From NCBI RefSeq assembly GCF_000626715.1, contig NZ_AQRA01000002.1, forward strand, positions 372,001 through 436,000: a stretch of 64,000 nucleotides of DNA. Direction: 5' to 3'. Shown here in pieces: positions 1 to 64,000 of this stretch. Numbering within the stretch: position 1 is the stretch's first letter; each line of letters begins with the position of its first letter. The DNA is from Aquimarina atlantica (GTDB lineage: Bacteria > Bacteroidota > Bacteroidia > Flavobacteriales > Flavobacteriaceae). The notes under the pieces were generated by a model. The model was not told the origin of the DNA and searched no databases. It saw only the letters and a list, made by a program, of their open reading frames with translations. A program made the translations under genes and the position numbers.

Positions 1-1
1 A

Positions 2-1096
2 GAGAAAAAAGCAGTAACACTAGAAAAATTCCCTAATGTTTTAGATAAAAACAAAGAGTATATTCTAGAAGTAAGCTTATTGCAGAAAGAGGCAAACTCA
101 TTACTTCCTAAAGGACATGAAATTGCGTGGGATCAATTTATTATTCAAAAAGGAACTGGATTTACAAATACACCTTCGGTTTCTAATGATTTAAAAATCG
201 CCTCTACAGATCAATCTATAGCTATTCAAAATAAAATAGTAGATCTAAAGCTCGATAAAAAAACCGGCGAAATCATTTCCTGGAAACATCATGGAATTGT
301 GATTACCAATCACCCTATTAAACCTAACTTTTGGCGCCCTCCTACAGATAATGATCTGGGTAATGGTATGGATAAATGGGCCAAAATATGGCAAGATGCT
401 TCTTATAATTATAAAGCAAAACTTGTCGAAAATCCTGTAACAAAAAATTCTGGTGTTTCTTATAAAGTAGCCTACTCACTTCCTGCAAACGAAGCTAATG
501 TAGCCGTAACTTATCATATTAATGCCAATGGAGAAATGAAAGTAGATTTTAGCTTTGCTCCAAACCAGAATGATTTACCTAACATCCCCAGATTAGGAAT
601 GTATCTAACCTTACCTAGCACATTTCAGAAAGTATCCTGGTATGGTAATGGCCCAGAAGAAAGTTATTGGGATCGCAAGACGGGAGTTAAAGCAGGAATA
701 TATACAGGCAGCGTAGATTCACAATTTCATAGGTATTCGAGACCACAGGAAACAGGGAATAAAACCGACGTGAGATGGATGAAAATTGCTTCGAATGCAG
801 TAACTCTTATAGCCAATAGCACTTCATCATTACTTAATAGCAGTGTATGGCCTTTTGCTATGACCGAATTGGATTTTAACAGCGAAAAAGATGGGGCGGC
901 TTCTGCCTCAGGATTAGTTCCGGTTACTAAGAAACACGGAGCAGATATCAAAACCGGAGAAACAATTCAATGGAATATCGACTATCAACAAATGGGAGTA
1001 GGAGGAGATACTTCCTGGGGGCGCTTAGTGCATGAAGAATACACTATAAAACCAACAAAACACAACTATTCATTTACAATACAACCAATTAAATAA
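2..1096 (+). CDS. Beta-galactosidase (GH2), C-terminal part, cut by window start
   Basis: The reading frame is open from base 2, so only the last 364 residues are visible. This part corresponds to the beta-galactosidase small-chain domain (domain 5), which in GH2 enzymes completes the active site and recognises galactosides. The family signature FWRPPTDNDLGNGM is present at about visible residue 108, and the YGNGPEESYWDR stretch is also typical. The enzyme would split terminal beta-galactosides to galactose, which fits the transporter, galactokinase and uridylyltransferase that follow on the same strand with 6 bp or less between the first genes. The catalytic acids lie in the missing N-terminal part. 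The export signal cannot be judged. Confidence 0.93.
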   Translation, partial: EKKAVTLEKFPNVLDKNKEYILEVSLLQKEANSLLPKGHEIAWDQFIIQKGTGFTNTPSVSNDLKIASTDQSIAIQNKIVDLKLDKKTGEIISWKHHGIVITNHPIKPNFWRPPTDNDLGNGMDKWAKIWQDASYNYKAKLVENPVTKNSGVSYKVAYSLPANEANVAVTYHINANGEMKVDFSFAPNQNDLPNIPRLGMYLTLPSTFQKVSWYGNGPEESYWDRKTGVKAGIYTGSVDSQFHRYSRPQETGNKTDVRWMKIASNAVTLIANSTSSLLNSSVWPFAMTELDFNSEKDGAASASGLVPVTKKHGADIKTGETIQWNIDYQQMGVGGDTSWGRLVHEEYTIKPTKHNYSFTIQPIK

Positions 1097-1102
1097 GAAA
1101 CT

Positions 1103-2683
1103 ATGCAGTTTATCACATTTATAGGGTTTACATTATTAGTAGCAATAATAGCGTATATAAAAAGCAGAAAAACAGATGAATCTTCTTCTGACGGGTATTT
1201 TCTAGGTGGAAGAAGTTTAACAGGCATCGTTATCGCAGGGTCGTTATTATTAACCAATCTATCAACCGAACAAATCGTAGGCTTAAACGGAGCTGCCTTT
1301 AAAGAAGGGATACTGGTTATGGCATGGGAAACTCTGGCTGCAATCGCTATGGTAGTTACCGCAGTATTTTTATTACCCCGATATCTAAAAGGAGGAATAA
1401 CCACTGTTCCCCAATTTTTACAAAGACGATACGATAAAACCTCCAAAACAATCACCTCTGCATTATTTCTAAGTGGATATGTGGTGGTGTTATTACCTAT
1501 CGTTTTATATTCTGGAGCATTGGCCATTAATACAATGTTTGATGTACCTGACATGTTAAATGTTAATGAAACTACTGCTTTATGGATAACCGTTTTCGGA
1601 ATCGGTATCATAGGGTCTATTTATGCCATTTTTGGTGGTTTAAAAGCAGTCGCAGTATCCGATACCATTAATGCAATAGGGTTACTGGTCGGAGGATTGT
1701 TAATACCAATATTTGGATTAATGGCCATTGGTGATGGCAGTATTTTTGAAGGAATTGCTACATTAACACAATCTCATCCCGAAAAATTCAAAGCATTAGG
1801 AGGGCCAGAATCTTCAATTCCGATAGGAACTATATTCACTGGTATGATGTTGGTTCAATTGTTTTATTGGGGAACCAATCAGGCGATTATCCAAAGAGCA
1901 TTAGGAGCTAAAAACCTAAAAGAAGGCCAAAAAGGCTTGTTATTAGCTTCGTTTATAAAAATACTAGGGCCACTAATTGTTGTATTACCGGGATTAATTG
2001 CTTTTCACATGTTTGGGAACACATTAGATAATCCGGATGAGGCATATCCGATGTTAGTAACCAAAGTATTACCTGCTGCGTGGGTAGGTTTTTTTGCAGC
2101 AGTATTGTTTGGTGCTATTTTGAGTTCTTTTAATTCGGCTTTAAACAGTTCGGTTACCCTATTCGGAATTGATATATACCAATCCCATTTTAAACCAGAT
2201 GCTACAGAACGCCAAACGGTAAAAGCCGGAAAAAGTTTTGGTATCATATTAGCAATTGTGGCTATGTGTATCGCGCCACTAATTGCATATGCACCTGATG
2301 GCTTATTTGGGTATTTACAAAAAGTAAATGGGTGTTATAGCATTCCTATTTTAACCATTATTGTAGTGGGATATCTTACCAAATATGTCCCTGCAATTGC
2401 TGCAAAAATTGCTATCATTTCTGGTGTTGTTTTATATGTAGCTTATATTTTATTAGATGAATTTGTTTTTGTTGGGCAATTCCCTCATTTCTTACATGTT
2501 ATGGCTATTCTCTTTGTACTTAATGTACTTATCATGTTACTAATAGGTAAATTTAGACCCCGAACAGAAGCATACCAGCAACACTATACAGAACAAGTTG
2601 ATATTACCCCCTGGAAACATCTTAATACTGTAGGAATTACGATCTGTTTGATCGTTCTAGGAATCTATATATACTTTGCATAA
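1103..2683 (+). CDS. Sodium/solute symporter (SSS family), probable galactose/glucose transporter
   Basis: A 526-residue inner-membrane protein with about 13-14 hydrophobic segments. The SSS hallmark is visible near residue 175: FGGLKAVAVSDTINAIG. The sodium-site region TNLSTEQIVGLNG near residue 50 resembles SglT-type sugar symporters. The gene lies 6 bp after the beta-galactosidase and its stop codon abuts the galK start, so it is almost certainly co-transcribed and imports galactose released outside or in the periplasm. Substrate is inferred from the operon; SSS proteins also carry other sugars, sialic acid and inositol. Confidence 0.9.
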   Translation: MQFITFIGFTLLVAIIAYIKSRKTDESSSDGYFLGGRSLTGIVIAGSLLLTNLSTEQIVGLNGAAFKEGILVMAWETLAAIAMVVTAVFLLPRYLKGGITTVPQFLQRRYDKTSKTITSALFLSGYVVVLLPIVLYSGALAINTMFDVPDMLNVNETTALWITVFGIGIIGSIYAIFGGLKAVAVSDTINAIGLLVGGLLIPIFGLMAIGDGSIFEGIATLTQSHPEKFKALGGPESSIPIGTIFTGMMLVQLFYWGTNQAIIQRALGAKNLKEGQKGLLLASFIKILGPLIVVLPGLIAFHMFGNTLDNPDEAYPMLVTKVLPAAWVGFFAAVLFGAILSSFNSALNSSVTLFGIDIYQSHFKPDATERQTVKAGKSFGIILAIVAMCIAPLIAYAPDGLFGYLQKVNGCYSIPILTIIVVGYLTKYVPAIAAKIAIISGVVLYVAYILLDEFVFVGQFPHFLHVMAILFVLNVLIMLLIGKFRPRTEAYQQHYTEQVDITPWKHLNTVGITICLIVLGIYIYFA

Positions 2684-3835
2684 ATGACAAATGAATCATT
2701 ACTAGAAAAGGTAAAATCTTCTTTTCTGAAACGATTTGATACTAAACCTGTATTATCTTTTTCTCCAGGTAGAATTAATCTAATTGGGGAACATACCGAT
2801 TATAATGAGGGGTTTGTCTTTCCCGCAGCAATTAATAAAGGGATCGTTTCAGGAATCCAGAAAAATAATGCTATGCTTTGTTCGGTCTATGCCATAGATA
2901 CCAATGAAGTTTTAGAATTTTCGTTACAAAATATGCAACCTATCAAAAATGGAGGGTGGAAAAATTATGTGCTGGGAGTCGTTGCCGAAATTCTTAAAAG
3001 AGATAAAACGATCTATAATTTTGATTTGGTTTTTGCAGGTAATATCCCTCTGGGAGCCGGATTATCATCCTCTGCTGCCCTGGAAAACAGTGTTGTTTTT
3101 GGGTTAAATGAAGTGTTTGAACTTGGGTTGACCAAAAAAGAAATGATTTATATCTCTCAGCAAGCAGAACATAATTATGTAGGAGTACAATGTGGTATTA
3201 TGGATCAATACGCCAGTATGTTTGGAAAAGAAGGTAATGCTTTATTACTAGATTGCAGAAATCTTAAAGCAACCTATTTTTCTGTTGATTTTAAAGAATA
3301 CGATATTGTTTTAATCAATACTAATGTAAAACATAGTCTGGCAGAAAGCGCATATAATGAAAGACGTTCGGTATGCGAGGCGGTAGCAAAACGCTTAGAA
3401 GTACCTGTGCTAAGAGATGCTACATATGAAGCCTTATTTGCCATTAAAGAAGAAATCAACCAAGATCATTATCAAAAAGCGCTATTTATCATACAAGAAA
3501 ACGAACGAGTTCTAAAAGCTGCTATTGCCCTGGAAAAAAAGGACTACGTAACTTTTGGCGAACTACTTTTTGAGTCGCATAACGGATTGCAAAATCAATA
3601 TAATGTAAGTTGTACAGAATTGGATTTTTTAATTGATCAGGCAAGGCAAAATCCCGATGTATTAGGTGCACGAATGATGGGAGGTGGATTTGGCGGTTGT
3701 ACTATTAACATCATTAAAAAAGGAACTGCAGATGTATTTATTGATACAATCGCTCCCTTATACCATAAACAGTTTAACAAAACACTAAGTCGATATGATA
3801 TCCATATTGCACAAGGAACGTATAAAATCACATAA
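2684..3835 (+). CDS. galK: Galactokinase
   Basis: A 383-residue cytoplasmic GHMP kinase that phosphorylates galactose to galactose-1-phosphate with ATP, the first step of the Leloir pathway. All three family motifs are visible: the galactokinase signature PGRINLIGEHTDYN (about residues 27-40), the ATP-binding loop GAGLSSSAALE (about 124-134) and the C-terminal MMGGGFGGC motif (about 330). The length is normal. The ATG follows the TAA of the transporter without a gap (TAAATG), which indicates translational coupling. galT follows in the same operon. Confidence 0.97.
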   Translation: MTNESLLEKVKSSFLKRFDTKPVLSFSPGRINLIGEHTDYNEGFVFPAAINKGIVSGIQKNNAMLCSVYAIDTNEVLEFSLQNMQPIKNGGWKNYVLGVVAEILKRDKTIYNFDLVFAGNIPLGAGLSSSAALENSVVFGLNEVFELGLTKKEMIYISQQAEHNYVGVQCGIMDQYASMFGKEGNALLLDCRNLKATYFSVDFKEYDIVLINTNVKHSLAESAYNERRSVCEAVAKRLEVPVLRDATYEALFAIKEEINQDHYQKALFIIQENERVLKAAIALEKKDYVTFGELLFESHNGLQNQYNVSCTELDFLIDQARQNPDVLGARMMGGGFGGCTINIIKKGTADVFIDTIAPLYHKQFNKTLSRYDIHIAQGTYKIT

Positions 3836-3836
3836 T

Positions 3837-4280
3837 ATGATCACAAGATATCTATATATATTAGGAGTACTAATAGGGCTAACCAGCTGTCATCAGGAAA
3901 TAAAAGTAGATGAGAAAGCCGATAAACAGCAAATTATTAAAGTGCTGAAAGCACAGGAACAAGCCTGGTCGAATCATGATCTGGAAGGGTATATGCAAGG
4001 GTATTGGAAATCGGATTCTTTAAAGTTTTACGGGAGTAGAGGATTAACCTATGGTTGGGATAACACATTAGCTAATTATAAAAAAGGATACCCGACTAAA
4101 GCCCATACGGGCACATTAAACTTTGTTATTAGTGATATCTCCCGAATTGATGGTGAGTCTTATTTTGTGATGGGAGAATATCATTTAGTACGCAGCGTAG
4201 GCAATGCTGATGGTACTTTTATGATCATTTTCAAAAAAATAAATGGTAATTGGAAAATTGTAGCAGATTCCTCATGTTAG
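3837..4280 (+). CDS. Small lipoprotein with NTF2/SnoaL-like (DUF4440-type) fold
   Basis: A 147-residue protein read from the ATG at 3837, one base after the galK stop; an earlier in-frame start at 3795 inside galK would spoil the signal sequence. The N terminus is a lipoprotein signal with lipobox LTSC (Cys 18). The rest (QIIKVLKAQEQAWSNHDLEG onward, then GNWKIVADSSC) has the look of DUF4440/SnoaL-like proteins, small cone-shaped domains that bind ligands or have unknown roles. Its 3' end overlaps the galT start by 7 bp. A lipoprotein between galK and galT is unusual in textbook operons; its role in galactose use is unknown. Confidence 0.85.
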   Translation: MITRYLYILGVLIGLTSCHQEIKVDEKADKQQIIKVLKAQEQAWSNHDLEGYMQGYWKSDSLKFYGSRGLTYGWDNTLANYKKGYPTKAHTGTLNFVISDISRIDGESYFVMGEYHLVRSVGNADGTFMIIFKKINGNWKIVADSSC

Positions 4281-5296
4281 ATACAGCATTACAAGACTAT
4301 TCTCACAGGCGTTATAATCCACTTACAGGAGAGTGGGTATTGGTATCCCCACACAGGGCAAAAAGACCATGGCAAGGCCAGGAAGAAGAAACCAATACAC
4401 AATCATTACCATCTTATGATAAAGATTGTTATTTATGCTCGGGAAATACGAGGGCCGGAGGAAAGAAAAATCCAGATTACCAGGATGTTTTTGTTTTTGA
4501 AAACGATTTTGCAGCATTACAAAACGAATCTCCTTCTTTTGCAATAGAAGAAGAACTGTTTAAAGTAAAAAGTGAAACAGGAATCTGCAAAGTAATCTGT
4601 TTTACCCCGGATCATTCTAAAAGCTTAGCCAATATGCCTGTATACGCTATTGAAAAAGTGATTGAAGTATGGCAAGAAGAATATCAAAAATTAGGCGCGC
4701 TACCAGAGATTAATTACGTACAGATCTTTGAGAATAAAGGTGCGGTTATGGGATGTAGCAACCCGCATCCTCATGGGCAGATATGGAGCCAGTTTCATCT
4801 ACCTAATGAGATCTTAAAAAAAGATGATAATCAACGGCGCTATTTTTCTAAACATGGTACATCGTTACTAGAAGATTATGTGATCCTGGAATTAGAAAAG
4901 AGAGAACGCATCGTATTTCAAAATGAACACTTTGTTGTATTAGTTCCTTTTTGGGCTATTTGGCCATTCGAGACAATGATTATTCCCAAAAAGAGACAAT
5001 CTTCTATTTTAGAAATGAGTCGAAATGAGCGAATCGCTTATGCAACATGTATTTCTGTATTGACCCGGGCGTACGATCAATTATTTAATTGTTCTTTTCC
5101 TTATTCTAGTGGGATTCATCAGGCACCAACTCATAATCTTGATCATACCCATTGGCATTGGCATATGAGTTTTTATCCTCCATTATTGCGAAGTGCTACT
5201 GTTAAAAAATTTATGGTTGGCTATGAAATGTTTGGGATGCCGCAACGAGATATAACTGCAGAAACCGCTGCAACAATGCTTTATGAATTAATATAA
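4274..5296 (+). CDS. galT: Galactose-1-phosphate uridylyltransferase (UDP-glucose:hexose-1-phosphate)
   Basis: A 340-residue HIT-superfamily enzyme that exchanges UMP between UDP-glucose and galactose-1-phosphate. The start at 4274 (MLDTALQDY) gives the usual N terminus with HRRYNPLTGEWVLVSPHR. The catalytic motif NPHPHGQIW is at about residue 164, the CYLC zinc-type pair near residue 53, and a second His cluster HWHWHMSFYPPLLR near residue 295. The length matches family I GalT. It overlaps the preceding lipoprotein gene by 7 bp. No galE, galM or mutarotase is seen in the window; they would have to lie upstream or elsewhere. Confidence 0.96.
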   Translation: MLDTALQDYSHRRYNPLTGEWVLVSPHRAKRPWQGQEEETNTQSLPSYDKDCYLCSGNTRAGGKKNPDYQDVFVFENDFAALQNESPSFAIEEELFKVKSETGICKVICFTPDHSKSLANMPVYAIEKVIEVWQEEYQKLGALPEINYVQIFENKGAVMGCSNPHPHGQIWSQFHLPNEILKKDDNQRRYFSKHGTSLLEDYVILELEKRERIVFQNEHFVVLVPFWAIWPFETMIIPKKRQSSILEMSRNERIAYATCISVLTRAYDQLFNCSFPYSSGIHQAPTHNLDHTHWHWHMSFYPPLLRSATVKKFMVGYEMFGMPQRDITAETAATMLYELI

Positions 5297-5404
5297 CCTA
5301 AGTTCGGTATAATTTATAAAATTACAAAAGCCGTCATCTTTGCGCTGCAAAAACACTACCATTGACGTATTTAATAATGATTTGTTTTTCATAAAACCGA
5401 TGAC

Positions 5405-5548
5405 GCGGATTTACAATCCGTGCTTTTAAAAACTTCAAAAAAAATTTATTTATAGCGATATTATTAATAATTAACTATAAAAAAACAGCCATATTATTAA
5501 GTGACTGTCTTTATGTTTCGGTATGTTTCACGGATTACAAATCCGCGC
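5405..5548. repeat. REP/BIME-like pair of short hairpins in inverted orientation
   Basis: Two copies of an about 19-bp imperfect palindrome lie 105 bp apart in opposite orientation: GCGGATTTACAATCCGTG at 5405-5422 and CACGGATTACAAATCCGC at 5529-5546. Each is itself a small hairpin (CGGATT with AATCCG). The pair faces inward, like REP doublets moved by RAYT transposases. The DNA between the copies is AT-rich and non-coding. No transposase is nearby. The rest of the 5297-5570 gap shows nothing else I can name. Confidence 0.6.
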
Positions 5549-5570
5549 TATCTTGTTCATGTTCTCTTGG

Positions 5571-5843
5571 TTACCCTATAGAAGGGTTAATGATATTTGT
5601 TTTTTGACCTTTTTTATAGAATCCAAAAGTAAACCCTACCGGTTCTGAGTATACGAAACTTTGCGTGAGCGTATCAAATTCTACAGGAGCATCCAATTCT
5701 TTCATGATACAAAGCATACGATATAATTTGGTTTTAGAGATACCTAACTTTGCTGCCAGTTCTACGGGAGATCCGGTAGCTTGCAAACGAATAAGCTGAT
5801 CAGTTCGCTCTATCAATTGTATTTGCTTTAACATAGAATTCAT
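5571..5843 (-). CDS. Small helix-turn-helix DNA-binding protein
   Basis: A 90-residue protein. Residues about 25-50 (SPVELAAKLGISKTKLYRML) form a clear winged-helix/HTH of the DeoR or HTH_11 type; the remaining C-terminal part (YSEPVGFTFGFYKKG) has no domain I recognise. Two ATGs are possible (5843 and 5834). It is a single-gene unit beside galT but on the other strand, so it could be a local regulator; there is no direct evidence for its target. Small HTH proteins of this kind occur as orphans in many Flavobacteriaceae genomes. Confidence 0.7.
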   Translation of the reverse strand: MNSMLKQIQLIERTDQLIRLQATGSPVELAAKLGISKTKLYRMLCIMKELDAPVEFDTLTQSFVYSEPVGFTFGFYKKGQKTNIINPSIG

Positions 5844-6080
5844 AGCTATAGATTAAAAACACATACTGTACTTCGAAAAATGATAATGATTATTCGATTA
5901 TCTTCTTTACTTTATTGGTACAGTAATAGAAAGTAAAATTATGGTTTTACCATACTTAATATGTACGGAAAACCGTAAGATTGTTTTTAATTTAGTACAC
6001 CATCATTTTCTATGTTACATTTGATATCAGAACGTATTATTGCCGTATTCTTTCTATAATCCAGGTTACTCACCAAAACA
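5844..6080. other. Non-coding gap upstream of the HTH gene
   Basis: Together with the terminator and 3' spacer that follow, this gives 350 bp without a gene between the HTH gene and the protease gene. It must contain the promoter of the HTH gene. The sequence is AT-rich, and I see no clear -33/-7 pair and no further open frame worth reporting. Confidence 0.4.
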
Positions 6081-6124
6081 CAAAAAGCCCGAGGTTTTAG
6101 CTATTGTTAACTACAACCCCAGGC
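6081..6124 (-). terminator. Likely rho-independent terminator after the S41 protease gene
   Basis: Read on the minus strand, arms GCCTGGGGTT and AACCTCGGGC (10 pairs, two of them G-T) enclose a loop of 18 nt and are followed by a run of five T. It lies about 70 bp past the stop of the protease gene. Confidence 0.55.
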
Positions 6125-6193
6125 AAATGCTCCCCCGAACCTATCTACGTTTAATGCTGTTATATAAATTAGATCTATAGCGATTTATGAGCG

Positions 6194-7243
6194 CTATTGC
6201 AATTCTACTATTGCACGCTCTATCACCTCATCTTTTGTTGTATCTTCAAGGTTAAGTACTACAGGAATATCTGGCTCTACTCCATCGTCCAGGTGTCTTC
6301 CCTGGGCATCAATAAATTCACTTGTAGAGAGGCTCCAATACCATCCATTAGCTAAATATCCGTCGGCTATAGATCCGCTTCCTCCTCCTGTTCTTTGTCC
6401 TACTGTTTTTATGCTTTCTACCGGATCTACAGAATACAAGAAAGTAGTAGAGGCACTGTATACATTTCTATCGGTAAGTACCATTACGGGTTTTAGGTAT
6501 TTGTTTGCACTACCTGCTGGTTGAAGCGTGATATGACTATCAGAAAAATCATTTGGCCCCGGACCGGTTTTAAAACGTTCAAACCCGTTATAAATAGGTT
6601 TATCTGTGAAATAAGATGCAAATTTGGTTGCCAAAGCCGGATCCCCTCCTGTATTAGTCCGCATATCAAAAACAAGACCTTTGGTATCTTTTAAATCCAG
6701 AAATATTCGCTCAATTTCATCATCAGAAATCTCAACATTCCACGAAGGAATCCATAAGTATCCGATTTTTCTATCTTGTGGTAAAGTACCCCATACAGCT
6801 CTAAATCCCTGCCCTCCTGCTAATGTCTTTATTTCAGAATTGACCGTATTACCAATATAATTATTCACTAAGATCGCAGCATCTATTCCTGCCGGATATC
6901 CTTCTTCAAGATCAAAACTTATAGACATCCCATTTGGATTGTTTTGATCTTCTATAAGGCTAGAATGACCGTCTCTTAAGCTTTTGGTAACCTCACCTAG
7001 AATTTCAAAAACTTCTTTTTGAGTTGTAGCATTATTAATCTTTCCTCTAAGGTTGCTTCTCAACGTATTTATATTCACATTCTTAAATTCGAGCATAGCA
7101 TATTTCTCCTGTACCAGAGTGGTATACTCATCAAATACAGCAAGTGCATCTGTTTTTGGATTTGGTTCCATCAACGCTTTTTCGCAAGAACTGAACACTG
7201 CCAAAAATAGAAGCAGACCTATTTTTATTTTTAGATATTTCAT
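6194..7243 (-). CDS. S41-family (tail-specific) serine protease lipoprotein
   Basis: A 349-residue protein with a lipoprotein signal (LFLAVFSSC, lipobox Cys about 20). Residues about 55-120 form the helical N-terminal part of secreted S41 peptidases, followed by the tail-specific protease core: DMRTNTGGDPALATKFASYF (about 196-215) and the catalytic-serine region VYSASTTFLY (about 265). There is no PDZ domain, so this is the short Bacteroidetes form, not classical CtpA. It is expected to sit in the periplasm or on the outer membrane. The next gene on the strand, a barrel-like protein, lies 40 bp upstream and may be co-transcribed. Confidence 0.85.
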   Translation of the reverse strand: MKYLKIKIGLLLFLAVFSSCEKALMEPNPKTDALAVFDEYTTLVQEKYAMLEFKNVNINTLRSNLRGKINNATTQKEVFEILGEVTKSLRDGHSSLIEDQNNPNGMSISFDLEEGYPAGIDAAILVNNYIGNTVNSEIKTLAGGQGFRAVWGTLPQDRKIGYLWIPSWNVEISDDEIERIFLDLKDTKGLVFDMRTNTGGDPALATKFASYFTDKPIYNGFERFKTGPGPNDFSDSHITLQPAGSANKYLKPVMVLTDRNVYSASTTFLYSVDPVESIKTVGQRTGGGSGSIADGYLANGWYWSLSTSEFIDAQGRHLDDGVEPDIPVVLNLEDTTKDEVIERAIVELQ

Positions 7244-7283
7244 TACAATGTTTTATTAAAAAATTAATTAAAGCGCATCACTC

Positions 7284-8057
7284 TTACTTCGTGCGTTTAA
7301 AAATGTTATATCGAATAGAGAGTGAATGTATACCATAGGTTACCGGATACTTCTTAACTTCAGAAAATTTCCTCAGGTGCCATTTGTATCCTACAGAAAA
7401 CCGGTTTGATAATTGGTATCGTATACTTGTTCTTACCTGAAAATGTTTGGGTATAGTCCTCAATTCATAATACTTAAAGGCAAAAGGACTATCAATTTTA
7501 TCATTCTGATAATCAAAATCTCCATTCTCCAATACATTCTGCGATGCCGAAAAGGCAAACCCAGTACTTTCTTTGAAATAAGAAACCAATCCTAAATCTA
7601 AGCCAAAACGAAACTTTTTATAATCATATATTGCCGAAGCCCACAATGTACTTCCTGTAACATTATATGCACTATTATTACCCAAGCCATCAAAGTTTTT
7701 TGCATATAAATCCAGCACATCCCATGTTGCACCAATAAATAGGTTTTCTCTAATACGATGAAGATATTTGGCCTGCAACATAGGATTGTAAGTGCTAACT
7801 GTATTGTCGTGAGTAGCAGCTTTTTCTGTAGTTACTATTCCTTGTAAATTAACACCCCAGATTGCTTTTTCATTTTCTTTTAGATATCCCAATCCAAATA
7901 CACCACCAAATCCATTATACTTAACATTAGAGTATTTTACATCCTGAAAGGAGGAAAAACCACCTCCAATATCAACATAAAAAGAAGATGTTTTTTGTGC
8001 ATAAAGCTGTACTAGGCTAACTGCAAAAAAGAGCACAATTAAATAGGTTTTTTTCAT
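7284..8057 (-). CDS. Outer-membrane beta-barrel-like protein
   Basis: A 257-residue exported protein with a Sec signal peptide ending in LVQLYAQ. The mature part alternates hydrophobic and polar residues with many aromatic strand ends (YVDIGGGFSSFQD, FRFGLDLGLVSYF, RFSVGYKWHLRKF, LSIRYNIF), typical of small barrels. I do not recognise a named family. The start codon lies inside a 20-bp exact tandem duplication (8044-8083), so the mRNA carries two identical start regions; see the repeat entry. Confidence 0.7.
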   Translation of the reverse strand: MKKTYLIVLFFAVSLVQLYAQKTSSFYVDIGGGFSSFQDVKYSNVKYNGFGGVFGLGYLKENEKAIWGVNLQGIVTTEKAATHDNTVSTYNPMLQAKYLHRIRENLFIGATWDVLDLYAKNFDGLGNNSAYNVTGSTLWASAIYDYKKFRFGLDLGLVSYFKESTGFAFSASQNVLENGDFDYQNDKIDSPFAFKYYELRTIPKHFQVRTSIRYQLSNRFSVGYKWHLRKFSEVKKYPVTYGIHSLSIRYNIFKRTK

Positions 8058-8083
8058 GTTTTCTAGGTTTTTTTCATGTTTTC
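8044..8083 (-). repeat. Exact 20-bp tandem duplication of the start region of the barrel gene
   Basis: The unit TAGGTTTTTTTCATGTTTTC occurs at 8044-8063 and again at 8064-8083 with no mismatch. On the minus strand this gives two ATG AAA AAA ACC starts: the upstream one runs straight into TAG (a four-codon frame, MKKT), the downstream one continues into the gene. Confidence 0.95.
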
Positions 8084-8101
8084 GTTTTTATGAATTAATC
8101 A

Positions 8102-8569
8102 CTATTGTATTGCGCGTTTAAAAATGAAACGTGTAATAAATATCCCATTACTATCTCCTTCGCCTGCATCACTTTCTACGGCACTGGTTACAAAAATCAG
8201 ATCCCAACCCTCTGCCAGCATTGTGGTTATTTTTGACGAAATTACCGCATCGTTCGCTGCAATATTCTGAAAACGAATCCCTACCAGGTTATAAAAGTTT
8301 AAAAGTTTAGTTTCCTCAAAATCCTTAACACGAATTGCTTTTCTTTTTGATTTATTACGCGTATTATCATCTTCTGTTTGTGTAGAGGTAAACTCCTTAT
8401 AATCTCTTTCTGCATTTGCCGAAATCAACCTTGAACGCCCTAAACCACTAGGAACTATAGATTCTACACTAGTAATAACTTTTACTTCATATTTCGGAGC
8501 CGAAGTTTGTGCACTACTTGTTACGATTGATGCGATAATAAATGCGCTTAATAGAATTACTTTTTTCAT
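8102..8569 (-). CDS. Secreted protein of unknown function, DUF4177-like pattern
   Basis: A 155-residue protein with a Sec signal peptide (MKKVILLSAFIIASIVTSSAQ). The mature part begins KYEVKVITSVES and ends with GWDLIFVTSAVES followed by IFITRFIFKR, a pattern that recalls DUF4177-like small proteins (a strand, a helix with GW, then a final strand ending FKR). The middle is rich in charged residues. It is in the same direction as its neighbours, 44 bp upstream of the barrel gene. The function is unknown. Confidence 0.65.
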   Translation of the reverse strand: MKKVILLSAFIIASIVTSSAQTSAPKYEVKVITSVESIVPSGLGRSRLISANAERDYKEFTSTQTEDDNTRNKSKRKAIRVKDFEETKLLNFYNLVGIRFQNIAANDAVISSKITTMLAEGWDLIFVTSAVESDAGEGDSNGIFITRFIFKRAIQ

Positions 8570-8669
8570 TTTTCTTACTTTTTATTATTTATTATTAATT
8601 TCGGTGTTCTTCCTTCTTACACAACAGTAAACTATTAGAACACCCTATTTTTACTGTTTAAAAAATCCT

Positions 8670-8873
8670 TTATTTCCTTTTTGATATTGTGATAATTTGA
8701 TCAATCACATAAATCGTTATTCCGATCAGGATGGGAAGTATAAGTACGAGATCAACTCGTATTGCCGGACCGGTTATGGTTTTTTCCCATTTGGTTATCT
8801 GTAATTCCCAAACAATAAAACTGGACCAGATCACAACTAAAAAAACCAGCAATATTATAACTACACGTTTCAT
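8670..8873 (-). CDS. Small two-helix membrane protein
   Basis: A 67-residue protein with two predicted membrane helices (residues about 3-23 and 42-60) joined by a polar loop, ending in ISKRK, so the C terminus is probably cytoplasmic. No family is recognised. It is the first gene downstream of a membrane-bound AraC-type regulator on the same strand, and a strong palindrome lies between them (8954-8976), so regulation by that protein is possible but unproven. Confidence 0.6.
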   Translation of the reverse strand: MKRVVIILLVFLVVIWSSFIVWELQITKWEKTITGPAIRVDLVLILPILIGITIYVIDQIITISKRK

Positions 8874-8953
8874 TTTTGAATAGTTTAATTTTTAACGTTG
8901 CACAAAGATTTGTGAAAAGGAAAAAGACAGCCAAGAAAAATAATAGAGTAGCG

Positions 8954-8976
8954 GTTCGGATTTCAGAAATCCGAAC
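8954..8976. promoter_or_regulatory. Perfect 11-bp-arm palindrome between AraC gene and small membrane-protein gene
   Basis: Arms GTTCGGATTTC (8954-8964) and GAAATCCGAAC (8966-8976) surround a single A. The word CGGATTTC/GAAATCCG resembles part of the operator-like elements in the 49-64 kb region. It lies 80-100 bp upstream of the 67-residue protein gene. It could be an operator or a small hairpin repeat. Confidence 0.5.
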
Positions 8977-9041
8977 GGAAATAGTCCTAAAAACAAGGGT
9001 TTCACTCCTGCTTCAGGAATCCGGACATAAAAAAAAGAAGG

Positions 9042-10145
9042 TTATTCGCTGTTTTTAAAACGAGAAGGAGTGGTGCCTGTATATTTTCTAAAAGCATCAT
9101 AAAATGTACTTTTACTTTGGAAACCAACTTCGTTACCAATGCCTTCGACGCTTAAGCTATTCGCAATATCACTTCTTAGAAGTTCTTTTGCTTTTTCGAC
9201 TCTAAAACTATTGATATATGAGTTGAAATTTTGATTAAGCTGGGAATTTATTACTCCCGAAATACGCTTAGGATGTGCTCCTATCTTTTCTGCAATATCA
9301 ATGATAGTTAAATCAGGTACAGTATATACCTTTTCATCCTGAATGAATTTCTCTATTTCTTGTAGTAATTGTGTTGTACTTTCATTATTTATTAAAGAAT
9401 CATTGGCTTTGTCTCTTTTGTCAGTAGTTTTTTCACTATCCTCAATAGGAATTAAAGTCTTTACATTTTGTTGAAGAATACCTCGTACAGATATCCAATA
9501 CAATAACATAACATTAATAGTAGAAAGCGTTAAATGAAAGTAAAAACCGGTATCAAAAAACTCAGAAGCTATTGCAACAAAAGTAAGGAGAAGTCCAAAA
9601 CCAACAAACCCTCTTGCCCAACGCAGCTCTCGATATTCTGTAGATGTATATTGATCTTTTAACTCTTTGGTATGCTTTTTTATAAAATTTAAGGTTCTAA
9701 AACCTATAAAGAAAGAAAAAAGAACTCCTCCTAAAAGTATAAGATTATACCAAAGAGATTCTTCTATTGTCGTTTTCGAATCATTATCCTGAAAAAACAC
9801 AAATACTCCGATAATAAATTCTGCTATACCAGGAATTAGTGTCCAGTAACTCAGTTTATTTTTAGAGAGTATAGAAACCTGTTGAACATAAATATAAAAT
9901 AATGGGAACAACAGCCACGTAAACTCAAAAGGCAATAAATTGTATTGAGGATAATATGTTGTAATATTTAGGTCTTCTAATATTGCCGGGAGCAGGTTTA
10001 AAGCATATACAATTATGAACCAACCCAAAAATAAAGTAGACTTATCTTTTTTTCTATTTATAATAATAAGTAACAGACCAAGAATAACTCCTTGTATTAA
10101 CCCGAGAGTGTCGATCAGCGATACAATATTATAATTTATCTCCAT
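9042..10145 (-). CDS. Membrane-bound AraC-family transcriptional regulator
   Basis: A 367-residue protein. The N-terminal 230 residues contain about seven hydrophobic helices (for example LGLIQGVILGLLLIIINRK and WFIIVYALNLLPAILEDL), and the C-terminal 100 residues are an AraC-type double HTH: IDIAEKIGAHPKRISGVIN for the first helix pair and VGFQSKSTFYDAFRKYTG for the second. This 7TM-plus-HTH_18 layout is common in Bacteroidota and suggests sensing within the membrane with direct DNA binding. It stands alone; the next gene on the same strand is a 67-residue membrane protein. Confidence 0.85.
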   Translation of the reverse strand: MEINYNIVSLIDTLGLIQGVILGLLLIIINRKKDKSTLFLGWFIIVYALNLLPAILEDLNITTYYPQYNLLPFEFTWLLFPLFYIYVQQVSILSKNKLSYWTLIPGIAEFIIGVFVFFQDNDSKTTIEESLWYNLILLGGVLFSFFIGFRTLNFIKKHTKELKDQYTSTEYRELRWARGFVGFGLLLTFVAIASEFFDTGFYFHLTLSTINVMLLYWISVRGILQQNVKTLIPIEDSEKTTDKRDKANDSLINNESTTQLLQEIEKFIQDEKVYTVPDLTIIDIAEKIGAHPKRISGVINSQLNQNFNSYINSFRVEKAKELLRSDIANSLSVEGIGNEVGFQSKSTFYDAFRKYTGTTPSRFKNSE

Positions 10146-10231
10146 TATCTAAATGTATAGAAATTTATAGATTAAACATGGCTACAATAATGACTCCAAA
10201 AAAACTTTAATTATAAAATTATTTTGGCGGA

Positions 10232-11062
10232 TTAAAAATCACTTGGGTTTTTACCTGTATATTTTTTAAATAGTTTATTAAAATGACTAGAGTCTGTAAA
10301 ACCTGTTTTTTGAGCTATTTCAGAAATATTCAAATTTGTTTGTTTCAATAATCGTTCTGCCATTTTGATTTTTGTCTGAATCACATATTGCTGTATCGAA
10401 ATACCTGCATGTTTTTTAATAAATACACTTACATAACTAGGAGACATATTAAATGTTGCAGCAATTTTTTTTATCCTAATAGCATCTTTATCCAAAACGT
10501 TCTGCCGTATATACGTAAGTATATCACTTACCTTTTCTTCTTCAGAAATGGTAGGTATAGCAACGTTTTTATTAAGATTTCTTGATATTATAATTAATAA
10601 TGCACCTAATAGTTCTAACAAAATTGAGCGACTATACAAAGAGGGGGTTTGGTACTCTTTTTTAATAATTCGAAACAATTCGAATACATGTGATCTATCT
10701 GTAGGATTAGAAATAATATTTTCGGGAATGCTATTAGCATGTAATACAACAGCATCTAAATTCTTTCGCCATTTTAAATCCGAAACCAGTTCTGTTTTTT
10801 CTATAAAAAGCTGTTCTGTAAATTTAATAAAGCCAAAATCTGTATGCTCGCTAATAATAAATTCGTGTTCGTCTTTTGGGGTCAATAAAAAGATATCCCC
10901 TTTTGTATATTCAAAAATACTCTCATTTAAAATGTGTTGCCCATTCCCCTTAAGAATAAAAATTAATTCGAAAAAATTATGAGAATGCTTTGGATACTCC
11001 CACTTATCAAGCGACAGTTCGAATACATTTAAAGATTTTGCACTAAAAAAACGTTTTGACAC
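10232..11062 (-). CDS. AraC-family regulator with cupin-type sensor domain
   Basis: The frame stays open to 11209, but that would overlap the divergent deacetylase gene and its promoter. The first reasonable start after a TATATTTG -7 element at 11086-11093 is GTG at 11062, giving about 276 residues. Residues 20-110 look like an AraC sugar-binding cupin (PKHSHNFFELIFILKGNGQH, then DIFLLTPKDEHEF), and the last 100 residues carry two HTHs (TFNMSPSYVSVFIKKHAG and AQKTGFTDSSHFNKLFKKYTG). It is divergent from a four-gene deacetylase/reductase operon and is its most likely regulator. The exact start is uncertain. Confidence 0.8.
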   Translation of the reverse strand: MSKRFFSAKSLNVFELSLDKWEYPKHSHNFFELIFILKGNGQHILNESIFEYTKGDIFLLTPKDEHEFIISEHTDFGFIKFTEQLFIEKTELVSDLKWRKNLDAVVLHANSIPENIISNPTDRSHVFELFRIIKKEYQTPSLYSRSILLELLGALLIIISRNLNKNVAIPTISEEEKVSDILTYIRQNVLDKDAIRIKKIAATFNMSPSYVSVFIKKHAGISIQQYVIQTKIKMAERLLKQTNLNISEIAQKTGFTDSSHFNKLFKKYTGKNPSDF

Positions 11063-11085
11063 AGGTATACTAGCATAGATTTTTA

Positions 11086-11139
11086 CAAATATACAATGAA
11101 TATATACCAAAAATAGATTTCTTCCTTCATCTAAATTTG
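11086..11139. promoter_or_regulatory. Divergent promoter region between AraC gene and deacetylase operon
   Basis: Two Bacteroidota -7 elements face away from each other: TATATTTG on the minus strand (11086-11093) and TAAATTTG on the plus strand (11132-11139). The plus-strand element argues for a translation start at 11152 or 11164, not at the TTG at 11137. Confidence 0.5.
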
Positions 11140-11163
11140 CATTATAAACAAATGGTAAATCCA

Positions 11164-12147
11164 ATGAAACTAATAAAAACATCTTTTTTAGTACTCTCTG
11201 TAAGTGCATGTGTAGCTCTATTTTCTAGTCATACTTCAGAAAAGGAACTTATAAAAACCACTACAATAGAAACCGATAGCATAACAGATCGTTTTTGGCC
11301 AAATAATGCACGATTAGTCATCTCATTCTCAATGCAATTTGAAACAGGCGGACAACCAGAAGGTGCAGAAAGTCCTTTTGCTGCAAAACCATTACCAAAG
11401 GGACATCCTGATCTTCCTGCAGAAAGTTGGTTTCGTTACGGTGCCAAAGAAGGGATTTACAGAATGCTCGATTTGTGGGATAAACACAATATCAAAGTTA
11501 GCTCTCATATTGTTGGTGCTGCTGCTATCAAATATCCCGAAGTTGCCAAAGCTATTGCAAATCGCGGTCATGAAATTGCTGCACATGGGATCGCCTGGAA
11601 TGACCAATGGGATATGACATATGAACAAGAATTAGCATTTATAAAAACTGGTATTGATACCGTTGAAACGATTACCGGACAACGCGGTATAGGTTATAAT
11701 GCGAATTGGTTACGACGCAGTCCCAACACACTAAAGGTGTTGCAAGAACTTGATTTCTTATATCACATAGATGATGTAAGCCATGATGAACCATTTATCA
11801 CAGAAGTTAGAGGAAAAGATTTTGTAGTTATGCCGTATACACTTCGTAATAATGATATCGTAAATATTGAAGGTAAAAATTGGACTCCTGGCCAGTTTTT
11901 AAATCAACTAAAAATGGAGTTTGATCAATTATATGATGAAGCTGGCAATAAAAGAAGAATGATGTCGGTGAGTTTACACGACAGAATCGGTGGGGCACCA
12001 TCAATTGTTCGTGTGGTAGATCTATTTATACAGTATGCTAAGAAACATAAAGGTGTGGTATTTATGCGTAAAGATGATATTGCAAAAATGATAAAAGATG
12101 ATCCAAAGACGCCCAGAGATAATTCAGAATTAATGTATAACAAATGA
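11164..12147 (+). CDS. Exported polysaccharide deacetylase-like protein
   Basis: Read from ATG 11164 (MKLIKTSFLVLS), which gives a signal peptide and 327 residues; 11152 is also possible. The core is a NodB/PuuE-type (carbohydrate esterase 4-like) barrel: NARLVISFSMQFE replaces the usual metal-binding TFDD start, HIVGAAAIKYPEVAKAIANRG and HEIAAHGIAWND hold the HxxxH-type motif, and SVSLHDRIGG is the late His motif. The missing Asp pair suggests an altered metal site as in allantoinase-like PuuE proteins. It is first in an operon with DoxX, an ene-reductase and a cupin (4-bp overlap with DoxX). The substrate is unknown. Confidence 0.8.
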   Translation: MKLIKTSFLVLSVSACVALFSSHTSEKELIKTTTIETDSITDRFWPNNARLVISFSMQFETGGQPEGAESPFAAKPLPKGHPDLPAESWFRYGAKEGIYRMLDLWDKHNIKVSSHIVGAAAIKYPEVAKAIANRGHEIAAHGIAWNDQWDMTYEQELAFIKTGIDTVETITGQRGIGYNANWLRRSPNTLKVLQELDFLYHIDDVSHDEPFITEVRGKDFVVMPYTLRNNDIVNIEGKNWTPGQFLNQLKMEFDQLYDEAGNKRRMMSVSLHDRIGGAPSIVRVVDLFIQYAKKHKGVVFMRKDDIAKMIKDDPKTPRDNSELMYNK

Positions 12148-12551
12148 AAAATACAACCTCAAAAAACCATGCATATTTTCTACTACGATTAGCAATGGGT
12201 GCCAACCTCTTAGCACATGGATTAGTAAGAATTCCAAAAATAGAAACCTTTAGCAACTGGATGACAACTCTTTATAAAGAAACCATACTACCCGAAATAT
12301 TCATTTCTGCTTTTGCAAAAATAGTGCCTTTTGCAGAACTCACTATTGGTGTCTTCCTAATTTTCGGATTGTTTACCTATCCTACCTGTCTGGCAGGAGG
12401 AATATTAATGATTATTCTAATTTTTGGTTCTTGTTTGGTCGAACAATGGGAATGGGTCGGATTTCAAATGGTCTACGTATTGTTCTTTTATCTTTTGATT
12501 GATACAACACAAAACAACCATTTTTCAATTGATAACCTCTTACAAAAATAA
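12144..12551 (+). CDS. DoxX-family membrane protein
   Basis: A 135-residue protein with four membrane helices. The N-terminal LLRLAMGANLLAHGLVRIPK and the FAELTIGVFLIFGLFT helix fit the DoxX/DUF417-like family of small inner-membrane proteins linked to quinone or redox stress. The ATG overlaps the stop of the deacetylase gene (ATGA), which implies coupled translation. The redox enzyme that follows 3 bp later supports a role in an oxidative or detoxification pathway, but none is proven. Confidence 0.8.
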   Translation: MKNTTSKNHAYFLLRLAMGANLLAHGLVRIPKIETFSNWMTTLYKETILPEIFISAFAKIVPFAELTIGVFLIFGLFTYPTCLAGGILMIILIFGSCLVEQWEWVGFQMVYVLFFYLLIDTTQNNHFSIDNLLQK

Positions 12552-12554
12552 GTT

Positions 12555-13661
12555 ATGAAAATCACACTACATACAGAATACGAAATGAACGGGGTTTCAT
12601 TAAAAAATCGTTTTTTAATGGCTCCCATGACACGCTCCCGAGCAGAAGAGCCCGGAAATATACCTAATGCTTTAATGGCAAAATATTATGAACAGAGATC
12701 TTCTGCCGGAATTATTATTACCGAGGCTACTCAAATTTCGCTACAAGGAATGGGCTATGCAAAAACTCCGGGGATCTATTCTCAGAAACAAATTGAAGGT
12801 TGGAAACTCGTTACAGACGCAGTGCACAAAAAAGGTGGTAAAATCTTTTTACAACTATGGCATGTGGGACGTGTAAGCTCTTCAAAAGTAAACGGGTTAC
12901 AACCTATTGCTCCCTCTGCCGAAATAGCAAAAGATACACAGGTATATATTTTTGATGGTGCTCCTAATGGCGATGCTACATTTGTTCCTGTCGAAAAACC
13001 CCGGGAGATGACCAAAGATGATATTACTCAAGTTGTCGAAGAATTTAGGACAGGGGCAAGAAATGCTATCGAAGCTGGCTTTGATGGAGTCGAAATTCAT
13101 GGAGCCAACGGATATCTAATTGATCAGTTTTTACGAAGTAATAGCAATCATAGAACAGACGAATACGGCAGCACCAAAGAAAACAGAATTCGTATTCTTA
13201 AAGAAATTACTCAAGCAGTGGCAGATGAAATAGGAGCTAATAAAACAGGGGTTCGTCTATCTCCTTTTATAAGTTTTAAAGATATGAATGATCCCGAAAT
13301 TTTGGAAACCATTATGATTGCTGCCAAAGCATTAAACCAAATAGGAATAACCTATATTCATTTATGTGAAGCCGATTGGGATGATGCTCCTACAATTCCA
13401 GAAGATTTCAGAATTAAGTTGAGAGCTAATTTTACACATACAATTATAGCTACAGGAAATAAGACTCCTAAAGAAGCTAATGATCTATTGGATAAAAACT
13501 TAGTTGACCTGGTAGGATTTGGAAGAAAATTTCTAACCAATCCTGATTACCCTAAACGAGTACAATTAAATGCTACAATGAATGATATTTCTGATCCTCA
13601 TACTCTTTTTGGTGGTGGAGATGCAAGAGGGTATACCGATTATCCATTTTTAGACGTATAA
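12555..13661 (+). CDS. Alkene reductase, old yellow enzyme family
   Basis: A 368-residue FMN flavoprotein of the NemA/OYE type, which reduces activated C=C bonds of unsaturated aldehydes, ketones or nitro compounds with NAD(P)H. Visible motifs: LKNRFLMAPMTRSRA near residue 16, the LQLWHVGRVS segment near 98, the substrate-binding pair in DGVEIHGANGYLIDQFLR near 178, and GFGRKFLTNPDYPKR near 325. The length is normal. It is third in the deacetylase operon, 3 bp after DoxX and 4 bp before the cupin gene. Confidence 0.95.
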   Translation: MKITLHTEYEMNGVSLKNRFLMAPMTRSRAEEPGNIPNALMAKYYEQRSSAGIIITEATQISLQGMGYAKTPGIYSQKQIEGWKLVTDAVHKKGGKIFLQLWHVGRVSSSKVNGLQPIAPSAEIAKDTQVYIFDGAPNGDATFVPVEKPREMTKDDITQVVEEFRTGARNAIEAGFDGVEIHGANGYLIDQFLRSNSNHRTDEYGSTKENRIRILKEITQAVADEIGANKTGVRLSPFISFKDMNDPEILETIMIAAKALNQIGITYIHLCEADWDDAPTIPEDFRIKLRANFTHTIIATGNKTPKEANDLLDKNLVDLVGFGRKFLTNPDYPKRVQLNATMNDISDPHTLFGGGDARGYTDYPFLDV

Positions 13662-13665
13662 AATT

Positions 13666-14043
13666 ATGATCACAAGAGAAATTAATCCTGCTGGTAGTTT
13701 TAAAAATTGGGATAACGCTAAAATACAAGAACTACAAAACAGCAAAAAAAGTAATCGCGTTGGAGATATTCTGTTATTTGAAGATGATCGTATTAAAGTT
13801 TGGTCTATACTATTAAAACCCGGAGATCAATTACCGTTTCACAAGCATACAAAAAACTATACCTGGATTTGTTTAACCCAAGGGGTTGCCATATCTCATT
13901 ATGAAAATGGCAGGATTGTCGAAATAAAGTACCAAAAAGGAGATGTATCATATTATGATCATGATACTAAAGGCGATTTTGTTCATGATTTAAAAAATAC
14001 TGGTGATCTGTTATTAAAGTTTAATACGGTAGAATATAAATAA
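13666..14043 (+). CDS. Cupin-domain protein
   Basis: A 125-residue single-domain cupin. The first motif is visible as LLKPGDQLPFHKHTKNYTW, with the metal-type His pair HKH; the second, GDVSYYDHDTKGDFVHDLKN, follows. No signal peptide, so cytoplasmic. It closes the operon with the ene-reductase, 4 bp downstream. It may be a small oxygenase, isomerase or ligand-binding protein; function unknown. Confidence 0.8.
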   Translation: MITREINPAGSFKNWDNAKIQELQNSKKSNRVGDILLFEDDRIKVWSILLKPGDQLPFHKHTKNYTWICLTQGVAISHYENGRIVEIKYQKGDVSYYDHDTKGDFVHDLKNTGDLLLKFNTVEYK

Positions 14044-14050
14044 CCCTCTA

Positions 14051-14929
14051 TTACTTTGTTAATATACACTCCTCACCATACAATTCTGTTTCGATAGTGC
14101 AATGACTAAAATGATACATCATCAAAGCCTTTTTAACTCCTGACTTTACATGAATAATCTGATCGGTTTCTGTGATGTTTTTTAGTTTAACATGTGCCGT
14201 AAAAACATGATGCTCTCCTTCTAGTGACCAAATATGAAGGTGGTGTATAGAACCAACATGTGGTACTTGTAGTATTTTTGATTTTATTTCTTCTACATTA
14301 ATATCTTTTGGGATTCCTTGCAGAAAAACAAATAATGTTTCTTTTAATCGCTTAATAACATTATATAGAATATATAGTGTTATTAAAAGAGAAAGAGCAG
14401 GGTCGAGGTACTGTATATCTGTATAATATATAGCAATTGCTGCAAAGAGCACAGCAACCCAGCCCAATACATCTTCTAACAAGTGCCAGGAAACCACTTT
14501 CTCGTTTAATGATTTTCCGCTACTTACTTTCCATGCGGCATACCCATTAACTGCTATTCCCAGGAGTGCAAAAACAATCATTCCTTCTGCATCAGAATGT
14601 TCGGGTTCTAATAATCTACCTATGGCTTCATAAATCACATAAATGGATCCCAAAATCAAAACAATGCTATTAATCAGGGCACCCAAGAGAGAGAAACGCC
14701 TATACCCAAATGAGAATTTGGCATCGGCTTCTTTTTTCGATTTCCCCTCGAGATACCAAGCGGTACCCAAAGAAAGTGAATCTCCTAAATCATGAATAGC
14801 ATCAGAAATAATAGCAATACTATTTACATAAAAACCTCCTATAATTTCTAAAATTGTAAAACTTAAATTTAGAAAAAATGCAATTTTTAAATTCTTTCCT
14901 GCGTGGTCATGCGAATGATCGTGTCCCAT
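14051..14929 (-). CDS. Cation diffusion facilitator (zinc/cadmium/cobalt efflux)
   Basis: A 292-residue inner-membrane protein of the CzcD/ZitB type. A His-rich N terminus (MGHDHSHDHAG) precedes six membrane helices. The metal-site motif in helix 2 (SDAIHDLGDSL) and its partner in helix 5 (SWHLLEDVLGW) are both present; the C-terminal cytoplasmic domain (about 210-290) carries HVGSIHHLHIWSLEGEHHVFTAHV. It exports divalent metal against protons. It is last in a metal-resistance cluster with DUF3703, Fur-family regulator and CzcBA; only 2 bp separate it from DUF3703. Confidence 0.94.
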   Translation of the reverse strand: MGHDHSHDHAGKNLKIAFFLNLSFTILEIIGGFYVNSIAIISDAIHDLGDSLSLGTAWYLEGKSKKEADAKFSFGYRRFSLLGALINSIVLILGSIYVIYEAIGRLLEPEHSDAEGMIVFALLGIAVNGYAAWKVSSGKSLNEKVVSWHLLEDVLGWVAVLFAAIAIYYTDIQYLDPALSLLITLYILYNVIKRLKETLFVFLQGIPKDINVEEIKSKILQVPHVGSIHHLHIWSLEGEHHVFTAHVKLKNITETDQIIHVKSGVKKALMMYHFSHCTIETELYGEECILTK

Positions 14930-14931
14930 AA

Positions 14932-15300
14932 TTACTTTTGGTATGATTCTAATTTTATTTTCAAATCATGAGGTATAGGCATTGTTTTTAAAGGAGGTAC
15001 ATTAGCACCTCCTGTATTACCTATAGGAACTTTATTAATAAAAGATTTCCAGCCTCCTACAATCAAACGAATAACTTGTCCAAAAATTTCTTTAGAATCT
15101 CTGGTAAGCATACCGTATTTAAGCATCAAATAATGCGTATAAGAATGCTCCCAGGGATATGATTGCCCCAAAATATGGCTGCGCTCTAAATGATCCCATG
15201 CTTTTGGCAAATTGTTATTGGATAATGCCGTTTTATAAAGTGACAATTCTTTATCATATTCGATTTTAAGTTTTGGTGGTATTGTTATGTTGAACTTCAT
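14932..15300 (-). CDS. DUF3703 protein
   Basis: A 122-residue protein read from ATG 15300 (MKFNITIPPKLK); a longer frame to 15378 would overlap the regulator gene. The conserved DUF3703 features are the LERSHILGQSYPWEHSYTHY stretch and the tail TGGANVPPLKTMPIP. Family members are found next to Czc and CDF metal-efflux genes; no biochemical role is established. A TATTTTTG -7 element at 15319-15326 and an operator-like site at 15340-15354 suggest that DUF3703 and the CDF gene can be transcribed separately. Confidence 0.85.
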   Translation of the reverse strand: MKFNITIPPKLKIEYDKELSLYKTALSNNNLPKAWDHLERSHILGQSYPWEHSYTHYLMLKYGMLTRDSKEIFGQVIRLIVGGWKSFINKVPIGNTGGANVPPLKTMPIPHDLKIKLESYQK

Positions 15301-15339
15301 ATGGTGATATCTTTTATACAAAAATATGCATAGTAATCG

Positions 15340-15354
15340 TGCAATGGAAGTGCA
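15340..15354. promoter_or_regulatory. Second TGCAAT-type operator candidate, before DUF3703
   Basis: TGCAATGGAAGTGCA matches the perfect site at 21827-21841 in 13 of 15 positions. It lies 13 nt upstream of the TATTTTTG element before DUF3703, nearly the same placement as at the other end of the cluster (12 nt). Confidence 0.5.
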
Positions 15355-15358
15355 TTTC

Positions 15359-15772
15359 TTAACCACTACAATGCTCACATATACCTTTTATTACCATATT
15401 CATATCTTCGGCAATATATCCATCTGGCAAATTGATTTGAGGGATCTTATGCTCTGTAAGACATGTCGTTTCTCTACAATTATTGCAATGAAAATGTAAA
15501 TGTAAATCTCTGCCAATATCACAATTGCAACCTGCTTCACAAAGTGCATATTTTATAGTACCGGTTCCATCATCTACCTGGTGTACAATACCTTTTTCTT
15601 CAAATGTCTTTAAGGTTCTATACAACGTGGTTCTATCTGCTTTTGCAAAAGCATTTTCAATATCTCCAAGTGTTCTGGCTACATTACTCTGGGCCATATA
15701 TTTATAGACCAGTAATCGCATCGCTGTTGGTCGTACTTTCTTCGATTCTAAAAAAATTGCAATGGTGTTCAT
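15359..15772 (-). CDS. Fur-family metal-responsive regulator
   Basis: A 137-residue protein. Residues 1-80 form the Fur winged helix (TAMRLLVYKYMAQS, then KADRTTLYRTLKTFEEKGIVHQV), and residues 85-137 are the metal-binding dimer domain with LHLHFHCNNCRETTCL and the late CEHCSG pair at the C terminus. The His/Cys pattern resembles Zur/Fur members with a structural zinc. It lies between CzcB (2 bp) and DUF3703 and is the obvious repressor of the efflux cluster, probably through the TGCAAT sites at 21827 and 15340. The sensed metal (zinc favoured) is inferred. Confidence 0.9.
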   Translation of the reverse strand: MNTIAIFLESKKVRPTAMRLLVYKYMAQSNVARTLGDIENAFAKADRTTLYRTLKTFEEKGIVHQVDDGTGTIKYALCEAGCNCDIGRDLHLHFHCNNCRETTCLTEHKIPQINLPDGYIAEDMNMVIKGICEHCSG

Positions 15773-15774
15773 TA

Positions 15775-16968
15775 TTAATGTCCGTGTCCGTGCCCCCCTT
15801 CTTCACTATTTTTTGCCTTCGCCAATATGGTAAAAGCATCTTTTATTACTAATCGAGTTGTACTAATGTCTTTATTTTTATCCTCTAACGTAATTGCTAC
15901 GAATCCTTCTTCTTCGGTTCCCTTGGTAATCGGTATCATTTCAAAATCAGTAACTATTGTTTCTCCCTCTCTTCTTTTTTCTCCCGCTACAAAAACATAA
16001 TGGTTTCCATCAAAACGTACTATGGCTTCTTCTGGTACCGCATATGCTTCACGGGCGCCAACTTCAATTTTTGCGTTTACAAACATTCCTGGAAGCAACT
16101 CCTGGTTTTTCTCTTTTAAATGCCCATGAATCGTTATAGATCTATCATCACTTACATTATTACCTATCAAGAAAATCTCTGCTTCCATCCATTTATCAGG
16201 TTCATTTGCTAATCGAAAACGAATACGTTGCTCATTTTTTATTAATGGAATATCATCTTCATACACTTTGAGCTCGACATGTAAATCTTCGGCATTAGTG
16301 ATATCCATTAATACGTCTTCTGATCCAAAATATTTTCCCGTATTCACATATACTTCTCTTACCACTCCATTGATAGGAGAATATACGTTTACTATAGAAG
16401 ATACTCTTCCATTGTTTACATTAGAAGGATTGATACCTACCATTTTTAATTTACTTTCTAACGCCTGAATATTTGCTTTATTAATTAGGTAATCACTTTT
16501 TGCCTTCTGAAATACTTTTGTCGAAGAGACACTTTCTTTATTTAGTGTTTCCTGACGTTCATAATCTGCTTTCAGGTATTCATTTTTTGCAACTGCTTCG
16601 AGGTAATCTCTTTGAAATTCTATAAAATCTGGATTCTCTACTCTTGCAACAAGTTGTCCTTTTCTTAATCGAGTACCAGGTAGCATGTCGGTAAATTTTA
16701 AAAATCCACCATAAGGAACTGTAATAGAAAGGTTACTTTGGGGAGGAACATCGATCATTCCATTAACACTTAACTCATTTCCTATTTTACGTTTCTGAGC
16801 TTTACCTATTTCTATTTGAGTTTGTTTCATTTGTTCATCGGTCAACTCAACAAAGTTTTCGTTACCTTCTTCATGTTTTTCTTCAGAAGTTGTAGCTGCT
16901 TTATTATTACACCCTAAGATAAGCAGAAGTACGAATATGGCTATTAATTTATATATGTTTGTTTTCAT
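15775..16968 (-). CDS. RND efflux periplasmic adaptor (CzcB/CusB-like)
   Basis: A 397-residue membrane-fusion lipoprotein: signal with lipobox LILGC (Cys about 20), barrel-sandwich hybrid (GGFLKFTDMLPGTRLRKGQL and later YSPINGVVREVYVN), helical hairpin between them (about 130-175), and beta-barrel/membrane-proximal domains. The C terminus ends in EEGGHGHGH, a metal-binding tail typical of CzcB in Bacteroidota. It joins the inner-membrane pump to the outer-membrane channel. It is 2 bp from both the pump-channel gene and the regulator gene. Confidence 0.94.
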   Translation of the reverse strand: MKTNIYKLIAIFVLLLILGCNNKAATTSEEKHEEGNENFVELTDEQMKQTQIEIGKAQKRKIGNELSVNGMIDVPPQSNLSITVPYGGFLKFTDMLPGTRLRKGQLVARVENPDFIEFQRDYLEAVAKNEYLKADYERQETLNKESVSSTKVFQKAKSDYLINKANIQALESKLKMVGINPSNVNNGRVSSIVNVYSPINGVVREVYVNTGKYFGSEDVLMDITNAEDLHVELKVYEDDIPLIKNEQRIRFRLANEPDKWMEAEIFLIGNNVSDDRSITIHGHLKEKNQELLPGMFVNAKIEVGAREAYAVPEEAIVRFDGNHYVFVAGEKRREGETIVTDFEMIPITKGTEEEGFVAITLEDKNKDISTTRLVIKDAFTILAKAKNSEEGGHGHGH

Positions 16969-16970
16969 TT

Positions 16971-19900
16971 TTATTGAATTGCGTTTATACCTTCAATTTC
17001 GATAAGAGTTTGATTGTAAGCGTTTATGAATTCTAAGTATTTGGTTTGAATTTCTAGTGCCCGATTGAGTCCTTGTACATATTCTATATATCCGATAGCT
17101 CCTTCTGTAAAACCTCGCTGAGATTGTTTTAATAACAGTTCGGATTGTGAAAGCGCATTTTTCTCATAATATAACAAGTTCTTTTGGTTTTTTTCTAGTC
17201 GTTCCAATAGCATATTTAATTGGGTATTAACTTCATTTTCAACCACATTTAACTGTGCCTGGCTTTCTTTTTGACTAATTTTGGCTGCTTTTATTTTTGC
17301 TGCATGTGGTTTGCCCCAAATCGGAATAGCCAAACCCAACTTTACACCTGTAAATCTATTTCCAGAGTCAAAAACCACATCAGTCCCATTTGCCGTTTGT
17401 CCCGGGCCATTAAAAGATTGATTAAAATACCCTACTGTGATATCCGGAAGCATTTTTGATACTTCTACCGATTTCTTAATATCAGCAATAGTGATTTGTT
17501 CCTTGTAAAAAGATAGTACTGGATTTTTCTCTATAGCTATAGCATTTTGATGTGCCGGTAGTAAATTTGATTTTACCTTTAAATCTCCCACAGCAATATC
17601 AACACTGTTTTCAGAATTTACCAATTTTTGCATAAGCAATTGATATTGTTGTATGGTTGCATCATTCTCCTGTATTTTAATTTGTAAATCTGCTACTTCT
17701 GCATTGGCTGTTGCTTGCTCTAATGCATTACTTTCACCTGTCTTAAATCGCAGGTTTGCAGCATACACAAATCGCTGATAAATACTATCTTGTTTTCGAA
17801 GTAATTGTTGTTTACTCTTTAGAAACCACAATTGATAATACGTTGCTTTTAATTGTGTTACCATCTCATTCTGAACCACTTTTTGATTCAATTCGCTGGA
17901 TTTTATCGATGCTTTTGCCAACTTGTTTTGGTTGGTGTAAAGCGTAGGAAAGGCAAACGTCTGGCTGACACTAAATCGAGTATCATTATCAAAATCGCTA
18001 TTGGTTTGTCCATATGTTACATCAAAATCAGTTTTGGGAAGGTTAAAACTAGTTCCTTTTAAGGCATGTTCCTTCTCGGTTTGAAACGCAGCAACTTTTA
18101 GATTTGGATTATTTCTTAAAGCTGCATCCATAACTTCTTCCAAGCTTTGATATATGGTTTTTGCTTCACTAGTTTGAGCATTTACGTTAGCCATATTTCC
18201 TGATACTACAAAAAGTACTGCTAGTAAAAGCATTGTTTTTTTAGGTTTCATTCGTACTCTTTTTTCAAAATAATAATAGAGAATAGGTAATACCACCAGG
18301 GTTAAAAAAGTAGCAGTAATCAGCCCTCCGATAACTACTGTTGCAAGAGGTCGTTGTACCTCTGCTCCCGAGGTTTGAGAAATTGCCATTGGTAAAAACC
18401 CTAATGAGGCAACAGTTGCGGTCATAATTACAGGTCGTAACCGAGTTTTGGTTCCTTTATAGATTCGTTCAACAATATCGGTAATACCCTCTTTTTTTAA
18501 TCGGTTAAACTCTGCAATAAGTACGATCCCGTTTAACACCGCTACACCAAATAAGGCTATAAAACCAACACCTGCAGAAATACTAAAAGGCAAATCTCTA
18601 AGCCAAAGTGCAAATACTCCTCCTATTGCAGAAAGAGGAATTGCTGTAAATATTAAAACTCCTTGTTTTAAAGAACCAAAAGTAAAATACAATAGAATGA
18701 AAATAAGCAGTAATGCTAAAGGAACTGCTATCGACAAGCGTTGCTTAGCTTTGACCAGATTTTCAAATTGACCTCCATAAGCGACAGTGTATCCCGATGC
18801 AAAATTTACCTGTTTATCAATTTTAGTACTAATTTCTTTTACAACACTCTCGACATCACGATCCCGAACATTGAAAGCAATGATAATACGCCTTCTTGTA
18901 TTATCTCGTTGTATTTGATAAGGCCCATCCTTGATGGATACAGTTGCCAGTTGTTGTAGTGGAATTTGTTCTCCATTATGCCCATTGATATAAAGATTCT
19001 GTACATCTGCAAGGCTGGTTCTGTTACTATTATCTAATCGTACTACTAAATCAAAACGTTTCTCTCCTTCATAAACCAATCCTGTAGATGCTCCTGCAAA
19101 AGCTGCCTGAATTGTATTATTAACTGCTTTAATATCCAGGCCATACTTTGCTAATTGAGCTCTATTGTAATCGATTACGATTTGCGGTACTCCTGTCACT
19201 TCTTCTACATAAACATCGACTGCCCCCTTAACATTTCTGGCAATTTTACCAATCTGATTTGCATAAGAGGAAAGTCTAGCTAAATCTTCTCCATATATTT
19301 TTATAGCTACATCCTGGCGTACTCCTGTCATTAGTTCATTAAATCGCATTTGAATAGGTTGTTGAAAACCAAAAGCCACTCCTGGTAGTACTTCTAAAGC
19401 TTCTGCCATTTTATTAGCCAATTCTGAACGATTGGAAGCAGATACCCACTTTGATTTATCTTTAAGAATAATCATCATATCTGCAGCTTCTACAGGCATA
19501 GGATCGGTAGGTATTTCTCCCGAACCTATTTTTGAAACCACTTGTAATACTTCTGGAAAATTATCGAGCACTATTTTTTCTGCTTTAGTAGTCGCTTTTA
19601 TTGTATTAGAAAGAGAGCTTCCGGTAAGCACTCTGGTTTCTACTGCAAAATCACCTTCTTCTAGTGTTGGAATAAATTCTCCTCCCAGGTTATTAAATAC
19701 CAAATATGCGATTATAAAAAGTCCCGATGTAATTGCCAGAATCAATATTCTACTACGCATCGACCATTTGATTATAGGTTCATATAGTCGATAGAAGAAA
19801 TTCATGATTTTATCAGAAATATTTTCTTTATGAGTTCCTTTTTTACTCAACACCAATGCAGACATCATAGGAACATAAGTTAGTGATAGTATAAAAGCTC

Positions 19901-21359
19901 CCAGGATAGCAAAACCTACTGTCTTCGCCATTGGGCCAAACATTTTTCCTTCAGTTCCTACCAGGGCTAAAATGGGTAAATACACAATAAGAATAATGAT
20001 TTCGCCAAAAGCAGCAGAATTTCTGATCTTACTGGCTGACCTATATACTTCTTCATCCATCTCTTTCTGTGTCAACTTCCTATTAAGTTTTAAGGCTCCA
20101 AGATGAAACAAAGTGGCTTCTACAATAATTACCGCCCCATCTACTATCAAGCCAAAATCAATTGCCCCAAGGCTCATTAGATTTGCAGAAACATCAAAAA
20201 GATGCATCATACTAAAAGCAAACAAAAGCGACAATGGTATTACCGATGCTGTAATAAGCCCTGCTCGCCAATTCCCCAGTAATAATAATAGGATAAAAAT
20301 AACAATCAATGCGCCTTCTATAAGATTAGTGGTCACTGTACCAATTGCATTATTAACTAATTTAGTCCTATCTAAAAAAGGTTCGATTATTACTCCTTCT
20401 GGAAGGGTTTTGGTAATAGATGCTATTTTGTTTTTTACATTTTTAATTACTTCTGCAGAATTTGCTCCTTTAAGCATCATTACAATAGCACTTACTACTT
20501 CTCCTTCTCCATTACGAGTAGTAGCACCATAACGAATGGCTTTTCCGGTTTGTACTTTGGCTACATCACTAATTAAAACCGGTATCCCTTCAGATGTTTG
20601 TTTGATGAGAATATTTTTTATATCCTCTATGGTTCCGATCAATCCTTCGCTTCGTATGAATAAGGCTTTATTATTTTTCTCTATATAAGCCCCTCCCGTG
20701 TTTTGATTATTAGTTTCTAATGCATTAAATATTTCAGAAATAGATATATTCATAGCATTTAATCGTTCGGGGCGTATCGCAATTTCATATTGTTTTAGAT
20801 ACCCTCCAAAACTACTTACATCTGCTACTCCTGGTGTACCTAATAGTTGACGTTTTATAATCCAATCCTGAATCGTTCTTAATTCTGTCGCATCATATTG
20901 GTCTTCGTAACCTGGTTTTGTAGTAATAACATATTGGTAAATTTCTCCCAAGCCAGTGGTTAAAGGAGCGATTCCTGGTTTTCCTATGTTTTCAGGAATT
21001 TGGGATTGTGCCTGGACAAGGCGTTCACTAACTTGCTGTCTTGCCCAATACACGTCTACGTTTTCTTCGAAAACAATGGTTACTACTGATAACCCGAAAC
21101 GTGAAAACGAACGTATTTCTTCAATTTCAGGAATGGTCGCCATTGTAATTTCTACAGGAAAAGTAATTAGCCGCTCTATTTCTGGTGATGCCAATGTTGG
21201 AGAAGAGGTAATCACCTGTACTTGATTATTTGTAATATCAGGAACAGCATCCACTGGCAGCTGTTTTAATGAATATATTCCCAAAATAATCAATGCTAGT
21301 GTTAGTAATCCAATAATCAATTTATGAGTTATGGAATACCTAATTATTTTATTAAGCAT
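16971..21359 (-). CDS. Heavy-metal RND pump fused to its TolC-like outer-membrane channel (CzcA-CzcC)
   Basis: A 1462-residue protein. Residues 1-1040 are a CzcA/CusA-type RND pump: metal-RND signature VDAVPDITNNQVQV near 35, helix-4 region SLGAIDFGLIVDGAVIIVEA near 400 with the D/E relay residues, and the last helices ending at about 1035. After a basic linker and another hydrophobic segment ending NVNAQ, which resembles a signal sequence, residues about 1070-1462 form an outer-membrane efflux (TolC/CzcC) domain with long coiled coils. Such fusions are known in Bacteroidota. How the channel part reaches the outer membrane (cleavage after NVNAQ is possible) is unclear. Substrate: divalent metal, from the neighbours. 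Confidence 0.95.
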   Translation of the reverse strand: MLNKIIRYSITHKLIIGLLTLALIILGIYSLKQLPVDAVPDITNNQVQVITSSPTLASPEIERLITFPVEITMATIPEIEEIRSFSRFGLSVVTIVFEENVDVYWARQQVSERLVQAQSQIPENIGKPGIAPLTTGLGEIYQYVITTKPGYEDQYDATELRTIQDWIIKRQLLGTPGVADVSSFGGYLKQYEIAIRPERLNAMNISISEIFNALETNNQNTGGAYIEKNNKALFIRSEGLIGTIEDIKNILIKQTSEGIPVLISDVAKVQTGKAIRYGATTRNGEGEVVSAIVMMLKGANSAEVIKNVKNKIASITKTLPEGVIIEPFLDRTKLVNNAIGTVTTNLIEGALIVIFILLLLLGNWRAGLITASVIPLSLLFAFSMMHLFDVSANLMSLGAIDFGLIVDGAVIIVEATLFHLGALKLNRKLTQKEMDEEVYRSASKIRNSAAFGEIIILIVYLPILALVGTEGKMFGPMAKTVGFAILGAFILSLTYVPMMSALVLSKKGTHKENISDKIMNFFYRLYEPIIKWSMRSRILILAITSGLFIIAYLVFNNLGGEFIPTLEEGDFAVETRVLTGSSLSNTIKATTKAEKIVLDNFPEVLQVVSKIGSGEIPTDPMPVEAADMMIILKDKSKWVSASNRSELANKMAEALEVLPGVAFGFQQPIQMRFNELMTGVRQDVAIKIYGEDLARLSSYANQIGKIARNVKGAVDVYVEEVTGVPQIVIDYNRAQLAKYGLDIKAVNNTIQAAFAGASTGLVYEGEKRFDLVVRLDNSNRTSLADVQNLYINGHNGEQIPLQQLATVSIKDGPYQIQRDNTRRRIIIAFNVRDRDVESVVKEISTKIDKQVNFASGYTVAYGGQFENLVKAKQRLSIAVPLALLLIFILLYFTFGSLKQGVLIFTAIPLSAIGGVFALWLRDLPFSISAGVGFIALFGVAVLNGIVLIAEFNRLKKEGITDIVERIYKGTKTRLRPVIMTATVASLGFLPMAISQTSGAEVQRPLATVVIGGLITATFLTLVVLPILYYYFEKRVRMKPKKTMLLLAVLFVVSGNMANVNAQTSEAKTIYQSLEEVMDAALRNNPNLKVAAFQTEKEHALKGTSFNLPKTDFDVTYGQTNSDFDNDTRFSVSQTFAFPTLYTNQNKLAKASIKSSELNQKVVQNEMVTQLKATYYQLWFLKSKQQLLRKQDSIYQRFVYAANLRFKTGESNALEQATANAEVADLQIKIQENDATIQQYQLLMQKLVNSENSVDIAVGDLKVKSNLLPAHQNAIAIEKNPVLSFYKEQITIADIKKSVEVSKMLPDITVGYFNQSFNGPGQTANGTDVVFDSGNRFTGVKLGLAIPIWGKPHAAKIKAAKISQKESQAQLNVVENEVNTQLNMLLERLEKNQKNLLYYEKNALSQSELLLKQSQRGFTEGAIGYIEYVQGLNRALEIQTKYLEFINAYNQTLIEIEGINAIQ

Positions 21360-21484
21360 ATAATAGTTTTAATTCAGTTAGACATCACGATTCAATTCGA
21401 TTAAACAGAATTTCTCGATGTTAAATAGCTGTTACTTTCTTTTAAAAAAGATAGCAACAAGACATAGTTATCCTATAAACTAAA

Positions 21485-21802
21485 TTAAACTTGTGGCGGT
21501 TGGAATAGTGTATTAGAGATTTCTTTACCAACACTATCAAAATGGGCAAATAACTCTGTAGAAATTTCTGGAGATATTAATTGATATGTCTCAATACTGA
21601 AATCAATTACATGAATGTGGCAACAATGACATTGACAGAAAGGAGAGCATAAGTCATTTTCTACACTACTATGTTCGTGATTTTCACAACAATCTGCAAA
21701 AGCTTCAATTTGAGAATCCTCTGTGATAGGCATACTATCATTACAAGGCATAAAATCGAGTGCCAGAAAATATATTGATAATATGAATACTAAAATTTTC
21801 AC
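21485..21802 (-). CDS. Cys/His-rich small exported protein (DUF6660-like)
   Basis: A 105-residue protein with a hydrophobic N-terminal signal and a GTG start at 21802. The mature part is dense in metal-type residues: CCENHEHSS, then CSPFCQCHCCHIHV. It resembles the DUF6660 family found next to CusA/CzcA pumps in Bacteroidota. It is the first gene of the efflux cluster, directly behind the best operator site (21827-21841), which suggests a periplasmic metal-binding or sensing role. Function unproven. Confidence 0.75.
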   Translation of the reverse strand: MKILVFILSIYFLALDFMPCNDSMPITEDSQIEAFADCCENHEHSSVENDLCSPFCQCHCCHIHVIDFSIETYQLISPEISTELFAHFDSVGKEISNTLFQPPQV

Positions 21803-21806
21803 ATTA

Positions 21807-21841
21807 CAAAGATAGTAATATTGTAATGCAATGGGATTGCA
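21807..21841 (-). promoter_or_regulatory. Promoter with perfect Fur-family operator of the metal-efflux cluster
   Basis: Arms TGCAAT (21827-21832) and ATTGCA (21836-21841) around GGG form a perfect palindrome; further matching bases (TAA/TTA type) flank it. A TATCTTTG -7 element follows on the minus strand at 21807-21814. The site covers the expected -33 region, a typical repressor position. The distance from -7 to the GTG start is only a few bases, so the mRNA may be nearly leaderless or the -7 assignment may be shifted. Confidence 0.65.
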
Positions 21842-21954
21842 AAATTACCTAGATTTCAAATCTTATTAATTATTGCAGATATATTACTATAAAAATAATA
21901 GGGATCGGAGTCAGTTTTTAAAGGTTTTATATTTAAAACAAGACTAAAAAATCG

Positions 21955-22050
21955 ACCCCCGGGTTAACTACTCCCAGGGGTCTAAATTGAAACTTAATTG
22001 TATTTAACACAAACTCAACTTATACTAATTATGATAGTTTCAATTATGTT
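21955..22050. repeat. Diverged copy of a 96-bp 3'-end element (copy 1)
   Basis: This segment repeats the hairpin and flank at 22335-22430 at roughly three-quarters identity: hairpin CCCCCGGG / CCCAGGGG around TTAACTACT, then AAATTGAAACTTAATT, ACACAAACTCAACTTA and AGTTTCAATTA. Unlike copy 2 it has no gene in front of it. The 621-bp gap 21803-22424 otherwise shows only AT-rich DNA without a convincing open frame. Confidence 0.7.
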
Positions 22051-22334
22051 GTTTTGTTAGGCTAGGCTTATGATACGAAGATAAGCGCTATCCCTTAAAT
22101 ATTTTAACGTTTTTTTGATGATAATTAACATTTAATAGTATGTTAATGCATTGATAAAACCAATACTACTAACTTATTAAAAGTCAATTTTTAAATTACT
22201 TTATTTTATGTAATAATTATGTTTATTGTATTCCCAGTGTTTTTAAACTTTTCCCTAACACTGTAGATTTTTTGTATATACAAAATTAATGCCAATTTTG
22301 TTTGGTTCGTCTTTTTTTAACTTAACTTTAAGTA

Positions 22335-22430
22335 AACCCTCGGGTAACTACTCCCGAGGGCTAGAATTGAAACTAATTATGAAATTTTACACAAATTCAA
22401 CTTACATAATTAATCGAGTTTCAATTATTG
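22335..22430 (-). terminator. Hairpin element at the 3' end of the TonB-receptor operon (copy 2)
   Basis: Arms CCCTCGGG (22337-22344) and CCCGAGGG (22353-22360) form a strong hairpin downstream of the lipoprotein gene stop; the run of T after it is short, so termination efficiency is unclear. The words AATTGAAACT and AGTTTCAATT inside the element are inverted relative to each other and could pair. Confidence 0.6.
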
Positions 22431-23027
22431 TACTGTAATATTAAAGCTTTGGGTAATATCTGTATCACCTCCTGCATTAGCAATATTTCCAGCAGCTACT
22501 CCATCTGCAGCTTTATTAGGTTGGTGTCTCAATGTTACTGTAAAGGTTCCTGTTCCTGCATCTGTTGTCGTTACTGTAAATGTTAGCCCAACAGGATTAG
22601 TGGTCGTAAAAGAGGTTCCATCTTCTTTTTTATAATCTGATTCTTTATCTGTATAAGCTGTGGTAATGTTTAGTGCAGAACTTGCTTCATAGAAAAACTG
22701 ATGTTCATCTGCTTCTGCCTCTATCTCTTCATTGATAGATTCGACAGGAGTCTCGGATTCATTAAGCAATTCTACAGATCCATTATATGTTGTATTGGCA
22801 CTTAAATTACCTGATACTGTTATTACTGGTTCTTTTGGACCATCTGCTCCATCTTCATCACTAACAACCAAAGTTATGGTGTTTGCACCATTAACTAGAG
22901 ATACTGTCATTTTGGTTATTAATTCTTCTTCATTAACCGGTACCGGATTATCATCATCATTAGAGCAAGATGCGAATAAAATACCTCCTACGATAAGCGT
23001 TGATAAAAGTTTGCGTGTGTTCATCAT
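22425..23027 (-). CDS. Lipoprotein paired with TonB-dependent receptor
   Basis: A 200-residue protein with a lipoprotein signal (GGILFASC, Cys about 21) followed by SNDDDN. The mature part is beta-rich (TVSLVNGANTITLVVSDED, FTVTTTDAGTGTFTVTLRHQPN). Homologues in Bacteroidota are often annotated as type 1 periplasmic binding fold superfamily proteins and sit beside a TonB receptor, as here (14 bp). A surface lipoprotein partner that captures the ligand is likely by analogy; ligand unknown, metal suspected from the neighbours. Confidence 0.75.
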   Translation of the reverse strand: MMNTRKLLSTLIVGGILFASCSNDDDNPVPVNEEELITKMTVSLVNGANTITLVVSDEDGADGPKEPVITVSGNLSANTTYNGSVELLNESETPVESINEEIEAEADEHQFFYEASSALNITTAYTDKESDYKKEDGTSFTTTNPVGLTFTVTTTDAGTGTFTVTLRHQPNKAADGVAAGNIANAGGDTDITQSFNITVQ

Positions 23028-23041
23028 TTCAAAAATTTAAT

Positions 23042-25435
23042 TTAATAGTTAACTGATAATCTTAATAAAAAGTTTCTCCCCAGATCATCTGCAAAATATC
23101 GCTGACGATTTAAGTAATTTCTATAGCTTGTATTTAATATGTTGTTTATTGTTAATCCAACTTTTAGTTTATTTCGTTCTCCTAACGAGAACTCCATACT
23201 AGTATCTGCATTTAACAAATGATATGCATCTGGGGGTGTATTGATCTCTAACAATACATTTTCATTTTGTTGTGGAGAAAACACAGATATATTGGGCGGG
23301 TATTCATTTTGTCTAAAAAAGTATTGACTTTGTAAAGAAATATTAAGTCCGAACCAATTTTTGTTACTATAAGTAACACTGTTATTAAAAGTTGGTGCAG
23401 GGATATTAATCAATGCAACATCTTTTTCATTTTCTTTTCCTTTTACTATAGAAAAACTATGGTCTGTTCTCCAGTTCTGATACCAATTAGCATAAATTTT
23501 TGCATCAACACCCAATAATCTAACATCGGTTTGTCGATATTCCCAAACAGGAAATGCTCCTCGTATTGATAGTTGGACATCTACAGGTTCTAGCAAAATA
23601 TAATCATTTATAAAATTGGCATATGGTGCTATTTCCCATCCCCATTTTTCTGTATTCTTTTGTGCAGTTAGAGATACTTTATGAGATGTTTCCTGATCTA
23701 TCCTTAAATCTCCTAACTCAATTCTGGCAGCCGAGTGGTGTAAGCCATCACTAAATAACTCTGAAGGGTTAGGAGCACGTTGTGCTAGTGCATAATTGAA
23801 TCTAAATTCGTAATCTTCTCTAAAAGTATATTGTATTCCTGCAGTACCAGAAATACTATGGTAATCAAAAACTGGATTAGTTAACCATTGTGTATTAAAA
23901 TCCTCAATAATGAGGTTAGAAAAATCTACATCATATCCTCTTTCTTCCCACCTTGATTTTAAATAAAATTTCTTAGCATCCATACGATTATAATCGTATC
24001 GAATCCCTGCATCTATAATGACATCATTTGTTACGCCATATTCACCTGTAACAAATACTCCTGCATCATACTTATCATAGTCTGGAATTAGTCTTCTTAC
24101 TCCTGTACCAGGATCTGCAAAATTATTCTGATATCTAAATAGCACTCCTGCATTCCACAGAAAATCAGGATTCGAATCAAAACTAAAATCTGAGGTTAAT
24201 GTATGTGTTTTTAACTCAAGATCTATGCTAGGTAGTTTGGTAAGTTCTTCTGTTCTGCGAATATCAAACTCAAATCGTTTATTATATTGAAAATCATATT
24301 GTGTATTCCATTTCCCAAGTTCTTCAAAACGTTTAAAATATCGAAAACGTCCCAAATGGTGCGTAACTTCTTGCTTAGGATTATCAATCTCATAGGTAAA
24401 ATCTCGAATGATTGCGGGTTGTTGATCATTAATAGCATTTATAAGATCGTCTACATTACCAATATGAGATGTTGCCAGTACAGCAATTTCATTATCAAAA
24501 AAAGAATAATATGCATCCCAGCCATGGGTAAATTTATTTACTCCAAAAGACAGGGAAGCTCCTTTTTCGAATATTCCTGTATTAGAAAGAATATAGTCTG
24601 GTGCTTCTACATCTCCAAAGCGCTTTAGTGTTCCTTGCGCTTTAAAAAACCACCCATTTTTATATCCTTTTATCAATTCTGAAGAAATCGATCCTCCTCT
24701 ACCATTTAGAGCCCCAGATAATCGGGTTTTTCCGAACAAAGTATCTTTTGCTGGTACTTTACGAGGTTCCATAATGATAACACCACCTATTGCATCTCCT
24801 CCGTATTGTAATGCAGAAGCTCCTTTAACAACAGTAACATTTCCTGCGGTGTTAATATCTACATTAGGAGCATGTTCATCACCCCATTCCATATCTTGCA
24901 TGCGAACGCCATTATTCATGATCAATACACGACTTCCGCTAAGACCTTGAATAATTGGTTTTACAATCGTAGATCCGGTATTTAAAGACGAAACACCTGT
25001 AATTTCTCTAAGGGCATCTCCTAAAGAGGCACTACTATATTTTTCTATGATATCAGAACCTATAGTCTCTTCTTGAGCAGAAGTTGTTTTATCATCATTA
25101 GCTCCCGAAACTTTTACTTCTTCTAATTCATTAAGGTGGTGTTCTAAGGAGAAATCTTTTGAGGACGTTTTGCCTACATCAAGAGTTACTACCTGCGAAT
25201 TACACTTTTCATGAGAAACAGTAAAAGCATATGCTGTTGCACATAAACCTGTAATAGAATATTTACCAGAAGCGTCTGTCACGATTGTGCGATTATTAAA
25301 TGTTATTGTGGCGCCTTCAAGGGGTGCTCCATCATGAAAATCTATGACTCTACCAGAAAGTGTTTTATCACATTCTTGTGCAGAAAGGAGATGAATCCCT
25401 AAAAGAAACACAAATAACCAAGTGTGTCTTTTCAT
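23042..25435 (-). CDS. TonB-dependent outer-membrane receptor with carboxypeptidase-like N-domain
   Basis: Read from ATG 25435 (MKRHTWLFVFLLG), 797 residues; the frame is open further but adds no signal. Order: signal peptide ending LLSAQ, a carboxypeptidase-D regulatory-like domain (about 20-105, LSGRVIDFHDGAPLEGATI), TonB plug (about 120-235, with SGSRVLIMNNGVRMQDMEWG and GGDAIGGVIIMEP), then a 22-strand barrel ending in FLLRLSVNY. The layout and the lipoprotein and His-rich partners resemble ZnuD-like zinc receptors. Transported ligand is inferred, not shown. Confidence 0.88.
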   Translation of the reverse strand: MKRHTWLFVFLLGIHLLSAQECDKTLSGRVIDFHDGAPLEGATITFNNRTIVTDASGKYSITGLCATAYAFTVSHEKCNSQVVTLDVGKTSSKDFSLEHHLNELEEVKVSGANDDKTTSAQEETIGSDIIEKYSSASLGDALREITGVSSLNTGSTIVKPIIQGLSGSRVLIMNNGVRMQDMEWGDEHAPNVDINTAGNVTVVKGASALQYGGDAIGGVIIMEPRKVPAKDTLFGKTRLSGALNGRGGSISSELIKGYKNGWFFKAQGTLKRFGDVEAPDYILSNTGIFEKGASLSFGVNKFTHGWDAYYSFFDNEIAVLATSHIGNVDDLINAINDQQPAIIRDFTYEIDNPKQEVTHHLGRFRYFKRFEELGKWNTQYDFQYNKRFEFDIRRTEELTKLPSIDLELKTHTLTSDFSFDSNPDFLWNAGVLFRYQNNFADPGTGVRRLIPDYDKYDAGVFVTGEYGVTNDVIIDAGIRYDYNRMDAKKFYLKSRWEERGYDVDFSNLIIEDFNTQWLTNPVFDYHSISGTAGIQYTFREDYEFRFNYALAQRAPNPSELFSDGLHHSAARIELGDLRIDQETSHKVSLTAQKNTEKWGWEIAPYANFINDYILLEPVDVQLSIRGAFPVWEYRQTDVRLLGVDAKIYANWYQNWRTDHSFSIVKGKENEKDVALINIPAPTFNNSVTYSNKNWFGLNISLQSQYFFRQNEYPPNISVFSPQQNENVLLEINTPPDAYHLLNADTSMEFSLGERNKLKVGLTINNILNTSYRNYLNRQRYFADDLGRNFLLRLSVNY

Positions 25436-25515
25436 TTGTAAAATAAATAATAGATAAACTGATTGGTATGGATATACCACAGTTAAGTTTCAGTAATAAA
25501 GTTTTTTAGGTAAAA

Positions 25516-25800
25516 CTATGCTGCAGGGGGAGCTTTGTTTAGAAAATTGTAAGCAGCAGATGAATCAAAATATCGATTCACATAAGTTGCTCTAACAATA
25601 TCGGCAGGAACATGCACCGCTTCAGGAACAGTAACAGTGTCTGCAGATGTAAAGTTATCATTATGATGATCTGAAGTAAATTTACAAAGAGTGCAATCTG
25701 TATCATCAGCATCATGACCCACAATATGTAAGTCTGCCAATTGAATGATACCGAAGAGTACCAAAAATACGGAAGCCAGTATTTGTCTATTAAACTTCAT
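25516..25800 (-). CDS. Small His/Cys-containing exported protein
   Basis: A 94-residue protein with an N-terminal hydrophobic segment (ILASVFLVLFGIIQLADL) and a candidate metal-binding region HIVGHDADDTDCTLCKF followed by SDHHNDN. It is first in the TonB-receptor operon, about 80 bp upstream of the receptor start. Proteins of this shape (DUF2946-like) accompany metal or haem uptake genes. The exact function is unknown. Confidence 0.65.
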   Translation of the reverse strand: MKFNRQILASVFLVLFGIIQLADLHIVGHDADDTDCTLCKFTSDHHNDNFTSADTVTVPEAVHVPADIVRATYVNRYFDSSAAYNFLNKAPPAA

Positions 25801-25857
25801 AACAGCAAATAAACGAAAAAAAATGATTGCTTATTATATTTTTTGGCTAAGAAAGTG

Positions 25858-26706
25858 TTAAAGACGTATAAAATCTATGCTTTTTTGTGCTATTGTCTTA
25901 AGATGTTTTGATAAATTATTGCTTTGCCATGGATGTTTTACCCCAAATATATGATCGGCTCCTTCTACCAAGAATATTTCACTGTTAATGCTCCATTGAT
26001 GTATATCTTTACTCTCCTGCACATCAACTGTAGGGTCCTCTGTACCGTGAATAATCAAATGTGGAATTTCAATTTTTTTGGCCGCATTAGCAATCGTTAA
26101 TCTATCTTCATTTTCTACAAAAGATGTGTAAAACTGATAATAATGTGGCATTTGCTGTTTGGTTCTTCCGTTTTCGATATACATTACTCCTTTCTTCTGC
26201 CAATGGGTAAACGCTTCTCCTTTTGGAAACCGGTTTTTATAATCAGAAACACTTGCCCACGTTATTAATGTAGTGATTCTCTTATCTTCTGAGGCTTTAA
26301 TAGTTACAATCCCACCACCACGAGAATGCCCTATCAAAGAAATGTTTGAAGTATTAATGTCATTTTTGAATTTGAAATCTGAAGAGGTTACCCAATTTAC
26401 AATAGTGTCTAAATCATCTAATTCTTTAATATAATTATTATTGCCAAAAGCTTCGAGGTCAGGAAAATCGATAGGTTGTTTTATCGTGCCTCCATTGTGT
26501 GAAAAATTAAATTTTATAAAGAAAAATCCAGCCTTGGCAAAAGCTTCTGCCACCAAATCCCAGGCTCCCCAATCTTTAAAACCTTTATATCCATGACAAA
26601 AAATAACAATAGGTTTTTGCAACCCGGTATCTGTATAAAAAACATCTGTCAAAATTGGTTTTTGATGTTTTCCTGCAACTATTATATTTTTGTTTTTGAT
26701 CATCAT
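25858..26706 (-). CDS. Alpha/beta hydrolase (dienelactone hydrolase-like)
   Basis: A 282-residue cytoplasmic protein. The oxyanion region VIFCHGYKGFKDWG, the nucleophile elbow LIGHSRGGG (Ser about 130), an acid in IHGTEDPTVDVQ and the catalytic His in GADHIFG are all present, so the triad is complete. ATG at 26706 or 26703. The substrate is unknown. It stands 38 bp downstream of the AddB-like gene on the same strand. Confidence 0.88.
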   Translation of the reverse strand: MMIKNKNIIVAGKHQKPILTDVFYTDTGLQKPIVIFCHGYKGFKDWGAWDLVAEAFAKAGFFFIKFNFSHNGGTIKQPIDFPDLEAFGNNNYIKELDDLDTIVNWVTSSDFKFKNDINTSNISLIGHSRGGGIVTIKASEDKRITTLITWASVSDYKNRFPKGEAFTHWQKKGVMYIENGRTKQQMPHYYQFYTSFVENEDRLTIANAAKKIEIPHLIIHGTEDPTVDVQESKDIHQWSINSEIFLVEGADHIFGVKHPWQSNNLSKHLKTIAQKSIDFIRL

Positions 26707-26743
26707 AATTCTAAGTATAGAGTTTAGTGTCTACGTTATTGAG

Positions 26744-29479
26744 CTACACTTCTTTTTCAATAAATGGGGTTTCAATATTAAAAATTTCCAGGATCAATTT
26801 TTTTAACTGTAGCAAATAATCGTCGAACACTGTATTTGTAATTTCGTAATTTGCTTTCCCTCTTATGCTTTCTTTTGTTCCAAACTTAAGAAATCCTTCT
26901 TGAAGATTCTTAAATGAAATTATACCTGCTTGAAAAGCTTTTGAAATTGGATTTTCATTATGTTGCATGTATGCATATGCTAAAACCTGGATTACCTTGC
27001 TATATTTATATTCATCGGTAATTATATCCCAATCCATGATAACGACATCATTTCGACCTACTCTTCCTGTCTTATAATCTATTATCCTTACTTGCCCATC
27101 CAACTCATCAATACGATCTACTTTTCCTTTAATATAAATAGGAAAATCTAACTCAGGAATTTCTAATTTCGTTTTTAGATTACTTTCTATAGCCAGAATC
27201 TTTAATTGTGCTCCATCTTTTATTAGTTTTTCTTCTGCTTTTAGGAAATTATATACATATTGCTTAGCTACTTCAAAAATCAAAAGATTTTTACCTTGAG
27301 TGATATTGAGTTTTGTATACTCTTGTCTAAACTGATCCCGAAGTTCGACATCAATTTGGTTTCTCATCTTATTAATATCTTCTATAGTAAGAAATTTATC
27401 TTCTAATGGTTTATAAAAAGTTTCGAGTGTATTATGGATCACTGTCCCTAAAGTGTTTGCTGCAATAGTTTCTTCTACCTGTTCGGTTTCTGTAACGCCC
27501 AAAACATATTTATAATAGAAATCCATAGGGTTTCTTATATAAGTAGTTAATGCAGATGGGGATAACCCGTGTGCACCTAGTTCTTTCAACTTTAGCAAAA
27601 CAGCTTCATTTTTCTTTATCTGTAATGGTTGGTTGGTTAACATAGGGACTTCTGCCGATACTACATATTTTGTGAGTTTATGTTTGGGTCTTTTATCTAT
27701 ATCTAACTGAAGTAGAAACCTACTCTTTTCTCCACCACCTACTCCTTCATCTTCTGTATTATACAGTAGATACACTTTTTTAGCTCTTTGGATCAATCTA
27801 TAAAAATGATATGTATATATAGCGTCTTTTTCTTTATATGTAGGAAGATTGTATGCTCTTTTGAGATCATAAGGAATGAAAGAATTCATACTTTTACCAG
27901 CAGGCAAAACTCCTTCATTAACCGAAGTGATAATAACAGTTTCAAAATCAAGACATCGAGATTCTAACATTCCCATAAGCTGTAACCCACTAAATGGCTC
28001 TCCAGAAAAATCTAATGTCTCAGACATCATAATATCTTTATATAATGTATATAAAGATCCTATCGTTTCTATATATTGATAGCTATTATGTAACGTAAAA
28101 ACTTTATTAAAAACTAAATGAAAATGATATACATATTCTAGTTCTAATTCATCGTTTTTCTTATCAAGATTATTTTTGAGTAATAGTATTATTTTCCTAC
28201 AATTCTCTAAGGCTGTAGTAACATCTTTCCAAGGTTCGAATATTAATTTAAGTGCTTGTTTTTCCTTATCTGAAGCTTTTTCCTGTAGTTTATCTAATGA
28301 TATGTAAACGATATTTTCTTTAGAAATGGTATTGATCAATCGTGTTGCTTCAAATCCTAATATTCTATATGCGGGTAGGCTATTTAAAATCTCTACTACC
28401 AATTTATAATAGAATCCTTTGGAGCTAGAGTTTTTATGGAGGCTAAATAATAATTCAAAAAATGCAGCTATAGGAACCTCTTTAAGAGGTAGTCCCATCG
28501 TAATATTTAAGGCTTCGATTGTATTAGGCAATGAATTAAGCAGGGGCTGCAATAGCGTTTCGTCTGCAAGTACCAAAGCTGTTTTTTCGACCTCGGACTT
28601 GGGGACCGAAGTAAGTATTTGACCAATAGATTTTGCCTGGCCTATATTTTTAGGTACTCCTACCAGAGTAATGTCTTTTTCTTCAGAAAAATTGTTTTGC
28701 ACCCATTGAAACGGATTCTTTTTATAATATTCCCATTGATTTTTATATGTTCGTAAGAATAATGATGCTTCGTGGTAGGTATTCTCCATAAAAAAATGAT
28801 CTGCATCCCAATACACCTGAGCAATATTAGCCTCTAAAAGTGATTGAAAAATGATCTGTTCTGCATTATTTAGAGCATTAAATCCTACCAGGATATGTGT
28901 TCTATTTTCGGTATTAATATACGCCTGGATATCTTCTGATGCTTTTCTGTACAGCAATCCTTGATATCCTATTTTTTTGGAAAGTAATTTATTTTTAAAA
29001 TTGTTATAATAATCCATCAGGTTTTCCCAAAACCTAATGTAATTTTTAACCAATTCGGTTTTTTCTTTTTGTAAATACCAATGGTTTAGGTCTTGTATCC
29101 CTGATAAGTAAGCAAAAAAGCTCTTGTGATCTATACAGTATCTATCGATTTCATTAAAATCATAGATTAAGGTCTGAGCCCAATTACTAAATGTCTCAAA
29201 ATCTTCTTTTTCTAGGTGAGTATGGGTGTTTAAATAAGTTTCATAAAACTCAAATAAAGTCTGTACGTTATCCATCTGTTGCAACCCTGATAATCGAACG
29301 ATAAATTCTTCAATACTAAGGATTATTGGTGCAAAAAGAGTTTGATCGGGATATGTTTCTAAAAGTTCTTTTTTAAGAAAAAGTCCTGCTCTTTTACTAG
29401 GTACCAGAAAAATCAGATCGCTTATTTTTTCTGTAGTGCCTTGCACTTCTAGTATAACTTCTTTTAGAAAACTTTTCAA
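26744..29479 (-). CDS. PD-(D/E)XK nuclease protein, AddB-like
   Basis: A 911-residue protein. The N-terminal third is an inactive helicase-like part (LVPSKRAGLFLKKELLETYP replaces a Walker A), followed by the characteristic FSGLQLMGMLESRCLDFETV region near 500. The C-terminal RecB-type nuclease contains LGTVIHNTLETFY and IKGKVDRIDELDGQVRIIDYKTG (about 810). It is expected to partner with the UvrD-like gene at 31347-34499 for processing double-strand breaks (AddAB pathway). The OmpA gene lies between the two. Confidence 0.88.
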   Translation of the reverse strand: MKSFLKEVILEVQGTTEKISDLIFLVPSKRAGLFLKKELLETYPDQTLFAPIILSIEEFIVRLSGLQQMDNVQTLFEFYETYLNTHTHLEKEDFETFSNWAQTLIYDFNEIDRYCIDHKSFFAYLSGIQDLNHWYLQKEKTELVKNYIRFWENLMDYYNNFKNKLLSKKIGYQGLLYRKASEDIQAYINTENRTHILVGFNALNNAEQIIFQSLLEANIAQVYWDADHFFMENTYHEASLFLRTYKNQWEYYKKNPFQWVQNNFSEEKDITLVGVPKNIGQAKSIGQILTSVPKSEVEKTALVLADETLLQPLLNSLPNTIEALNITMGLPLKEVPIAAFFELLFSLHKNSSSKGFYYKLVVEILNSLPAYRILGFEATRLINTISKENIVYISLDKLQEKASDKEKQALKLIFEPWKDVTTALENCRKIILLLKNNLDKKNDELELEYVYHFHLVFNKVFTLHNSYQYIETIGSLYTLYKDIMMSETLDFSGEPFSGLQLMGMLESRCLDFETVIITSVNEGVLPAGKSMNSFIPYDLKRAYNLPTYKEKDAIYTYHFYRLIQRAKKVYLLYNTEDEGVGGGEKSRFLLQLDIDKRPKHKLTKYVVSAEVPMLTNQPLQIKKNEAVLLKLKELGAHGLSPSALTTYIRNPMDFYYKYVLGVTETEQVEETIAANTLGTVIHNTLETFYKPLEDKFLTIEDINKMRNQIDVELRDQFRQEYTKLNITQGKNLLIFEVAKQYVYNFLKAEEKLIKDGAQLKILAIESNLKTKLEIPELDFPIYIKGKVDRIDELDGQVRIIDYKTGRVGRNDVVIMDWDIITDEYKYSKVIQVLAYAYMQHNENPISKAFQAGIISFKNLQEGFLKFGTKESIRGKANYEITNTVFDDYLLQLKKLILEIFNIETPFIEKEV

Positions 29480-29606
29480 GTATTTATGATTTTATGTGCA
29501 AGATATTAAATCTCTAAACAAACCTTAATCTAATAAGTAAAATCAATTGTGTTAAACCCAGATTATGCATTAGAAAATCTATTATCTGTTTAATTTTCTA
29601 AAAATA

Positions 29607-29637
29607 AAAAACGTCCCGAAAATTTCGGGACGTTTTT
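29607..29637. terminator. Bidirectional-looking terminator after OmpA gene
   Basis: Arms ACGTCCCGAAA and TTTCGGGACGT with a run of A before and T after. Strong on the minus strand behind the OmpA gene. Confidence 0.9.
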
Positions 29638-29663
29638 ATTAGTATGATTAAGAGACTTTATTC

Positions 29664-31067
29664 TTATTTTACTAAGTTAATCTCTACACGTCTGTTTTCT
29701 CCTCTACCTTTTCTAGTTTTATTAGAAGCGATAGGTCTGTCTTCACCATAACCAACAGCTGATAATCTGAACTGGTCGATACCATTTTCTGTTAAGTAGT
29801 TCTTAACAGCATTTGCTCTAGAATCAGATAATCTTTGATTAAGTTTAGCACTTCCTACACTATCAGTATGTCCTTCTACAGTAAATTTAGCAGTAGGGTA
29901 CTCTTTTAATATTGCGATAATATCTCCAAGTACTTTATTAGATGCTTCTTTGATTGTAGATTTACCAGAATCAAATAAGATAGTTTTTGCATAAGCGTTA
30001 AGAGTCTTCTGTACTTCTTCAGTTACTTCTGGACAACCATTGTTAGCAACAGTACCAGCAACGTCAGGACAGTTATCATCTTTATCTAATACACCATCAC
30101 CATCTTTATCTTGGTAAGGACATCCGTTATTTGCAGCTGGTCCAGCTTCATTAGGACAACCATCTTTACCGTCAGCGATACCATCACCGTCAGCATCAGG
30201 ACATCCATTAAGAGCAGGTAATCCAGCTTCAGTAGGACACTCATCTTTAGGATCTGGAACTCCGTCACCGTCAGTATCAGGACATCCATTAAATTCAGCA
30301 GTACCTGCAGTATCAGGACATTCATCTTTAGCATCAGTGATTCCATCACCATCAGTATCAGGACATCCGTTGAATTCCTCTAAACCAGGAACATCTGGAC
30401 ACTCATCATCTTTGTCATATATTCCGTCACCGTCAGTATCTTTACCTCCAAATGCGAAAGTAAGTCCTGCAGAATGTTGGAAATGAGTTGGTGGGTAACT
30501 ACCAGTCTCATAATCTTCAAATACGTGCTTATAAGTTGATTGAAGGTTAAATGCTAAGTTTTCAGTTAACCAAAAGTTGAATCCAAGAGAACCGTTTAAT
30601 GTTCCAGCTCCTTTTTCATCAAGCCAAGTATAACCTCCACCTACACCTAAGTAAGGATCGATCCAACTTGAACCAAATACTTTCTTAAAGCTGTAGCTAA
30701 TTCTACCATCTAAGGCATAATAAGATAGGTCATCAACTTTTAAATCTTCTCCTGTAGTAGGATTTTCTCCCCAGTTTTCTATTTTGTTAACCGATCCTGC
30801 CGCTGTAAAACTAAAACCATCTCCTATATATCTACCAACAGATAATTTGGAAACAGATGGAAGGATGTTCCAGTGGTCACTAGCATTAAAATATTCATCG
30901 AAAATTTCTCCCTGACTAGTAAGGTCTCCCCCAGTAGGAAAGATGTCAACGGCATTAATGCCTATAGAAACCGCCCAAGGATTGTTTTCATCTTGTGCAT
31001 TCGCCGTACTAAATCCAAGTACAAGTAACGAAGCCACTAAAAATCTGCTAAGATGTTTCATATTCAA
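29664..31067 (-). CDS. OmpA-family protein with thrombospondin type-3 repeats
   Basis: A 467-residue exported protein (signal ending STANAQ; starts at 31067 or 31061). Residues about 25-200 form an eight-stranded barrel. Residues about 210-345 hold six Asp-rich thrombospondin-3 repeats of the type [19 protein letters not shown], calcium-binding spacers. Residues about 355-467 are an OmpA C-terminal peptidoglycan-binding domain ([20 protein letters not shown], then [10 protein letters not shown]). It anchors the outer membrane to peptidoglycan. Single-gene unit with a strong consensus promoter and terminator, so likely highly expressed. Confidence 0.95.
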
Positions 31068-31095
31068 TAATTTAATTTTTAAGTGTTAATTAGAG

Positions 31096-31126
31096 CAAAT
31101 GTAATATGTTAAAAATAACTGTCAAA
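31096..31126 (-). promoter_or_regulatory. Consensus Bacteroidota promoter of the OmpA gene
   Basis: TTTG at 31123-31126 and TACATTTG at 31096-31103 on the minus strand, 19 nt apart; this fits the sigma-ABfr consensus. Confidence 0.75.
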
Positions 31127-31346
31127 GATAAATCTAATAAATTTTTCTTAACAGGCCAGCATATATCGCAGCTTTGGAGAGTGTAGTTGTTTTTTCTTAC
31201 AGTTTTCAAGCCCCAAAAAAAGCAATAATTTTAACCTTATTAGAGAAAAATTAAAGTATTTATCTCAGCAATTACGTTACAATTATAAGATAAAAATACC
31301 TTTTATCCTTAAATTTCTTTTAGTAATTATAAAAATGATAGTTTAT

Positions 31347-34300
31347 TTATACGTGTTTTAAGGTGATATTATCATTAAAATAAATTAGAATTTTATCTTT
31401 TATAGTGTGTCCTATTTTTTCAAGAAGTGATGCGTATCCCTGTATTTGCAGAGTGTGAGAAGCATTATGAACTCCAGTTTTATAATCTATTATAGTGGTC
31501 CGATTATTTTTATCGACTACTATTCTATCTGGTCGAAATAATCTTCCATTAGAAATTATATCTCTTTCATTATATACTATATTATCTAAAGAAAAGTATT
31601 GAGAAAGCTCTGGATGGTCTACAATACCTTTTATTTCATCATAAAGTATTTCTTTTTCAGAAATAGTAATTTCTCCTGTTTTATGAGCTTCTTCAACAAC
31701 TCTTTTTACATCCTTATATGTATCTACAGAAGCCATAAGATCATGTATCAAATTTCCTTTTTCAATTGCATTCTGTTGAGACGTATCCCATAGTTTACCA
31801 GAATTAGTTACAATATTTACTTTATATTTCCTTGAGGAATCCTCGAATCGAGAAAGTTTAATCACTTTTGGCTTATCTTCTATATCTGTATTTAAAATCT
31901 CTGGTTTTAAAGGGTGACCAAAAGTGTACACGGTTTTTTCAGGATTCCATTGATCTAGATGTTTTAGATATGCAATTAATTTCCCAGAAAAAGTATTGGG
32001 GTTGCTTTCTCCTTTAGAATTTAATTTCAAATTAGAAACAATATATAGTTGTTCTTTTGCACGAGTAAGTACTACATATAATAGATTAAACGCATCTAAC
32101 TCTAATTGAGCTTGCCTGTGTAATACAATTTCTTCTGCATCTTTACCATATTCAGATATTCCTTTATTATAGTTAATAAACACTTCTTCAAAATTGCCAT
32201 ATTTTTCACTATCTACTGCCAGCCAAGTTTTGGGTTCTATTTCTTCATAGATATCTATATTAGCATATGGATAAATAACGCAAGGAAACTCTAGTCCTTT
32301 TGCTTTATGTATAGTCATGATCTTAATTGCCTGCTCTGTTTCTGGGGCAACAATGCTTAATTTATCTTTTTTGACATGCCAATATGCTAAAAAGCCTACA
32401 ATACCTTCTGTGTGTTTTTGAGTAAATGCAAACACAACATCCAGAAAAAACTGTATATACGCTGTAGTACTATCGGCAAGAGAAAAACTGGCTATAATAT
32501 ATTCTACTGCATCATAAAGAGGTTTTATAGCTACTTTGGCAAGGTCAAAATCAAGCCCTAGAGTTTTAAGTTCGGAAGAAAATGTATTCTTAGTACTCTT
32601 GATCATTTTTTCCAGAAACAAATGTTTTTCCTGTATTGAAAACTTCTCGGTCAAGAAATGTAATACATTAATTTTTGATTGAAGATGATCGGGTTGTATA
32701 CACCAGGTAAGCAGATCAATAATAAATACAACTTGTGGGGCATTATTAATTAATAATGTTTCTGAAGAAATTATAGACAACCCTTTTTGGGTAAGAAGAT
32801 CTGCTATAACAGCTCCTTCTTTTTGTTTTCTTACGATTACACATATTTCATTAAGTGGATATCCTTTTTTGTTTAGTTCGAGTACAGCTTCATACACTTT
32901 CTCGGGATATAGGTCATTCTCTTGAGCTACATTTTTTGCTTCAACAAATGATAGATTAACGTATCCGTTTTTTTTGGAGTTAACTTCTTGTTTATTGCCC
33001 AGTACATATAATTCTCGATGTTTTTCATTTTTAAAATCACCCGATAAAAAAGTAAATAAACTATTATTGAATTTAATAATTTCTTCGTGACTACGATAAT
33101 TCCTGGGGAGATTAAGAACCTGTTTTTCCTGTATTGAAAAAGGGTTTTCATCAGACGATAAATTAATAAATTGTTCTGCTTTCCCTCCTCTCCACCGATA
33201 AATTGCTTGTTTTGCATCTCCCACTATAGTAACCTGTCCTCTTTTGCCTGTTAATGTTTCTGTTGAAACCGCATTATCGATAAGAGGAATCAGATTATTC
33301 CACTGTAATTCTGAAGTGTCCTGAAATTCATCAATAAAATAATCTCTATAACGCTCTCCTAAACGTTCGTATATAAATGGAGCTGGCTGATCCTTAATTG
33401 CTTTACTTATAATTGTATTAAATTCTGATATCAATAGAATCTTTCTTTCTTTTTTGATTCCAATTAATTCTTTATTAATTGCGTTTAATACCGAAAGAGG
33501 TGTAAGGTTTTTGATAATATTCTGAAAAAAACCAATTTGTATTAATAATTGCTTTGTTGTTAGAAAAGCATCTTCTACAGAAGATCTCACATTATCGATT
33601 AGTTCTTTTTTATGAGGGTCTAACTTGGCGTTATATAAAGAGGCTTCTTGTATATTTTGTTTCCACGCTGCTTTAAAATCAGCTTTTACCTCGCCTTCTG
33701 CAAGTTTCAAAAAATGATTAGGAATTGAGCTCCGAGTAAAATCTGTATATTCTAACCCCTTGTTTTTAATTAATTGTAAAACTGTATTTGACTTAGAAAT
33801 AATATCTTTTTTACATTCGGTAACCTTTTGGTTCAATTGTTTTTTTAGCACCTCAAAGTCGGCAATTGTTTTATGCGAAAGTTTATTAAGGTGTTCTCTG
33901 TCATTTTCACTAAATAACAATCTGGCTATCTTGTTAAGTTCTATAGTGATATCCCAACTTTTATCATCCTCGAGCTTGCTAATCGCAAAATCAACAATCA
34001 ATCTGGTTAGTTCTTCGTTTAGTCCTATTTTGGCAACTACAGCATCTACGGCTTCTTCAATTAAAGCATCTGTATCCATTTCGATCTCAAAATTCATAGG
34101 AATCTCTAAATCATGTGCAAATGTCCTGATAACTCTATGTGTAAATGTATCAATAGTAACAACATCAAATGCCGCATAATTATGAAGAATACTTCTAAGA
34201 ATTCGTTTTGCTTTTTGTTTAAGTTCGGATTCTGGAATTTTGATCTCTGTACTTAATTCACTTAACAAACCCTGATATTTTGATGGAGTATCAAGAGCGC

Positions 34301-34499
34301 TAATAGCAACTAAGTTCTCTAATATTCTGGATTTCATCTCGGCTACAGCTTTATTTGTAAAAGTAATCGCCAAGATATTTTTGTAACTATCTCTATACTC
34401 TCCTTTTAACAGAGCAATTAAATATGTTTTTACCAAAGTATAGGTTTTACCAGCACCAGCAGCAGCATTATAAACAACAAAAGCAGTAGTAGAATTCAA
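31347..34499 (-). CDS. UvrD/AddA-like helicase-nuclease
   Basis: A 1050-residue protein. Walker A is AAAGAGKTYTLVKTYL (about residue 11), Walker B YFIDEFQDTSELQW (about 390), followed by QAIYRWRGGKAEQF and the late helicase motif IMTIHKAKGLEFP (about 735). The C-terminal RecB-type nuclease motif DRIVVDKNNRTTIIDYKTG (about 1010) is present. It is the probable partner of the AddB-like protein; both halves therefore carry a nuclease motif, as in AddAB. The 279-bp gap before OmpA contains the OmpA promoter and a short unexplained stretch. Confidence 0.92.
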   Translation of the reverse strand: MNSTTAFVVYNAAAGAGKTYTLVKTYLIALLKGEYRDSYKNILAITFTNKAVAEMKSRILENLVAISALDTPSKYQGLLSELSTEIKIPESELKQKAKRILRSILHNYAAFDVVTIDTFTHRVIRTFAHDLEIPMNFEIEMDTDALIEEAVDAVVAKIGLNEELTRLIVDFAISKLEDDKSWDITIELNKIARLLFSENDREHLNKLSHKTIADFEVLKKQLNQKVTECKKDIISKSNTVLQLIKNKGLEYTDFTRSSIPNHFLKLAEGEVKADFKAAWKQNIQEASLYNAKLDPHKKELIDNVRSSVEDAFLTTKQLLIQIGFFQNIIKNLTPLSVLNAINKELIGIKKERKILLISEFNTIISKAIKDQPAPFIYERLGERYRDYFIDEFQDTSELQWNNLIPLIDNAVSTETLTGKRGQVTIVGDAKQAIYRWRGGKAEQFINLSSDENPFSIQEKQVLNLPRNYRSHEEIIKFNNSLFTFLSGDFKNEKHRELYVLGNKQEVNSKKNGYVNLSFVEAKNVAQENDLYPEKVYEAVLELNKKGYPLNEICVIVRKQKEGAVIADLLTQKGLSIISSETLLINNAPQVVFIIDLLTWCIQPDHLQSKINVLHFLTEKFSIQEKHLFLEKMIKSTKNTFSSELKTLGLDFDLAKVAIKPLYDAVEYIIASFSLADSTTAYIQFFLDVVFAFTQKHTEGIVGFLAYWHVKKDKLSIVAPETEQAIKIMTIHKAKGLEFPCVIYPYANIDIYEEIEPKTWLAVDSEKYGNFEEVFINYNKGISEYGKDAEEIVLHRQAQLELDAFNLLYVVLTRAKEQLYIVSNLKLNSKGESNPNTFSGKLIAYLKHLDQWNPEKTVYTFGHPLKPEILNTDIEDKPKVIKLSRFEDSSRKYKVNIVTNSGKLWDTSQQNAIEKGNLIHDLMASVDTYKDVKRVVEEAHKTGEITISEKEILYDEIKGIVDHPELSQYFSLDNIVYNERDIISNGRLFRPDRIVVDKNNRTTIIDYKTGVHNASHTLQIQGYASLLEKIGHTIKDKILIYFNDNITLKHV

Positions 34500-34648
34500 T
34501 TCTTTTTTTTACTAAAATACTAAAACCCGAAATTCTTATACCCATCAAATTCTATAAAATTATAGCAACAAAAAAGGTTGTTTTTATGATCCTATAGGAT
34601 TTAATCAATTTATAACAATTATAAATTTTTATTCATCATTCTAATTGT

Positions 34649-34656
34649 TAAATTTG
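34649..34656 (+). promoter_or_regulatory. Likely -7 element of the superoxide dismutase gene
   Basis: TAAATTTG 39 bp before the ATG fits the Bacteroidota -7 consensus. The -33 part is less clear. Confidence 0.5.
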
Positions 34657-34694
34657 ATGTCGCTTTTATTTTTTATTAATTAAAATAATAACAT

Positions 34695-35303
34695 ATGTCA
34701 TTCGAATTACCAAAATTAAACTACGCTTTTGATGCGTTAGAACCTCATATAGATGCTCGTACCATGGAAATTCATCATGATAAACATCATGCTGGATATA
34801 CTAGCAAATTAAATGCTGCAATTGAAGGGACTGATCTTGAGGGTAAAACCATTGAAAACATTCTTATTAATCTAGATATGTCTAATGGAGCTGTTAGAAA
34901 TAATGGTGGTGGATATTACAATCATAATTTATTTTGGGAGATCATGTCACCCAATGGAGGAGGAAAACCATCTGGTGAAATTGCAGATGCAATTAATGCC
35001 GCGTATGGATCTTTTGATGCTTTTAAAGAAGCATTCTCAAAAGCAGCTGGTACAAGATTTGGATCTGGATGGGCCTGGTTATGTGTACATCAGGGAGGGA
35101 AAGTAGAAATTTGTTCTACTCCTAATCAAGACAATCCTTTAATGCCTGGTGTTGGATGCGGAGGAACTCCTATCCTTGCATTAGATGTTTGGGAACATGC
35201 ATACTATTTAAACTACCAAAATCGTCGTCCGGATTATGTCGCAGCATTTTTTAATGTAATTGACTGGAACGAAGTAGCTAGTCGATATGCGCAAGGAAAA
35301 TAA
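34695..35303 (+). CDS. sodA: Superoxide dismutase (Mn/Fe type)
   Basis: A 202-residue cytoplasmic enzyme that converts superoxide to oxygen and peroxide. All four metal ligands are visible: His in [13 protein letters not shown] (about 27), His in YYNHNLFWE (about 76), and Asp and His in the signature [15 protein letters not shown] (about 163-177). The [16 protein letters not shown] context is standard. Mn or Fe choice cannot be read reliably. Single gene with a strong terminator region 80-110 bp downstream. Confidence 0.96.
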
Positions 35304-35382
35304 GTATCTATATATATTAAAAAAAGAGTTACAGTATTGTGGCTCTTTTTTTATGTGAAAGTATTACGAAATGCCAGAAAAT

Positions 35383-35411
35383 AAAAAAAGGTGGAAGAAC
35401 CACCTTTTTTT
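35383..35411. terminator. Strong bidirectional terminator hairpin
   Basis: AAAAAAAGGTGG and CCACCTTTTTTT around AAGAA. A weaker hairpin (AAAAAAGAG with CTCTTTTTT, 35319-35353) lies just upstream. They end the sodA transcript; the stronger one could also end the PurF-like transcript from the other side. Confidence 0.85.
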
Positions 35412-35564
35412 GCCCCAAATCTACCATGAACTTAACCTACTTATGCTATGGCTTTGCTAATATAGAACGTTATTTCATAGTGAAAAAATGTTTTAGACGA
35501 AAGGTCAAAATACTTGTTGAAATACACAAATTAACCCTTTTTAACAACAAACATTTTTGTTTTT

Positions 35565-37463
35565 TTAGTAAGCTCTTTCATTTTTACCTTCAAAGAAGTT
35601 TATAAAAGCCTTATTTACAACTCTATTTCCTCCTATAGTTGGATAATCTCCTGTAAAATACCAATCCCCAAGATTCTTAGGACAAGCTTTATGAAGATTA
35701 TCGACAGTCTGATAAATAATCTTTACATCAGCTTTTACCGATTTATCACTTAACAATTCTGATATTTTATCACTTATTTCCTGATCAGAGAATCCACTAT
35801 AGATTTCTTTTACAAAATTTTGCACTTCTGAGTCTACCAAATTTTCCTGGGCTTTACATTTTTCATAAACCTGCTCTACCAAGTCATAATTTCCATTTTC
35901 TTTTAAAAGCTCTAATGCTGCCTGAAATGCAACTAGACCTTCTAATCTTGCCATATCGATTCCGTAACAATCTGGATAACGAATTTGTGGTGCCGAAGAA
36001 ACAACAACAATTTTCTTTGGTTTCAATCTATCCATCATCTTAATAATACTCTTTTTAAGTGTAGTTCCTCTTACGATACTATCATCGATTATGACTAAAT
36101 TATCTTCTTGTTTTACTACGCCATAAGTCACATCATAGACATGCGCTACCAAATCATCCCTACTACTATCTTCTGTAATAAAAGTACGAAGCTTAGCATC
36201 TTTGATTGCAATTTTCTCTGTTCTTAATCTGTATGAGAGAATTTCTGATAAACGTTCATCTGTTAATGTCTCTTTTTCTGAAAGTATAGTTTCGTTCTTC
36301 TGTTTATTTAATTCATCCTGAGCCGCTTCAACCATACCATAAAAAGAGGTTTCAGCTGTATTCGGAATAAAAGAAAATACGGTATTTACTGTATCATGAT
36401 CAATTTCTTCTAAAACCTGAGGCATAAGCAATCTTCCTAAGCTCTTTCTTTCTTCATAAATCTCGGCATCACTTCCTCGTGAAAAATAAATACGCTCAAA
36501 AGAACATGCTTTTCTCTCTAATGGATCAATAATTCTATTTATCGATGTATCCCCATTCTTTTTGACGATAATTGCTTTTCCAGGATCAAGTTCTAATACA
36601 TCATCAAAAGCAACATCAAATACCGTTTGAATAACAGGTCTTTCTGAAGCAACCACCACCACTTCATCATCTTTATAATAGTATGCTGGCCTAATTCCTG
36701 CTGGGTCTCTTAAAACAAAAGCATCGCCATGCCCAAGCATTCCTGCCATGGCATAACCTCCATCCCAATCTCTCGATGACTTTTTAAGGATTTTTGCGAC
36801 GTTTAATCGTTCTGCAATTTGAGGAGAAGCTTCATTTTTATTAAATCCTTCTTTCTTTAGTTTTTTATATAACTTAGCTACTTCAGAATCCAAAAAGTGG
36901 CCTATTTTTTCCATTACAGTAATGGTATCTACCTTATCTTTTGGATGCTGCCCTAATCTCACAAGATTATTAAACAACACATCATTGTTAGTCATATTAA
37001 AGTTACCTGCTACGATAAGATTACGATGCATCCAATTATTTTGTCTTAAAAAAGGATGAACACTCTCTACGCTATTTTTACCAAATGTCCCATAGCGAAC
37101 ATGTCCCAATAGTACTTCTCCTATGTAGGGAATATTTTTTTTCTGTAGCTCGACATCGTCAGCATATTCTGGATGCTCTACCAATTCTCTATTAATTCTA
37201 TCATTAATCTGAGAAAAAATATCTTGTATTGGCTGCGATTCACTAGATCGAACTCTACTTATATATCGTTCGCCAGGAGCCGTATCTAATTTAATACTTG
37301 CAAATCCCGCACCGTCCTGACCGCGATTATGTTGTTTTTCCATCATTAGATACATTTTATTTACTCCATAAAATGCACTACCGTATTTCTCCTTATAATA
37401 CTCTAATGGTTTTAGTAATCTGATAAATGCTATACCGCATTCGTGTTTTAACGCATCACTCAT
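35565..37463 (-). CDS. Amidophosphoribosyltransferase-like protein (PurF family, long form)
   Basis: A 632-residue protein, longer than the usual 470-510-residue PurF. Class II glutamine amidotransferase part: the catalytic Cys is Cys 9 in HECGIAFI after a short propeptide, with LLGHVRYGTFGKNS and GNFNMTNND. The PRPP-binding loop VIIDDSIVRGTTLKKSI (about 455) and SSAPQIRYPDCYGIDMA follow. An insert near 375-430 and a C-terminal extension of about 100 residues are the added parts. This long form is a Bacteroidota variety that often coexists with a standard PurF; it may have a distinct substrate or regulation. Confidence 0.85.
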   Translation of the reverse strand: MSDALKHECGIAFIRLLKPLEYYKEKYGSAFYGVNKMYLMMEKQHNRGQDGAGFASIKLDTAPGERYISRVRSSESQPIQDIFSQINDRINRELVEHPEYADDVELQKKNIPYIGEVLLGHVRYGTFGKNSVESVHPFLRQNNWMHRNLIVAGNFNMTNNDVLFNNLVRLGQHPKDKVDTITVMEKIGHFLDSEVAKLYKKLKKEGFNKNEASPQIAERLNVAKILKKSSRDWDGGYAMAGMLGHGDAFVLRDPAGIRPAYYYKDDEVVVVASERPVIQTVFDVAFDDVLELDPGKAIIVKKNGDTSINRIIDPLERKACSFERIYFSRGSDAEIYEERKSLGRLLMPQVLEEIDHDTVNTVFSFIPNTAETSFYGMVEAAQDELNKQKNETILSEKETLTDERLSEILSYRLRTEKIAIKDAKLRTFITEDSSRDDLVAHVYDVTYGVVKQEDNLVIIDDSIVRGTTLKKSIIKMMDRLKPKKIVVVSSAPQIRYPDCYGIDMARLEGLVAFQAALELLKENGNYDLVEQVYEKCKAQENLVDSEVQNFVKEIYSGFSDQEISDKISELLSDKSVKADVKIIYQTVDNLHKACPKNLGDWYFTGDYPTIGGNRVVNKAFINFFEGKNERAY

Positions 37464-37504
37464 TGTATTCCAAAATTCTAAATGTTGTTGTGTTAATCAT
37501 AATC

Positions 37505-37534
37505 AAAAAAGCCCTAAATAATTACTTTAGGGCT
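37505..37534 (-). terminator. Terminator after the PfkB kinase gene
   Basis: On the minus strand, AGCCCTAAA and TTTAGGGCT around GTAATTA, then TTTTTTG. It separates the kinase gene from the PurF-like gene. Confidence 0.9.
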
Positions 37535-37544
37535 ATACTTTATA

Positions 37545-38474
37545 TCAAGACAATTCTATTTCGAATTGTGTTAACTCTCTAAACTGCTGAAGTCGCCTCT
37601 GAACCTCATCTCGATTCAAATTCTCCATTCGCTCTGTACCAAATTTTTCTACACAAAAAGATGCGAGGTTTGAAGCATGAATAATTGCTTTTTTCATATT
37701 CTCGAATGAAATATCATCTGTCTTGGTCAGGTATCCCGAAAAACCTCCTGCAAATGTATCTCCTGCACCAGTAGGATCAAAAACTTCTTCTAGTGGTAGT
37801 GCAGGGGCAAAGAAAATCTGTTCTTTATGAAACAACAAAGCCCCATGTTCTCCTTTTTTAATCACAACATATTTTGGCCCCATCTTTTCGATTGCTCTGG
37901 CGGCTTTTACCAAAGAATATTCTCCACTTAATTGCCTAGCCTCTTCATCATTGATAGTAATTACATCTACTTTTGAAATTACTTTTAAAAGATCTCCTAA
38001 AAAAGCATCTTCCATCCAGAAATTCATAGTATCTAATATCGTAAGTTTTGGCTTCGTAGTAAGTTGCTCTATTACACCTAGTTGTACTAAAGGATTTAGA
38101 TTTCCCAGCATTACAATATCTGCATCTTTATAATTATCAGGAACCACAGGATTAAAATCAGCAAGTACATTAAGTTGTGTATCTAATGTATCTCTAGAAT
38201 TTAAATCATTATGATATCGACCACTCCAGAAAAAAGTCTTTCCTCCTTTTACAATCTCAACAGCAGAAGTGTCAATATTTTTTTCCTGAAGCATAGAAAG
38301 ATAATCCAAAGGAAAATCTTCTCCAACTACAGAAACAATGGATGACGAAATGTTGAAATTCGAGGCAGAAAGCGCAATATAAGGGGCTGCTCCTCCTAAT
38401 ATTTTATCAGTTTTACCAAAAGGCGTTTCAATAGCATCAAAGGCAATAGAACCTACAATAAGTAATTTACTCAT
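37545..38474 (-). CDS. PfkB-family sugar/nucleoside kinase
   Basis: A 309-residue kinase from ATG 38474 (MSKLLIVGSIAFDAIETP); a longer frame adds nine residues without support. PfkB motif 1 is seen as GGAAPYIALSASNF (about 32), motif 2 as DPTGAGDTFAGGFSGYL (about 246-262) with the catalytic Asp. The family phosphorylates ribose, adenosine, fructose-6-phosphate and similar substrates; the one here cannot be told. It lies directly upstream of the PurF-like gene, which suggests nucleoside metabolism, although a terminator lies between. Confidence 0.88.
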   Translation of the reverse strand: MSKLLIVGSIAFDAIETPFGKTDKILGGAAPYIALSASNFNISSSIVSVVGEDFPLDYLSMLQEKNIDTSAVEIVKGGKTFFWSGRYHNDLNSRDTLDTQLNVLADFNPVVPDNYKDADIVMLGNLNPLVQLGVIEQLTTKPKLTILDTMNFWMEDAFLGDLLKVISKVDVITINDEEARQLSGEYSLVKAARAIEKMGPKYVVIKKGEHGALLFHKEQIFFAPALPLEEVFDPTGAGDTFAGGFSGYLTKTDDISFENMKKAIIHASNLASFCVEKFGTERMENLNRDEVQRRLQQFRELTQFEIELS

Positions 38475-38918
38475 ACAACTAGCGTAATATTTTTTTTGCA
38501 AATATACGTTTTACTTTTAAGTAGTAAGAAGATTAATAAAAGGTTATTTTCTGTTAGAATTTACAAGTATTTTTCTATAGAATATCATTCGCTATTTGAT
38601 AGATCGAAGTTAAAACACCTAAAATTTTATCACTTATTTAAGAATAGTAAACAAACAATACTCTTTTTATTGATTGGCATACAACTTTAGGCTTTACCAC
38701 TTTAACAATAACACACTCTAAATCAAAATTTTAACTCTATATTTTATGTATTGAAAATAATGTTGAATTACGCCCGATAATTTATGAAAATGGCAACTTT
38801 TTGGTGTGAAAATTTCAAAAAAACTATAATTTCTGAAAAAAAAATTTAAAAAATGCTAAAATAATCTTAAAAAAATACCGTTCTTTACACCAATACAAAC
38901 TCAAACTTTCAATTAATT
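38475..38918. other. 444-bp intergenic region, no gene recognised
   Basis: Very AT-rich, with long A and T runs close to the protease gene. A short plus-strand frame (38496-38690) has no signal, start site or domain that I can support. The promoters of the divergent kinase and protease genes must lie here. Confidence 0.5.
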
Positions 38919-39995
38919 ATGAAAAAATTAAATTTAGCTAAACTCGTTTTAGCTACTTCGCTGTCGGTTTTATTCTTCAATTGCGAAAAAGATTCTGAAG
39001 ACATTATTGAAACTAATCAGTATGCAGATGCAAAAGCAGCTCATGTGTGTATCGAAAAATGGGATGCTAACGAGAATAACTCAAAAGCTGCCAGTGTTAA
39101 ATCAAAGGAATGGCAAGCTGGTCAGACTATCCGTGTAAAATTTTTAAATGGTAATAATTTTGTACAGTCTAAAGTAAGACAATATGCTGTAGAATGGGAA
39201 AAGTATGCAAACATTAAATTTGAATGGGTATCTTCAAACAGCAGTGCAAACATCAAAATTGGTTTTAAAGAAGGTCAATTTGCAAACGAAGGTGGATCTT
39301 GGTCTTATTTAGGAACCGATTCTAATGATCATGCACATAGTATGCATTTTGGATGGTTTAATAATAATACCTCTGATACAGAGTTTAGAAGAACCACAAT
39401 TCACGAATTCGGACATGCTCTTGGTTTAATTCACGAACATCAAAATCCTGTAGCAGGAATTAACTGGGATAAAGAAGCAGTTTATGCTTACTATGCTGGA
39501 CCGCCAAATAACTGGAGTAGAGCACAAGTAGATCATAATCTATTCAGACGTTATGAAGCAAATATTTCTAACTATAGTACATACGATCCATTATCAATAA
39601 TGCACTATCCTATTCCTGCAGAACACACTACAGATGGTGTTGCAGTTGGAAGAAATACTCAATTATCTGCTACAGATAAATCTTTTATTGCAAGAATTTA
39701 TCCTGGTTCTAATACTGGTGGTGGTAACTGTGATGGTGTTGCAGAATATAATAGTAATACTTCTTATTCTGTTGGAGATAAAGTAACGTATAGAGGAACT
39801 TTATACCAAAGAACAGCTAGCGGATGGAATAATCTTGGTGCATGTGATAGCACTCCTAATAATGATATTTGTGCTGGTGTAGCAGAATATAATAGTAATA
39901 CTTCTTATTCTGTTGGAGATAAAGTAACCTATAACGGAACTTTATACCAAAGAACAGCTAGCGGATGGAATAATCTTGGTGCATGTGGTAACTAA
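38919..39995 (+). CDS. Astacin-like (M12) zinc metalloprotease lipoprotein with two C-terminal carbohydrate-binding-type repeats
   Basis: A 358-residue protein with a lipoprotein-like signal (LSVLFFNC). The protease domain (about 50-265) has the full metzincin site HEFGHALGLIHEHQNP, in which the third His and the following Glu mark the astacin family, and the Met-turn SIMHYPIP downstream. Residues about 270-358 are two nearly identical 47-residue units (VAEYNSNTSYSVGDKVTY) with Cys at their ends, similar to ChiC/CBM5-12 modules that bind chitin or other polymers. Likely an outer-membrane or secreted protease held on polysaccharide. Single gene with its own terminator. Confidence 0.9.
   Translation: MKKLNLAKLVLATSLSVLFFNCEKDSEDIIETNQYADAKAAHVCIEKWDANENNSKAASVKSKEWQAGQTIRVKFLNGNNFVQSKVRQYAVEWEKYANIKFEWVSSNSSANIKIGFKEGQFANEGGSWSYLGTDSNDHAHSMHFGWFNNNTSDTEFRRTTIHEFGHALGLIHEHQNPVAGINWDKEAVYAYYAGPPNNWSRAQVDHNLFRRYEANISNYSTYDPLSIMHYPIPAEHTTDGVAVGRNTQLSATDKSFIARIYPGSNTGGGNCDGVAEYNSNTSYSVGDKVTYRGTLYQRTASGWNNLGACDSTPNNDICAGVAEYNSNTSYSVGDKVTYNGTLYQRTASGWNNLGACGN
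39739..39987 (+). repeat. Near-identical direct duplication encoding the two binding modules
   Basis: Units 39739-39846 and 39880-39987 (141 bp apart, in frame) differ at only about four positions in 108, including silent ones. Such DNA-level identity points to a recent duplication or gene conversion. Confidence 0.92.
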
Positions 39996-40056
39996 GAAAA
40001 AAGAAATCAAATAATCTAATTTATTTGCTACATTAGATTAAAGTCTTATTATATAA

Positions 40057-40087
40057 AAATGCTCCGGAAAAACACCGGAGCATTTTG
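40057..40087 (+). terminator. Terminator after the metalloprotease gene
   Basis: AAAATGCTCCGG and CCGGAGCATTTT around AAAAACA. The A run upstream also makes it usable from the minus side. Confidence 0.9.
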
Positions 40088-40126
40088 TATTATACATCAT
40101 TGTTATCTAGAGAATACGTCTTAAAA

Positions 40127-40762
40127 CTACTTTCTGCCAAAATCTGCAGGTATTTCTCCCCACGCTTTGGTTTCCCATTTTACAATTGTAGTTGTATATG
40201 TATTGTCTTTGAGCCATTGCGTAGCACGATCTACCAAATCAAAGACTTCTTTGTTTTTAGCAGTTCGTTGTAGTTTTGTTTTACAGGTCTTTTGCTTTAC
40301 CCATCCTATCGCTATTTTAGAATCAGAATAAATAATACGGTCACTATTTTTCTTTTTAAGATACGCGAGACCATGTACAAGTGCCAAAAATTCTCCTATA
40401 TTATTTGTGCCTTGTCTAAAAGGCCCCTGGTGAAAAAGTTGTTTTTCGGTTTGAGTGTCTACTCCTCGATATTCCATCTTACCAGGATTACCACTAGAAG
40501 CAGCATCTACTGCTATTGAATACAAATTAGGTTCTCCAATTTTTGATAACTGTGCAGCAGTAAGTGTTTTTTTGGGTTTACTTTTTCCTTTATAATCTTC
40601 ATAATCCCCATTATATGCTTTTTTTGCAATATCAAAAGAATCAAACGATTTATACTTTGCATTGGGATATCCCTTAACCGCCGCTTTACAATCATCCCAC
40701 TTGGTATAAATCCCTGGCCTGTGTCCTTCCCAAACCACATAAAATTTTTCTTTCTTAGCCAT
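40127..40762 (-). CDS. Ribonuclease H with viroplasmin-like N-domain
   Basis: A 211-residue protein. Residues 1-45 are the caulimovirus viroplasmin/hybrid-binding domain (KFYVVWEGHRPGIYTKWDDCKAAV, shortened here), residues about 75-211 an RNase HI domain with the acidic residues in SIAVDAASSGNPGKMEYRG, EFLALVHGLAYL and IIYSDSKIAIGW. It degrades RNA in RNA-DNA hybrids. This two-domain form is known from eukaryotic RNase H1 and Bacteroidota. The gene stands near purN but with a 172-bp gap. Confidence 0.92.
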   Translation of the reverse strand: MAKKEKFYVVWEGHRPGIYTKWDDCKAAVKGYPNAKYKSFDSFDIAKKAYNGDYEDYKGKSKPKKTLTAAQLSKIGEPNLYSIAVDAASSGNPGKMEYRGVDTQTEKQLFHQGPFRQGTNNIGEFLALVHGLAYLKKKNSDRIIYSDSKIAIGWVKQKTCKTKLQRTAKNKEVFDLVDRATQWLKDNTYTTTIVKWETKAWGEIPADFGRK

Positions 40763-40934
40763 TTTTATTCGTTGATTGTTCCTCGTTACTTATTATTCCA
40801 TTTGATATCATTAACGATATTTTGGAATTCACATTGAGCTTGTTAAAATGCTTTTGTCCTACAAATTTATTTCGATAGATTCAACATGATACTTACTTTT
40901 CTTACTAAACAACTTTAGTCGTAACATTTTCAAA

Positions 40935-41510
40935 CTACTTTTTTTCAGCAAACAGAAGTTCTTCTATAACGGTTGGAAAATGTTTATATTCTAATTGATG
41001 GATTGCCTGTGCTACATCTTCGGCAGAATCTTCTTCAGAAATTGATGTTTTAGCCTGAAAAATAATCGCTCCTTCGTCATAATGCTCGTTTACATAATGG
41101 ATCGTAATCCCGCTTTCTTTTTCTTTATTTCTTACTACAGCCTCATGTACATGATGGCCATACATTCCTTTTCCACCATATTTTGGTAATAATGCAGGAT
41201 GAACATTTATCACTTTATCAGGAAAAGATTCAATGATTTTTTTAGGAAAAATCCATAAGAACCCAGCTAGTACAATGATGTCAGGTTTGGCATCTTTTAA
41301 GATATTAAGTACTTCATTTGTGTCATAAAATGACTCTTTGTCAAAGTGTAACGCCTTTACTTTCAAGGCATGAGCTCTTTTTAACACTTTGGCACGCAGG
41401 TTGTTAGAGAACACATGTGTAACCTCGGCAATTTTTCGCTCATGGAAGTACTTAATTATATTTTCGGCATTGGTACCTGAGCCGGAAGCAAAAATTATAA
41501 TACGCTTCAT
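40935..41510 (-). CDS. purN: Phosphoribosylglycinamide formyltransferase
   Basis: A 191-residue enzyme that transfers a formyl group from 10-formyl-tetrahydrofolate to GAR in purine synthesis. Visible: the N-terminal FASGSGTNAENI loop, the NVHPALLPKYGGKGMYGHHVHEA region with the catalytic Asn-His pair, and GITIHYVNEHYDEGAIIFQ with its Asp. The length is normal. It is divergent from acpP. Confidence 0.95.
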   Translation of the reverse strand: MKRIIIFASGSGTNAENIIKYFHERKIAEVTHVFSNNLRAKVLKRAHALKVKALHFDKESFYDTNEVLNILKDAKPDIIVLAGFLWIFPKKIIESFPDKVINVHPALLPKYGGKGMYGHHVHEAVVRNKEKESGITIHYVNEHYDEGAIIFQAKTSISEEDSAEDVAQAIHQLEYKHFPTVIEELLFAEKK

Positions 41511-41626
41511 AGTATGATAAAGTTGTTAATTAGAGAGCACAAAAAAAATAATTATTATTCAATTTTAGGTAGCAAAAAGGCAATACTTCGCTATATTTGA
41601 TAAAATACAAATACATTTTTATGGGA

Positions 41627-41660
41627 TTGTGGGGTTTTAAAATAAAGTTTTTTATTTTTG
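41627..41660 (+). promoter_or_regulatory. Promoter of the acpP-fabF-rnc operon
   Basis: TTG at 41627-41629 and TATTTTTG at 41653-41660 with a 23-nt spacer, 31 bp before the acpP ATG. Confidence 0.6.
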
Positions 41661-41691
41661 CCACCTAATTAAAAAATTAAAATTAAACATT

Positions 41692-41925
41692 ATGTCAGAC
41701 ATTGCATCAAGAGTAAAAGCGATAATCGTTGACAAATTAGGAGTAGACGAAAACGAAGTTGTAAATGAAGCTAGTTTCACAAACGATTTAGGCGCTGATT
41801 CATTAGACACTGTAGAATTGATTATGGAATTCGAAAAAGAATTCGATATTCAGATTCCAGACGATCAAGCTGAAAACATTGCAACAGTAGGTCAAGCAAT
41901 ATCTTATATTGAAGACGCAAAGTAA
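41692..41925 (+). CDS. acpP: Acyl carrier protein
   Basis: A 77-residue acidic protein. The phosphopantetheine site is Ser in [10 protein letters not shown] (about residue 37), and the rest ([30 protein letters not shown]) is standard. It carries growing acyl chains in fatty acid synthesis. It is first in an operon with fabF (17 bp) and rnc. Confidence 0.98.
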
Positions 41926-41942
41926 TAACTTCACAACAAAAT

Positions 41943-43196
41943 ATGAATCTTAAGCGAGTTGTAGTCACAGGACTAGGTGCATTAACACCTATAGGTAACA
42001 ATATCGATGAATATTGGGACGGATTAGTAAATGGAAAAAGCGGTTGCGCTCCTATTACATATTTCGATACCGAAAATTTCAAGACTAAATTTGCTTGCGA
42101 AGTCAAAAATTATTCTCCCACAGACTATTTTGATAGAAAAGAAGCACGAAAACTTGATAAATTCGCCCAGTATGCTATTGTATCTTCTGAAGAAGCTATA
42201 AAAGATGCTGCTATTGACCTGGAAAAAGTTGATAAATTTAGAGTTGGTGTGATCTGGGGTGCAGGAATTGGCGGAATAGAGACTTTTCAGGAAGAAGTAG
42301 TTGGCTATGCCAACGGAAATGGAACACCTCGTTTCAATCCTTTCTTTATCCCAAAAATGATCGCCGATATTGCTCCTGGTCATATTTCTATACGAAATGG
42401 CTTTATGGGACCTAACTATACCACAGTTTCTGCTTGCGCTTCTTCTGCAAATGCAATGATCGATGCACTAAACTATATCCGTTTGGGTCATTGTGATATT
42501 ATCATTACAGGAGGAAGTGAAGCTGCAGTTACTATAGCTGGTATGGGAGGATTTAATGCGATGCACGCTTTATCTACAAGAAATGAAAGCCCTGAGACTG
42601 CCTCCAGACCATTTGACGCAACCAGAGATGGTTTCGTTCTGGGAGAAGGTAGTGGAGCTCTTATTCTTGAAGAATATGAACACGCAAAAGCACGAGGTGC
42701 TAAAATCTATGCTGAAGTAGTTGGTGGTGGAATGTCTAGTGATGCATATCACATGACAGCTCCGCATCCCGATGGAATAGGGGTAGAACGCGTGATGCTT
42801 AATTGTTTAAGAGATGCTGGTGTAGCTCCAGAACAAGTAGATGCTATAAACACTCATGGCACATCCACTCCATTAGGAGATGTTGCAGAATTGAAAGCTA
42901 TTACTAAGGTTTTTGGAGATCATGCATCTAACATCAATATCAATTCAACAAAATCTATGACAGGACACTTACTTGGTGCAGCTGGAGCTATAGAGGCTAT
43001 TGCTTCTATTTTGGCTATGCAAAAAAGTACAGTACCGCCTACTATCAATCACACTACAGTGGATGAGAACATAGATTCTTCATTGAATTTGACATTAAAC
43101 AAAGCTCAAAAACGTGACATCACATATGCAATGAGTAATACTTTTGGTTTCGGAGGTCATAATGCTTGTGTGTTATTTAAAAAATTGAACGAATAA
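41943..43196 (+). CDS. fabF: Beta-ketoacyl-ACP synthase II
   Basis: A 417-residue condensing enzyme. The active-site Cys is in TTVSACASSANAMIDAL (about 163) and the two His residues in NTHGTSTPLGD (about 303) and KSMTGHLLGAAGAIEA (about 340), giving the complete C-H-H triad. It elongates acyl-ACP with malonyl-ACP. Its stop is followed without a gap by the rnc start. Confidence 0.98.
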   Translation: MNLKRVVVTGLGALTPIGNNIDEYWDGLVNGKSGCAPITYFDTENFKTKFACEVKNYSPTDYFDRKEARKLDKFAQYAIVSSEEAIKDAAIDLEKVDKFRVGVIWGAGIGGIETFQEEVVGYANGNGTPRFNPFFIPKMIADIAPGHISIRNGFMGPNYTTVSACASSANAMIDALNYIRLGHCDIIITGGSEAAVTIAGMGGFNAMHALSTRNESPETASRPFDATRDGFVLGEGSGALILEEYEHAKARGAKIYAEVVGGGMSSDAYHMTAPHPDGIGVERVMLNCLRDAGVAPEQVDAINTHGTSTPLGDVAELKAITKVFGDHASNININSTKSMTGHLLGAAGAIEAIASILAMQKSTVPPTINHTTVDENIDSSLNLTLNKAQKRDITYAMSNTFGFGGHNACVLFKKLNE

Positions 43197-43931
43197 ATGA
43201 ATGTTATTCGAAACATACTAAATTCCCGCTCTGAAAAGAACGGGAATTTTTTTTCTAAAATTCAGAAAATAGTAAATTTTAAGCCCAAAAACATTGAACC
43301 TTATGAAAAAGCATTTACGCATAGGTCATTAAATTTAAAGGACAAAAAAGGAAATGCTGTTAATTTTGAAAGGTTAGAATTTCTAGGTGATGCTATGTTA
43401 AGTAGTGTTATCGCAGCTCACTTATTTAAAGAAGTACCAGAAGGTAATGAAGGATATTTAACCAAAATGAGGGCTAAAGTAGTAAGTAGAAAACATCTTA
43501 ACGAATTAGGTAAAGACCTTAAACTAATTGAACTGGTTCGAACCAATATTCCTAAATCTCAATTTGGAATAAATATACACGGAAACCTTTTTGAAGCACT
43601 AATAGGCGCTATTTACCTGGATCGTGGTTTTGTATATTGCGAACGGTTTATAAAAGAAGCTGTAATCGATCCATATGTTGATATCGAAAGTCTCGAAGGG
43701 CAAATCATTAGTTATAAAAGCTTATTGATAGAATGGTGTCAAAAAGAGAAAAAAGTATTTAGTTACGAAGTATATGAAGATACTGGTAAAGATGAAATGA
43801 AGCATTTTGCTGTAAAACTTTGGATAGATGATAAAGTAGTTGCAAAAGCAAGAGCTACTTCAAAAAAGAAAGCAGAAGAAAAAGCTTCAAAAAGAGCTTA
43901 TTTTGCATTTCAATCTAAAATAAATATCTAA
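43197..43931 (+). CDS. rnc: Ribonuclease III
   Basis: A 244-residue double-strand-specific RNase. The signature ERLEFLGDAMLSSVIA (about residue 60) and the second acidic site NLFEALIGAIYLDRG (about 128) are intact; residues about 165-240 form the dsRNA-binding domain. The acpP-fabF-rnc order is conserved in many bacteria. The ATG follows the fabF stop directly (TAAATG), so translation is probably coupled. It processes rRNA and other structured RNA. Confidence 0.96.
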   Translation: MNVIRNILNSRSEKNGNFFSKIQKIVNFKPKNIEPYEKAFTHRSLNLKDKKGNAVNFERLEFLGDAMLSSVIAAHLFKEVPEGNEGYLTKMRAKVVSRKHLNELGKDLKLIELVRTNIPKSQFGINIHGNLFEALIGAIYLDRGFVYCERFIKEAVIDPYVDIESLEGQIISYKSLLIEWCQKEKKVFSYEVYEDTGKDEMKHFAVKLWIDDKVVAKARATSKKKAEEKASKRAYFAFQSKINI

Positions 43932-44114
43932 ATACCATTAGATTCTTTCTTATTAAATTAATCAAAATATAGGCATCCCAGAAAAACTATATTTTTTAAA
44001 AGTTAAAAGATACTAACTCAATCGTTTTCGTAAAATAACTTTATCTTTTAATTAAACTTGTTAGGTGAATTTATTTGTATATTTCGGGTTGAATCGGAAA
44101 CAAAAAAAATCAAA

Positions 44115-44606
44115 GTGGCTGTTCAGCGGTTAGTATTAGATGCCTTTACCGATGATGATTATGAACTCATTGCCATTCATTGTTCATTAGCTTCATATCG
44201 GTTGGCCTTTTTATTGAATAAAAACCTGAATTTAAAGCTCTATAGAAAAAAAGAAGATATTAATTTTGAGTATAATGATCTTACTGCAAATTTTCCATTA
44301 TATCAGTATGATGATCATTTTCAATATAGTACATATAGTCTTATCGGAAATAAATTTCAATCCAAAATAAAATCAGAAAATCAGATTTCTGATGGTCTAT
44401 TTACTACTATAGAGAATACATATACTACAAAATATTTAATTCCTGAATTAAAAAATGTAGATTATTTTCTAAAAATTGAGACCGAAGCATCAAATTTTTC
44501 AAGTAAGTCTTTGCTTATAGACATGCTTACCATTTCGCAAATTATAACAGCATATCCTTTGGAATATGCTACACTTAAATCAAAGAACAACTTAATATTC
44601 GAATAA
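44115..44606 (+). CDS. IPExxxVDY-family protein
   Basis: About 163 residues from GTG 44115; a TTG at 44058 would add 19 residues that do not match the usual start. The core begins VQRLVLDAFTDDDYELIAIH and contains the name motif as IPELKNVDYFLKIE (about 130). The function of the family is unknown; it is widely kept in Bacteroidota next to rnc and pyk, as here. The stop overlaps the pyk ATG by one base (TAATG), so translational coupling is likely. Confidence 0.85.
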   Translation: MAVQRLVLDAFTDDDYELIAIHCSLASYRLAFLLNKNLNLKLYRKKEDINFEYNDLTANFPLYQYDDHFQYSTYSLIGNKFQSKIKSENQISDGLFTTIENTYTTKYLIPELKNVDYFLKIETEASNFSSKSLLIDMLTISQIITAYPLEYATLKSKNNLIFE

Positions 44607-46033
44607 TGCCAAAACGTAAAAGAACTAAAATAGTCGCTACTCTTGGACCCGCAACAAGTAGTGAAGAGATATTAAAAAAAATGTTGGAAGCAGGGGTAAA
44701 TGTTTTCAGAATAAATTTCTCTCATGCTGATTATAATGATGTCAAAGAGCGTATAAAAATTATACGAAAACTAAGTGCAGAATATGGTTATAATGCATCT
44801 ATACTTGGAGATTTACAGGGTCCTAAGCTACGTGTAGGTGTTATGAAAAGAGATATCATCGTCAATGATGGTGATACGATCAATTTTGTGACTGGTAAAC
44901 CTTTTGAAGGCACTTCTAAAGAGGTTTATATGAATTATGAAAGTTTCCCAAAAGATGTAAAAGCAGGTGAAAGAATACTATTAGATGATGGGAAATTAAT
45001 TTTTGAAGTTATCTCTTCTAACAAAAAAGATACAGTTAAGACCAAAGTAATACAAGGAGGGCCTCTAAAATCTAAAAAAGGAGTAAATCTTCCTAATACT
45101 AATATTTCTTTACCCGCACTAACAGAAAAAGATGTAAAGGATGCGATTTTTGCATGCGAACAAGGGGTGGATTGGATTGCGTTATCTTTTGTGCGTCATG
45201 CTCAGGATTTGATAGAATTACAAGATCTTATAAAAGAACATAGCGAGCACAAAATTCCGATTATTGCCAAAATAGAGAAACCCGAAGGAGTAGAAAATAT
45301 TGATAAGATTGTGGCATACTGTGATGGCTTGATGGTAGCAAGAGGAGATCTCGGAGTAGAAATTCCTGCCCAGGAGGTACCACTAATTCAGAAAAAATTG
45401 GTGCTTAAAGCTAAAACTGCCAGAATACCTGTGATTATTGCTACACAAATGATGGAAACAATGATCGATAGTCTTACACCAACACGTGCCGAAGTAAATG
45501 ATGTCGCTAATTCTGTAATGGATGGAGCCGATGCCGTTATGCTATCTGGTGAAACTTCTGTAGGAAAATACCCTGTGCAGGTAATCGAAACTATGTCTAA
45601 CATTATAAAAAGCGTAGAACATTCTGATTTAATAAAGGTTCCTCAGAACCCTCCTCATATTCGAACCAATAGATTTATTACAAAATCTATTTGTTACCAT
45701 GCTGCACACATGGCAAATGATATTGATGCCAAAGCTATCTGTACTCTTACCAATAGTGGCTATACGGCATTTCAAATTTCTGCATGGAGGCCCGATGCTC
45801 ATATCCTGGTCTTTACCAGTAATCATAGAATCTTATCTCAGCTTAGCCTCTTATGGGGAGTAAAAGCTTTTTATTATGATAAGTTCGTAAGTACCGATGA
45901 AACTGTCGAGGATATTAATAAAATTGCATTAGACCGTAAATTTGTAGAACAAGGAGATATGTTAATCAATTTGGCTGCAATGCCAATTACTGCAAAAGGA
46001 ATGGTAAACACACTTAGGGTTTCGCAAATCTAA
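44606..46033 (+). CDS. pyk: Pyruvate kinase
   Basis: A 475-residue glycolytic enzyme that makes pyruvate and ATP from phosphoenolpyruvate. Visible: TKIVATLGPATSS at the start, the substrate loop NVFRINFSHADYND, the signature IPIIAKIEKPEGVENI with the catalytic Lys (about 222), and MVARGDLGVEIP. The C-terminal domain is complete. A hairpin terminator follows 25 bp after the stop. Confidence 0.97.
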   Translation: MPKRKRTKIVATLGPATSSEEILKKMLEAGVNVFRINFSHADYNDVKERIKIIRKLSAEYGYNASILGDLQGPKLRVGVMKRDIIVNDGDTINFVTGKPFEGTSKEVYMNYESFPKDVKAGERILLDDGKLIFEVISSNKKDTVKTKVIQGGPLKSKKGVNLPNTNISLPALTEKDVKDAIFACEQGVDWIALSFVRHAQDLIELQDLIKEHSEHKIPIIAKIEKPEGVENIDKIVAYCDGLMVARGDLGVEIPAQEVPLIQKKLVLKAKTARIPVIIATQMMETMIDSLTPTRAEVNDVANSVMDGADAVMLSGETSVGKYPVQVIETMSNIIKSVEHSDLIKVPQNPPHIRTNRFITKSICYHAAHMANDIDAKAICTLTNSGYTAFQISAWRPDAHILVFTSNHRILSQLSLLWGVKAFYYDKFVSTDETVEDINKIALDRKFVEQGDMLINLAAMPITAKGMVNTLRVSQI

Positions 46034-46057
46034 AGAATTCTTGTAATACAATATTGT

Positions 46058-46092
46058 AGCAAAAAGCTTCTCTATATGAGAAGCTTTTTGCT
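46058..46092. terminator. Bidirectional terminator between pyk and the response regulator gene
   Basis: AGCAAAAAGCTTCTC and GAGAAGCTTTTTGCT, 15-bp arms around TATAT; it overlaps the last bases of the convergent response regulator gene. Confidence 0.85.
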
Positions 46093-46504
46093 ATAAAGTT
46101 TTCTTTAAAAAGATAGCTTCTAAGTCCTCTATCGTAACTGGTTTTATAAGATAATCCTTTACCGTATTAATACTTTTTGCCCTCTCTATATCTACCGGAT
46201 TAATTGAGGAGCTTACAATGTATAGTGTGATTGTTTTTCCGAGTTTATTTTTGATTTTAGTGAAGTTATCCAAAAATTCCCATCCATCCATTACTGGCAT
46301 GTTTAAGTCAAGAAATATGATTTCGGGAATTGTCTTTTTATTTAAATTAGTCAAAATAGCCTCAAAATAATTAAGAGCATCCTTACCATTTTGAAATACC
46401 ATTAGGTTATTACAAAGGTTTTTTGCTTCTACAATCCTTTTTACAAGATTTACATACATATTGTCGTCGTCAATAATACAAGCTAATCCTATTTTATGAC
46501 TCAT
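46091..46504 (-). CDS. Single-domain response regulator
   Basis: A 137-residue CheY-like receiver without output domain. Acidic pocket: DDDN near residue 12; phosphorylation Asp in IIFLDLNMPVMDGWEF (about 65); Ser/Thr region YIVSSSINP and Lys in DYLIKPV. It is downstream of a PAS-type histidine kinase by 22 bp and is its likely partner. Such stand-alone receivers (RcpA/Rcp1-like) usually relay phosphate or bind partners. The pathway is unknown. Confidence 0.9.
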   Translation of the reverse strand: MSHKIGLACIIDDDNMYVNLVKRIVEAKNLCNNLMVFQNGKDALNYFEAILTNLNKKTIPEIIFLDLNMPVMDGWEFLDNFTKIKNKLGKTITLYIVSSSINPVDIERAKSINTVKDYLIKPVTIEDLEAIFLKKTL

Positions 46505-46526
46505 GATTTATGAGGGGTTTTTATTA

Positions 46527-47978
46527 TTAAAATTCAATTATAAAAGTTGTTCCTTTATCTACTTCACTTTCTACAGTAATTTTTCCATCGAGTGATTCTA
46601 CCTGGTTTTTTGTTAAAAACAGTCCTATTCCTACTGCATCCTTATTGTAATGAAATGTTTTATACATGCCAAATATTTTATCTTTAAATAGTTTCATATC
46701 AATTCCCCTGCCATTATCTGTAACCTTTAAGTATGCCTTGCTACCTTTAGAATAGCTTTTGATTTTTATTACCGGATCTCTATTCTCGTGCTTATATTTT
46801 ATAGCATTCGTTATTAAATTTAACAGGATGCTTTCTAAATATGCAGGAATATAATTAATTGTATTTAATTCTTTAAAATCAGTCTTGATTTTGGTTTTGC
46901 TCATAGAAATCATTTGCCCGATTCCACTTGCAACCAAATTAAAAGCATCCTGAAATTTGACTGGTTTTTTTTCCTGATCCTTATTTGTATGTATGGCTAC
47001 AATCTCATTAAGATGCTCGATGGTTGTATTTAAACTATATGATATTTGTTTAATTTCTTTAACCAACCCAATCTTTTCCTTAGGATCATCTATATCTTCG
47101 ATCAACTGTACTAATAAAGATAGATTGCTGGTATGAGATCTAAGGTTATGAGATACGATATGAGCAAAATTGAATAATCTAGAGTTCTGAGATGCTATAA
47201 TATCAATCGATTTTTGCAGACTTAATTCTTTTTTTTTGATTTCATCTATATCCTGAAAAACACCTCTAATCCCAATTATTTCTTTATTTTCATTATATAC
47301 AGGCTTTCCTATGGCTCGCACCCAAAATTCTCTTTTGTTGGCCGTTACCATTTTAATTTCGGTATTAAAAGGAGTACCTACCATGGCACAATTAAAAAAT
47401 AAATCTGCCGCCTGTTGCCTTGAATCTTCTGCATAGTAGTTGGCAGAATCTTTAAGTGAAGGAATATAGTCGTCGGCATATTCTAAAATTCTTCTGGTTT
47501 CAAAATCCCAGAAACTTTTCCTTTCCTGAAAATCTACATACCAACTCCCGGTAGCTGTCATTTGAGCAGTTTCTTTATAGTAGAAATTATCTTTTGTAAT
47601 ATCCTGCTCTGGCTCTAGTTTGATTTCAATGAAAAAGACAAGGCTAATCTTAGATTTTATATTTACCGGTAATTCATCATTAGTTGCACATCTAAATAGT
47701 TTATAGTTTCCTTTTTTATCGAGGATTTTTATATGCTGTTTAAAATTTATAGCATTACGTCGATAGCTAAAAAAATTATCCCTGAATAACTCAACATCTT
47801 CCTGATGTATCAGGTGTTCTAAAAAATAGTCTATTTTTGGCTCTAGTTCATTTTTTGTATACCCTAAACTATCATAAAACTTTTCTGACCAAACCTCTCT
47901 TTCTGGACCATCATATAGCTCCCAATATCCAGCATTGAAATCTTGAATTACATTATTAAAAAGTTCATTTTGAAGCAT
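46527..47978 (-). CDS. PAS-domain sensor histidine kinase, cytoplasmic
   Basis: A 483-residue protein with no membrane helix. Two PAS domains (about 10-125 and 130-250; the second followed by the PAC-like VRAIGKPVYNENKEIIGIRGVFQDI), then a dimerisation region with the phospho-acceptor His in FAHIVSHNLRSHTSNLS (about 275), and an ATPase domain with N box LLNLITNAIKYKH, G1 VTDNGRGIDM and G2 GIGLFLTKNQVES. It belongs with the response regulator downstream. The signal is unknown; light, oxygen and redox are usual for PAS. Confidence 0.9.
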   Translation of the reverse strand: MLQNELFNNVIQDFNAGYWELYDGPEREVWSEKFYDSLGYTKNELEPKIDYFLEHLIHQEDVELFRDNFFSYRRNAINFKQHIKILDKKGNYKLFRCATNDELPVNIKSKISLVFFIEIKLEPEQDITKDNFYYKETAQMTATGSWYVDFQERKSFWDFETRRILEYADDYIPSLKDSANYYAEDSRQQAADLFFNCAMVGTPFNTEIKMVTANKREFWVRAIGKPVYNENKEIIGIRGVFQDIDEIKKKELSLQKSIDIIASQNSRLFNFAHIVSHNLRSHTSNLSLLVQLIEDIDDPKEKIGLVKEIKQISYSLNTTIEHLNEIVAIHTNKDQEKKPVKFQDAFNLVASGIGQMISMSKTKIKTDFKELNTINYIPAYLESILLNLITNAIKYKHENRDPVIKIKSYSKGSKAYLKVTDNGRGIDMKLFKDKIFGMYKTFHYNKDAVGIGLFLTKNQVESLDGKITVESEVDKGTTFIIEF

Positions 47979-48012
47979 TCAGTAGTATTTATCATAACAA
48001 GATAAGGATTTC

Positions 48013-48408
48013 TTAGGTATTCTCTTCGATTCTATTAAGCCTAATAGCTAGTGCCTTGGTAGAGATCTGAACTTCTATAAATGATAAAAAAAGTGAAATC
48101 ATAAGTAAAAAAAGACTAATCCCAAATACAATATTAGCCCAGGATATCTTTTCTACATATAATAAAAACATGGTAATCACACTGGTGAGAAAACTAGCAA
48201 TAGCGATAGCTTGCATATTCCTAATCAACCATAATCGCTTTCTTAAGTTTTTGATTTGCAATACCGTGTTTTTTGATCGCGAAGTCAAATATTCCTCATG
48301 TAATTGCCGTATCAATGCTGCAATAGCTAAATACCTGGCATTATAGGCGAGCATAGTTAATGATATTGCAGGAAACAACAAGGCCGGAATACTCATAGTA
48401 AGCGTCAT
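48013..48408 (-). CDS. DUF2721 membrane protein
   Basis: A 131-residue protein with about three hydrophobic segments (SIPALLFPAISLTMLAYNAR, AIAIASFLTSVITMFLLYV, IVFGISLFLLMISLFLSFI) separated by a basic loop. It fits DUF2721, a family of unknown function. It lies 34 bp upstream of the histidine kinase gene on the same strand and may be part of that unit. Confidence 0.85.
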   Translation of the reverse strand: MTLTMSIPALLFPAISLTMLAYNARYLAIAALIRQLHEEYLTSRSKNTVLQIKNLRKRLWLIRNMQAIAIASFLTSVITMFLLYVEKISWANIVFGISLFLLMISLFLSFIEVQISTKALAIRLNRIEENT

Positions 48409-48516
48409 AAAAAAAGAATTTAGAACTACTAATTTAGATTAAAAAAACAGGACAGCAAATTATAGATGATCTCATCATTGGGATACATCATTTAACTTTT
48501 CGGGCGTATATATTTA

Positions 48517-48556
48517 ACAAAAAAATAGTGAGCAATGCCCTTTGCATTGCTCACTA
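48517..48556 (-). terminator. Terminator after the first collagen-like lipoprotein gene
   Basis: Arms TAGTGAGCAATGC and GCATTGCTCACTA around five bases; a T run follows on the minus strand. Confidence 0.85.
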
Positions 48557-48589
48557 TACATAATCCAAATTAACAATTGGGTATAGAGA

Positions 48590-49231
48590 TTATTCTGGGA
48601 TATTAAACAACGTTATAATTTCTTCATACGACATCTTGGTATAGTCTATCGCTGATTTTGTGGCTGAATTTGTATTTGTGGGTGCTGCAACTCCCCCAGG
48701 AATAATTACATATCTAAAATCATCAAAAAAGGTGAATATATTAGTCGACCCATCTAATGTAGCTACTTCAATTCTTAGTGAACTTCCTCCAACAAAATTT
48801 GCAACTTCAAAACTGTAAAATTCACTTTGAGAAGCATGTATAAAAGGAAGTTGTTTGATTTCAGAAACTAAGATATTTACTTCACGTCGTCCGTAGACTA
48901 ATACTACATCTTCATTCAAATTAAATTCATTAAGATCAAAGGTTGTAAGAAGTTGTTCGTTAGTTTCAGCCGCCACATTAGTTTCAAAATCCCTTGCAAT
49001 CCAGTCTGAATAAATTACATTAGCAGTTCCCGGTTGCCCATCTGCTCCATCTTGCCCATCGGCACCGTCGGCCCCATCATTACCGTCTGCTCCACTAGTG
49101 CCATCAACCCCGTTAACTCCATCCTGACCTGCAGGCCCAATTGCTCCATCTTCTCCATCAGAACACGAAAAGATCAATAGTGATACCATCACTATCATCA
49201 TTCCCTTTACTACATTTGTTATTGCTTTCAT
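48590..49231 (-). CDS. Collagen-like (Gly-X-Y) repeat lipoprotein, copy A
   Basis: A 213-residue protein. Lipobox in VSLLIFSC (Cys about 23), then directly a Gly-X-Y tract of about 15 triplets (GAIGPAGQDGVNGVDG and so on), probably a stiff collagen-like stalk, followed by a beta-rich head (NVIYSDWIARDFETN; VVLVYGRREVNILVSEIKQLP) ending in SYEEIITLFNIPE. Strongly similar to the next gene, including the terminator-like hairpin and the upstream element, so a tandem duplication. Expected at the cell surface; adhesion or binding is possible but unproven. Transcribed from the promoter at 49260-49321. Confidence 0.85.
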   Translation of the reverse strand: MKAITNVVKGMMIVMVSLLIFSCSDGEDGAIGPAGQDGVNGVDGTSGADGNDGADGADGQDGADGQPGTANVIYSDWIARDFETNVAAETNEQLLTTFDLNEFNLNEDVVLVYGRREVNILVSEIKQLPFIHASQSEFYSFEVANFVGGSSLRIEVATLDGSTNIFTFFDDFRYVIIPGGVAAPTNTNSATKSAIDYTKMSYEEIITLFNIPE

Positions 49232-49259
49232 TTTTATAATTTTTTAAAAGTTAATGGCA

Positions 49260-49321
49260 CAAACCTAATATGGGTATGAATATGTACTATCCGAAAAGTT
49301 TGAATTTCAAAGAATCCGGAC
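49260..49321 (-). promoter_or_regulatory. Promoter P1: 31-bp operator-like element plus -7 box, collagen-like gene A
   Basis: Element at 49291-49321 (on the minus strand GTCCGGATTC, then TTTGAAATTCAAA, then CTTTTCGG), then 23 nt, then TAGGTTTG at 49260-49267. The element covers the -33 region, as expected for an activator. Confidence 0.75.
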
Positions 49322-49383
49322 ACTTTTTAAGGGGTTTCACTGTATTTATGAAGCTAAATACCTGTTGTACATTGATCAAAAAA

Positions 49384-49418
49384 ATAGCGAATAATACTTT
49401 TTATATATTATTCGCTAT
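49384..49418 (-). terminator. Terminator-like hairpin after collagen-like gene B
   Basis: ATAGCGAATAATA and TATTATTCGCTAT, 13-bp arms; an A run at 49380-49384 becomes a T run on the minus strand. Confidence 0.75.
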
Positions 49419-49450
49419 ATGTAATCTAAATTAATGATTGGTTATAAAGA

Positions 49451-50032
49451 TTATTCTGGGATATTAAATAAAGATATAGCTTCTCGATATGACATCGTTG
49501 CATAATCCTTTGCTGATTTTGTTCCTACACTTTGGTTAACAGGTATTCCTCCGGGAATAAGTATATATCTGTATTCTTCGAAAAAAGGATCTCCAATAAT
49601 ATCACCATCAAGAGACCTGATTCGTAACTCTAACTGTCCTGCCGCTTCTGCCGTAAAAAAATGTGTATTGGTAAGAACCACAGGAATTGCATAGGTATCT
49701 TCATCGTTTAAATTTCCTATGTTTTTACCATATACCAAAATAGCTCCCGATTCTATAATGGCATCTGTCATATCTGGTGCATTAATAGTAAAATCAGCAT
49801 TACTATTATTAATAAAATTTTCAAAACCAGTGGGTATCCAGTCAGAATATATCACATTAGCAGTTCCCGGTTGACCATCGGTACCATCTTGGCCATCCTG
49901 CCCATTAATACCATCTATACCATTTTGCCCTGCCGGCCCTATTGCGCCATCTTCCCCATCAGAACATGAAAAAATTATTACCGATAAAAATAGCATTATT
50001 ATGCCTCTTACTATACTTGTCATTGCCTTCAT
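49451..50032 (-). CDS. Collagen-like (Gly-X-Y) repeat lipoprotein, copy B
   Basis: A 193-residue paralogue of the preceding gene: same signal (IIFSC), same SDGEDGAIGPAGQ start of the Gly-X-Y tract, but a shorter tract (about 11 triplets), same NVIYSDWIPTGFENF head and ISLFNIPE tail. The head differs more than the ends, so the copies have diverged in the possible binding part. It has its own promoter (50060-50121) and terminator. Confidence 0.85.
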   Translation of the reverse strand: MKAMTSIVRGIIMLFLSVIIFSCSDGEDGAIGPAGQNGIDGINGQDGQDGTDGQPGTANVIYSDWIPTGFENFINNSNADFTINAPDMTDAIIESGAILVYGKNIGNLNDEDTYAIPVVLTNTHFFTAEAAGQLELRIRSLDGDIIGDPFFEEYRYILIPGGIPVNQSVGTKSAKDYATMSYREAISLFNIPE

Positions 50033-50059
50033 TTTAGTATGTTTTAATATTGATTATGA

Positions 50060-50121
50060 CAAACCTAGTATGAGTGAAAAAATAAAATATCCGAAAAGTT
50101 TGAATTTCAAAGAATTCGGAC
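50060..50121 (-). promoter_or_regulatory. Promoter P2: 31-bp operator-like element plus -7 box, collagen-like gene B
   Basis: Element at 50091-50121 differs from P1 at one position (GTCCGAATTC start instead of GTCCGGATTC); the 23-nt spacer and TAGGTTTG (50060-50067) are kept although the spacer sequence is different. Confidence 0.75.
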
Positions 50122-50261
50122 ATTTTTTAAGAGGTTTCCCTTGTGTTTCCGAAATGAAAACAGCTGTCTCTTAAACACGATGGTTTTTCTGTATGATTGG
50201 AAAATTTATATTGAAATATAATGTATGGTAATTGATGTAGTAAAAACTCTTACATTCTTTA

Positions 50262-50861
50262 CTATTTGTCTCTCATCTCTTTACATTCGATAACTTGTTT
50301 TACCTCTGCCTCTAAACCATGTTCTTTCCACAAAGTCATATCTTTTTTGAGCTCTAATGCATTTTGACCAGATAGGATATATCTTTTTATAGACTTTAAA
50401 ATGGGGTCATCATTTCCTTTTATTTTTAACATCGACTTTCCTCCCGGAATACTATAATTATCCTCATATTCATAACAAAAAACAAGTACCCGATCTCCTT
50501 CTTTTACATCTTGCTCATAGAAGTAATCTGAAACAAAGAACTTTTGTTTATCATACCTGTTTTTTTTAAGGATCTTTGAGGTTAATACCTCATCGATATC
50601 AATAATTCCTCGTTGAGAAGTATAGAGCATATCATCATTCTCAACCGGATCATCAATATGTCGTATAGTTCCTAAAAAAACTAATGCATATGTATCACCA
50701 CAATGACCAATAAAAGGACCTGATTGTGGCCACCAATATGTATATCCCACTTTAAGGGTGTCTAACGAATATATTGGTGTATTTGCTTCTTTTTTTTGTG
50801 CATAACCAGTACTAAAAAAAAGAAGAACAAAAATTACTATAGCAACTAATTTATGATACAT
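50262..50861 (-). CDS. Exported protein of unknown function (NTR/OB-like pattern)
   Basis: A 199-residue protein with a signal peptide ending STGYAQ. Features: YTYWWPQSGPFIGHCGDTYALVFLGTI, then a VLTSKILKK strand-helix and RVLVFCYEYEDNYSIPGGKSM. The pattern (short Cys-containing start, a barrel of strands, then helices) recalls netrin/TIMP-like OB folds, but that is a guess. It precedes, in transcription order, two collagen-like genes and follows a small lipoprotein gene (23 bp). Confidence 0.65.
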   Translation of the reverse strand: MYHKLVAIVIFVLLFFSTGYAQKKEANTPIYSLDTLKVGYTYWWPQSGPFIGHCGDTYALVFLGTIRHIDDPVENDDMLYTSQRGIIDIDEVLTSKILKKNRYDKQKFFVSDYFYEQDVKEGDRVLVFCYEYEDNYSIPGGKSMLKIKGNDDPILKSIKRYILSGQNALELKKDMTLWKEHGLEAEVKQVIECKEMRDK

Positions 50862-50884
50862 CTGGTTCTTAATTTAATTCGTAA

Positions 50885-51352
50885 TCACTCTCCTATTATA
50901 CGTTTAAATAGTATTCCTTCTTTTTGATATACAATCGCAATTGTATTACTATTTTCTCTTTTATAGACTTGTGGTTTAGATTTTATCTGCCAATTTTGAC
51001 TTCTATGAGCAATTAAATTAATTGCCCAATCTATAGGGTATTCTTTTGCATCAACTTTTATAAAATCTACTATCCAATTCTTAATCTCTGATGGTTCTAC
51101 TTTAATAGCAACTTGGTAATCCCAGGATGATGATCCGGGAATTGTTGTACCTCTCGACTGGGTAAATCCGTTAACATTAAATAGCAAAAATTCTGCATCT
51201 TGAAAATCTGATTTACTAATGATTTCTCTTTTAAGAATAGCTATTCTGTCCCGAACGTCTTCTATATCCATACTGTTAAGTGTATTCTTATGAGAAGTTG
51301 CACAAGAAGTCAAAACAATACATAAAATTAGAACACTATATACTACACGCAT
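50885..51352 (-). CDS. Lipoprotein of unknown function
   Basis: A 155-residue protein with lipobox VLTSC (Cys about 17). The body is mixed alpha/beta with SDFQDAEFLLFNVNGF and VAIKVEPSEIKNWIVDFIKVDA; no domain recognised. It is upstream of the 199-residue exported protein gene by 23 bp, so probably one operon. Confidence 0.65.
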   Translation of the reverse strand: MRVVYSVLILCIVLTSCATSHKNTLNSMDIEDVRDRIAILKREIISKSDFQDAEFLLFNVNGFTQSRGTTIPGSSSWDYQVAIKVEPSEIKNWIVDFIKVDAKEYPIDWAINLIAHRSQNWQIKSKPQVYKRENSNTIAIVYQKEGILFKRIIGE

Positions 51353-51434
51353 AAGTACTATTTTAATTCTTCTATCAAAGATACGTACTCTACACTAATA
51401 CTGTATTTTCTTTCGCTATACCACGGTTATAAAT

Positions 51435-52040
51435 CTATTCTAAAACAAAGGTTACTGTTATGTAATGCTTTTGTAGTTCTTGTGATTTGTTCACATTATA
51501 ATATTGTTGCTTGTAATTGGTGTCTTCTATTCTTTGTATACTTCCCACCTTTTTATTGATACTGCCTGCAATTCGATTAGCTTTATCTCTGGCATCCTGG
51601 ATAGCTTTTTTATTCAACACTGTCATTTCTTCATTTGTCTTTTCTTGGGCAATAACATCTACCCAAGTAATTGTTACTCCTTTCATTTTTTGAGCATGTA
51701 TTTTTTTTACTTCATCAAGGGATTTTGTTACATAAAAATAATAGGCCTGTGCTCCATAACTCGTAGAAGTAATTTTGTATAAAACATTTTCCTTAAACTT
51801 TTCAAAATCCAGGCCTATAGTATTCAATTTATTTTTATAATCTTCTTTAAGTTGTGATATACTTTTGGATTCAATATTTTGATATCCATCTGCCATAACC
51901 TCTCTGAATTCGACATTAATAATATATTTTTCGATATCAATTTTTTTAGAACATTCTCCTATTACACTTATTGTGTTATTTTGTTGCTGCCCAAACATAG
52001 GGACAGTACCTATTAGCAGAATTAGAATTAGTTTTTTCAT
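51435..52040 (-). CDS. SIMPL (DUF541)-domain exported protein
   Basis: A 201-residue protein with a signal peptide (MKKLILILLIGTVPMFGQ). The body fits the SIMPL/DUF541 family: NTISVIGECSKKIDIEKYIINVEF at the start and KKAIQDARDKANRIAGSINKKVGSI near 145, the typical helix. Family members form ring-like periplasmic or outer-membrane complexes of unclear role. Confidence 0.8.
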   Translation of the reverse strand: MKKLILILLIGTVPMFGQQQNNTISVIGECSKKIDIEKYIINVEFREVMADGYQNIESKSISQLKEDYKNKLNTIGLDFEKFKENVLYKITSTSYGAQAYYFYVTKSLDEVKKIHAQKMKGVTITWVDVIAQEKTNEEMTVLNKKAIQDARDKANRIAGSINKKVGSIQRIEDTNYKQQYYNVNKSQELQKHYITVTFVLE

Positions 52041-52145
52041 TTGTTTTTATTTTTTTTGAATTTATTAAGTAAGCTTCTATTTCGTTTTTAATTCTAGTAT
52101 CTCTTTAATGTCATATGAGATGTTGGAAGTTTTTATCATATTATT

Positions 52146-52715
52146 TCAATGAGAAAAACAAATAATATGGCATTCTCTTAACTCTGCCATGTATAAAAAC
52201 TCCTGCCATTCTTTAAAGATTTGCCAACATGATTCTGTAGTATAAAAGCGTTTCCCGTATACAGAACTCTCTTTATAATCTTCTTTTATTTTTATAAAAT
52301 CTTTGATTGTTATCTCTTTTAATCTCGAAATTAAAGTGTTGAGACGACTATGGTCTATGTATCTAAATTCAAACCCCGTAACAGTCATTGCCTTTGGGTT
52401 TATATCCTTTTCTCCAAATATGGCTTGCTCGTGTATATCATAGGGCTCTTTGCTTTCTTCAGATCTTCTTTGTTCTGAAATATGAAAAAAAATTGAATCC
52501 CAGCTTTTATTAAACTCAAAACGTTTCCCTGCAAAAGGATTCATTTTGTAAGCCTCTTTCATATCTTTTATATATTCGGTCTCAATCTTTTTTATGTTTT
52601 CATCTTCATTAAGCCATACAAATTCAAAGCATTCACAATAGGTTGTATTTAGTTTAGCTTTATCTAATATTTTTGTGTTTTTTGGTAAAGCCCATTGATC
52701 ATGCAAAATCCCCAT
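52146..52715 (-). CDS. Cytoplasmic protein of unknown function, DUF1877-like tail
   Basis: A 189-residue protein without signal or membrane segment. The second half (FRYIDHSRLNTLISRLKEIT, then KEWQEFLYMAELRECHIICF) follows the residue pattern of DUF1877 (YfbM-like) proteins; I would not rely on this. It stands alone between lipoprotein genes. Confidence 0.6.
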   Translation of the reverse strand: MGILHDQWALPKNTKILDKAKLNTTYCECFEFVWLNEDENIKKIETEYIKDMKEAYKMNPFAGKRFEFNKSWDSIFFHISEQRRSEESKEPYDIHEQAIFGEKDINPKAMTVTGFEFRYIDHSRLNTLISRLKEITIKDFIKIKEDYKESSVYGKRFYTTESCWQIFKEWQEFLYMAELRECHIICFSH

Positions 52716-52775
52716 GTTTTATCTATCATTAAATTCATATTTTAGCTAGGCCCTTTTTCCCTTCTAAACATAATT

Positions 52776-53483
52776 TTATGTTACAAAAAAGCTAAACACT
52801 CCTCTTGGTATTTGTACATTACCATCGCTATCCAAACCTCTACCCCATACTCCTTTAAGAGAAGAGCGGGTTCCGTTTGTGATAAATCCAACCATTATCA
52901 ATTCATCTGGTGCTGATTCTGTAGTTTCATATCGAATAGATAGGTTAGGACCATCTGATTGCCAGGTTCCGGTCCCCGAAAAACCCGGATCATCGGGTTT
53001 GGATAACGATAAAGTTCCATTCTCAAAAAATTGAATGTAAAATTCAAAATCGATATTAGAATAATCCGGTTCATCAGAGGTGTCATCGTTAAAACCTCCA
53101 AAAAAAACACCTTCTTTAAAAACCGTATTAATAACAACTTTTACCATGGTAGTATGAGAAGAATTAGCGGCCTTAATATCGATTTCTACTTCTCCCAGAG
53201 GTATAGATCTCTCCCATGAAATTACTCCCGTATCTTTATCAATTTTCACATCTCCTCTCGTGACCACTTCACTAGATGAACTGAAAGTTCCTTTCTCACC
53301 ATCCCAGTCAACTGTAGGAGGAAGCGTGGCTCCTTCTTCAAAAAAAGTATTTTCGATTTTTGTTTCGTTATATACTACACTTATACCGGTTATGGTTAAT
53401 ACATTATCATCATCATTACTACAAGCTCCTATTATAAAAATCAGGAGTATAGCTATACTTATGTTTATTATCTTCCTTTTCAT
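52776..53483 (-). CDS. Lipoprotein with lipocalin-like C-terminal domain
   Basis: A 235-residue protein with lipobox FIIGAC (Cys about 20) followed by SNDDDN. Residues about 30-110 look like a small Ig-like or cadherin-like domain; residues about 125-235 (FEFYIQFFENGTLSLSKPDD, GTGTWQSDGPNLSIRYE) look like the lipocalin-type domain common in Bacteroidota lipoproteins. It is 12 bp downstream of the Kelch-type lipoprotein gene, so in one operon under P3. Confidence 0.75.
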   Translation of the reverse strand: MKRKIINISIAILLIFIIGACSNDDDNVLTITGISVVYNETKIENTFFEEGATLPPTVDWDGEKGTFSSSSEVVTRGDVKIDKDTGVISWERSIPLGEVEIDIKAANSSHTTMVKVVINTVFKEGVFFGGFNDDTSDEPDYSNIDFEFYIQFFENGTLSLSKPDDPGFSGTGTWQSDGPNLSIRYETTESAPDELIMVGFITNGTRSSLKGVWGRGLDSDGNVQIPRGVFSFFVT

Positions 53484-53495
53484 TTTTTTACATTT

Positions 53496-54497
53496 TTATT
53501 CAAAAGACCAGATATCATTATAAAAATCATCAGGGTTTCCGTTGTTCATTGCGTACCCATTAATGATCCATAATTTTTTATCAAAATACACTGATGTATG
53601 CTGAGTTCTCTCATGAAACTTTTTAACTAGATTCGCTTTTTCCCAATCTATACCGTTGGTACTATACCAGAAATCATTATAATACGTGAAGTCGTTATTC
53701 TTTGTTCCGGCAGTTAACCACATACCATTTTTATCTACTGTTACGGCATGATTTCTTCTGGGTAAAAAATCTGCATCTGGAGTAGCGAGAAACCATTGAA
53801 AACCATTTGGGGAATACCATACATCATTTAAAAAGTTATTATTGATATCATAACCGCCTATAACCCATATTTTATTATCATACACTACAGAGGCATGATC
53901 TCTTCTTGCTCCAAATGGTGCGAGGTTGGAAACTAAATTCCATTTAACTCCATCGCTACTTACCCAAATATCACCTTTTTCAACTCCATTTTCCTGACCT
54001 CCAATTACAAACATTCTTCCATGTAAATCGACCATGGTATGTCCTGATCTTGGTGAAAAAGCGGCATTACTTGTAGCTTCTTTCCAGGTTTCTCCGTCTG
54101 TACTATACCAGACATCATTCATTTCATTAACAAACCTACCACCTGTTATCCACATTTTATCTTGAGAAACGGTTGCAGCATGACTTGTTCTGGATGAAAA
54201 AGCAGCTTTTTTTATGGCTGCCATCCATGTTGTACCATCCTTACTATACCATGCATCATTATAATAGATCCCCGGACCGTTACCAGCTATCACCCACATT
54301 CTATTATCAAATACTAAGGAAGTATGACTAGCCCGACCACCAAAAGGTGTTTCTTTAAGAACTTTTTTAGGAGTTAAACTAAGGGTTTTGGTGACGAATA
54401 CTTTGGTACTATTGTCTTCTATTTGCGTTTCTTCAATATCACATGATAGTACAGTCAAAAACGATAGCATCAAAATTATATAGCGATTCTTTTTCAT
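53496..54497 (-). CDS. Kelch-like beta-propeller lipoprotein
   Basis: A 333-residue lipoprotein (lipobox VLSC, Cys about 19). From about residue 50 to the end, six units of about 45 residues repeat the pattern R-x-x-H-x-x-x-V ... MWV-x-GG ... NDVWYS-x-DG-x-x-W, for example RTSHAATVSQDKMWITGG. Together they should form a six-bladed Kelch/galactose-oxidase-like propeller, exposed at the surface. It has P3 in front and is followed by a lipocalin-like lipoprotein gene. Confidence 0.88.
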   Translation of the reverse strand: MKKNRYIILMLSFLTVLSCDIEETQIEDNSTKVFVTKTLSLTPKKVLKETPFGGRASHTSLVFDNRMWVIAGNGPGIYYNDAWYSKDGTTWMAAIKKAAFSSRTSHAATVSQDKMWITGGRFVNEMNDVWYSTDGETWKEATSNAAFSPRSGHTMVDLHGRMFVIGGQENGVEKGDIWVSSDGVKWNLVSNLAPFGARRDHASVVYDNKIWVIGGYDINNNFLNDVWYSPNGFQWFLATPDADFLPRRNHAVTVDKNGMWLTAGTKNNDFTYYNDFWYSTNGIDWEKANLVKKFHERTQHTSVYFDKKLWIINGYAMNNGNPDDFYNDIWSFE

Positions 54498-54533
54498 ATG
54501 CTTTATTTTAATTATTCAAAAAAATTATGAGTA

Positions 54534-54595
54534 CAAACCTAATTGTGATCGAGAATCAGAATATCCGAAAAGTTTGAATTTCAAAGAATCCGGAC
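54534..54595 (-). promoter_or_regulatory. Promoter P3: 31-bp operator-like element plus -7 box, Kelch lipoprotein operon
   Basis: Element at 54565-54595 is identical to that of P1; 23-nt spacer of unrelated sequence; TAGGTTTG at 54534-54541. Confidence 0.75.
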
Positions 54596-54621
54596 GTTTT
54601 TTAGGGGATTTACCTATCGAT

Positions 54622-54670
54622 TAAAAAAAAGGATCCCCATTATCTTTGTTAGGTTAGGTAATGAGGATCC
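54622..54670 (-). terminator. Terminator after the repeat-rich lipoprotein gene
   Basis: GGATCCTCATTA and TAATGGGGATCC arms, then eight T on the minus strand. Confidence 0.8.
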
Positions 54671-54735
54671 AGGTAATGAAAAGCATGGACAAAAAAACCT
54701 AATCATTACAAACTATTTTTATCGTGTACAGGTGG

Positions 54736-56358
54736 TTATTCTAGTTTTACTACCCAGTAATCCCACTTACCTTTGCCAGCGCCACTAATATCTCCTCCCG
54801 GAGCATAAACATAACCGGCTACGATGTAACCATTATTGGTTTGTTGAATTGCATTTGCATAATCAGGTTCTGGGCCACCAAAGCTAGTTTCCCATGACAA
54901 TTCACCAAGAGGACTTAGTTTTACCGCCCAAAAATCTGCATATCCTCCGTTATTAGTACTTGCATCAAAGTCGCTTGCTCCCGAGTTACCAGCAAAGACA
55001 TATCCTCCATCTGTAGTTTGTTGAATAGAACGGGCGACATCACTCTCTGAACTACCAATGTTAACCTCCCATATCAATTCTCCCGAAGTATTTAATTTTA
55101 CAATCCAGCAATCTTTTTTTCCATTATTACTGCTTACATCAAAATCTGAGGATTCTGAATATCCAGCTACGATATAGCCCTGATCTGTTGTTTGATGAAC
55201 ATCATATGCATAATCATCCAGTGTTCCTCCAAGGTTTGTTTCCCAAACCAGGTTTCCTAAAGCATCTAATTTTACAATCCAATAATCTTTTCCTCCATAA
55301 TTTCCTCCTACATTACCATCTGAGGATTCTGAATACCCTCCAACAATATAACCTCCATCAATAGTTTGCTCAACCGATTCCGGAATGTCAAATCCAGAAC
55401 CTCCAAGATTTGTTTCCCATACTAAAGCTCCCATAGTATCTAGTTTTATTACCCAATAATCTAAACCTCCATAATTTCCTCCAATATCCCCACTTGAAAA
55501 ACCTGCAGAGCCAACCACAACATAACCTCCATCTGATGTTTGTTGGATGCTTCTTGCTCCATCATTTCCGCTTCCACCATAGCTCACCTCCCAAATCAAA
55601 TTTCCGAATTCATCCAGTTTTACAATCCAATAATCAGAAGAAGAAGTATCACCACTAATATCCTGATCATTAGAATCGGTTGCTCCTGCCACTATATATC
55701 CGCCATCTGATGTTTGTTGTATACTTCTTCCTGAATCATCACTAGATCCTCCCAGGTTTGTTTCCCATATCAAATCGCCCGAACTACTTAGTTTAATTAC
55801 CCAGTAATCTCCTCCTATATATCCATCTGCATCGTTATTACCACCTACGTCTCCATCATCAGAATTTGCAGTACCCGCAACAATATAGCCTCCATCTACT
55901 GTTAGTTGCAGCGCATTAGCAACATCAATCTCAGAACCTCCATAAGATTTTTCCCATGCTATTGATACTTCTTCGCTAATTACTAATCCTTCTTCGGTAT
56001 CAAAGGCAAATGTGTTTTCTGATGTTCCTCCTTTTCCATCAGAAGCTACTACTTTACCATTGTAAGTGGTTTGGGCATCAAGTCCTTCTAACAAAAATTC
56101 TGCGGCTTGTACATCTGATTGTACTGGATTATCTCCTAAAAAAACAGTATAGGACACTTCATCATCATCTGGATCGACCGCCGGAGTCCATTCTAATAAT
56201 GCGCTATTTGCTGTTATCTCATTCACCTGTATCGTAAAATCTCCTGGCACCTGATTCTCGGCAAGTGTAGGTGGTACAACTCTGTCATCATCATCTTTGC
56301 ATCCTACAATCAATATGCAAAAGATGATCAAACGATATAAAAATTGTTTCTTTTTCAT
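54736..56358 (-). CDS. Large lipoprotein: fibronectin-III-like domain and seven tandem WVVKL repeats
   Basis: A 540-residue lipoprotein (lipobox LIVGC, then KDDDD). Residues about 35-125 are a fibronectin-III-like domain (TANSALLEWTPAVDPDDDEV). The rest is seven repeats of 55-58 residues with the pattern GG-S-x-x-D ... SIQQTSDGGYIVAG ... DYWVVKL-x-x-x-G-x-L-x-WE, likely blades of a propeller. P4 lies upstream, and a GAF-AraC regulator gene lies directly upstream of P4, so it is the most probable direct target of that regulator. Confidence 0.85.
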   Translation of the reverse strand: MKKKQFLYRLIIFCILIVGCKDDDDRVVPPTLAENQVPGDFTIQVNEITANSALLEWTPAVDPDDDEVSYTVFLGDNPVQSDVQAAEFLLEGLDAQTTYNGKVVASDGKGGTSENTFAFDTEEGLVISEEVSIAWEKSYGGSEIDVANALQLTVDGGYIVAGTANSDDGDVGGNNDADGYIGGDYWVIKLSSSGDLIWETNLGGSSDDSGRSIQQTSDGGYIVAGATDSNDQDISGDTSSSDYWIVKLDEFGNLIWEVSYGGSGNDGARSIQQTSDGGYVVVGSAGFSSGDIGGNYGGLDYWVIKLDTMGALVWETNLGGSGFDIPESVEQTIDGGYIVGGYSESSDGNVGGNYGGKDYWIVKLDALGNLVWETNLGGTLDDYAYDVHQTTDQGYIVAGYSESSDFDVSSNNGKKDCWIVKLNTSGELIWEVNIGSSESDVARSIQQTTDGGYVFAGNSGASDFDASTNNGGYADFWAVKLSPLGELSWETSFGGPEPDYANAIQQTNNGYIVAGYVYAPGGDISGAGKGKWDYWVVKLE

Positions 56359-56479
56359 TTGTTTATGTTTTTGTGATTTGTTTATAAAAAACTATCCCTA
56401 TTCTTAGCATACCAAAGAGCACCTAACTGCTTGAGCTAAAAACAAATATCTAGTTTGTACCTGTGCAGTACTTCGATGA

Positions 56480-56541
56480 TAAAATTAATTAGGGTGAAGT
56501 GCACGAATGTCCAGAAAGTTTGAATTTCAAAGAATTCGGAC
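56480..56541 (-). promoter_or_regulatory. Promoter P4: 31-bp operator-like element plus -7-like box, repeat-rich lipoprotein gene
   Basis: Element at 56511-56541, with three changes from P1; 23 nt further TAATTTTA (56480-56487), a weaker -7. The element begins 4 bp past the stop of the GAF-AraC gene. The 5' leader would be about 115 nt, longer than in P1-P3. Confidence 0.6.
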
Positions 56542-56545
56542 TTTT

Positions 56546-57820
56546 TTAGGAGTTTTTTCTATATTCTTTTGGCGAAATACCGGTTAGTTTTTTAAATGCG
56601 CTATAAAAAGTAGATTTCGAATTAAACCCGGATTCTAAAGCGATCGATATAATAGTGTAGTTTATAAAATTAGGATTCCTTAATTTAAATTTTGCATCCT
56701 CTATTCTATATCTATTGATATAATCGGTAAAATTATGCCCGCTTAATTTATTAACCAATTGTGACAGGTAGTTACCACTTATATTTAATTTTTTGGCCAT
56801 ACTATCTAATCCCAAATTTGGGTCACGGTATATTTTGGCTTCTTTCATCAAAAAATCAAGTTCTTTAAAATACACATTATCATCTGTAATATGAGATTCA
56901 TTTTTTGTATGAATTTGTTTTAGTTTTTTTCCGGTTAGCCTGGCAATTAACTGAAATAAAAATATATGGTCTTTATTGAAAAAATCTTTTTGAGAATGCT
57001 CAGAATCCAGAACACCTACTACCTCATCATCTATTAAAATAGGAACAGACAATTCAGACATTCTACGATCGTCATCTATGATATATCTGTGGTCATTGGT
57101 CAAATCAGGCACATACTCAAATATTCCCGATTGGGCTACTCTCCCAACAATACCTTCACCTAACGAAATTTGAATAGGACTTATAACTTTTCTTTCTCCA
57201 TTATTTTTATGGCCAAATGCTGCTTTTTGTATCAAAACCTTATTTTGAGTATCCAACATATAGATTACACAGTCCTCTAGTTTAAGTTTCGAAATACAAT
57301 TCTCTACAATATCCCACAACACCTCTTCAAGTTTATTTTTTTCGAACAGCGATGATGCAAAATAGGTTAGTATTCCTATGGTTTCATTTGATGCATTTTG
57401 ATGTTGTACCTGGTCTTTTTCAGAAAAAATCTGATACAAGCTATCTGTGCTAAAATTTGATACTGAACTTCGCATCACATCTTTTTTAGTATTCACTTGA
57501 TCAAACTTTGGTGTTAATTGTTTTGTGGTGGTAAAAACACCATCATGTGCTACTTCAAATACTTTATTAAAAAGAAGAGGGATCTTAACATAAAAATTAG
57601 AGAAATTTTTCAGGACGATACTCGAAAAGAAAAAAGTAAATACCGTAATGAGCAATACCAGGTTTAATACTATCAGCATTGCAAACATGTGCCTTGTATT
57701 AAAACCTGTACTTAGCATCTTATAACACACAGTATATATCAAGAAAAATACAACTCCACATATTAAAATTGTAGAAATCTTCACTACTAGTTTATCACCT
57801 ATGTATTTCTTAATATTCAT
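56546..57820 (-). CDS. Membrane-anchored GAF-domain AraC-type regulator
   Basis: Read from ATG 57820 (MNIKKYIGDK), 424 residues; the TTG at 57847 is less likely. Two membrane helices (about 14-38 and 45-70) are followed by a GAF domain (about 150-310, with ILTYFASSLFEKNKLEEVLW and SVPILIDDEVVGVLDSEHS), then an AraC-type HTH pair: AKKLNISGNYLSQLVNKLSG and ALESGFNSKSTFYSAFKKLTG. It probably binds a small ligand through GAF. It is a paralogue of the truncated gene at 63602-64000, and like it lies directly in front of the 31-bp element; I infer that it binds that element. Confidence 0.88.
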   Translation of the reverse strand: MNIKKYIGDKLVVKISTILICGVVFFLIYTVCYKMLSTGFNTRHMFAMLIVLNLVLLITVFTFFFSSIVLKNFSNFYVKIPLLFNKVFEVAHDGVFTTTKQLTPKFDQVNTKKDVMRSSVSNFSTDSLYQIFSEKDQVQHQNASNETIGILTYFASSLFEKNKLEEVLWDIVENCISKLKLEDCVIYMLDTQNKVLIQKAAFGHKNNGERKVISPIQISLGEGIVGRVAQSGIFEYVPDLTNDHRYIIDDDRRMSELSVPILIDDEVVGVLDSEHSQKDFFNKDHIFLFQLIARLTGKKLKQIHTKNESHITDDNVYFKELDFLMKEAKIYRDPNLGLDSMAKKLNISGNYLSQLVNKLSGHNFTDYINRYRIEDAKFKLRNPNFINYTIISIALESGFNSKSTFYSAFKKLTGISPKEYRKNS

Positions 57821-57886
57821 GATGATTGATTTTTTTGTCCAATCCAAATATATAATGACAATACCCTTGAAAACAAGCGAAATATC

Positions 57887-57907
57887 TCGATATTCTGAGA
57901 ATTTCGA
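57887..57907. promoter_or_regulatory. Palindrome in the divergent gap between two AraC-type regulator genes
   Basis: Arms TCGATATTC and GAATTTCGA around TGA, one mismatch. Nearly the same palindrome recurs at 59757-59777. A second, perfect 14-bp palindrome ATCAATTAATTGAT follows at 57922-57935. Operator candidates for one or both regulator genes. Confidence 0.6.
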
Positions 57908-58072
57908 GATTGATTTTAAACATCAATTAATTGATTATCAATTATTTACAATGAACACACTCCAAGACATTACAAAAACAGAAAATAGTATCTTTATAGC
58001 TAGATAAATAGATCAAAAAAACCCTTGAAAGTAAAAAAAACATATCTCCTTTTCACTTCCTTTTACAAAAGG

Positions 58073-59752
58073 ATGATTATCGTTTTTTTGCTATGTTGTG
58101 TACAAATTACTACCGGACAGGAAGAAGATTTTATAATTCCTGATTCTTTAAAAGCTTTGGATTATGAGGATTTATATAATCATTATCTAAAAGCTTACAG
58201 AGATACTTTGTCTGCAAAGATTTACCTTAATACTTATCTAAAAAAAGCAATTCTAGAAAATGATAAGATAAAAATGGCTAATGCGTATAGTCGATTATCC
58301 TATTATATTGAAGAAGAATCAGAAAAAATAGCTTTATTAGATCGTTCTATTACTTTGAGTACAGGTTTAAATCAGAATATCATAATTAGATCATACTCTT
58401 TTAAAGGAGGGTATTATTTTCGTAAAGGTAATTACACTCTTGCACTTGACAATTACTTACAAGCTCTGATGCTTGCAGAACAGGTTCAAAATATTGAATA
58501 CATCTATATCACCAAGCATAATATTGCCTGTATCAAAACGGAAATAGGAAAGCATGAAGAAGCTCTACCTCTTTTTAAAGAATATTATACCTATATAACA
58601 ACAAAACATACTACCGATACAATCCGATATTTAAAAGCAACTGTTCCTTTAGCAGAATCTTATCGCTATAATAATCTCCTGGATTCTGCATCAATATATC
58701 ATCATAAAGCAATTAAACGATCACAAAAGTCAGAGCATTATTATAATAGGTTTTACAGCTTGATTATCATTAATGAAGGTATCAATCTCTTTTATAAAGA
58801 GAAATTTAAGGATGCTTATGATAGTATTGCTAAAGGTTTGCCTATTCTCGATAAAACCAGATCCGAAAACAAAAAAGCTTACATTTTGGGTGAGTTTTAT
58901 TTGGGAAAACTACAATTATTAAAACAAGATATCTTATCTGCCAAAAAACACTTTCTTACCGTAGATTCGATTCTTCAGTACGAAAAAATTACTCCTATTG
59001 AGATTCGGGAAGGTTATGAATTTATGATCAATTTTTATAAAGCGAATGATAAAAAGGAACAACAACTCGAATATATCAATAAACTACTGCGATTTGACAG
59101 TATTATTAACCAGGAAACCTCTTCTTTATCTAATCGTTTATTTAAAGAGTTCGATACTCCCTTACTATTAAAAGAAAAAGAAAACTTGATCAATGAACTA
59201 AAAGGCAATAATAAAAACCTAAACTCATTAGTGATTTTTCTCTCATTACTTACTCTTGTAGCTATTGTTTTTTTATATCGCCAATATCAAAAGAGAAAAA
59301 CCTATCAGCAAAAATTTGAGCAATTAATTGCTCAAAACAGAACGGTCGAAGCCCCTAAAGAAAAACTTCAAAGTGATATTGGGGTACCTAATGATATCGT
59401 TGAAGAAATCCTAAGTAAACTAGCTCTATTCGAGCAAAATCATCATTATCTAAAAAAAAATATTAGTACTACCTCTTTGGCCAAAGACATTAAAACCAAT
59501 ACAAAGTATTTGTCAAAGGTCATTAATCATCACAAGCAAAAGAATTTTGCCAATTATATCAACGATCTTAGGATTGCATATGCGGTGACCCAGTTAAAAG
59601 AAAACAAAACACTTAGGAACTATACCATACAAGGTATTGCAGAAGAAATGGGGTTTAATACTGCCGAGTCTTTTTCGTCTGCCTTTAAAAAGAGTACAGG
59701 GATCAAAACTTCTTATTTCATTAAGAAATTAGATGACTTAGATACTACGTAA
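58073..59752 (+). CDS. TPR-domain AraC-type regulator with single membrane helix
   Basis: About 559 residues from ATG 58073 (MIIVFLLCCVQITTGQEED), which gives a signal peptide; a TTG at 58025 is less likely. Residues about 60-345 are helical TPR-like repeats (SYSFKGGYYFRKGNYTLALDNYLQAL is one), residues about 385-405 a membrane helix (LVIFLSLLTLVAIVFLY), residues about 450-555 an AraC-type HTH pair (LAKDIKTNTKYLSKVINHHK and AEEMGFNTAESFSSAFKKSTG). The TPR part should face the periplasm and sense a ligand or partner. It is divergent from the GAF regulator and upstream of a peptide gene. Confidence 0.88.
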   Translation: MIIVFLLCCVQITTGQEEDFIIPDSLKALDYEDLYNHYLKAYRDTLSAKIYLNTYLKKAILENDKIKMANAYSRLSYYIEEESEKIALLDRSITLSTGLNQNIIIRSYSFKGGYYFRKGNYTLALDNYLQALMLAEQVQNIEYIYITKHNIACIKTEIGKHEEALPLFKEYYTYITTKHTTDTIRYLKATVPLAESYRYNNLLDSASIYHHKAIKRSQKSEHYYNRFYSLIIINEGINLFYKEKFKDAYDSIAKGLPILDKTRSENKKAYILGEFYLGKLQLLKQDILSAKKHFLTVDSILQYEKITPIEIREGYEFMINFYKANDKKEQQLEYINKLLRFDSIINQETSSLSNRLFKEFDTPLLLKEKENLINELKGNNKNLNSLVIFLSLLTLVAIVFLYRQYQKRKTYQQKFEQLIAQNRTVEAPKEKLQSDIGVPNDIVEEILSKLALFEQNHHYLKKNISTTSLAKDIKTNTKYLSKVINHHKQKNFANYINDLRIAYAVTQLKENKTLRNYTIQGIAEEMGFNTAESFSSAFKKSTGIKTSYFIKKLDDLDTT

Positions 59753-59756
59753 TTTA

Positions 59757-59777
59757 TCGAAATTCTGTGAATTTCGA
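59757..59777. promoter_or_regulatory. Perfect 9-bp-arm palindrome directly after the TPR-AraC gene
   Basis: Arms TCGAAATTC and GAATTTCGA around TGT, 4 bp after the regulator stop. It lies about 150 bp upstream of the putative promoter of the small peptide gene. Confidence 0.6.
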
Positions 59778-59906
59778 CTAATAACCACCTCATTTGTAAC
59801 ATGTTTACTGTTTTTTATCCTATATTTATTCCTGGAATTCAAAAAAAAGTAACTTACATATCCTTTTTATACTGTTAGGCATTTTTTATCGTCACTTTGT
59901 GTGTGT

Positions 59907-59938
59907 TTTGATAAGAAATTGTATTGATAATATTTTGA
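59907..59938 (+). promoter_or_regulatory. Putative promoter of the small peptide gene
   Basis: TTTG at 59907-59910 and TATTTTGA at 59931-59938, 20 nt apart; the -7 part is one base short of consensus. Confidence 0.4.
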
Positions 59939-59986
59939 TACTGGTAGAGAAGATATATGTATAATAATCTTTAAAAACTAAAAATT

Positions 59987-60163
59987 ATGAGAAAAGCAAA
60001 GGGGAAAAAATTAGGTCTTTCAAAATTAAAAATTACAAAACTAGAGAATCCATCATCTATAAAAGGTGGCCACGTAGATAGTAAAAATCCTTCTAGATGT
60101 CCTATATTCTATAAGCCAAAATTTACTATTATTACTTGTCCAACTAATTTTGGATGGGATTAA
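59987..60163 (+). CDS. Putative RiPP precursor peptide with double-glycine leader (class I lanthipeptide-like)
   Basis: A 58-residue peptide. Residues 1-28 form a basic leader with the spaced-leucine motif LGLSKLKITKL (9-19) and end in KGG, matching the double-glycine leaders of Bacteroidota natural-product precursors (TIGR04149-type, as in class I lanthipeptides). The 30-residue C-terminal core has two Cys, both before Pro (core positions 10 and 23), two Ser and three Thr in its second and first halves (TIITCPT is the densest stretch) and ends NFGWD. Own promoter-like sequence and a very strong terminator. No dehydratase, cyclase, radical-SAM or peptidase-exporter gene is in the window. Class assignment is inference from leader and composition. 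Confidence 0.65.
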   Translation: MRKAKGKKLGLSKLKITKLENPSSIKGGHVDSKNPSRCPIFYKPKFTIITCPTNFGWD

Positions 60164-60185
60164 GAATTTTTACAAAAAAATTAAT

Positions 60186-60234
60186 AACCCCTCAAACTAT
60201 ACTAAGGGAAAATATAGTTTGAGGGGTTTTTGTT
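60186..60234 (+). terminator. Very strong terminator after the peptide gene
   Basis: AACCCCTCAAACTATA and TATAGTTTGAGGGGTT, 16-bp perfect arms with an 11-nt loop, then TTTTTG. It makes the peptide gene a monocistronic unit. Confidence 0.95.
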
Positions 60235-60304
60235 TCTTCTCATAATTAAGATAATGTTTAGTTATATTTCTTTTTATACATTGGGGATTCATACAGAATA
60301 ATGC

Positions 60305-60336
60305 GTCCTGATTTCTTGAATATCAAGAAATCAGGA
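60305..60336. promoter_or_regulatory. Long near-perfect palindrome upstream of the first tandem lipoprotein gene
   Basis: Arms TCCTGATTTCTTGA (60306-60319) and TCAAGAAATCAGGA (60323-60336) around ATA. The first 16 bases, GTCCTGATTTCTTGAA, are identical to the distal half of the element in P5 (63578-63608). It lies 56 bp before the ATG at 60392; no good -7 box is seen at the 23-nt distance used by P1-P5. Confidence 0.7.
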
Positions 60337-60391
60337 TAATCGTGAATTATAGATGTTGTTTTTTTAAGCAAAATTTAAATTCACATAAATA

Positions 60392-61252
60392 ATGAAAATC
60401 AAATCACTTTTTAGGAACAAGCCTGCAATCGTTCTAATTATGGGTTGCTTAGCATTTAATTCATGCTCAGAAGATGAAAGTCTCATGCAACAACCTATTC
60501 CTGACGCAACAGTAGAACAAGGAGTTTTGGAGCAAAAACATTTGGCAACAATAACATTGCCCGAACAAGTCACTATATCTTTTATAAAAGAAGAAGATGG
60601 GATCTCTTACCTTGCTCTTGGCAAAACCGATTCGTTCCAGGGATTAGGGCCTCTAAGCAATGCAAATGTTTTAGGAATATTCCTGGCGTTAACAGATAAT
60701 GATATCCCAGTACCAAAAGCTTTGTTGGATGCATCTAATGACCAGAAATCAAAATCCAATGCTAGTAAAAGAAGTATTGTAGATACACTACCAGATCCAG
60801 TTAAAGGAAAGTCCTTATATAAGGTTTTTGCTTCTTATAAAGCTATTTATGAGCCTCCATATTTTTGTCAAGAGCCTGATAATCCAGATGACTATATGAA
60901 AACTTATGATAATAATGGGATGTATTCCAGAGTATATAAGGCCTGGCCATCAGAATGGGGTTACAACAGTTTGTATTCTTCAGGTAAAAAGAATAGTAAC
61001 AAATGTAAAAAACTAGGGTTTAATATTACAAATTGCGAATTTGACGAAGACATTAAAATAGCGACTTATAAAATGAACATATGGGGTAATTATAAATGGG
61101 TATCTGATATAAAAATCCCGGCTAATTACTCGGCAGTCTGGGGAAAGGAATATGACAAATACGATAGAAGGGCAATGAAAGTAAAAGCTTTTAACTCAAA
61201 TACAGGTCATTTTACATATGGAGGTGTATTATATTTCAAAAACTATAAGTAA
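60392..61252 (+). CDS. Lipoprotein of a tandem family, member 1
   Basis: A 286-residue lipoprotein (lipobox LAFNSC). The N-terminal half shares a pattern with the genes at 61640 and 62646: a strand-rich segment, then LGIFLALTDNDIPVPKALLDAS (compare LDIYLALTSEKIPVPKVLVDMS). The C-terminal half has several Cys (YFCQEP, KCKKLGF, ITNCEF) and ends in NTGHFTYGGVLYFKNYK. No known domain. It faces the other two family genes and has the palindrome at 60305-60336 upstream and a terminator downstream. Confidence 0.75.
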   Translation: MKIKSLFRNKPAIVLIMGCLAFNSCSEDESLMQQPIPDATVEQGVLEQKHLATITLPEQVTISFIKEEDGISYLALGKTDSFQGLGPLSNANVLGIFLALTDNDIPVPKALLDASNDQKSKSNASKRSIVDTLPDPVKGKSLYKVFASYKAIYEPPYFCQEPDNPDDYMKTYDNNGMYSRVYKAWPSEWGYNSLYSSGKKNSNKCKKLGFNITNCEFDEDIKIATYKMNIWGNYKWVSDIKIPANYSAVWGKEYDKYDRRAMKVKAFNSNTGHFTYGGVLYFKNYK

Positions 61253-61273
61253 ACAGCTAAGATTATGATCTCT

Positions 61274-61310
61274 AAAAGCTGCCTGTTCTTTTGAACAGGC
61301 AGCCTTTTTT
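61274..61310 (+). terminator. Terminator after tandem-family lipoprotein 1
   Basis: GCTGCCTGTTC and GAACAGGCAGC around TTTT, then seven T. Confidence 0.95.
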
Positions 61311-61354
61311 TAAATCAGGATAAAATCAAACACCCGAAAAACATATTGAAATTA

Positions 61355-61531
61355 TTAAATCCAACAAGAAGGGCATTCTGGATCTTCTCCGCCTGCATCA
61401 TCACCCGGATCAGGTTGTATTTGCTGTATTTCATAAGTTTCATCCTGATCTGTTTCACAAGAAAAAGTAAAAACGGTTAATACCATAATCCCGATAAGGA
61501 TTAAAAAGGTTTTTAAACGATTTGTGATCAT
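61355..61531 (-). CDS. Very small lipoprotein with C-terminal CPSCWI
   Basis: A 58-residue frame: signal MITNRLKTFLILIG onward to the lipobox FTFSC (Cys 25), then an acidic tail (DPGDDAGGEDPE) that ends CPSCWI. The regular signal/lipobox and clean ends make it a real small gene, though no homologue is known to me. It lies in the same direction as, and about 110 bp downstream of, the tandem-family lipoprotein 2 gene and could be its co-transcribed partner. Confidence 0.65.
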   Translation of the reverse strand: MITNRLKTFLILIGIMVLTVFTFSCETDQDETYEIQQIQPDPGDDAGGEDPECPSCWI

Positions 61532-61639
61532 TGTTTTTAATTATTAAGTTATACTATTTTGTGCTTCTCCTGTTTTGTTATCACCAGGTATAAGGAGAAA
61601 CACCTTACTTTATATCTGGTGTAGATTATCGTATTATTT

Positions 61640-62434
61640 TTAGTTTCTAACATCTGTCCAACCACGCCAGTGAGCATACCAAACGGGTTCATGGACATCA
61701 TCACTATATCTCCATGATCCTCTTTTTCTTTTTGATGCTCCGATATAGGTAACTTTTTTTCCATACCCTCGTTTAACGGTATGAGTTGCCTTACCATTTT
61801 CTTTCCAAGATCCATTTGCTTTTCTATACTTAAATTTAACGGTCATATGAGGTACCGCAGTTCCACTATCCCAAAGAAGAATAGTATATCCTTCAATTTT
61901 TCTATATTTATTTCCAGATTTCCACTCATCTATAAGAGTTGAAGCATCTGGTACACAATAATCTGCACTCACACCATCACAAAAACCACGATTAGTCGGG
62001 TATTTTTGTAACAATACCTCAGGAATTCCTTCCATCTTTATAGTAACAGGAATATTCATAGTGGGTACTATCTGTCTTTTTTCTAATAATTTCTGATTTT
62101 GAAAAGATTTGGACATATCTACCAATACCTTAGGTACAGGAATTTTTTCTGAAGTAAGTGCCAGGTATATATCCAACATAGAATGCGTATCAAAATCAAT
62201 AAACATTTTGTTGTGTTCAGATCCTGATTCTATTGCAATGATAACAGGATCACCCTCTTCATCACTTTCGATAAGCTGTAATTTATTACCATTGGCAAAG
62301 GTAAAAACAGCAAATTCTCCATTATTAGTTTCCTCTAGGGTTGGCTGTACAGGTTCTGCTTCATGCTCACATGAGGTAGTAAAGAGTAAGACGTAGGTGA
62401 TGCATAAAATTTGTATGAACTTAATACGTTTCAT
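61640..62434 (-). CDS. Lipoprotein of a tandem family, member 2
   Basis: A 264-residue lipoprotein (lipobox LFTTSC). The N-terminal part LQLIESDEEGDPVIIAIESG, then FIDFDTHSMLDIYLALT, is shared almost word for word with member 3. The C-terminal part is basic and aromatic-rich, with TVKFKYRKANGSW and the closing WRGWTDVRN. Two or three Cys near FCDGVSADYC may pair. Function unknown; the sequence has no enzyme motif that I can see. The 31-bp element of P1-P5 was not found upstream. Confidence 0.75.
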   Translation of the reverse strand: MKRIKFIQILCITYVLLFTTSCEHEAEPVQPTLEETNNGEFAVFTFANGNKLQLIESDEEGDPVIIAIESGSEHNKMFIDFDTHSMLDIYLALTSEKIPVPKVLVDMSKSFQNQKLLEKRQIVPTMNIPVTIKMEGIPEVLLQKYPTNRGFCDGVSADYCVPDASTLIDEWKSGNKYRKIEGYTILLWDSGTAVPHMTVKFKYRKANGSWKENGKATHTVKRGYGKKVTYIGASKRKRGSWRYSDDVHEPVWYAHWRGWTDVRN

Positions 62435-62551
62435 AAGATTTGTATATTAAAGATTTATGTGATAAAAATTACCCGAACTAGTAAATACACATGGGTTTAT
62501 GTCTATTTTTCTCAAAATATTTTAGAAAATTGGAATCGTATCCATTTTGAT

Positions 62552-62590
62552 AAAAAAAGCAGCAGGAGAATCAAAGTTTTTCTTCCTGCT
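62552..62590 (-). terminator. Terminator after tandem-family lipoprotein 3
   Basis: On the minus strand AGCAGGAAGAA and TTCTCCTGCT arms (one bulge), then seven T. It separates member 3 from member 2. Confidence 0.75.
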
Positions 62591-62645
62591 ACTTACCAAA
62601 CCATCATTTCAAACTGTTGAATTACTCACTAATAAGATTTTATTT

Positions 62646-63443
62646 TTAGTTCCGAAAATCCGTATATCCTTTCCAATACACATATTCTGTTCCGAGACCT
62701 GTTGTTGCATTAACCCCGCTACGTGCTGCTCTTCTGTATCTTTTCATTTTCCCTGGTATTGACAATCGTTTCCATTTTCCGGGATATACCTTGTATTTCC
62801 CTTTCACATGTGTCGCCCATCCTCCCGATGCCGTTTTATATCTATGTCTTACTTCCATATACTTCCCTTCATTATAGGATTCTTTAAAAACAGAGGTATA
62901 ATTTTTCATTATTTTACATCGACTACTCGATGTAATATTAGATACTTTGCTTTTTTTTCGGTTATAGCAATAATTATAACTATCGGGGATATCATCGCAA
63001 AAATCTGCTTTAGTATTGTTTTTTATTTTAAGCGTTTCAGGAATTTTTTTAACACTAAATTTTAGCGCAGCATCAAAATCCTTAACAACACTTCTATGAT
63101 GTAAATGGTCGTTGTCTTCAGAGATATCTGCAATTATTTTTGGTAGAGGAGAATCATCAGGAGTTAATTTAAGATATATGTCTAATATAGAATTAGAGTC
63201 AAAGTCTATCAATTCTATATTTTTATTTGAACCAGATTCGATCGCCAGAATAACCGGGTCTCCTTCTTCCTCACTTTCTATTAATTGTAACGTATTTCCA
63301 TTAGAGAATGTAAAGATCACCAATTCTTCATCCTTATTTTCCTGTAAGGTTTCATTATTAACGCTTTCGCAAGAGAATGTAGCAAACGCCAAAAGTGAAA
63401 TGTATTCGATTAGTGTAATTCTTGTAGGGATAAGATTTTTCAT
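62646..63443 (-). CDS. Lipoprotein of a tandem family, member 3
   Basis: A 265-residue protein from ATG 63443 (MKNLIPTRITL); the frame extends 13 codons further without a signal. Lipobox AFATFSC. Shared family core LQLIESEEEGDPVILAIESG and LIDFDSNSILDIYLKLT; closing YWKGYTDFRN parallels member 2. Cys at FCDDI, NYCYNRK and SRCKIMK. It has promoter P5 and a hairpin in its leader, and follows a truncated GAF-AraC gene, its probable regulator. Confidence 0.75.
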   Translation of the reverse strand: MKNLIPTRITLIEYISLLAFATFSCESVNNETLQENKDEELVIFTFSNGNTLQLIESEEEGDPVILAIESGSNKNIELIDFDSNSILDIYLKLTPDDSPLPKIIADISEDNDHLHHRSVVKDFDAALKFSVKKIPETLKIKNNTKADFCDDIPDSYNYCYNRKKSKVSNITSSSRCKIMKNYTSVFKESYNEGKYMEVRHRYKTASGGWATHVKGKYKVYPGKWKRLSIPGKMKRYRRAARSGVNATTGLGTEYVYWKGYTDFRN

Positions 63444-63470
63444 AGTATTAGGTTTTAAGATATTTAAAAA

Positions 63471-63508
63471 AGGTGAGTACATTTTAAGGGCTCAAAACCT
63501 ACTCACCT
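63471..63508. promoter_or_regulatory. Hairpin in the 5' leader of tandem-family lipoprotein 3
   Basis: Arms AGGTGAGTA (63471-63479) and TACTCACCT (63500-63508) around 20 nt; lies about 28 bp upstream of the start codon. It could affect translation or RNA stability. Confidence 0.6.
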
Positions 63509-63546
63509 TATACACAAACTCAACTGTATAAAATACAAGAGAGATG

Positions 63547-63608
63547 CAATTCTAATAACATTAAAAATTCTAAGTGTCCTTAAAGTTTGAATTTCAAGAA
63601 ATCAGGAC
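63547..63608 (-). promoter_or_regulatory. Promoter P5: operator-like element variant plus -7-like box, tandem-family lipoprotein 3
   Basis: Element at 63578-63608 begins GTCCTGATTTCTTGAA, continues ATTCAAACTTTAAGG on the minus strand, and after 23 nt comes TAGAATTG (63547-63554). It overlaps the last codons of the truncated GAF-AraC gene. Confidence 0.65.
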
Positions 63609-64000
63609 ATAATTTGTTGCTGCTGTCTATATTCTTTGGGAGAGACTCCTGTGTGTTTTTTAAATGCAGAATAAAAAGGTGATTTCGAATTAAATCCACA
63701 TTCCATGGCAATACCAAGTACAGTATAGTTATCATAATCAGGGTCTTTTAATTTGGATTTTACTTCCTCGACCCTATAACTATTTATATAATCAGAAAAA
63801 TTACAGCCTCCCAGTTTATTGATCAATTGGGATAGATAATTACTGCTTATTTGTAGTCTTTTTGAAATATTTTCTAGACCTAAATTAGGGTCTATATAAA
63901 TTTTTTCTTCTTTCATTAAAAAATCCAATTCTTTAAAGTAGGCATTATCATTTGTAATATTGGTGAGTATTACTGTATTGGTGTTGATTTGAGAAAGTTT
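63602..64000 (-). CDS. GAF-AraC-type regulator, C-terminal part, cut by window end
   Basis: The frame is open to base 64000, giving 132 residues. The sequence KLSQINTNTV, then FKELDFLMKEEKIYIDPNLG, closely follows the paralogue at 56546-57820 (FKELDFLMKEAKIYRDPNLG), and both AraC helices are intact: SKRLQISSNYLSQLINKLGG and AMECGFNSKSPFYSAFKKHTG. The GAF and membrane parts should continue beyond the window. The P5 element overlaps its 3' end, so this protein is the best candidate to bind P5 and perhaps the palindrome at 60305. Confidence 0.92.
   Translation of the reverse strand, partial: KLSQINTNTVILTNITNDNAYFKELDFLMKEEKIYIDPNLGLENISKRLQISSNYLSQLINKLGGCNFSDYINSYRVEEVKSKLKDPDYDNYTVLGIAMECGFNSKSPFYSAFKKHTGVSPKEYRQQQQIMS

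Follow-up and report, generated by a model that had tools for sequence, protein, structure and literature searches.

A Lanthipeptide-Type Precursor Gene Paired with a TPR-HTH_18 Regulator Gene in Aquimarina: A Candidate Peptide-Signalling Unit

The Precursor Gene and Its Surroundings

We analysed a window (the whole stretch of 64,000 nucleotides, C2:372001-436000) of the Aquimarina atlantica genome, which comprises 5.69 Mb in 39 contigs. The locus under study contains a short peptide gene, a regulator gene and two palindromes, and its features are as follows.

56546..57847, minus strand: divergent GAF-HTH_18 gene
57887..57907, no strand assigned: the palindrome of 59757..59777 with one mismatch, putative operator, in the region between the divergent GAF-HTH_18 gene and the regulator gene and thus upstream of both
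58025..59752, plus strand: partner regulator gene, 575 residues from the listed TTG start (Pfam, structure model, paralogs)
59757..59777, no strand assigned: perfect palindrome TCGAAATTC-TGT-GAATTTCGA, putative operator, 4 bases past the regulator stop codon and upstream of the peptide gene
59987..60163, plus strand: precursor peptide gene, 58 codons (ORF translation, orthologs, pN/pS)
59987..60070, plus strand: leader, 28 residues, with LxLxKx5L motif and terminal GG (translation, leader profile match, motif as in PMC7268733)
60071..60160, plus strand: core, 30 residues, with Cys at core positions 10 and 23 and five Ser/Thr (translation)
60186..60228, no strand assigned: terminator-like hairpin 3' of the peptide gene (folding against shuffles, consensus scan, kept in the ortholog alignment)

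The translation of the peptide gene is MRKAKGKKLGLSKLKITKLENPSSIKGG (leader) followed by HVDSKNPSRCPIFYKPKFTIITCPTNFGWD (core), and the division into a GG leader and a core with two CP dipeptides agrees with the initial annotation. The leader has L9, L11, K13, L19 and GG at 27-28, a letter-for-letter fit to the LxLxKx5L...GG motif. In the excerpted text of Walker et al. (2020, PMC7268733), some Bacteroidetes class I LanA precursors carry LxLxKx5L in place of FxLD, with a terminal Gly-Gly in many of the leaders, and the cluster frequently includes a C39 protease.

Orthologs of the gene were found in six further genomes of the genus (74-98% identity, essentially full length), with the gene order kept over 20 kb in the five that were compared. 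The pN/pS values for the six close orthologs were 0.28 in the leader and 0.22 in the last 21 core residues. Because the ORF has orthologs, is under purifying selection and carries a published type of leader, it is, judged from sequence, a real gene, and its description as RiPP-precursor-like holds. At the same locus in six more distant species, there is a diverged precursor with a similar leader and often a PTII or TII tail at the C-terminus. The gene had been called unannotated, which is not true everywhere: a 91%-identical protein, the sole relative from a large protein search, is already deposited as "hypothetical protein [Aquimarina]". The curated models of Pfam and NCBIfam gave no match to the window precursor. 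This includes the NCBIfam model NF038153 (lant_leader_L1a), which 9 of 10 sister precursors of the genome do match, all of them under its cut-off.

The peptide gene had also been credited with a strong terminator of its own. The hairpin at 60186-60228 is indeed strong (−24 kcal/mol; mean of shuffled sequences −11.5, z = −4.9), but the consensus terminator scan lists it on the minus strand only. Since the plus-strand stem also runs into TTTTTG, the hairpin may be a terminator for both strands.

Behind it lie three related putative lipoprotein genes of 264-286 residues (60392-61252, plus strand; 61640-62434 and 62646-63482, both minus strand). They have no Pfam family above the cut-off, and their 14 homologs are all in the loci of close orthologs. 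A 58-residue putative lipoprotein with the C-terminal sequence DPECPSCWI and no Pfam match is encoded between them (61355-61531, minus strand). On the other side of the pair, a neighbour homologous to the divergent GAF-HTH_18 gene is present again at most of the compared loci.

The Partner Regulator and the Recurrence of the Gene Pair

The initial annotation placed the peptide gene inside a lipoprotein/regulator cluster. The gene does lie there, but not loosely: it forms a pair with the TPR-HTH_18 regulator gene just before it, a partner that had been overlooked. The regulator consists of an N-terminal hydrophobic helix, a TPR superhelix (Pfam TPR repeats, PF13424), a long helix with a hydrophobic stretch, and a C-terminal HTH_18 domain. 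We compared 12 loci of close and distant orthologs (L031-L035 and L049-L055, 18-20 kb each). In all 12, the peptide gene immediately follows, in the same orientation, a homologous gene encoding a regulator of 575-596 residues; at L014, a 13th locus, the region compared takes in no more of the regulator than its end.

The A. atlantica genome encodes 12 near-full-length paralogs of the regulator. Using a leader HMM built solely from 40 leaders of other genomes, we found that 9 of the 12 paralogs, and 0 of 18 HTH-only control loci, are immediately followed by a leader ORF in the same orientation (hand-computed probability about 1.5e-5). A profile search added a 13th, more distant homolog with no leader gene behind it, which makes 9/13 paired.

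The pairing was also counted from the leader side, at 46 loci (40 chosen regions from the leader listing and six loci of other genera). The nearest upstream gene on the same strand was the regulator for 61 of the 68 leader ORFs; the automatic tally was 63/68, from which two ORFs at L163 were removed since their upstream gene encodes a TPR protein of 1124 residues that matches only in part. Counted by locus, the pairing was 40/46 (the exceptions being L143, L145, L155, L163, L164 and L180), and the leaders of other genera were all paired (6/6 from this side). From the regulator side, 30 matches had loci and 27 of these were near full length. All seven regulators from A. atlantica and G044 are followed by a leader gene. 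In leader-poor genomes, from which the other 20 come, the pairing is weaker, with only 9 of 20 so followed (weakest E counted, 0.015).

Several other arrangements were seen among these loci. In three genomes (L208, L209 and L215), a small protein of about 125 residues, similar in all three, is encoded downstream of a regulator that has no leader gene; it may be a partner of another kind. A group of leaders of the form KKLNLKKLEI.KL.GL.TIYGG does not stand behind the usual regulator (L143, 4998-5180; L163, 4243-4798; L164, 4461-4640; L180, 4620-4799). Tandem arrays of 3-4 different precursors per regulator (L144, L150, L160, L162, L167 and L177) have cores that differ except for a common STKT motif close to the C-terminus, perhaps a common recognition or processing site.

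Palindromic Sites around the Regulator Gene

The palindrome at 59757-59777 is conserved in seven aligned close orthologs. Within the window, this site and the one at 57887-57907 are the only matches at up to three mismatches (0.03 expected). At up to one mismatch, the whole genome holds three sites: the two of the window and one upstream of a paralogous regulator on C8. At up to three mismatches, there are eight sites compared with five for the reversed control pattern, so that genome-wide only the near-perfect sites are meaningful.

We then considered the family, using 64 loci from which near-identical ones had been removed and expectations from dinucleotide shuffles. A perfect 9-bp inverted repeat was present between the regulator and peptide genes at 17/64 loci (0.5 expected) and upstream of the regulator at 11/58 (1.8 expected). 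The pattern TTC-N1-3-GAA was found in the intergenic region at 41/64 loci (8.7 expected) and upstream of the regulator at 27/64 (14.1 expected); behind the peptide gene it occurred at chance level (13/64, 13.3 expected). The two regions of one locus were more alike than those of different loci (mean score 23.68 vs. 21.82, Wilcoxon p = 2e-7; 68 loci with close orthologs included, the own pair scoring above all 20 crosses in 10/68). At L223, from another genus, matching palindromes lie upstream of the lanthipeptide dehydratase gene (LanB) and between regulator and precursor.

Comparable palindromic sites are thus enriched in the family and not universal. Ten of the 12 paralog loci of A. atlantica were scanned (L093 and L095 were left out), and just two of them, the window locus and L094, have a clear site on each side. 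At L091 the upstream palindrome is present and its downstream counterpart is weaker, and at the other seven there is no palindrome or none that is convincing. The palindromes upstream of the LanB gene of this genome are imperfect. The association between operator type and HTH similarity is weak (partial correlation 0.112; 93/2000 permutations; 42 loci after thinning).

The simplest reading of this arrangement is that the paired regulator would bind both palindromes. Another protein could bind the upstream one, because it also lies upstream of the divergent GAF-HTH_18 gene, with which the regulator gene has this upstream region in common. We also considered the palindrome as a terminator of the regulator transcript, which we hold to be unlikely: no T-run follows, the site is found before the regulator gene as well, and a spacer is missing from several palindromes of the family.

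Leader Copies and Maturation Enzymes

The initial annotation suggested that the peptide might be a solitary precursor served by enzymes elsewhere or by a novel route, and proposed a search for further leaders and for LanB, LanC and peptidase-exporter genes. The leader profile finds 12 such leaders in the A. atlantica genome and up to 23 matches per genome in the genus. The N-terminal LanB domain (Lant_dehydr_N, PF04738) occurs once, at C2:182869-184812, 247 kb from the peptide gene. LanB is split here, and a separate elimination domain (PF14028, 1.2e-68) adjoins it. These are joined by a TPR-HTH_18 regulator and a further precursor with such a leader, in the order LanB_N-LanB_C-regulator-precursor, and by a second regulator of this type, together with HlyD and a C39-peptidase ABC transporter in the opposite direction. 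LanC occurs twice (C1:864958 and C2:301516), and one of the two loci is shared with an exporter, HlyD, a regulator and precursors. Three C39 peptidase-exporter domains are encoded in the genome, none adjoining the window gene. The suggestion of a solitary precursor served from elsewhere is therefore supported by the genome, and a novel maturation route is not needed.

Measured against LanA precursors, the window gene has the leader motif, the GG end with a C39 exporter in the genome, and a core with Cys, Ser and Thr. It lacks LanB and LanC in one gene cluster with it, as well as a match to NF038153. The precursor at the LanB locus does lie in one cluster with LanB.

We searched 57 genomes of the genus for the leader and LanB. 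Among the 50 of good quality, 40 have both, eight have neither, one has LanB only (G042) and one has the leader only (G002); these counts are non-independent owing to shared ancestry. Of the nine LanB-negative genomes, G002 has one full-length regulator (paired), G054 has two (unpaired) and G043 has an HTH-only match, while the remaining six have no regulator at E up to 1e-30. At the family level, the leader was found at E up to 1e-5 in 7 of 149 genomes, A. atlantica included, so that related leaders do occur outside the genus. LanB is present in all six leader-positive genomes of other genera, compared with 2/16 leader-negative ones. In five of these six, LanB lies within 5 kb in the order LanB_N-LanB_C-regulator-precursor; in the sixth (G142), it is about 473 kb from the leader.

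In four other genera (L219, L220, L221 and L222), the gene behind the LanB-operon precursor encodes a subtilase (PF00082), a candidate leader protease. A fifth such locus has a prolyl oligopeptidase gene in this position.

These results bear on two other readings of the peptide. It might be an unmodified GG-leader peptide, which a C39 exporter cuts and secretes and to which LanB is irrelevant. Across the family, cores are enriched in Cys (0.059 vs. 0.008) and in Ser + Thr (0.221 vs. 0.135), but Cys is absent from 16 of the 118 paired cores, which means that lanthionines cannot be universal among these precursors; in addition, G002 has a regulator-precursor pair without LanB. However, leader motif and LanB agree in 48 of the 50 good genomes, five other genera have LanB, regulator and precursor side by side, and the window core itself has two Cys and five Ser/Thr. 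We therefore consider an unmodified product improbable for the window gene.

The peptide could also be a radical-SAM or grasp-with-spasm RiPP. One sister precursor of the genome passes TIGR04149, the model of rSAM-modified RiPP leaders (27.2 bits, cut-off 25), and grasp-with-spasm genes adjoin both the regulator-precursor pair of G002 and the LanB locus of G150. The window precursor, however, matches neither TIGR04149 nor another such model, and the gene contiguous with the regulator in five genera is LanB, not a radical-SAM or grasp enzyme gene; we hold this assignment to be very improbable. Maturase genes of the grasp-with-spasm type (TIGR04192/TIGR04193) lie near the regulator-precursor pairs at L222 and L225. 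Of these maturases, the ATP-grasp protein at L222 and the SPASM protein at L225 score under the cut-off; L225 belongs to G002, the sole good genome with the leader and without LanB.

The window gene is hence a LanA-like precursor in an unusual, repeated arrangement, and neither an isolated oddity nor the sign of a new maturation route.

Signal or Effector

In the structure model, the predicted TPR domain of the regulator aligns with the peptide receptors Rap and NprR, and its fold matches non-pheromone TPR proteins equally well or better. We estimated receptor-core coevolution by a mirror-tree test on 55 regulators after thinning. TPR-core similarity beyond that of the HTH domain gave a partial rank correlation of 0.035, a value reached by 517 of 2000 permutations; the HTH-core value given the TPR domain was slightly higher (0.109, 19/2000 permutations). 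The test thus gives no support for receptor-core coevolution.

This result would suit a lanthipeptide effector, for example an antimicrobial, beside a regulator that reads another envelope or environmental cue and does not sense the peptide. Most known lanthipeptides are antimicrobial. The gene pair, the palindromes and the LanB association fit an effector equally or nearly as well, and where several different tandem precursors follow one regulator, a set of products fits as well as a signal. On the other hand, up to 23 leader matches per genome, with an own orphan precursor for each regulator and shared enzymes, look more like parallel receptor-signal pairs, and the scanned neighbours of the window gene include no recognisable immunity gene. 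We regard the effector as a possible but rather doubtful explanation.

The explanation that we prefer, with about even confidence, is that a lanthipeptide-type precursor matured in trans and its regulator form an autoregulated one-component peptide-signalling pair with shared maturation enzymes. It is based on the leader copies, the co-occurrence with LanB, the recurring gene pair, the gene order and the palindromes; from these we infer the modification, export, binding and signalling of the peptide. The precursor would likely be dehydrated and cyclised in trans by the single split LanB and LanC of the genome. A C39 transporter is predicted to cut it at GG and to export the peptide. The hydrophobic stretches of the regulator suggest that its TPR domain lies outside the cytoplasm, where this domain would bind the mature peptide and the regulator would read the signal. 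By binding the palindromes, the regulator would control its own gene and the peptide gene.

More tentatively, and with somewhat less than even confidence, this signalling pair may be one channel of many. Aquimarina and related flavobacteria would then have numerous orphan lanthipeptide-type pheromones. Each would have a membrane TPR-HTH_18 receptor and palindromic operators of its own, and a single shared LanB/LanC set would mature them all.

To our knowledge, peptide signalling in Bacteroidota has hardly been described. Cluster-based mining misses orphan RiPP precursors, as they have no enzyme nearby, and the regulator gene with its palindrome offers a way to locate them in other genomes. Should the peptides be signals, lanthipeptides as pheromones become directly testable, and one enzyme set could serve many private channels.

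Comparison with Known Systems

In nisin-type lantibiotics, autoinduction is carried out by a two-component system. The window system would likewise have a lanthipeptide that induces its own production; however, it would use a one-component membrane regulator and not a kinase with a response regulator, and its precursors lie outside the enzyme cluster.

With the Bacteroidota class I lanthipeptide precursors (Walker et al. 2020, PMC7268733; NF038153), the window gene shares the leader motif, the GG end and the Cys/Ser/Thr core, and its genome likewise encodes a split LanB, LanC and C39 exporters. It differs from those described in the excerpts of that paper in being an orphan far from LanB and outside the NF038153 model, and in being tied to a TPR-HTH_18 regulator gene with which it has a palindrome in common; transcriptional regulators receive only a general mention in these excerpts. 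TPR-encoding genes also lie near RiPP precursors in the Bacteroidales clusters BGC2 and BGC9 (PMC10352776). The nearest published remark that we found is the one on these genes. The same source notes that TPR domains regulate after pheromone binding elsewhere; its excerpts describe no TPR-HTH_18 pairing, shared operator or orphan expansion for these clusters. We found no earlier report of the regulator-precursor pairing in the open-licence PMC literature. Within this scope, what is new is the regulator-precursor unit with palindromes and its spread in orphan form, with maturation that would take place in trans.

Finally, the window pair resembles the RRNPP systems of Bacillota (Rap-Phr, NprR-NprX and Rgg-SHP) in that the gene of a TPR protein adjoins a small peptide gene and such pairs have expanded in parallel; the TPR superhelix is also similar in the predicted model. 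The output domain, however, is HTH_18 and not a phosphatase or of the XRE type, and the GG leader and lanthipeptide enzymes are found on the side of the window system. A hydrophobic N-terminus and a central transmembrane stretch place the TPR domain, by prediction, outside the cytoplasm, so that no importer would be needed. The multi-channel system, if real, would be the Gram-negative equivalent of Rap-Phr or Rgg-SHP, working with modified peptides.
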